This document shows, piece by piece, positions 1-22,206 of a stretch of 22,206 nucleotides of DNA. The position numbers and the translations under genes are program-made. The notes below the pieces were generated by a model. The model saw nothing but the letters and a program-made list of their open reading frames with translations. It ran no database searches and was not told the origin of the DNA. How positions within the stretch are numbered: position 1 is the stretch's first letter; the number at the start of each line of letters is the position of its first letter. The DNA is from a virus. The stretch covers positions 1 to 22,206 of the IMG/VR virus record IMGVR_UViG_3300025674_000447; one strand, written 5' to 3'.

Positions 1-2
1 AC

Positions 3-233
3 TCCTTTATGCAATATGATACTACAGCAACTGCACTCACTGGAGGCCAAGTACTTCTTTCAGGATTTACGATTTCTGGTGGTGCCTCTTTGGTTGATGT
101 TGATGATAGAGCAGCACTGCAACTTGGAAGAACTGGTATTGGTACAATCAGCGATACTTATACTCTTGCTTGTGCCTCTCCTAACACCAACAAAGCAGCA
201 CTTGCAGTATTAAACTGGATTGAACAAAGGTAA
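3..233 (+). CDS. C-terminal end of a probable virion structural protein (5' truncated)
   Basis: The frame is open from the window edge (first complete codon at base 3) to a TAA at 231-233, so only about the last 76 residues are seen. The piece is rich in Gly, Thr, Ser and Ala with alternating hydrophobic residues, as in beta-rich phage structural proteins, and ends in NWIEQR. It sits 22 nt before the terminase gene. In T4 that place belongs to gp16, the small terminase, but gp16 is mainly helical and this tail does not look like it. A Met at base 9 could be internal and is not taken as the start, because the frame continues upstream without a stop. The structural role is inferred from composition and context only. 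Confidence 0.55.
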   Translation, partial: SFMQYDTTATALTGGQVLLSGFTISGGASLVDVDDRAALQLGRTGIGTISDTYTLACASPNTNKAALAVLNWIEQR

Positions 234-255
234 TTATTAATTGGAGGTTTAGATT

Positions 256-1905
256 ATGTCCGAAAATGGAATCTATCTTGGTAATCCCAATCTAAAAAAA
301 GCTAATACTGCGATTGAGTTTACAGAAGAACAAATCCTTGAGTTTGTTCGCTGTAAAAATGACCCTGTTTATTTTGCAAAAAACTATGTAAAGATCGTGA
401 CTCTTGATCATGGATTACAACCATTTAAAATGTATCCATTTCAAGAGAAGTTAATCCGTAACTTCCATGATCACAGATTTAATATCTGTAAAATGCCACG
501 ACAGACTGGCAAATCCACAACATGTGTTTCATATTTGTTACACTATGCCGTCTTTAACGACAATATTAATATAGCTATTCTTGCAAACAAAGCATCCACT
601 GCAAGAGATCTTTTAAGTAGGTTACAACTTGCTTACGAAAACTTGCCCAAGTGGATGCAACAAGGTATCTTGTCATGGAACAAAGGATCTCTGGAGTTAG
701 AAAATGGCAGTAAGATATTGGCAGCTTCTACATCTGCGTCTGCTGTCCGAGGCGGTTCGTATAATGTCATCTTCCTCGACGAGTTCGCCTTCATTCCAAA
801 CCATATTGCAGACCAATTCTTTGCATCTGTTTATCCTACTATTTCTTCTGGTAAAAGCACAAAAGTCATCATAGTTTCAACACCGCATGGTATGAATCAC
901 TTCTACCGCATGTGGCATGATGCGGAGAAAGGTTCAAATGAATATGTTCCTACTGATGTTCATTGGTCAGAAGTTCCTGGTAGGGATGCTGAGTGGAAAC
1001 GACAAACTATTTCAAACACATCAGAACAACAGTTTAAGGTTGAGTTTGAGTGCGAGTTCTTAGGATCTGTTGATACACTGATTGCTCCCAGTAAGTTACG
1101 GTCTTTAGTATATGAAGATCCGAAGAAAAGAAATGCTGGATTAGATGTTTATGAAGATCCAGAAAAAAATCACGATTATCTAATCACTGTTGATGTTGCC
1201 CGTGGTGTTGGAAGTGACTATTCAGCATTTACAGTTGTAGATATTACAAGTTTTCCTCACAAGTTAGTTGCAAAGTATAGAAATAATGAAATCAAACCAA
1301 TGCTATTTCCTAATGTGATTTGGGAAGTGGCAAAGTCATACAATAATGCGTTCATATTATGCGAAGTTAATGATGTTGGTGATCAAGTGGCATCTATTTT
1401 GCAATATGATCTTGAATACCAAAATCTTCTTATGTGCTCTATGAGAGGAAGAGCGGGTCAAGTTGTTGGACAAGGATTTTCTGGTAAGAAAACTCAACTT
1501 GGCGTTAAGATGAGTAAAACTGTCAAAAAGGTTGGATCACTTAACCTTAAGACAATGATTGAGGAAGATAAACTATTTCTCAATGATTATGAGGTAATCT
1601 CAGAGTTAACAACATTTATTCAGAAAAATAACTCATTTGAAGCAGAAGAAGGTTGTAATGATGACCTTGCAATGTGCTTGGTAATCTATGCATGGTTAGT
1701 TGCACAAGACTACTTTAAAGAACTGACAGACCAGGATGTTCGCAAAAGATTATATGAAGATCAAAGAGATCAAATCGAACAGGACATGGCACCTTTTGGA
1801 TTTGTATCTGATGGTCTAGATAGTACAACATTTGTAGATGCTGATGGTGATAGATGGTTTGCTGATGAATATGGTGATAGATCTTATATGTGGGAGTACA
1901 TGTAA
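256..1905 (+). CDS. gp17: Terminase large subunit (gp17), DNA-packaging ATPase and nuclease
   Basis: This motor protein docks on the portal, pumps concatemeric DNA into the prohead and cuts it. The 549 residues show the two-domain layout of T4 gp17 (about 610 residues). The N-terminal ATPase has Walker A PRQTGKST at about 81-88, Walker B VIFLDE at about 171-176 and coupling motif STPHG at about 208-212. The C-terminal RNase H-like nuclease has acidic residues in TVDVARG (D313), LCEVND (E370) and CNDDLAM (D470), matching the nuclease triad of T4 gp17. The ATG has a good ribosome site, GGAGGT at 242-247. The stop overlaps the next ATG by one base (TAATG). It is followed by the sheath gene after one small gene, close to the T4 17-18 order. 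The identification is firm. Confidence 0.97.
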   Translation: MSENGIYLGNPNLKKANTAIEFTEEQILEFVRCKNDPVYFAKNYVKIVTLDHGLQPFKMYPFQEKLIRNFHDHRFNICKMPRQTGKSTTCVSYLLHYAVFNDNINIAILANKASTARDLLSRLQLAYENLPKWMQQGILSWNKGSLELENGSKILAASTSASAVRGGSYNVIFLDEFAFIPNHIADQFFASVYPTISSGKSTKVIIVSTPHGMNHFYRMWHDAEKGSNEYVPTDVHWSEVPGRDAEWKRQTISNTSEQQFKVEFECEFLGSVDTLIAPSKLRSLVYEDPKKRNAGLDVYEDPEKNHDYLITVDVARGVGSDYSAFTVVDITSFPHKLVAKYRNNEIKPMLFPNVIWEVAKSYNNAFILCEVNDVGDQVASILQYDLEYQNLLMCSMRGRAGQVVGQGFSGKKTQLGVKMSKTVKKVGSLNLKTMIEEDKLFLNDYEVISELTTFIQKNNSFEAEEGCNDDLAMCLVIYAWLVAQDYFKELTDQDVRKRLYEDQRDQIEQDMAPFGFVSDGLDSTTFVDADGDRWFADEYGDRSYMWEYM

Positions 1906-2135
1906 TGGACTTAGACGGTCAAATAAAATTAGGACATCTACTTCTAAGCGATAGAAGATGTAGAGTGTGTGGAGAAACTAAAAATCTGATTGAGTCATTT
2001 TATAGGACAAGAAAGGACAGAGGAGCAGTGGCATCATCTTATTCTTACGAATGTAAAGAGTGTGCTATAAAAAGAGTTGTCACTAACAGGATGACCACTA
2101 GGATTTTTGATCGTTGGGAATATCCAGATTGGTAG
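1905..2135 (+). CDS. Small zinc-ribbon-like protein of unknown function
   Basis: This 76-residue protein starts at an ATG that shares its A with the TAA of gp17, so translational coupling is likely. An in-frame GTG at 1890 would add five residues but lies inside gp17 and is less likely. Two CxxC pairs (CRVC near residue 23 and CKEC near residue 51) are spaced as in a treble-clef or zinc-ribbon knuckle. Between and after them the protein is rich in Arg and Lys, which suggests nucleic-acid binding. Similar knuckles occur at the N-terminus of some phage HNH nucleases, but no HNH catalytic segment is present. T4 has no gene between 17 and 18. Zinc binding is a reasonable inference; the biological role is unknown. 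Confidence 0.75.
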   Translation: MDLDGQIKLGHLLLSDRRCRVCGETKNLIESFYRTRKDRGAVASSYSYECKECAIKRVVTNRMTTRIFDRWEYPDW

Positions 2136-2173
2136 TGTTTTCGTCATGTTTCCCCCTTTAAACTTCACATTTT

Positions 2174-2181
2174 AATAAATA
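2174..2181 (+). promoter_or_regulatory. Late promoter box AATAAATA before the sheath gene
   Basis: AATAAATA lies 32 nt before the gp18 start, in the 78-nt gap after the zinc-ribbon gene. It differs by one base from the T4 late box TATAAATA. The same octamer occurs before the gp67-like gene, the 98-residue gene and gp22. Confidence 0.7.
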
Positions 2182-2213
2182 TTTCTTAGATAATCTGAAC
2201 ACTGGAGACAATC

Positions 2214-4439
2214 ATGGCAACTCCTCAATTATCCCCTGGAGTACTTACGAGGGAAGTTGACTTAACTGTAGGAAGAGCGGATAATGTTCTTGATAACATT
2301 GGCGCTATTGCTGGCCCTTTTCCACAAGGTCCCGTTGAAGATATTGTTGATATTACTACAGAGGCAGAACTTATCAAGTATTTTGGTAAGCCTCTTTCCA
2401 CCGATAACCAGTTTGAATACTGGATGACCGCATCATCATTCCTTTCTTACGGTGGAGTTCTGAAAGTTGTAAGATGTAATGATACAGATCTCAGATCAGC
2501 AAACGCTGGTGTTGGAATCGCTAGCACAAACATCAACATTAAGAGTGTTGATGATTATGAAATTAACTTTGACGACGATAGCGTACAGTTCTTTGTTGCA
2601 GCAAAGAACCCTGGTTCATGGGCAGACACTCTGAAAGTTTGTCAGATTGACGACTTTGCAGATCAAAGACTGTTCTTTAATAGCACAAACCTTGGCGGTA
2701 TCGGAATGACCGTTGGTTTTGCTGTTACTGCACAGATTCCTGGCGGAACTGCATTGATCGGAGTTGGAACAACTTCAGCAAGCAACGCAATCCTGAAAGG
2801 TGTAATCGTTGGTGTTAATACCAACTCAACCGATGGATCCAAGTCAAGCGTTGATGTTAGAGTTACAGAAAGAATCATTCAAGTTGGTGGTGGAACAACC
2901 TTCCAGTCCATCTCTTATTCAGAAGGAGATCCTACCAGAGCATTTGCACTGACTGGTGTCGGTAAGAGCGTAACTATTAATGTTACTGACACGACTGGAA
3001 CAACAGTTGCAGTTCAAACATCTACTATTCTGCAAGATTGGTATGATGAGCAAACACTGGGTCTGACCAACAGCACTCTGTACTGGAAGTCACTTGCACC
3101 AAAACCAGTTTCAAACAACTTTGTAACTGATCGTGGTGGTAAGAACGATGCGATTCACATTGCAGTTGTTGATGACCTTGGTGAAGTTACAGGTGTTACT
3201 GCAAATATTCTTGAGACACACCTGAATCTCTCGAAAGCAAGCGATGCTGTAAGAGATCAAAGATCAATCTACTTCAAGGATTACATCAAGGATAACTCAG
3301 AGTATATCTTCTACGGTCGTAACCAGTCATCTGCTTTCATTGAAGCAGTTGGTTCCGATGTTCCTCAAATCTATCCAACTCATTCTGGATTTACCACTGC
3401 AGGAACTTATTCTGGAGTATCACTCGCAGATGGTCTCTGGGGTCAACCAGCACAAGATGTTACATTCTCGGTTGTTGGTAACAAAAACTTCAGACTGATC
3501 GGTGGCGTTGACTACTCTTCTGCTGGTGGTGCAACCGCAACTCTTGGAGATTTGACCACTGCATATGAAATCTTCAATGATACTGAAGGTGTTGAGGTTG
3601 ACTATCTGCTGATGGGTCCTGGTCTTTCCAAGAAGTCAGAATCACAAGCAAAAGCAAACTACCTGATTGGTATTGCTAACCAGAGAAAAGATTGCATGGC
3701 AGTTCTTTCTCCACACAGATCTGATGTTGTTAATGTAACTAATAGCAACACAGCAACTGATAATGTTATTGAGTTCTATAGCCCACTGTCATCGTCTTCT
3801 TATGCAGTCTTTGATACTGGTTATAAGTACACATATGACCGCTTCAACAACAAGTTCCGTTATGTCCCAACAAACGGTGATGTTGCAGGTCTGATGGTTA
3901 GAACTTCAATCTTTGCTTATCCTTGGTTCTCACCTGCTGGACAGCAAAGAGGTATTCTGAACGGTGCAATTAAGTTGGCATACAACCCAACCAAGGCACA
4001 AAGAGATCGCCTCTATCCTAAGAGAATCAACGCAATCGTTAATGATCCTGGTGTTGGCATCCTTCTCTTTGGTGATAAGACTGCTCTCGGTTATGCATCT
4101 GCATTTGATAGAATCAATGTTCGCCGTCTGTTCCTCACCGTTGAGCAAGCACTGCAAAGAGCTGCTAAAGCACAACTCTTTGAACTCAACGATGACATCA
4201 CAAGAGCAAACTTTGTTAACATTGTTGCACCTTACCTTCGCGATGTTCAAGCGAAGAGAGGTCTTTATGATTTCCTCGTAGTCTGCGACGAGACGAACAA
4301 CACCCCCGATATCATTGATAATAATGAGTTCAGAGCGGACATTTATCTGAAGCCCGCTAAGTCGATTAACTTCGTAACTCTCACCTTCGTTGCCACCAGA
4401 ACTGGTGTCAGCTTCGATGAAGTTGCAGGTCGCCTTTGA
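2214..4439 (+). CDS. gp18: Tail sheath protein (gp18)
   Basis: Contractile sheath subunit that surrounds the tail tube and drives it through the host envelope. It has 741 residues against 659 in T4 gp18. The N-terminus (LSPGVLTREVDLT) is the usual sheath opening, and the C-terminal part carries the conserved sheath fold features, including PWFSPAGQQRG (about 570-580), LFGDKTALGYASAFDRINVRRL and a final domain ending in a beta strand with VTLTFVATRTGVSFDEV. The middle, roughly residues 90-350, is Gly/Thr/Ser-rich and is probably a surface domain inserted relative to shorter sheaths. GGAGA at about 2203 serves as ribosome site. It is followed directly by the tube gene, as in T4. Codons are biased as expected for a highly expressed virion gene. 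Confidence 0.96.
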   Translation: MATPQLSPGVLTREVDLTVGRADNVLDNIGAIAGPFPQGPVEDIVDITTEAELIKYFGKPLSTDNQFEYWMTASSFLSYGGVLKVVRCNDTDLRSANAGVGIASTNINIKSVDDYEINFDDDSVQFFVAAKNPGSWADTLKVCQIDDFADQRLFFNSTNLGGIGMTVGFAVTAQIPGGTALIGVGTTSASNAILKGVIVGVNTNSTDGSKSSVDVRVTERIIQVGGGTTFQSISYSEGDPTRAFALTGVGKSVTINVTDTTGTTVAVQTSTILQDWYDEQTLGLTNSTLYWKSLAPKPVSNNFVTDRGGKNDAIHIAVVDDLGEVTGVTANILETHLNLSKASDAVRDQRSIYFKDYIKDNSEYIFYGRNQSSAFIEAVGSDVPQIYPTHSGFTTAGTYSGVSLADGLWGQPAQDVTFSVVGNKNFRLIGGVDYSSAGGATATLGDLTTAYEIFNDTEGVEVDYLLMGPGLSKKSESQAKANYLIGIANQRKDCMAVLSPHRSDVVNVTNSNTATDNVIEFYSPLSSSSYAVFDTGYKYTYDRFNNKFRYVPTNGDVAGLMVRTSIFAYPWFSPAGQQRGILNGAIKLAYNPTKAQRDRLYPKRINAIVNDPGVGILLFGDKTALGYASAFDRINVRRLFLTVEQALQRAAKAQLFELNDDITRANFVNIVAPYLRDVQAKRGLYDFLVVCDETNNTPDIIDNNEFRADIYLKPAKSINFVTLTFVATRTGVSFDEVAGRL

Positions 4440-4445
4440 TCATTG

Positions 4446-4453
4446 AATAAATC
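4446..4453 (+). promoter_or_regulatory. Late-type box AATAAATC before the tube gene
   Basis: In the 36-nt gap between gp18 and gp19, AATAAATC matches the AATAAATA box at seven of eight positions and lies 22 nt before the gp19 ATG, the usual spacing here. It would give gp19 extra transcription beyond read-through from gp18. Confidence 0.5.
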
Positions 4454-4475
4454 AACTTAACGGAGAACAAGAAAA

Positions 4476-5132
4476 ATGGCAAACTTAAAAACCATCTCTC
4501 AATTTAAGGCAAGACTGGCGGGCGGCGGCGCTCGCCCCAATCTCTTTGAAGTACATATTCCATCATTCCCAGTTGCTGCTAATGCTGCTGGTGCTGATTG
4601 GACTTCCGAAGCACAAGAGGATTTCAGATTCCTGTGTAAGGCAGCAGCTCTTCCTGCATCAAACAATGGTGTTATTGATGTTCCTTTCAGAGGACGCATC
4701 ATGAAGGTTGCAGGTGATCGCACTTTCGATACCTGGACTGTAACAGTTATCAACGATGAAGATTTCATCATCAGAACTCAGTTTGAGTATTGGATGAACG
4801 CCATTAACAAACTGACCAACAACTCTGGTGCTACAAATCCAGATTCCTACATGGTTGATGCTCATGTATCACAACTTGGTAGAGGTCAGATCAAAGAAGC
4901 AACTCAAAACAATGAGAACACTTCTGATCAAGCTCCTCTGAGAACATATACCTTCAAGGATATTTTCCCAACGAATATTTCTCAGATTGATCTTTCATAT
5001 GATACTGGTGACACCATCGAAGAGTTTACAGTTGAGTTTCAGGTCAACTACTTCACAGTTGGTGGATCACTTGAAGCAGCAAGTGGTTCTGAGACAACTG
5101 CAGGTGATCAGGCTAACGAAGTTGTTTCGTAA
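4476..5132 (+). CDS. gp19: Tail tube protein (gp19)
   Basis: Subunit of the inner tail tube through which DNA passes. The 218 residues compare with 163 in T4 gp19. The signature of the T4 gp19 family is clear: RGRIMKVAGDRTFDTWTV near residues 69-86 followed by NDEDF and a helix with EYWMNAI. The opening FKARLAGGGARPNLFEVHI is the typical first strand of the tube fold. An extra C-terminal tail after the FQVNYF strand (about 186-191) is rich in Gly, Ser, Glu and Ala and is probably a flexible extension. A GGAG at about 4461 serves as ribosome site. The order sheath, tube, portal is as in T4. The gene is followed by a strong palindrome (see 5144-5172). Confidence 0.95.
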   Translation: MANLKTISQFKARLAGGGARPNLFEVHIPSFPVAANAAGADWTSEAQEDFRFLCKAAALPASNNGVIDVPFRGRIMKVAGDRTFDTWTVTVINDEDFIIRTQFEYWMNAINKLTNNSGATNPDSYMVDAHVSQLGRGQIKEATQNNENTSDQAPLRTYTFKDIFPTNISQIDLSYDTGDTIEEFTVEFQVNYFTVGGSLEAASGSETTAGDQANEVVS

Positions 5133-5143
5133 TCTCTTGGTTT

Positions 5144-5172
5144 CGTAGCTTTCTAAATAGTAGAAAGCTACG
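5144..5172 (+). promoter_or_regulatory. 11-bp palindrome whose loop region holds a CTAAATA late box, before gp20
   Basis: CGTAGCTTTCT (5144-5154) pairs perfectly with AGAAAGCTACG (5162-5172) across a 7-nt loop. CTAAATA at 5153-5159 overlaps the loop and lies 27 nt before the gp20 ATG, the spacing of a late promoter. The same heptamer occurs before the gp3-like gene. No T-run follows, so it is not a standard intrinsic terminator. Read-through RNA from gp19 would carry the full hairpin, whereas RNA begun at the late box would lack its left arm. Regulatory meaning is inferred. Confidence 0.6.
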
Positions 5173-5186
5173 GACCATAACATATA

Positions 5187-6851
5187 ATGGCAAAACTCTT
5201 TGGTTTCTCGATTGAGGATAACGAACCAAAATCACCCACTGCGGTTTCCCCCGTTCCTCCTAATAATGAGGACGGGGTTGACCATTACTTAAGCAGTGGG
5301 TTTTTTGGCAGCTATGTTGACATCGAAGGTGTTTACAGAACTGAGTTTGATCTGATTAAAAGATATCGTGAAATGGCACTTCATCCAGAAGTTGATAGTG
5401 CTATTGAAGATATTGTTAATGAAGCAATCGTTTCAGATACGAATGATTCTCCTGTTGAGATTGAACTTTCAAATCTGAACGCAAGCGATGGTATTAAGAA
5501 AAAGATTCGTGCAGAGTTTAAGCACATCTTAGATCTTTTGGATTTTGATAAAAAAGCACACGAAATTTACAGAAACTGGTATATTGACGGAAGATTATAT
5601 TATCATAAAGTCATCGATCTTAAAAAACCAGAAGAAGGTATTAAAGAACTGAGATATATTGACGCAATGAAAATGCGTTATGTTCGCCAAAACATCAATA
5701 AAAGTGGTGAAGATAGGCAGAACAGACTTACAAATATTTCGGCACTTCAAAATCAAAATCCTTTGGAATATGCATTTCCAGAGATTGAAGAATATTTCAT
5801 CTATACTCCAAAAACTAGCTATCCAGTTGGTAATCCAAGTGCAGCAAGTGATAGTAAAGGAATCAAAATGTCAAAAGATTCCATTGCATATTGCACATCT
5901 GGTTTAGTTGATAGAACTAAAGGAACAACACTTTCATACTTACATAAAGCAATCAAAGCAGTAAATCAACTGCGAATGATTGAAGATTCTCTTGTAATCT
6001 ATCGTTTATCAAGAGCACCAGAACGTCGTATTTTCTATATTGACGTTGGTAATCTTCCAAAAGTAAAAGCAGAACAATATTTGCGTGACGTTATGATGCG
6101 TTATCGCAACAAGTTAGTCTATGATGCAAATACTGGAGAGATCCGTGATGACAAAAAATACATGGCAATGCTTGAAGATTTCTGGCTTCCAAGACGTGAA
6201 GGTGGAAGAGGAACAGAAATCTCAACTCTCCCTGGAGGACAAAACCTTGGAGAAATCACTGATATTGAGTATTTTAAAAAGAAACTCTTCCGTGCGCTTA
6301 ATGTTCCCCCATCAAGAATGGATGGAGAAGGTGGGTTTAACCTGGGCAGATCTTCTGAGATCTTAAGAGATGAACTTAAGTTCACTAAGTTTGTTGGACG
6401 TTTGAGAAAGAGATTCGCAAACATGTTTAACGACATGCTTAGAACTCAACTTTTGCTAAAAAATATTGTCACTCCTGAAGATTGGGAGACGATGAGTGAG
6501 CATATTCAATATGATTTCTTATATGATAACCATTTCTCTGAACTCAAAGAAGCAGAGTTAATGACTGAAAGATTGAATCTTGTCTCTACTGCAGAACCAT
6601 ACGTCGGTAAATATTTCTCTCAGGATTATATTCGTCGCAGAATTCTTCGTCAAACTGACGTTGAAATCATTGAACAAGATGAATTGATTCAAAAAGAAAT
6701 CGAAGCAGGAATCATTCCAGATCCAAATGCACCAGTTGATCCAGAAACAGGCGAACCATTAGATCAAACTAATGGAGAACTTGGACAGGTTCCACTTGAA
6801 CCAGAAATCGATGGATCAGCAACTGAAGCACCCGAAGGTGGGGAAATCTAA
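5187..6851 (+). CDS. gp20: Portal vertex protein (gp20)
   Basis: Twelve copies form the portal ring where prohead assembly starts and where gp17 docks. The 554 residues compare with 524 in T4 gp20. Conserved portal segments include YRTEFDLIKRYREMALHPEVDSAIEDIVNEAI (in pieces, about 46-77), RNWYIDGRLYYHKVID, KELRYIDAMKMRYVR, RRIFYIDVGNLPK, EDFWLPRREGGRGTEISTLPGG and NVPPSRMDGE. The last 50 residues are Pro/Glu/Gly-rich and probably disordered. The ribosome site before the ATG is weak. A strong two-tier hairpin followed by six T lies inside codons about 16-40. A late box overlaps the stop codon and serves the next gene. Confidence 0.96.
   Translation: MAKLFGFSIEDNEPKSPTAVSPVPPNNEDGVDHYLSSGFFGSYVDIEGVYRTEFDLIKRYREMALHPEVDSAIEDIVNEAIVSDTNDSPVEIELSNLNASDGIKKKIRAEFKHILDLLDFDKKAHEIYRNWYIDGRLYYHKVIDLKKPEEGIKELRYIDAMKMRYVRQNINKSGEDRQNRLTNISALQNQNPLEYAFPEIEEYFIYTPKTSYPVGNPSAASDSKGIKMSKDSIAYCTSGLVDRTKGTTLSYLHKAIKAVNQLRMIEDSLVIYRLSRAPERRIFYIDVGNLPKVKAEQYLRDVMMRYRNKLVYDANTGEIRDDKKYMAMLEDFWLPRREGGRGTEISTLPGGQNLGEITDIEYFKKKLFRALNVPPSRMDGEGGFNLGRSSEILRDELKFTKFVGRLRKRFANMFNDMLRTQLLLKNIVTPEDWETMSEHIQYDFLYDNHFSELKEAELMTERLNLVSTAEPYVGKYFSQDYIRRRILRQTDVEIIEQDELIQKEIEAGIIPDPNAPVDPETGEPLDQTNGELGQVPLEPEIDGSATEAPEGGEI
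5234..5306 (+). terminator. Terminator-like two-tier hairpin inside the 5' end of gp20
   Basis: ACCCACTGC (5234-5242) pairs perfectly with GCAGTGGGT (5293-5301). Inside it, CCCCGT (5249-5254) pairs with ACGGGG (5272-5277) and CCTC (5256-5259) with GAGG (5268-5271), leaving one bulged T and an 8-nt loop. Six T follow the outer stem (5301-5306), as at an intrinsic terminator. It lies wholly within gp20 codons, so it may attenuate gp20. It could also be a chance result of coding constraints. Confidence 0.5.
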
Positions 6852-6857
6852 TAAATA
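6850..6857 (+). promoter_or_regulatory. Late promoter box AATAAATA overlapping the gp20 stop
   Basis: AATAAATA begins inside the TAA stop of gp20 (6849-6851) and lies 23 nt before the gp67-like start. It is identical to the boxes at 2174, 7077 and 8086. Confidence 0.7.
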
Positions 6858-6880
6858 CTGTATGTTACATAATCATAAAG

Positions 6881-7072
6881 ATGGACATGGATGAACTTTT
6901 AGATATGATGATTGCTGATGAGTCACCATCTCAAATCAGTGATGCAATCAAAGACATGCTTTTTTCAAAAGCAGCAGAAAAAGTAGATGCTGTTAAACCA
7001 GCAGTTGCTGTTTCACATTTTGGACTACCTGAAGTAGAAACAGATGCTGAGTACGAAGAAGAAGAGTCTTAA
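6881..7072 (+). CDS. Small acidic prohead core protein, gp67-like
   Basis: This 63-residue protein lies directly after the portal gene, where T4 has gene 67, the acidic prohead core peptide precursor of about 80 residues. It starts with MDMDELLDMMIADE, has a short helical middle (AIKDMLFSKAAEKVDAV) and ends in a run rich in Glu and Asp (about residues 53-63), the kind of tail T4 gp67 has. A second Met at residue 3 is an alternative start. The ribosome site is weak. Its own late box is 23 nt upstream. The assignment rests on position, size and acidity rather than on clear sequence identity. Confidence 0.6.
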   Translation: MDMDELLDMMIADESPSQISDAIKDMLFSKAAEKVDAVKPAVAVSHFGLPEVETDAEYEEEES

Positions 7073-7076
7073 ATAT

Positions 7077-7084
7077 AATAAATA
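7077..7084 (+). promoter_or_regulatory. Late promoter box AATAAATA before the 98-residue protein
   Basis: The box lies 24 nt before the start at 7109 and 4 nt after the stop of the gp67-like gene. The sequence around it is almost pure A and T. Confidence 0.7.
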
Positions 7085-7108
7085 ACTAATAATGATTTTT
7101 TAAGTATA

Positions 7109-7405
7109 ATGGCAGCAAGAGTCAGATTAGTTCGTAATCCAGTAGTAGGAACTGGATCCTCACAGGTTACACTCGGAACCTCTGCAGGGACCGCAACCTC
7201 AGTAAATGGGGCAACAGTTTTGCGTTTGGTTAACGTTTCTGGGGCAACTAGAAAAGTTACTGTTATGGACGCACCTACTGGAGGAATCGGTATCGGATCT
7301 TTTAGTATGCCAGATGGTACTGTTGAATATGTTGAGAAGTTGGGAGCAGATATTATTTTTGCTGACGGCGCAGTTCTTGCAACTCAAGTAGGATTCACAA
7401 ATTAA
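7109..7405 (+). CDS. Unrecognised 98-residue beta-rich protein in the head gene cluster
   Basis: The protein occupies the place of T4 gene 68 (a prohead core protein of about 141 residues), between the gp67-like gene and protease 21, but it does not read like gp68. It is made of short alternating strands rich in Val, Thr, Gly and Ala (VRLVRNPVVGTG, VLRLVNVSGATRKVTVM, GTVEYVEKLGADIIFADG) with few charges and no Cys, suggesting a small beta-sandwich or barrel. Having its own late box and sitting among prohead genes, it may be a small virion or head-associated protein. The gene ends 4 nt before gp21, so the two are probably translated together. The function is unknown. Confidence 0.75.
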   Translation: MAARVRLVRNPVVGTGSSQVTLGTSAGTATSVNGATVLRLVNVSGATRKVTVMDAPTGGIGIGSFSMPDGTVEYVEKLGADIIFADGAVLATQVGFTN

Positions 7406-7409
7406 ACTC

Positions 7410-8060
7410 ATGAAACTAATCAGAGAAGAAATCGAAACAGTAGATTTTATCGTTGAAGAACGCAACGGTAAGAAGAGTCTTTATATCGAGGGTGTATTCC
7501 TTCAGGGCGATATTAAAAATCGCAATGGAAGAATGTATCCAATGGAAACTCTTCGCCGTGAGGTTGCAAGATACAATGAATCTAATGTGATTGCAGGTAG
7601 AGCACTTGGGGAACTCGGTCATCCAGATGGACCAACAGTAAATCTGGATCGTGTTTCTCACAAGATCGTTTCTTTAAAAGAAAGCGGTTCAAACTTTGTT
7701 GGTAAAGCAAAGATTCTCAGCACCCCAATGGGTAAGATTGCAGAATCTCTTATCAAAGAAGGTGTGAAACTTGGTGTTTCTTCTCGTGGTATTGGTTCAC
7801 TGAGACCAGACCGTGAAGGAGTTAACATTGTAGGTGATGACTTCATGCTTGCTACTGCAGCAGATATTGTTGCAGATCCTTCCGCTCCTGATGCTTTCGT
7901 TGAAGGTATCATGGAAGGTAAGGAGTGGGTTTGGGACGGTGGTATTCTCCGTGAGAGAGTAGCATCTAGGACCTACAAACAGATCAACACTCTCGTTGAT
8001 CAAAGAAGATTGGATGAGCATAAACTTAATCTTTTCCAAGATTTCTTAAATAGCATCTGA
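7410..8060 (+). CDS. gp21: Prohead maturation protease (gp21)
   Basis: Serine protease inside the prohead that cleaves the scaffold, core peptides and the gp23 N-terminus after Leu/Ile-x-Glu. The 216 residues match T4 gp21 (212). The family's herpesvirus-protease-like catalytic residues appear as His71 in GELGHPDG and Ser124 or Ser125 in GVSSRGIGS, followed by VADPSAPDAFVEG (about 154-166), which is also conserved. Only 4 nt separate it from the gene before, and no clear ribosome site is present, so coupling is likely. The scaffold gene follows, as in T4. The exact catalytic Ser is not decided from the sequence alone. Confidence 0.94.
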   Translation: MKLIREEIETVDFIVEERNGKKSLYIEGVFLQGDIKNRNGRMYPMETLRREVARYNESNVIAGRALGELGHPDGPTVNLDRVSHKIVSLKESGSNFVGKAKILSTPMGKIAESLIKEGVKLGVSSRGIGSLRPDREGVNIVGDDFMLATAADIVADPSAPDAFVEGIMEGKEWVWDGGILRERVASRTYKQINTLVDQRRLDEHKLNLFQDFLNSI

Positions 8061-8085
8061 TAATACAGGTGCAAAACTTTTATTT

Positions 8086-8097
8086 AATAAATAAATA
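8086..8097 (+). promoter_or_regulatory. Two overlapping late boxes before the scaffold gene
   Basis: AATAAATA occurs twice with a four-base overlap (8086-8093 and 8090-8097), 33 to 37 nt before the gp22 start. Doubling the box could raise output of the abundant scaffold. Confidence 0.7.
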
Positions 8098-8130
8098 TAG
8101 ATTTAAACATAGGTAAATCGGAGAGTTCAA

Positions 8131-9234
8131 ATGTCTCGTGGTAACGAATTACAGGAAATGGAAGCAGGCACAAAGCAATCCAAAACTGCTGTTAACTCTG
8201 GCGCTAAGCCAGCGGATCCAATGCCAAAAATGATGGATCCTGGAACACAGTTAGCTTCCGTAGAAGATCTTGGTGGTCCTACCCCCGAGAACTATAAGCC
8301 CGACGATAACTCGGCAGCTTTGAAAACCCCTGGTTCTACTCTTAAAACAGTGAAGGATGCTGTTAATGCAAAAGCTGCAGCAGCAGAATCAATGAAGAAA
8401 ATGAAGGAAGAAGAAGAACTGGAGACAGAAGAAACCATCGAAGAGGAAATCGTTGACGAAATCAGCGAAGAATCCGAAGAGGTTGCTGAAGAAGTTTCCG
8501 AAGAAGAGTATGACATCGAAGAGGATGTCAATGCACTTCTGGGTGACGAAGAACTCTCCGAAGAATTCAAAGATAAAGCAAAACTGATCTTTGAATCCGC
8601 TGTTAAATCAAAAGTTGCAGAAATCAAAGAGCAACTGGAAGCTCAATACGAGGAAAAACTCATTGAGCAAGTTGCAGAAACAACTGCAGAACTCGCAGAG
8701 CGAGTAGATTCTTATCTTGAGTATGTTGCAGAAGAGTGGTTCACTGAGAACCAACTCGTAATCGAGCAAGCACTCAAGACTGAGATGACCGAATCATTCC
8801 TCCAAGGTTTGAGAGGTCTTTTTGAAGAACATTATGTATCAATCCCTGAAGATAAATATGATGTGCTTGAGAGCATGGTAGACAAACTTGATGACATGGA
8901 GACAAAACTCAACGAGCAGATCGAGAAGAATATCACTTTAAACAAGCGCCTCTCTGAGTCGGTTGCTGAAGGTATCTTTGAACAAGTTTCTGCTGGTCTT
9001 GCACAGACCCAGAAAGAGAAGCTCGCTTCACTTGCCGAAAGTGTTGAGTTTGAAAGTGAAACAACATATCGTGAAAAGCTGGAGACCCTGAAAGAGTCAT
9101 ATTTCTCTTCCAAGGTTGCAGCTACTGCTAAAACAGAATCACTGTCTGAGGGTGTAGACACTGCACATAGTGAGTCATACTCACCATCCATGTCTGCATA
9201 TCTGAAGACACTGGGTTCTTTCAGCAAGTCCTGA
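8131..9234 (+). CDS. gp22: Prohead scaffolding core protein (gp22)
   Basis: Main scaffold that forms the core around which gp23 assembles and is later chopped up by gp21. The 367 residues exceed T4 gp22 (269). The first 90 residues are polar with Pro and Gly. Residues about 90-135 are almost continuous Glu/Asp with Ser and Val. The rest is a long Glu/Lys/Leu-rich helix likely to form coiled coil. The C-terminus (SPSMSAYLKTLGSF) resembles the conserved end of gp22 that contacts the shell. GGAGAG at about 8119 serves as ribosome site. Several Leu-x-Glu and Ile-x-Glu sites are available for gp21. It lies between gp21 and gp23, as in T4. Confidence 0.93.
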   Translation: MSRGNELQEMEAGTKQSKTAVNSGAKPADPMPKMMDPGTQLASVEDLGGPTPENYKPDDNSAALKTPGSTLKTVKDAVNAKAAAAESMKKMKEEEELETEETIEEEIVDEISEESEEVAEEVSEEEYDIEEDVNALLGDEELSEEFKDKAKLIFESAVKSKVAEIKEQLEAQYEEKLIEQVAETTAELAERVDSYLEYVAEEWFTENQLVIEQALKTEMTESFLQGLRGLFEEHYVSIPEDKYDVLESMVDKLDDMETKLNEQIEKNITLNKRLSESVAEGIFEQVSAGLAQTQKEKLASLAESVEFESETTYREKLETLKESYFSSKVAATAKTESLSEGVDTAHSESYSPSMSAYLKTLGSFSKS

Positions 9235-9280
9235 ATTTAACATTAAATCAAACGTAAACATTCCCCAAAGGTAAACGCAA

Positions 9281-10702
9281 ATGTTCCAATCAGAGCATCT
9301 GCAGGAAAAGTGGGCACCTCTCCTCAACTATGAGGGTCTTGATCCAATCAAAGATTCGCACAGAAGAGCAGTAACCGCTGTCCTGCTGGAAAACCAAGAA
9401 AAGTTCCAGAGAGAGCAAAATGCTTTCGCTGAGTCAGGTTCTTTCCTGACCGAAGCTCCTACCAACGCTGTTGGTAATGGTGGTTTCACTGGTAGCTCCG
9501 CAGCTGCTGGTCCTACCGCTGGTTTCGATCCCGTTCTGATCTCGCTGATCAGACGTTCGATGCCAAACCTGGTCGCTTATGACCTCGCAGGCGTTCAGCC
9601 AATGAGTGGTCCTACTGGACTCATCTTCGCAATGCGTTCACGCTACGTCAATCAGTCTGGTACTGAAGCATTCTTCGACGAAGCAGATACCGCATTCTCT
9701 GGTCAGCCTCAGGGTCGTGACGATGCTAACGGTTTCTCCGATGTTACCGCAGGTCTCGGTACAACCTCACAGACTGGCACTAACCCTTCACTGCTGAACC
9801 CAGTTGGCACCGCTTCCTCAACCAGCTACGATGTTGGTCAGGGTATGCGTACCGACTCTGCTGAAGGTCTGGATGGCACAGGCAATGATGCCTTCAACCA
9901 GATGGCATTCAGCATCGAGAAGGTTACCGTAACTGCTAAGTCCCGTGCGCTGAAAGCTGAGTACAGCCTTGAGCTTGCTCAGGACCTGAAGGCAATCCAC
10001 GGTCTGAACGCTGAAGCAGAACTTGCTAACATTCTCTCCACTGAGATCCTCGCTGAGATCAACAGAGAAGTTATCAGAACCATCTACAAGGTTGCTGAGC
10101 AAGGTGCAGTTGCTAACACTTCAACTGCTGGTGTATTTGACCTCGACATCGACTCCAACGGTCGTTGGTCTGTTGAGAAGTTCAAGGGTCTGCTGTTCCA
10201 AATCGAAAGAGATGCGAACGCAATCGCTCAGAGAACTCGTAGAGGAAAGGGCAACATCATCATGTGCTCTGCAGACGTTGCTTCTGCACTGACCATGGCT
10301 GGTGTTCTGGATTACACCCCTGCCCTCAACGCTAACCTCAACGTTGATGACACTGGTAACACCTTCGCTGGTGTTCTGCAAGGTAAGTATCGTGTTTATA
10401 TCGATCCTTATTCGGCAAACCTGACTGCTGCTAACGCAGCAAGCAACAGCGGCAACCAGTACTACGTTGTCGGTTATAAGGGTTCTTCCCCTTATGATGC
10501 AGGTCTGTTCTACTGCCCATACGTTCCTCTGCAGATGGTTCGTGCAGTTGGCGAGAACAGCTTCCAGCCCAAGATCGGCTTCAAGACCCGTTATGGTCTT
10601 GTTGCTAACCCCTTCGCAGAAGGAACAACTGGTGGTCTGGGTCGCCTGCAAGTCAACAGCAACCGCTACTACAGAAGAGTTGCAGTTAAGAACCTCATGT
10701 GA
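9281..10702 (+). CDS. gp23: Major capsid protein (gp23)
   Basis: Builds the hexamers of the head shell with the HK97 fold. The 473 residues compare with 521 in T4. The N-terminus (FQSEHLQEKWAPLL) matches gp23 proteins. A maturation site Leu-Thr-Glu followed by Ala at residues 56-59 fits the gp21 rule, so removing about 58 residues would give the mature form. Later conserved parts are SLIRRSMPNLVAYDLAGVQPMSGP (in pieces, about 86-110), GLIFAMRSRYV, SRALKAEYSLELAQDLKAIHG and PYDAGLFYCPYVPLQMVRA. AAGG at about 9266 is a modest ribosome site. No AATAAATA box is found in the 46-nt gap, so gp23 may depend on read-through from the gp22 promoters. A strong terminator follows. Codon choice is unusually C/G-rich, as in highly expressed genes. 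Confidence 0.97.
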   Translation: MFQSEHLQEKWAPLLNYEGLDPIKDSHRRAVTAVLLENQEKFQREQNAFAESGSFLTEAPTNAVGNGGFTGSSAAAGPTAGFDPVLISLIRRSMPNLVAYDLAGVQPMSGPTGLIFAMRSRYVNQSGTEAFFDEADTAFSGQPQGRDDANGFSDVTAGLGTTSQTGTNPSLLNPVGTASSTSYDVGQGMRTDSAEGLDGTGNDAFNQMAFSIEKVTVTAKSRALKAEYSLELAQDLKAIHGLNAEAELANILSTEILAEINREVIRTIYKVAEQGAVANTSTAGVFDLDIDSNGRWSVEKFKGLLFQIERDANAIAQRTRRGKGNIIMCSADVASALTMAGVLDYTPALNANLNVDDTGNTFAGVLQGKYRVYIDPYSANLTAANAASNSGNQYYVVGYKGSSPYDAGLFYCPYVPLQMVRAVGENSFQPKIGFKTRYGLVANPFAEGTTGGLGRLQVNSNRYYRRVAVKNLM

Positions 10703-10723
10703 TCTAATCTCACAAGGTTATAC

Positions 10724-10751
10724 AGAGGGTCCTTCGGGACCCTCTTTTTTT
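10724..10751 (+). terminator. Intrinsic terminator after gp23
   Basis: AGAGGGTCC (10724-10732) pairs perfectly with GGACCCTCT (10737-10745) around a TTCG tetraloop, and a run of seven T follows (10745-10751). This is a textbook rho-independent terminator ending the head-gene transcript 22 nt after the gp23 stop. Confidence 0.95.
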
Positions 10752-10754
10752 GTC

Positions 10755-10761
10755 CTAAATA
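10755..10761 (+). promoter_or_regulatory. Late-type box CTAAATA before the gp3-like gene
   Basis: CTAAATA sits 4 nt after the gp23 terminator and 27 nt before the next start, the same spacing and sequence as the box before gp20. It would restart transcription for the following tail and recombination genes. Confidence 0.55.
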
Positions 10762-10788
10762 TTCAGATGGAGACCTGCGTTTTACCAC

Positions 10789-11376
10789 ATGGCATTATCA
10801 ATCTTTGATAGGCAGATAGAAAATAGAAACTTTTTACAACCAACTGGATTTAAGTTTACACTGGAAAGATCTCCAAAAGTTTCTTTCTTTTGCCAGTCTG
10901 CAAACATTCCAGGAATGACTCTTGGTATTGCTAATCAACCAACATATTTGAAAGATATTCCTACACCAGGAGACAAAATTGAGTTTGAAGATTTAACTCT
11001 ACGTTTTCTTGTGGATGAAAATCTTGAGAACTACATGGAACTCTATACATGGATTAGAGGATTAGGATTTCCAGAATCTCTGCAAGAAATATACAGTCTT
11101 CAAACTGAAAGAGCAAGAAAGAATGAATCAAGGAACTTCGCCCAAGAAAAAATCGGTGGAATGGACATCTATTCTGATGGCTCTCTTCTGGTTCTCAACA
11201 GCACACAAAACTTAGAGTTCAAAGTTAACTTTGAAGGAATGTTTCCATATAGTTTGTCAACGATTCAGTTTGATGCTACAGATACTGAGATTGAGTACTT
11301 TACAGCAGATGTCATTTTCAAGTATACTATATTCCATATAACCGATACCGAAAACAAGAGACTGCACCCTAGATGA
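10789..11376 (+). CDS. gp3: Tail tube-fold protein, probably gp3 tail terminator / sheath stabiliser
   Basis: The 195 residues have a tail-tube fold pattern: FLQPTGFKFTLERSPKVSFF opens the sheet, then SANIPGMTLG, a PGDKIEFEDLTLRFLVDE segment and ENYMELYTWIRGLGFPES. This resembles gp19-type proteins, but the C-terminal half is different. T4 gp3 (176 residues) caps the tail tube and locks the sheath before joining to the head, and cyanophages carry a gene given this name right after gene 23. The gene ends with an ATGA overlap into uvsY. The ribosome site is weak (GGAG is 16 nt from the ATG). A baseplate-tube initiator such as gp54 or gp48 is the main alternative; those are longer. Confidence 0.65.
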   Translation: MALSIFDRQIENRNFLQPTGFKFTLERSPKVSFFCQSANIPGMTLGIANQPTYLKDIPTPGDKIEFEDLTLRFLVDENLENYMELYTWIRGLGFPESLQEIYSLQTERARKNESRNFAQEKIGGMDIYSDGSLLVLNSTQNLEFKVNFEGMFPYSLSTIQFDATDTEIEYFTADVIFKYTIFHITDTENKRLHPR

Positions 11377-11810
11377 TCGACCTTGATGTGATCCAAAACA
11401 TGTGGACTAAAGATTCCGCAATGGATATGGATAATCTTCATGAAGAATCCGCTCTCAAAACGAACGCACTTCATGCTAAGTATTTTGAACTATACAATAA
11501 CATACAACTGTTAAAAAAGAAAGCAGAGCAACAAAAGAAAAATATTCGTCATGAACGATATGAATACTATTCTGGAAAAGCAGATCCTGATGTTTACGTG
11601 GAGGATCCATTTCCTAAAAAAATCAGGGATAAGGATACTATGCAAAAATATCTTGACGCCGATGAAAAACTTTCTTCGGTTGCATTGAAAATTGAATATT
11701 ATGATGTAATGCTAAACTATCTTGAAAGCATTCTTAGACAGATTTCAAATCGCACATATCAGATTAAAAATGCGATTGACTTTATGAAGTTTCAGGCAGG
11801 ACTTGGTTGA
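11373..11810 (+). CDS. uvsY: Recombination mediator UvsY
   Basis: Loads the UvsX recombinase on gp32-coated single-stranded DNA. The 145 residues compare with 137 in T4 UvsY. Matching segments are RYEYYSGKADPDVY (T4 has LDYYSGRGDGDEF), the YLDADEKLSSVALKIEYYDVML stretch (T4 VLSADKDVLKVDTSLQYWGILL) and the ending IKNAIDFMKFQAG (T4 IKHIQDMRAFEAG). The protein is mostly helical and Lys-rich in the middle. The ATG overlaps the stop of the gp3-like gene (ATGA), and its own stop overlaps the next ATG (TGATG), so three genes are translationally linked. The identification is firm. Confidence 0.93.
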   Translation: MIDLDVIQNMWTKDSAMDMDNLHEESALKTNALHAKYFELYNNIQLLKKKAEQQKKNIRHERYEYYSGKADPDVYVEDPFPKKIRDKDTMQKYLDADEKLSSVALKIEYYDVMLNYLESILRQISNRTYQIKNAIDFMKFQAGLG

Positions 11811-12433
11811 TGAAAGGAAAGGAAGTTGATTATCCAAATCATGGTTGGATTCAAACTGAACTTGAACCAGACCATATTGTGTTTCTTTGGCAGAAAATAG
11901 AAGAGAAAAAAGAAAGTCTTAAAGAAAATCTAGCAGGTAATATTGCAGGCAGTTATTCGATTGAAGATACTGATCACTATTTCTTTAATGAAGTTCTTTC
12001 TCCTCATGTAGAAGCATATACTCAACTGTATGGTGGTCATCCGATTCGGGATTATGCCTACGGCGATTTTAAACTACAACTCGGCAGATTTTGGGTAAAC
12101 TATCAAAATAAGCACGAGTTTAATCCCTACCATCATCATGGTGGAGTTTATTCATTTGTTGTTTGGATGAAGATTCCAACTGATTGGAGAGAACAGAATC
12201 AACTTCCTTTTCTTGAAGGAGTTAAAGAAGATGATAAAAAAGCATCTATCTTTGAGTTTGAGTATACCGATATTCTTGGCAACATTCGCAACTATGGATA
12301 TCGTTTAGATCCAACTTATGAAGGAAAGATGCTTTTCTTTCCCTCTGCCTTAAGGCACTGTGTTTATCCATTCTATAACTCAGATGAACAACGTATTTCT
12401 ATCTCTGGAAACCTCGTTTATTACAACTGTTAA
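11810..12433 (+). CDS. Putative 2-oxoglutarate/Fe(II)-dependent oxygenase
   Basis: The ATG at 11810 shares its A with the uvsY stop; an upstream in-frame TTG is not needed. The 207-residue protein shows the pattern of the phage-type 2OG-Fe(II) oxygenases: NPYHHHGGVYSFVVWMKIP (about 105-123) carries the first metal-binding His, and FFPSALRHCVYPF (about 177-189) the second His (about 183). RISISGN (about 195-201) supplies the Arg that binds 2-oxoglutarate. The usual Asp/Glu metal ligand two residues after the first His is not obvious in the HHHGG stretch, so the His-His pair may be H108/H110. The substrate is unknown. It lies between two recombination genes. Confidence 0.75.
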   Translation: MKGKEVDYPNHGWIQTELEPDHIVFLWQKIEEKKESLKENLAGNIAGSYSIEDTDHYFFNEVLSPHVEAYTQLYGGHPIRDYAYGDFKLQLGRFWVNYQNKHEFNPYHHHGGVYSFVVWMKIPTDWREQNQLPFLEGVKEDDKKASIFEFEYTDILGNIRNYGYRLDPTYEGKMLFFPSALRHCVYPFYNSDEQRISISGNLVYYNC

Positions 12434-12436
12434 ATA
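12430..12436 (+). promoter_or_regulatory. Possible late-type box TTAAATA before uvsW
   Basis: TTAAATA overlaps the stop of the oxygenase gene and lies 21 nt before the uvsW start. It is one base from CTAAATA. The same heptamer also occurs in coding sequence near 8046, so support is weak. Confidence 0.3.
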
Positions 12437-12457
12437 GTAATGTGATGCATTGAACAT

Positions 12458-13927
12458 GTGAATACAACAGATCTTGTAATCTCTAAATCAAACGAAGTCT
12501 TCTTAAAAATCTCTACAGAACCTCATATTGAGTATGAACTGAGAGATCATTTTAAGTTTGAAGTTCCTAATGCAAAGTTTATGCCACAATATCGTGGTAG
12601 AAACTGGAATGGAGAAATTCATCTGTTTGACATGAGATCAAAGCAGATCTATGTTGGTCTCTTGGATAAGGTCGTCAACTTTTGTGAGCAGTGTGGATAC
12701 ACATATAGTTTCAAAGATAATAAGTTTTATGGTCTTCCATATGAAGAAAATGAACACATCTCAGAAGAGGGTGTCAAGGATTATATGCATTCCATTTGTG
12801 CCCATACTCCCAGGAAATACCAGATTGAGGGAGTATATGGTGCCCTAAAGCATAATAGAAAACTATTGATAAGCCCCACTGCCAGCGGCAAATCACTGAT
12901 GATTTATTCCCTTGTAAGATATTATGTGGATAAAGGCGAAAAAATTCTTCTAGTTGTTCCGACGACATCTCTTGTAGAGCAGATGTACAAGGATTTCCTT
13001 GATTATGGTTGGAATGCTGATTCATATTGCCACCGTATCTATTCAGGAAGAGAAAAAACAAATGATATGCCAGTGACAATCACTACATGGCAATCTGTAT
13101 ATAAGTTAGAAAGATCTTTCTTTGAGGACTTTAATGTTGTGATTGGAGATGAGGCTCATTTATTTAAGAGTAAGTCCCTCATATCGATTATGACCAAGTT
13201 ACACCATGCAAAGTATAGGTTTGGGTTCACAGGAACTTTAGACGGCACACAGACGCATAAATGGGTGTTAGAGGGACTCTTTGGACCGTCATACAAGGTT
13301 ACCAGAACTTCAGAGTTAATGCAACAAGGACATCTCTCAAAGTTAGATATTAACTGCCTTGTTTTGAAGCACACTCCAAGAAAATTTGAAACGTATAATG
13401 ATGAGATCGAGTATCTGATTTCTCATACTCAAAGAAACAAGTTCATTACAAATCTAACTCTTGATCTAAAAGGAAATACTTTGGTTCTCTTCAGTCGGGT
13501 TGCCGCACATGGAGAACCACTTTTTGAAATGATAAATAAATTGAAGGGCGACGATCGTAAAGTATTTTTCGTTCACGGTGGCGTTGATGCAGAGGATCGA
13601 GAACTAGTTCGGGAAATCACTGAAAGAGAATCCAACGCTATTATTGTCGCTTCATACGGAACCTTTTCAACTGGTGTTAATATTAAAAACCTGCATAACG
13701 TTATATTTGCCTCTCCAAGTAAATCTAGGATAAGAAATCTTCAATCAATCGGGAGAGTCCTCAGAAAAGGTAAAAACAAAACAAAAGCAATATTGTATGA
13801 TATTGGTGATGATTGTACATATAACTCAAGAAAGAACTACACTCTGAACCATCTGATTGAAAGAATCAAAATCTACAATGAAGAAAATTTCAACTATGAC
13901 ATTATTACAATCAACTTAAAGGATTAG
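12458..13927 (+). CDS. uvsW: RNA-DNA and branched-DNA helicase UvsW
   Basis: Superfamily 2 helicase that unwinds R-loops and remodels replication forks and Holliday junctions, switching T4-like phages from origin to recombination-dependent replication. The 489 residues compare with about 500 in T4. The N-terminal domain (YELRDHFKFEVPNAKF and YRGRNWNGEIHLFD) matches T4 UvsW. Helicase motifs are Walker A SPTASGKS (about 139-146), TTSLVEQ (Ia), DEAH (231-234), FTGTLDG (III) and QSIGRVLRKG (VI). The start is GTG at 12458: an ATG two bases earlier is followed at once by a stop in its frame, and the UvsW frame has a stop at 12443. The identification is firm; the start is likely. Confidence 0.95.
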   Translation: MNTTDLVISKSNEVFLKISTEPHIEYELRDHFKFEVPNAKFMPQYRGRNWNGEIHLFDMRSKQIYVGLLDKVVNFCEQCGYTYSFKDNKFYGLPYEENEHISEEGVKDYMHSICAHTPRKYQIEGVYGALKHNRKLLISPTASGKSLMIYSLVRYYVDKGEKILLVVPTTSLVEQMYKDFLDYGWNADSYCHRIYSGREKTNDMPVTITTWQSVYKLERSFFEDFNVVIGDEAHLFKSKSLISIMTKLHHAKYRFGFTGTLDGTQTHKWVLEGLFGPSYKVTRTSELMQQGHLSKLDINCLVLKHTPRKFETYNDEIEYLISHTQRNKFITNLTLDLKGNTLVLFSRVAAHGEPLFEMINKLKGDDRKVFFVHGGVDAEDRELVREITERESNAIIVASYGTFSTGVNIKNLHNVIFASPSKSRIRNLQSIGRVLRKGKNKTKAILYDIGDDCTYNSRKNYTLNHLIERIKIYNEENFNYDIITINLKD

Positions 13928-13937
13928 GAGAGTTCCT

Positions 13938-14339
13938 ATGGGAATAGAAGACGATTTTTATGCAACTATTAAGTTAGTTTCAGGTGAAGAAATATTTGCA
14001 AGAGTTGCAGCATCAGAAGAAGAGGATAGAACAGTATTACTGTTATCAAGTCCTATCACCATCGGTGAGATCAAAAATAGAATGGGAGTTATCGGATATA
14101 AGGTAGAGCCTTGGTTGAAAACAACCAAGGACGATTTATTCGTCATCACTATGGATAAAGTTTTGACTATTTCCGAAACCACAGATATGGAGATGATTAA
14201 TCTGTATCAAAGGTTTGTAAGAGACTCTGTGAGAGATGATAATCCCGTAGCGTCATCGAAACTCTCAAGAGAGATGGGTCTTCTGGGTAACATTGATGAA
14301 ACCAAGAAGAAGTTGGAGAAGTTATTTAAGAGTAGCTAA
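13938..14339 (+). CDS. Conserved-looking 133-residue protein with a possible Sm/SH3-like barrel
   Basis: The first 80 residues alternate strands and turns: YATIKLVSGEEIFARVAA, RTVLLLSSPITIGEI, GVIGYKVEPWLK and DLFVITMDKVLTISE. This pattern (strand, SGE turn, strand, long loop, strand) resembles Sm-like or SH3-like small barrels. The last 50 residues are charged and helical, ending KKKLEKLFKSS. A good ribosome site (AGGAGAG at about 13926) precedes the ATG, 10 nt after uvsW ends. It sits between UvsW and the late sigma factor, so a nucleic-acid or RNA polymerase related role is possible, but no function is recognised. A perfect 9-bp hairpin lies inside the gene at 14109-14130. Confidence 0.8.
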   Translation: MGIEDDFYATIKLVSGEEIFARVAASEEEDRTVLLLSSPITIGEIKNRMGVIGYKVEPWLKTTKDDLFVITMDKVLTISETTDMEMINLYQRFVRDSVRDDNPVASSKLSREMGLLGNIDETKKKLEKLFKSS

Positions 14340-14398
14340 AGAACTTAAAGCTTCCTTATCAACCCTAACAAAGGTATTATAGTGACATTTGGGCACCC

Positions 14399-14427
14399 TT
14401 GTCAAGCATTGGTAATCTTGGTATAAT
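14399..14427 (+). promoter_or_regulatory. Sigma70-type (early) promoter before gp55
   Basis: TTGTCA (14399-14404) and TATAAT (14422-14427) are separated by exactly 17 nt. The -10 is perfect and the -35 has one mismatch to TTGACA. It lies in the 108-nt gap before gp55, so host RNA polymerase should make gp55 RNA early. Transcription would start near 14434, giving a leader of about 14 nt to the first ATG. The rest of the gap (14340-14398) shows nothing recognisable. Confidence 0.8.
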
Positions 14428-14435
14428 GACTACAT

Positions 14436-14443
14436 AATAAATC
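14436..14443 (+). promoter_or_regulatory. Late-type box AATAAATC just downstream of the gp55 early promoter
   Basis: AATAAATC is identical to the box before gp19. It lies 4 nt before the ATG at 14448 but 31 nt before the in-frame ATG at 14475, the normal late spacing for the second start. It may let gp55 amplify its own gene late in infection. Confidence 0.4.
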
Positions 14444-14447
14444 AGAT

Positions 14448-14954
14448 ATGCTAATGATTACCACACCAGGAGCAATGCCACGTAGAAAAAGGTCAGAACA
14501 CTACGTTAACAATAAGGAGTTCCTTGCTGCTCTCATTGAGTATAAAGAGAGGATTGCCATCGCAGAGGCAAAGGGACTTCCTAAACCAAGGATTACAAAC
14601 TATCTTGGAGAATGCTTTCTTAAGATTGCCACTCACCTGTCGTTCAAACCAAACTTTGTGAACTATATGTTCAAAGATGATATGGTTTGTGATGGTATTG
14701 AGAACTGTGTTCTTTATATTCATAACTTTGATCCCAATAAGTCTTCAAATCCATTTGCGTATTTTACTCAGATCATTCACTACGCTTTTCTGAGACGTAT
14801 TCAAAAAGAAAAGAAGCAACTGGAAATCAAGAACAAGATTCTTGAGAAAACTGGTTATGAAGAAGTGTTTGTGGACAATAATACCATTGACGGCAGCAAC
14901 TATTCCGACTATAATTCCATTAAGGACGCTGTTCACTCCAAACTCCGTTATTAA
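14448..14954 (+). CDS. gp55: Late-transcription sigma factor (gp55)
   Basis: Directs host RNA polymerase to the AATAAATA-type late promoters, with gp33 and the gp45 clamp in T4. The 168 residues compare with 185 in T4. Matching parts are HYVNNKEFLAALIEYKE (T4 NYVNNKELLQAIIDWK), DDMVCDGIENCVLYIHNFDPNKSSNPFAYFTQ (in pieces; T4 QEMIADGIEASIKGLHNFD and NPHAYITQ) and FLRRIQKEKKQ. Three in-frame starts exist: 14448, 14454 and 14475. The last puts YVNNKE at residue 10, exactly as in T4, but its AGGAG is only 2 nt away. 14448 is used here as the first start after the early promoter. The TAA overlaps the gp47 ATG. Confidence 0.93.
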   Translation: MLMITTPGAMPRRKRSEHYVNNKEFLAALIEYKERIAIAEAKGLPKPRITNYLGECFLKIATHLSFKPNFVNYMFKDDMVCDGIENCVLYIHNFDPNKSSNPFAYFTQIIHYAFLRRIQKEKKQLEIKNKILEKTGYEEVFVDNNTIDGSNYSDYNSIKDAVHSKLRY

Positions 14955-16003
14955 TGAAAACTGCGATTATTACTGATCAACACTTTGGATGCCGTAAGAA
15001 CTCAAAGTTGTTTCACGATTATTTCTTACAATTTTATAACGATGTATTCTTTCCCGCTCTGAAGCGGGAAAACATCAAGACTGTCATTGATATGGGTGAC
15101 ACTTTTGATTCAAGAAAAGGCATTGATTTTGCTGCACTTTCTTGGGCAAAGAAACACTACTATGACCGTCTTCAAGAGATGGGAGTTACAGTGATTACTG
15201 TGGTGGGTAATCATACAGCATATTACAAGAATACAAATGAAGTAAATGCGATTGATTTGCTTCTAAGAGAATATTCAAATGTGAAAGTTATATCACGACC
15301 AGAAGAACTTAAGGTTGGCAATCTTAAAGTATTATTTGTTCCTTGGATTAATCAAGAAAATGAAAAAGAAACTCATGACATTATTGAAAAGACATCTTGC
15401 AAGGTTGCGATGGGGCACCTTGAACTCAGAGGATTTAATGCTAATCGATTCTGCGTCATGGAGCATGGTTATGAAAGCAAACTATTTGAGAAGTTCAAAC
15501 TTGTCTTCTCGGGACACTATCACACTAGAAGCCAAAAAGAAAACATTCGGTATCTAGGAAATCCTTATGAGATTTACTGGACTGATGTTGATGATGATCG
15601 AGGATTTCATATCTTTGATACAGAAACTCTAGATCTGGAGACTATAAACAACCCCTATAAAATGTTCCATAAAGTTTATTATGAGGACACTCCATATCAA
15701 ACCTTTGATGCAACTAAGTATGAAGGTAAGATCTTAAAACTTATTGTTAGAAAAAAATCTGATAATAAAAAGTTTGATAAGTTTGTTGATAAACTTTATA
15801 CCTCTAATATTGCAGAACTCAAAGTTGTAGAAAATACTGACTTTGGTGGATACTTTTTAGAGTCCGAAGTTGAATCTCTGGAATCAGAAGATACAATGTC
15901 AATCCTGAATAGATATATACAAGAAGCAGAGATTGACCTGGATAAATCGATTATTCAGAGCGTAATGCAAGAAGTTTATCAAGAAGCTTGCGAGATGGTC
16001 TAA
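14954..16003 (+). CDS. gp47: Recombination endonuclease subunit gp47 (Mre11/SbcD-like)
   Basis: Nuclease partner of gp46. The pair resects double-stranded ends to start recombination-dependent replication and degrades host DNA. The 349 residues compare with 339 in T4. Metallophosphoesterase motifs are TDQH (D8, H10), DMGDTFDSR (D49), VGNHTAYY (N86, H87), MGHLEL (H156) and SGHYHTR (H189, H191). In GNHT the usual Asp of GNHD is Thr, which T4-type proteins tolerate. The ATG overlaps the gp55 stop (TAATG), so gp55 and gp47 are coupled. A perfect 9-bp hairpin lies inside at 15050-15071. Confidence 0.95.
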   Translation: MKTAIITDQHFGCRKNSKLFHDYFLQFYNDVFFPALKRENIKTVIDMGDTFDSRKGIDFAALSWAKKHYYDRLQEMGVTVITVVGNHTAYYKNTNEVNAIDLLLREYSNVKVISRPEELKVGNLKVLFVPWINQENEKETHDIIEKTSCKVAMGHLELRGFNANRFCVMEHGYESKLFEKFKLVFSGHYHTRSQKENIRYLGNPYEIYWTDVDDDRGFHIFDTETLDLETINNPYKMFHKVYYEDTPYQTFDATKYEGKILKLIVRKKSDNKKFDKFVDKLYTSNIAELKVVENTDFGGYFLESEVESLESEDTMSILNRYIQEAEIDLDKSIIQSVMQEVYQEACEMV

Positions 16004-16005
16004 AC

Positions 16006-16293
16006 ATGCACATTCTAACAATCGAAGGACAAGAAGAAGAGGGAGCATATTCCGTTGCAGATGAACTGGGAGAAAAAATCCTTTACATCTGGGAAGAGGA
16101 AGATGATGCCATTCGTTTTGCCATGATGTTAGAAGACGATGGATATCCAGAAATGAATGTCCTTGAAGTTGAAGACGAAGTGTTGCTGAAAACTTGCGAA
16201 ATACACGAGTATCAGTATACAATAATAACTAAGAATGACTTTGTAATCCCTCCGAAACAAGATAATGATACTGTTCAAGACGATCAGGTTTAA
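16006..16293 (+). CDS. DUF3110 family protein
   Basis: The ATG at 16006 is 2 nt after the gp47 stop; an in-frame TTG at 15988 would lie inside gp47 and is not used. The 95 residues carry the features of DUF3110, a small family found in cyanobacteria and their phages: a first strand (MHILTIEGQEEEGAYSV), then LYIWEEEDDAIRFAMMLEDDGYPEMNVLEV, where the DDA-R-A-LE helix is diagnostic. A second helix-strand unit follows. The function of the family is not known. The 3' end overlaps gp46 by 29 nt, so it is translated within the 47-46 operon. This gene is one of the clearest signs of a cyanobacterial host. Confidence 0.8.
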   Translation: MHILTIEGQEEEGAYSVADELGEKILYIWEEEDDAIRFAMMLEDDGYPEMNVLEVEDEVLLKTCEIHEYQYTIITKNDFVIPPKQDNDTVQDDQV

Positions 16294-17974
16294 AAATTTC
16301 CTGTCAACTGGTAACCAGTTCACTGAGTTCAATCTAACTCAAAATACTACAACTCTTATTATTGGAACCAATGGCGCAGGTAAGTCAACAGTTCTTGATG
16401 CGTTAACATTTTCCTTGTTTGGAAAACCATTTCGTAAGATCAACAAACCTCAACTTCCAAACACAGTCAACGAAAAAGACTGTGTGGCGGAGGTTGAGTT
16501 TTCTATTGGAAGTATTGAGTGGAAAGTTCGGAGAGGAATCAAACCTAATATCTTTGAGATCTATCGTAACGGCAAGTTGCTTGATCAAAGTTCTTCTGCT
16601 GTAGATCAGCAAAAGTGGTTGGAACAAGTTGTTCTTAAGATGAACTACAAGTCATTCACTCAGATTGTGATTCTTGGTAGTAGTAGTTTTGTTCCATTTA
16701 TGCAACTAACTGCTGCAAATCGTCGTGAAGTGATTGAAGATCTTCTTGATATTAAGATCTTTTCTTCAATGAATTCGATTATCAAAGAAAAACTTCGTCA
16801 GTTGAAAGATGAAGTGAGAACTCTTGATCTTGCAAGAGAGTCTGTATCAGATAAAGTTGCAATGCAGGAAAACTTTATTTTGACTCTTGAAAATAATGGT
16901 AAAAGTCAGATTGCTTCTAATGAAGGTAAAATCGGAGAACTGCAATCCGAGGTTGATGGTCTGATTGAAACAAACAATGAGATTCAAAATGTTGTTGAAT
17001 CGAAACAAAAAGACTTAGAGAAATATACTGGAGCTGCAGATAAACTCAAAAAACTTGGTAACTTAAAAGGCAAAATCTCTCAAAAGGTATCAACTATTAC
17101 TGCCGAACATAAGTTTTTCAAAGAGAATACGGTTTGCCCAACTTGTACTCAAACTATTGAAGAATCATTTCGGTTAAATAAGATAGAGGACGCTCAAAAT
17201 AAAGCAAATGAGTTGCAAGATGGGTTTAACGAACTCAGAAAAGCAATTAACGAGGAAGAGGAGCGAGAGCGTCTTTTCAACGACCTCTCAAAGGAGATTA
17301 CGAAACTAACTTATGGAATTTCTCAAAACAATACTAAGATTTCTGGACTTCAAAGACAGTCAAGAGATCTTGAACATGAAATTCAAACTATTACCGAGAG
17401 ACTTGCAAACAGAAATTCTGAGCATGAGAAGTTAGAATCTTTTAAACAAAAACTGAATAACACTGAAACCGAACTAGAATCTAAAAAAGATTCATTCCGA
17501 TACTACGATTTCTCTTACGGACTGCTTAAAGACGGTGGAGTTAAATCTCAAATCATCAAGAAGTATCTACCGCTGATCAATCAGCAAGTCAATCGTTTCT
17601 TGCAAATGATGGACTTTTACATCAACTTCAGTTTAGATGAAGAGTTTAACGAAACCGTCCAGTCTCCCATTCACGAAGATTTTTCATACGCATCATTCAG
17701 CGAAGGAGAGAAGATGCGTATTGACCTTGCTCTCTTGTTTACTTGGAGAGAGGTCGCAAAGTATAAGAACTCAGTTAATACAAATCTCTTAATCATGGAC
17801 GAAGTTTTTGATTCGTCTCTGGATGGATTTGGAACGGACGACTTCTTGAAAATCATTAGGTTCGTCATCAAAGATGCAAATATCTTTGTAATCTCTCACA
17901 AGGATGGATTACAAGATAAGTTTGATAATGTGATTCGATTTGAAAAAGTTAAAGGATTTAGTAGGATGATTTAA
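16265..17974 (+). CDS. gp46: Recombination endonuclease subunit gp46 (Rad50/SbcC-like)
   Basis: ATPase partner of gp47. The 569 residues compare with 560 in T4. Walker A GTNGAGKST lies at about 34-42. Two long coiled-coil arms flank a zinc hook C291-P-T-C294 (NTVCPTCTQ) that joins two molecules. The ABC signature FSEGEKMRIDLAL is near 478, Walker B LLIMDEVFDSSLD near 508-520 and the switch His in FVISHKD near 540. The ATG at 16265 lies 29 nt inside the DUF3110 gene. The stop is 1 nt from the next ATG. The order 55-47-46 agrees with the T4 region. The identification is firm. Confidence 0.96.
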   Translation: MILFKTIRFKNFLSTGNQFTEFNLTQNTTTLIIGTNGAGKSTVLDALTFSLFGKPFRKINKPQLPNTVNEKDCVAEVEFSIGSIEWKVRRGIKPNIFEIYRNGKLLDQSSSAVDQQKWLEQVVLKMNYKSFTQIVILGSSSFVPFMQLTAANRREVIEDLLDIKIFSSMNSIIKEKLRQLKDEVRTLDLARESVSDKVAMQENFILTLENNGKSQIASNEGKIGELQSEVDGLIETNNEIQNVVESKQKDLEKYTGAADKLKKLGNLKGKISQKVSTITAEHKFFKENTVCPTCTQTIEESFRLNKIEDAQNKANELQDGFNELRKAINEEEERERLFNDLSKEITKLTYGISQNNTKISGLQRQSRDLEHEIQTITERLANRNSEHEKLESFKQKLNNTETELESKKDSFRYYDFSYGLLKDGGVKSQIIKKYLPLINQQVNRFLQMMDFYINFSLDEEFNETVQSPIHEDFSYASFSEGEKMRIDLALLFTWREVAKYKNSVNTNLLIMDEVFDSSLDGFGTDDFLKIIRFVIKDANIFVISHKDGLQDKFDNVIRFEKVKGFSRMI

Positions 17975-17975
17975 G

Positions 17976-18695
17976 ATGGCACAAAAAGTTTTAATCACTG
18001 GACATAAAGGTTTTATTGGGCAGCATGTATTTGCTGACTGGCAAGAAACTCATGGTGGATGGGTAACTGGATTGGATCGACCAGATGATGTTAGAGATTT
18101 TTCTGGTGGTGATTATGATCTTGTGATTCATCTGGCAGCATATGCAGACATTCGTGATAGTCAAGAGAATCCAGAGAAGTACTATGAGAACAATGTTGCC
18201 TCTGTAAGACCTTTGTTTGAGTGGTGTAGGGAAACTAATACGAGACTCCTTTACGCCTCTTCTAGCGCCGTAGAAGAGGGATACTGGGGCAATCCATATG
18301 CAATGACCAAGTGGATTAACGAACAGATGGCACCACCTAACTCTGTTGGTATGAGATTTACCACAGTTTATGGTCCTGGTGGTCGTGGTAATATGATGTA
18401 TGATCTGCTCAAAGACAAGAAAGCAAGTTATGTCACCAATCATAAGAGAGATTGGATTCATGTGAAAGATGTGTGCCGTGCCATTCGGTATCTTGCATCA
18501 AGTGATGTGACTGGACCTGTGACGATTGGAACTGGTGAATCTGTAGCGGTGAAAGATCTTGCGAAAGCATTCGGTCAAGGTCATCTTCCAGTTCTTGAAG
18601 ATACGCCTGGAGAAAGACAAGATAATGTTGCGGACATATCTATCATGAAGAGTATTGGTTGGTTTCCAACAGTTGATATTTTCTCAACGATCTGA
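17976..18695 (+). CDS. NAD-dependent epimerase/dehydratase (extended SDR), short form
   Basis: Likely acts on a nucleotide sugar. The 239 residues begin with the Rossmann motif GHKGFIG (residues 9-15, GxxGxxG), followed by IHLAAYADIRDS (about 51-62), LLYASSSAV with the catalytic Ser (about 95-97) and YAMTK with Tyr108 and Lys112. RFTTVYGPGGRGNMM (about 127-141) and WIHVKDVCRAI (about 160-170) are also typical of GalE-like epimerases. It is shorter than the usual 310-340 residues, mainly in the substrate-binding part, so the substrate may be unusual. It follows gp46 by 1 nt and overlaps the sulfotransferase gene (TGATG). Host-surface or fibre modification is possible but not shown. Confidence 0.85.
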   Translation: MAQKVLITGHKGFIGQHVFADWQETHGGWVTGLDRPDDVRDFSGGDYDLVIHLAAYADIRDSQENPEKYYENNVASVRPLFEWCRETNTRLLYASSSAVEEGYWGNPYAMTKWINEQMAPPNSVGMRFTTVYGPGGRGNMMYDLLKDKKASYVTNHKRDWIHVKDVCRAIRYLASSDVTGPVTIGTGESVAVKDLAKAFGQGHLPVLEDTPGERQDNVADISIMKSIGWFPTVDIFSTI

Positions 18696-19300
18696 TGCCC
18701 ACTTATCGTCATAAGAATACAGGCACCAGATTTTTATTCGTTCATATTCCTAGAACTGCTGGAAGATTTATAGAGGAAAACATTCTTATTAACGAATTTG
18801 AATGTGAACAAAAAAAGATTTGGAAAAGTGAGTGTGGAGTGGAGATTGCTCACTTTCACAAAGAACTTTATATGAAATTTCTCAATGTTTCTGGAGTACC
18901 TCACATAACCATTGTTAGGGATCCTGTAGATAGATTTTTCTCTACTTCAATATTTTTAAAACGAATGTATGGAAATGATATTGAACAGTTACTGGAAGAT
19001 GAAAATACTTTCTTTTCAATGATAGAAAACTTTCCTCTTCCACAATCAATGAACTGGTTTAGACCACAAGTTGATTTTATTGGAGAAGAAACTCATGTAT
19101 GGAAATATGAGAATGGATTTCAACAAGATTTCTCTGATTGGATGACTTCTATTCTTGGTATTGATTTTAAGATTGAAAAACTAAAATACTCATCATTGAC
19201 TACTGATGAGTCTAATAAAGTGCAGAGAAGACCTAAAATCATACAAAATGTTAAACGTCTCTACGCAAAAGACTATAATACGCTATACCAAAATAAATAG
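18695..19300 (+). CDS. Sulfotransferase-family protein
   Basis: Probably moves sulfate from PAPS to a sugar or protein. The 201 residues show the two PAPS-binding elements: FLFVHIPRTAGRFIEENI (about 13-30), with HIPRTAG as the 5'-phosphosulfate loop, and ITIVRDPVDRFFST (about 71-84), where Arg75 and Ser83 would hold the 3'-phosphate. The loop has Arg where many members have Lys (HIPKTAG), which could weaken or change activity. The C-terminal half is lysine-rich and less typical. The ATG overlaps the epimerase stop, so the two probably act in one pathway that modifies a glycan. An AATAAATA box overlaps its TAG stop. Confidence 0.8.
   Translation: MPTYRHKNTGTRFLFVHIPRTAGRFIEENILINEFECEQKKIWKSECGVEIAHFHKELYMKFLNVSGVPHITIVRDPVDRFFSTSIFLKRMYGNDIEQLLEDENTFFSMIENFPLPQSMNWFRPQVDFIGEETHVWKYENGFQQDFSDWMTSILGIDFKIEKLKYSSLTTDESNKVQRRPKIIQNVKRLYAKDYNTLYQNK
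19292..19299 (+). promoter_or_regulatory. Late box AATAAATA at the end of the sulfotransferase gene
   Basis: This exact copy of the late octamer overlaps the TAG stop and lies 19 nt before the ATG of the small frame at 19319. The spacing is slightly shorter than at the head genes. Confidence 0.45.
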
Positions 19301-19318
19301 TGTCACACAGCACAGACC

Positions 19319-19468
19319 ATGCAAGACGAAAACACGCTATGGTATGATACAGTATTAAATCAAATTATTCAGGGCAATGAACACCCCAAACTGGCAACAC
19401 CACTCCAAGAAGGATCAGAAGAGAAAACTGAAACCACAAGCTCTCCGCCAAGCGAAGGCGAGGCTTAG
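19319..19468 (+). CDS. Possible small acidic protein (49 residues)
   Basis: The frame runs from ATG at 19319 to TAG at 19466. It begins MQDENTLWYDTVLNQIIQGN and turns to a Glu/Ser/Thr/Pro-rich tail, a sensible order for a small folded head with a disordered end. A late box precedes it by 19 nt. No ribosome site is clear. It overlaps the basic frame starting at 19377 in another frame over its last 92 bases, so one of the two may be spurious. The product is not recognised. Confidence 0.4.
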   Translation: MQDENTLWYDTVLNQIIQGNEHPKLATPLQEGSEEKTETTSSPPSEGEA

Positions 19469-19523
19469 ACAGTTCAAAAAGAGTCACATGACCTCGCCCA
19501 AAAGGCGGGGTTCTTTTGTATGA
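19377..19523 (+). CDS. Possible small, strongly basic protein (48 residues)
   Basis: From ATG at 19377 to TGA at 19521, the frame encodes 48 residues with nine Lys, six Arg and three His but only one Asp and no Glu. It starts MNTPNWQHHSKKDQKRKLKP and contains a helix-like stretch RQAKARLRQFKK. Such composition fits a nucleic-acid-binding peptide. AGGG lies only 2 nt before the ATG, so the ribosome site is poor. The last codons run through the terminator hairpin at 19492-19517. It overlaps the acidic frame at 19319. The function is unknown. Confidence 0.45.
   Translation: MNTPNWQHHSKKDQKRKLKPQALRQAKARLRQFKKSHMTSPKRRGSFV
19492..19517 (+). terminator. Intrinsic terminator before the HEXXH/VWA gene
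   Basis: CCTCGCC (19492-19498) pairs with GGCGGGG (19504-19510), with one G-T pair, around a CAAAA loop, and TTCTTTT follows (19511-19517). It closes the epimerase-sulfotransferase transcript just ahead of the next promoter. It overlaps the 3' end of the basic small frame. Confidence 0.75.
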
Positions 19524-19538
19524 TACGTTCATACGCAA
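19519..19538 (+). promoter_or_regulatory. -10 element and leader shared with the CobS gene
   Basis: The 20 bases from TATGAT onward match 21738-21757 at 17 positions; all three differences are G to A. TATGAT would be the -10, with a start near 19531 and a leader of about 15 nt without a ribosome site. No good -35 is seen at 17 nt, where the terminator stem lies, so an activator may be needed. Confidence 0.6.
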
Positions 19539-19545
19539 CAAATCA

Positions 19546-21696
19546 ATGCTCAAGCACGAAATCAAATCTCAACTTGCTAAACTGCTTGCCACTGAGGACC
19601 TGGTGGTTGAGCACAAGAAAGTCCAAACTGCTAGTTTCAATGTCCACACTCGTGTTCTGACTCTTCCTAACTGGGATAAAGCAAGTAATGATGTCTATGA
19701 CCTTCTTGTGGGTCATGAAGTTGGTCACGCACTGTTTACTCCAGATGTTGATTGGATTAAAGAACGTAAGATTCCCCCTCAGTTTGTGAACGTTGTTGAA
19801 GATGTTCGTATTGAGAAACTTATGAAGCGCAAGTATCTTGGTCTCCCTAAGACTTTTTACAAGGGATACAAAGAACTTAATGATATGAACTTTTTTGAGG
19901 TTGACGATGATATCTCTACTTACAATCTTGCTGATCGTGTTAATCTGTTTTACAAAATTGGAAATTTCCTTCCCATCACTTTCACTGAGGAGGAGCAAAA
20001 GATTGTTGACCAGATCGCTTCCACTGACACCTTTGAAGATGTCTTGGACGCTGCAGAAGCTCTGTATGCCTACTGTAAGGAAGAGTCGGAAAAAACTAAA
20101 GTTCCTGAACTAGACAATCTGGATATCAAGAATCAAACAAGTGGCAGTGGTGGTCAGATTTCTGAGCAACCTCAAGAATCTGAGGAGGGGGAAAATGATG
20201 AAGGAGAAAGTGAAGAAACTGAAACTAATCAAACTCCATCTGCTGGTGGAGGTGGAAAGGTAGATCAATCTTCTCTAGAGAATGGTGTTGATGATGACAT
20301 TGATATCAAAACTGAAGCCACTCTTGAGAGTAATCTGAAAGAACTGAATAGTGCTTCAAACTTTGAAGAGACTGTATATCTTGAGGTTCCTCAAGTGAAT
20401 CTTGACACCATTGTGATTCCAAACAAAGATATTCATCAAGAGTGTGATAAGTTCTATGCAGACATGATTGAACAAATGCCAGATATCTATCAAAACTCTG
20501 ATGACTTATTCAATAAGTTTAAGAAGTCTGCTCAGAAAGAAGTTAACTATCTGGTCAAGGAGTTTGAGTGTCGCAAGTCTGCAAGTTCATACGCTCGTGC
20601 AACCACTAGTCGTACTGGTGTTCTGGACTGTGCCAAACTTCACACTTACAAGTTTAATGAAGATCTCTTCAAGAAAGTGACAGTTCTTCCTGATGGAAAG
20701 AATCATGGTCTGATCTTTGTTTGTGATTGGTCTGGATCAATGGGTAATGTTCTGCTTGATACTATCAAACAGATGTTCCAACTTGTTTGGTTCTGTAAAA
20801 AGGTTCAGATTCCTTTTGAAGTTTATGCTTTCACCACAGAGTGGTGGTCTACACCACACAACAAGAATGGTGTACCACAGTTTCCAACTAAGCACTATGA
20901 AAAGAAAGAGAATCTCTTAGCTATTCATGAACAGTTCAATATGCTGCAGATTCTGACAAGTGAGATTTCTAATCGAGAGTTTGATAAGCAACTGAATAGT
21001 ATCTGGAGAGTTGCAACTCATTATAGTGCTCGTTACTATGCTGCTCCGATTCCAGATTTTCTCCACCTTTGCGGAACTCCTTTGAATGAGGCGATCATTT
21101 CTCTCTTCAAAATTATCCCTAACTTTAAAACTAAGACTTCTGCCGAAAAAGTTAATGTTGTGATCTTGACTGATGGTGAGTCAAATCATCTTTCTCGTCA
21201 TCGTGAGATTAAGCGTCACTGGGAAGCAGAATCTTTTATTGGATATGGATCTATTCCATATGGTTCTATGCTCCGAGATCGTAAACTTGGAACCACCTAT
21301 GATCTGTATGGGCAAAATGATTGTGACTCTACTTCAGTGACACAGTGCCTTCTCCGTAATCTATCTGAACGTTTTCCAACTGAAAATCTGATTGGAATCC
21401 GTGTCTGTGAAGGTCGGGAGTTTAATACACATCTTCGTCGTTACATTGGATGGTATAATCATTCCCTTGAGGAAAAGATAATCAAACAATGGAAGAAAGA
21501 GAAGGCAGTTTCTATTCCAAACTCTTCTTATAAAGCATACTTTACTCTTTCATCCAGTGCTTTGTCTGAAGACTCTGAGTTTAAGGTTGAAGATGATGCT
21601 ACAAAAGCACAGATTCGCAGTGCATTCAAGAAATCTCTTGGTGCTAAGAAAACAAACAAGAAAATTCTTAGTCAGTTCATTGAACTGGTCGCTTGA
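19546..21696 (+). CDS. CobT-like protein with an N-terminal HEXXH metallopeptidase-type motif and a C-terminal VWA domain
   Basis: The ATG at 19546 gives 716 residues; an in-frame TTG at 19516 lies in the terminator T-run and -10 and is rejected. The N-terminal part has GHEVGHALF (His57-Glu58-x-x-His61) and, 24 residues later, VVEDVRIEKLMKRKYLG (Glu85), the order seen in HEXXH zinc proteins and also reminiscent of CobT/NorD N-termini. A long Glu/Ser/Gly linker follows (about 195-265). The C-terminal half is a von Willebrand A domain with the metal site DWSGSM (Asp394, Ser396, Ser398) and VVILTDGESNH near 542. It precedes a CobS-type AAA+ gene, so a MoxR/CobS-VWA pair is likely. Cyanophage copies are commonly labelled peptidase; activity is not shown. 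Confidence 0.85.
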   Translation: MLKHEIKSQLAKLLATEDLVVEHKKVQTASFNVHTRVLTLPNWDKASNDVYDLLVGHEVGHALFTPDVDWIKERKIPPQFVNVVEDVRIEKLMKRKYLGLPKTFYKGYKELNDMNFFEVDDDISTYNLADRVNLFYKIGNFLPITFTEEEQKIVDQIASTDTFEDVLDAAEALYAYCKEESEKTKVPELDNLDIKNQTSGSGGQISEQPQESEEGENDEGESEETETNQTPSAGGGGKVDQSSLENGVDDDIDIKTEATLESNLKELNSASNFEETVYLEVPQVNLDTIVIPNKDIHQECDKFYADMIEQMPDIYQNSDDLFNKFKKSAQKEVNYLVKEFECRKSASSYARATTSRTGVLDCAKLHTYKFNEDLFKKVTVLPDGKNHGLIFVCDWSGSMGNVLLDTIKQMFQLVWFCKKVQIPFEVYAFTTEWWSTPHNKNGVPQFPTKHYEKKENLLAIHEQFNMLQILTSEISNREFDKQLNSIWRVATHYSARYYAAPIPDFLHLCGTPLNEAIISLFKIIPNFKTKTSAEKVNVVILTDGESNHLSRHREIKRHWEAESFIGYGSIPYGSMLRDRKLGTTYDLYGQNDCDSTSVTQCLLRNLSERFPTENLIGIRVCEGREFNTHLRRYIGWYNHSLEEKIIKQWKKEKAVSIPNSSYKAYFTLSSSALSEDSEFKVEDDATKAQIRSAFKKSLGAKKTNKKILSQFIELVA

Positions 21697-21714
21697 GGAA
21701 CTGTCCACTTCCCC

Positions 21715-21743
21715 TTTACTGGGGTCTCAAAGACCCCTATAAT
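21715..21743 (+). promoter_or_regulatory. Sigma70-type promoter of the CobS gene
   Basis: TTTACT (21715-21720) and TATAAT (21738-21743) are 17 nt apart; the -10 is perfect and the -35 matches four of six. Transcription would start near 21750, giving a leader of about 19 nt with no clear ribosome site. The downstream bases are shared with the leader at 19519. Confidence 0.75.
21721..21737 (+). other. Palindrome filling the promoter spacer before cobS
   Basis: GGGGTCT (21721-21727) pairs perfectly with AGACCCC (21731-21737) around CAA, occupying exactly the 17-nt spacer between -35 and -10. CCCC at 21711-21714 can instead pair with GGGG at 21721-21724, so two forms compete in RNA read through from upstream. 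There is no T-run. It may end the upstream transcript weakly or serve as an operator. Confidence 0.5.
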
Positions 21744-21768
21744 ACATTCATACACAAACACCCAAACC

Positions 21769-22206
21769 ATGACTCGTGTGAACCCTGAACAACTGATCGA
21801 AGACCTGACCACTCTCTACGGAACGGAACTGACTACTGCTGACATCAAGGGGTATTGTGCTGCTAATGATATTTCTTATCCGACTGTGACTCGTAAACTC
21901 GAACAGTTCAAGACTTCTCGTGGTCGTTGGAATCTTGAAGTGACTACCGAAGATATCAAACAAATCGAAAAATCCTTTGCTTCTCCCTCTGTGCAACCTG
22001 CATTTGAACAAAACCTGATTCCTCAGAAAGATGCCAACTTTGTTTCTTTTGGTAACTTCTCTGATGTGAAAAAGATTATCAAGTCTGGGATGTTCTACCC
22101 TACTTTCATCACGGGTCTTTCGGGAAATGGTAAAACGTTCTCGGTGGAGCAAGCATGTGCTCAACTTGGACGAGAACTCATCCGTGTAAACATTACTATT
22201 GAAACT
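21769..22206 (+). CDS. cobS: CobS-like AAA+ ATPase (3' truncated by the window)
   Basis: The frame is open from ATG at 21769 to the window end, 146 residues. The first 85 residues form a small N-terminal domain with a helical start (NPEQLIEDLTTLYGTELT) that looks like a winged-helix or CobS N-terminal region. The AAA+ core then begins, with Walker A GLSGNGKTFSVEQA (about 116-129) preceded by FYPTFIT, followed by LGRELIRVNITIET, the usual CobS order. Cyanophages widely carry a gene called cobS, for the AAA+ subunit of cobaltochelatase. It follows the VWA gene by 72 nt under its own promoter. Whether it makes cobalamin or is a MoxR-type chaperone is unresolved. Confidence 0.88.
   Translation, partial: MTRVNPEQLIEDLTTLYGTELTTADIKGYCAANDISYPTVTRKLEQFKTSRGRWNLEVTTEDIKQIEKSFASPSVQPAFEQNLIPQKDANFVSFGNFSDVKKIIKSGMFYPTFITGLSGNGKTFSVEQACAQLGRELIRVNITIET

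What the first reader, a model, noticed from the sequence alone, without database searches (positions are those of the whole stretch)
19546..22206. HEXXH-VWA protein paired with a CobS-type AAA+ ATPase
A 716-residue protein joins an HEVGH zinc motif with a downstream EDVRIE element, a long acidic linker and a VWA domain with an intact DxSxS site. The next gene is a CobS-type ATPase. In cobaltochelatase, CobS and CobT (AAA+ and VWA) work with CobN, but CobN is not seen here. The pair could instead be a self-contained chaperone or protease machine, in which the ATPase loads or remodels a target and the HEXXH part cuts it. The cobS name used for phage copies may hide this.
Basis: partly seen in the sequence, partly recalled or inferred. 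Interest (0 to 1): 0.6.

Follow-up and report, generated by a model that had tools for sequence, protein, structure and literature searches.

The report
Cyanophage HEXXH-VWA protein with MoxR ATPase
A gene pair that nearly all marine T4-like phages carry under the vitamin-B12 name "cobS" plus a neighbouring "peptidase" looks like an ATP-driven protein-remodelling machine with an intact zinc-protease site, not like the vitamin-B12 cobalt inserter it was named after; similar predictions are already in print for other phages.

Summary
The window is a fragment of a T4-like marine cyanophage or pelagiphage relative. Window 19546-21696 encodes 716 aa with HEVGH (57-61), EDVRIE (85-90), an acidic linker and a VWA domain with intact MIDAS. 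A MoxR/CobS-like AAA+ ATPase starts at 21769; a contig with an identical HEXXH gene shows it complete (366 aa).

HEXXH, E85/D86 and the MIDAS residues are invariant in every relative that covers them (186/186, 188/188, 204/204). Samples drawn through the ATPase alone agree (46/46, 47/47). AlphaFold gives a confident N-domain (pLDDT 92) whose structural neighbours are nearly all HEXXH zincins, though only at Z 7 or below. The pair is co-encoded in 89 of 94 testable viral loci, inside the gp46 - pair - gp45 - gp44 replication module.

It is not a cobaltochelatase CobT: the CobT model does not match, 80/80 cellular CobT lack HEXXH, and eight complete phages carrying such pairs have no CobN. Two isolates infect a B12-auxotrophic host.

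Substrate and activity remain unknown.

The parts
19546..21696 (+). HEXXH-VWA protein, 716 aa (PHROG 459 'peptidase')
   Evidence: phrog_459, E 1.9e-258; 463 phage records
19546..20109 (+). N-terminal domain (aa 1-188), predicted gluzincin fold; active-site helix 48-64, third-ligand helix 78-96
   Evidence: AlphaFold2 pLDDT 92.4; VIA-align neighbours mostly zincins, best Z 7.0
19714..19728 (+). HEVGH motif, aa 57-61
   Evidence: invariant H, E and H in 186/186 rows
19798..19815 (+). EDVRIE element, aa 85-90; E85 is the likely third metal ligand (inference from zincin anatomy)
   Evidence: E85 and D86 invariant 188/188
20101..20292 (+). acidic, low-confidence linker, aa about 186-249
   Evidence: pLDDT below 50; poorly conserved
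20521..21693 (+). VWA domain with inserts and C-terminal helix, aa about 326-716
   Evidence: best structural matches midasin MIDAS domain Z 17.0 and NorD VWA Z 15.0
20725..20739 (+). MIDAS DWSGS, aa 394-398 (further MIDAS residues T511 and D543)
   Evidence: invariant D, S and S in 204/204 rows
21769..22206 (+). MoxR/CobS-like AAA+ ATPase, first 146 aa, cut by the window end; complete in L004:4098-5198
   Evidence: phrog_249; midasin and CobS matches in PDB
19490..19512 (+). terminator-like hairpin upstream of the HEXXH-VWA gene
19519..19534 (+). -10-like motif TATGATACGTTCATAC upstream of the HEXXH-VWA gene
21738..21753 (+). -10-like motif TATAATACATTCATAC upstream of the ATPase gene, same motif as at 19519
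   Evidence: only two exact matches in the window, one before each gene

Best explanation
The pair is a MoxR-class AAA+/VWA remodelling machine whose VWA subunit carries an intact, probably active HEXXH zinc-metallopeptidase domain. By analogy with NorQ-NorD and midasin, the AAA+ hexamer would hold the VWA domain on its pore, the MIDAS site would grip a target protein, and ATP turnover would twist or pull the target. The tethered zincin domain, on its flexible acidic linker, would then cut the remodelled target or a regulatory segment. The target is probably a phage or host protein of the replication, recombination or late-transcription stage, judging by the fixed position between gp46 and gp45/gp44. 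Shown: intact and invariant motifs, confident predicted zincin-like architecture, midasin/NorD-like VWA, conserved gene pairing and position. Inferred: zinc binding, proteolysis, complex formation, order of events, target class.
For: HEXXH and E85/D86 are invariant in all covering relatives, including samples drawn through the ATPase alone. N-domain model pLDDT 92.4 with helix, three strands, HEXXH helix, ED helix; structural neighbours nearly all HEXXH zincins such as ArdC, abylysin, selecase, IrrE, BepA, ZMPSTE24. VWA matches the midasin MIDAS domain (Z 17.0) and NorD (Z 15.0); the ATPase matches midasin, CobS, NorQ and CbbQ by sequence. Gene pair in 89 of 94 loci with at least 2.6 kb upstream; gp46 upstream 71/77, gp45 downstream 49/50, gp44 45/50. 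Unrelated phages SSU5, nickie and ICP2 keep their pair next to DNA polymerase, ligase or primase genes.
Against: No assay. VIA-align Z of 7 or less is below the level that the tool calls clear, and Foldseek found no significant PDB match for the N-domain. A related phage pair (nickie) has lost HEXXH but keeps VWA and ATPase, so proteolysis is not essential to every such machine. Complex formation was not modelled.
Confidence: 0.52

Rival explanations
1. Viral cobaltochelatase: the phage CobST-like pair drives host CobN to insert cobalt and boost B12 production (Liu et al. 2021, PMC8651126).
For: The partner is distantly related to CobS (TIGR01650, 69.5 bits). Cyanobacteria have CobN but no cobS or cobT (PMC9227772).
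Against: The partner is far below the CobS cut-off (69.5 vs 558.6 bits) and the VWA protein has no match to CobT TIGR01651, while a cellular control pair passes both. 80/80 cellular CobT lack HEXXH. Pelagiphages HTVC008M and EXVC030M, both on HTCC1062, keep the gene, although SAR11 is a B12 auxotroph (PMC9296465). Eight complete phage genomes have no CobN.
Confidence: 0.1
2. Non-proteolytic metal-delivery chaperone: the HEXXH site holds a metal that the AAA+/VWA motor loads into a phage or host metalloenzyme, as NorQD does with iron.
For: NorQD and CobST, the nearest characterised relatives, insert metals (PMC13036017). Nickie keeps the machine without HEXXH.
Against: NorQD works without any HEXXH site in the papers read (no mention of zinc or HExxH). 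Strict conservation of the catalytic E58 is expected for hydrolysis, less so for simple metal storage.
Confidence: 0.2
3. Virion-assembly protease-chaperone that processes structural proteins, as Iyer et al. 2021 propose for group 2.2 jumbo phages.
For: Same architecture predicted (PMC7824862); T4-like phages do process head proteins (own knowledge).
Against: Here the pair sits in the replication and recombination module, not among virion genes: gp46 upstream in 71/77 and gp45 downstream in 49/50 testable loci. The virion protease homologue gp21 is encoded separately at 7410-8060 (own reading of the ORF list).
Confidence: 0.13

Closest known systems
MoxR plus metallopeptidase-vWA pair of group 2.2 jumbo phages (Iyer et al. 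2021, PMC7824862)
   Same: MoxR AAA+ gene beside a vWA protein with an N-terminal metallopeptidase domain
   Different: Described for group 2.2; P-SSM2-type cyanophages are group 2.1 in that paper. Whether ASV44728 is in this family was not tested.
Cobaltochelatase CobS-CobT
   Same: AAA+ plus VWA with acidic linker; the N-domain appears distantly related through SSU5-type phage CobT
   Different: HEXXH lost in 80/80 cellular CobT; curated CobT and CobS models not met; no CobN in these phages
NorQ-NorD
   Same: MoxR AAA+ with VWA finger domain; VWA match Z 15.0
   Different: N-domain function differs; no HEXXH reported in the papers read
Midasin (Rea1/MDN1)
   Same: Closest solved AAA+ match by sequence and closest VWA/MIDAS match by structure
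   Different: Single giant chain acting on pre-ribosomes; no zincin domain known to me
CLCA proteins (PMC3650047)
   Same: HExxH zincin combined with VWA in one chain (own knowledge; paper found)
   Different: Animal secreted proteins without an AAA+ partner

Membership tests
PHROG 459 (cyanophage 'peptidase') | full-length match to the family profile | tested here: met
   E 1.9e-258 over profile positions 1-736
HEXXH gluzincin metallopeptidase | HEXXH on a helix plus a downstream Glu on a second helix | tested here: met
   HEVGH in helix 48-64, E85 in helix 78-96; invariant
HEXXH gluzincin metallopeptidase | zincin fold | tested here: inconclusive
   neighbours nearly all zincins but best Z 7.0, no significant Foldseek match
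HEXXH gluzincin metallopeptidase | zinc binding and proteolysis | not testable with these tools
   needs bench work
Cobaltochelatase CobT (TIGR01651) | curated model cut-off 759 bits | tested here: not met
   no TIGR01651 match; only TIGR02442 at 15.2 bits (cut-off 779); Sphingomonas control 838.8 bits
Cobaltochelatase CobS (TIGR01650) | curated model cut-off 558.55 bits | tested here: not met
   partner 69.5 bits; Sphingomonas control 599.4 bits
Cobaltochelatase CobNST | CobN partner encoded by phage or host | tested here: inconclusive
   absent from eight complete phage genomes; cyanobacteria have CobN; SAR11 is a B12 auxotroph; the host of this contig is unknown
MoxR AAA+/VWA machine | adjacent AAA_5/CbbQ-type ATPase and VWA protein with MIDAS | tested here: met
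   PF07728 1.7e-18 and weak CbbQ_C; VWA structure match; pairing 89/94
MoxR AAA+/VWA machine | physical AAA+-VWA complex | not tested
   no complex prediction available
DUF2201_N (PF13203) metallopeptidase-VWA | match to the Pfam model | tested here: inconclusive
   no Pfam match to the window protein; profile-profile comparison not possible

The most novel reading that the evidence does not exclude
The cyanophage core gene cobS and its neighbour are not auxiliary B12 genes but an ATP-driven metalloprotease-chaperone, and the CobT subunit of cobaltochelatase descends from such a HEXXH-bearing machine that lost its zinc site.
Probability: 0.35. Interest if true: 0.68.

Novelty: new member of a known kind. 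Interest (0 to 1): 0.45.

Why it matters
cobS is among the often counted "auxiliary metabolic genes" of ocean viruses and is read as a sign that phages boost host B12. If the pair is a protease-chaperone tied to replication, those counts are misread, and a core function of very abundant marine phages is open to a direct test with E58 and MIDAS mutants. It also bears on two conflicting published readings of the same genes and suggests an origin for the CobT N-domain.

Tried and rejected
Pfam, NCBIfam and PADLOC gave no informative match for the HEXXH-VWA protein. Direct profile comparison of the phage N-domain with cellular CobT was weak (probability 20%); the link rests on the SSU5-type intermediate (96%, E 4e-9; SSU5 to cellular 37%, E 3.5e-4). 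PF06213 covers both SSU5 and Caulobacter, but may include phage members, so it is not independent. CobT was not among the VIA-align rows for either model; this says nothing either way. HEHYH/HEYYH proteins downstream in L186, L197 and L203 were dismissed as metallophosphoesterases (GNHE motif). The genome-collection scan with the broad CobS alignment failed and was replaced by a CobT scan. A class-wide CobN count in alphaproteobacteria could not be tied to named SAR11 genomes and is not used as evidence. A search for cyanophage expression timing found nothing. DUF2201 relatives could not be collected. Conservation counted is biased because HEVGH was part of the search pattern; the unbiased counts are those.

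Full report
What the window is. The ORFs run terminase, sheath, tube, portal, protease, scaffold, capsid, UvsW, gp55, gp47 and gp46 (profile matches for terminase, UvsW, gp55, gp47 and gp46, the rest by order and own knowledge of T4-like phages). G000 is a virus record of 22,206 bases. The relatives are mostly marine T4-like phages of Synechococcus, Prochlorococcus and Pelagibacter; among named phage records the best is 54% identical over the HEXXH protein.

Checking the observation. All described features are present. The ATG start at 19546 is right: a motif TATRATACRTTCATAC lies at 19519-19534, inside the longer TTG reading, and the only other exact copy in the window is at 21738-21753, just before the ATPase gene. 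A -10-like TATAAT or TATAGT element, in several cases following a hairpin-like stretch, also precedes the two genes in P-SSM2 and L009 (by eye). The ATPase is cut by the window end, but contig L004, whose HEXXH protein is 100% identical, holds it entire.

Conservation. Relatives found through the HEXXH protein would be biased, since HEVGH was a search word. I therefore also drew loci through the ATPase alone. In those sets H57, E58 and H61 are intact in 46/46 and 47/47 rows that cover the site; over all rows the counts are 186/186 for HEXXH, 188/188 for E85 and D86, and 204/204 for the DxSxS residues. In 61 diverse sequences (28-79% identical to the window) only 37 of 716 columns are invariant, and these include H57, E58, H61, N82, E85, D86, R88, E90, D394, S396, S398 and D543. 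An active-site reading explains this best.

Structure. The N-domain is predicted with pLDDT 92.4 as helix, three strands, the HEXXH helix 48-64 and the ED helix 78-96. No Foldseek match in the PDB is significant. In the VIA-align second look nearly all leading rows are HEXXH zincins: ArdC Z 7.0, ZMPSTE24 6.4, abylysin 6.1, selecase 5.8, BepA 5.6, IrrE 5.4. These scores are modest; their uniformity and the placement of the motifs carry the argument. In the full-length model the VWA part matches the midasin MIDAS domain (Z 17.0, rmsd 3.6, 224 aligned) and NorD (Z 15.0, rmsd 4.7, 225 aligned). The ATPase matches midasin (2e-53), CobS, NorQ and CbbQ by sequence. Among predicted viral structures the N-domain matches other viral CobT-like proteins significantly, and those of haloarchaeal tailed viruses weakly.

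Pairing and position. Of 94 ATPase loci with at least 2.6 kb upstream, 89 have the HEXXH-VWA gene upstream on the same strand. Of the other five, L182 has it on the opposite strand, L199 has an SSU5-type HEXXH protein, and three show none. gp46 lies upstream in 71/77 and gp45 downstream in 49/50 testable loci of the near set; in the distant set the figures are 25/29 and 26/32. SSU5, nickie and ICP2, which are other kinds of phage, also keep their pair beside replication genes. This argues for a task near replication or late transcription rather than for virion assembly or vitamin synthesis, but it is only context.

Not a cobaltochelatase. A Sphingomonas CobT/CobS pair passes the curated models (838.8 and 599.4 bits); the phage ATPase scores 69.5 bits and the HEXXH-VWA protein does not match CobT. 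In 80 of 80 alphaproteobacterial CobT the HEXXH position reads like D-S-F-A-L-R, while the downstream E and mostly the R-x-E persist. SSU5-type phage CobT forms the bridge: HEVAH and EDVFIE, significant to the cyanophage domain and collinear with cellular CobT. The most economical reading is that cellular CobT has a zincin-derived N-domain that lost its site; this is inference, and the cellular sample is nearly all alphaproteobacterial. CobN is missing from eight complete phage genomes, and two pelagiphages on HTCC1062 keep the gene although SAR11 is a B12 auxotroph. Even among 18 alphaproteobacterial genomes chosen for having CobT, 9 show no CobN (some may be incomplete).

Prior art. Two published readings conflict. 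Liu et al. 2021 (PMC8651126) hold that cyanophage cobT is mistakenly annotated as a peptidase and that viral CobST hijacks host CobN. Iyer et al. 2021 (PMC7824862) propose a MoxR plus metallopeptidase-vWA chaperone pair for group 2.2 jumbo phages. The evidence here favours the second kind of reading for cyanophages, but puts the pair in the replication module.

Mechanism. The proposal is that the AAA+ ring turns the VWA domain, as proposed from NorQD structures (PMC13036017), the MIDAS grips the target, and the tethered zincin cuts it. Only the anatomy is shown; activity, target and complex are inferred. Loss of HEXXH in nickie shows that the motor can outlive the protease site, which keeps the metal-delivery rival alive.

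Verdict. A correct and well-conserved observation, largely anticipated in print, with moderate interest because it makes the function of a core marine phage gene pair directly testable and weakens a widely used B12 reading.

Noticed in passing
L258-L337; genomes G001-G018: Half (9/18) of alphaproteobacterial genomes that carry a CobT gene show no CobN, so cellular CobST may also have a CobN-free role.
   Followed up: partly
L013:1358-3442: Pseudomonas phage nickie has a CobT-like protein in the same kind of pair whose HEXXH is lost (DSEISK), a natural dead-site version.
   Followed up: partly
L014:1970-3712: Vibrio phage ICP2 CobT-like protein has HECYH followed by N-x-x-V-D-H-N-I-E, with V in place of E85, so the third metal ligand may differ.
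   Followed up: no
L009:7208-8347: A 379-aa gene without Pfam match lies between the HEXXH-VWA and ATPase genes; other phages carry other inserts there.
   Followed up: no
window 17976-19300: A nucleotide-sugar epimerase and a sulfotransferase-like gene lie between gp46 and the HEXXH-VWA gene; P-SSM2 has a 2OG-Fe(II) oxygenase and an HNH endonuclease there.
   Followed up: no
window 19519-19534 and 21738-21753: Same -10-like motif before both genes of the pair; exact copies in 9 of 338 loci.
   Followed up: partly
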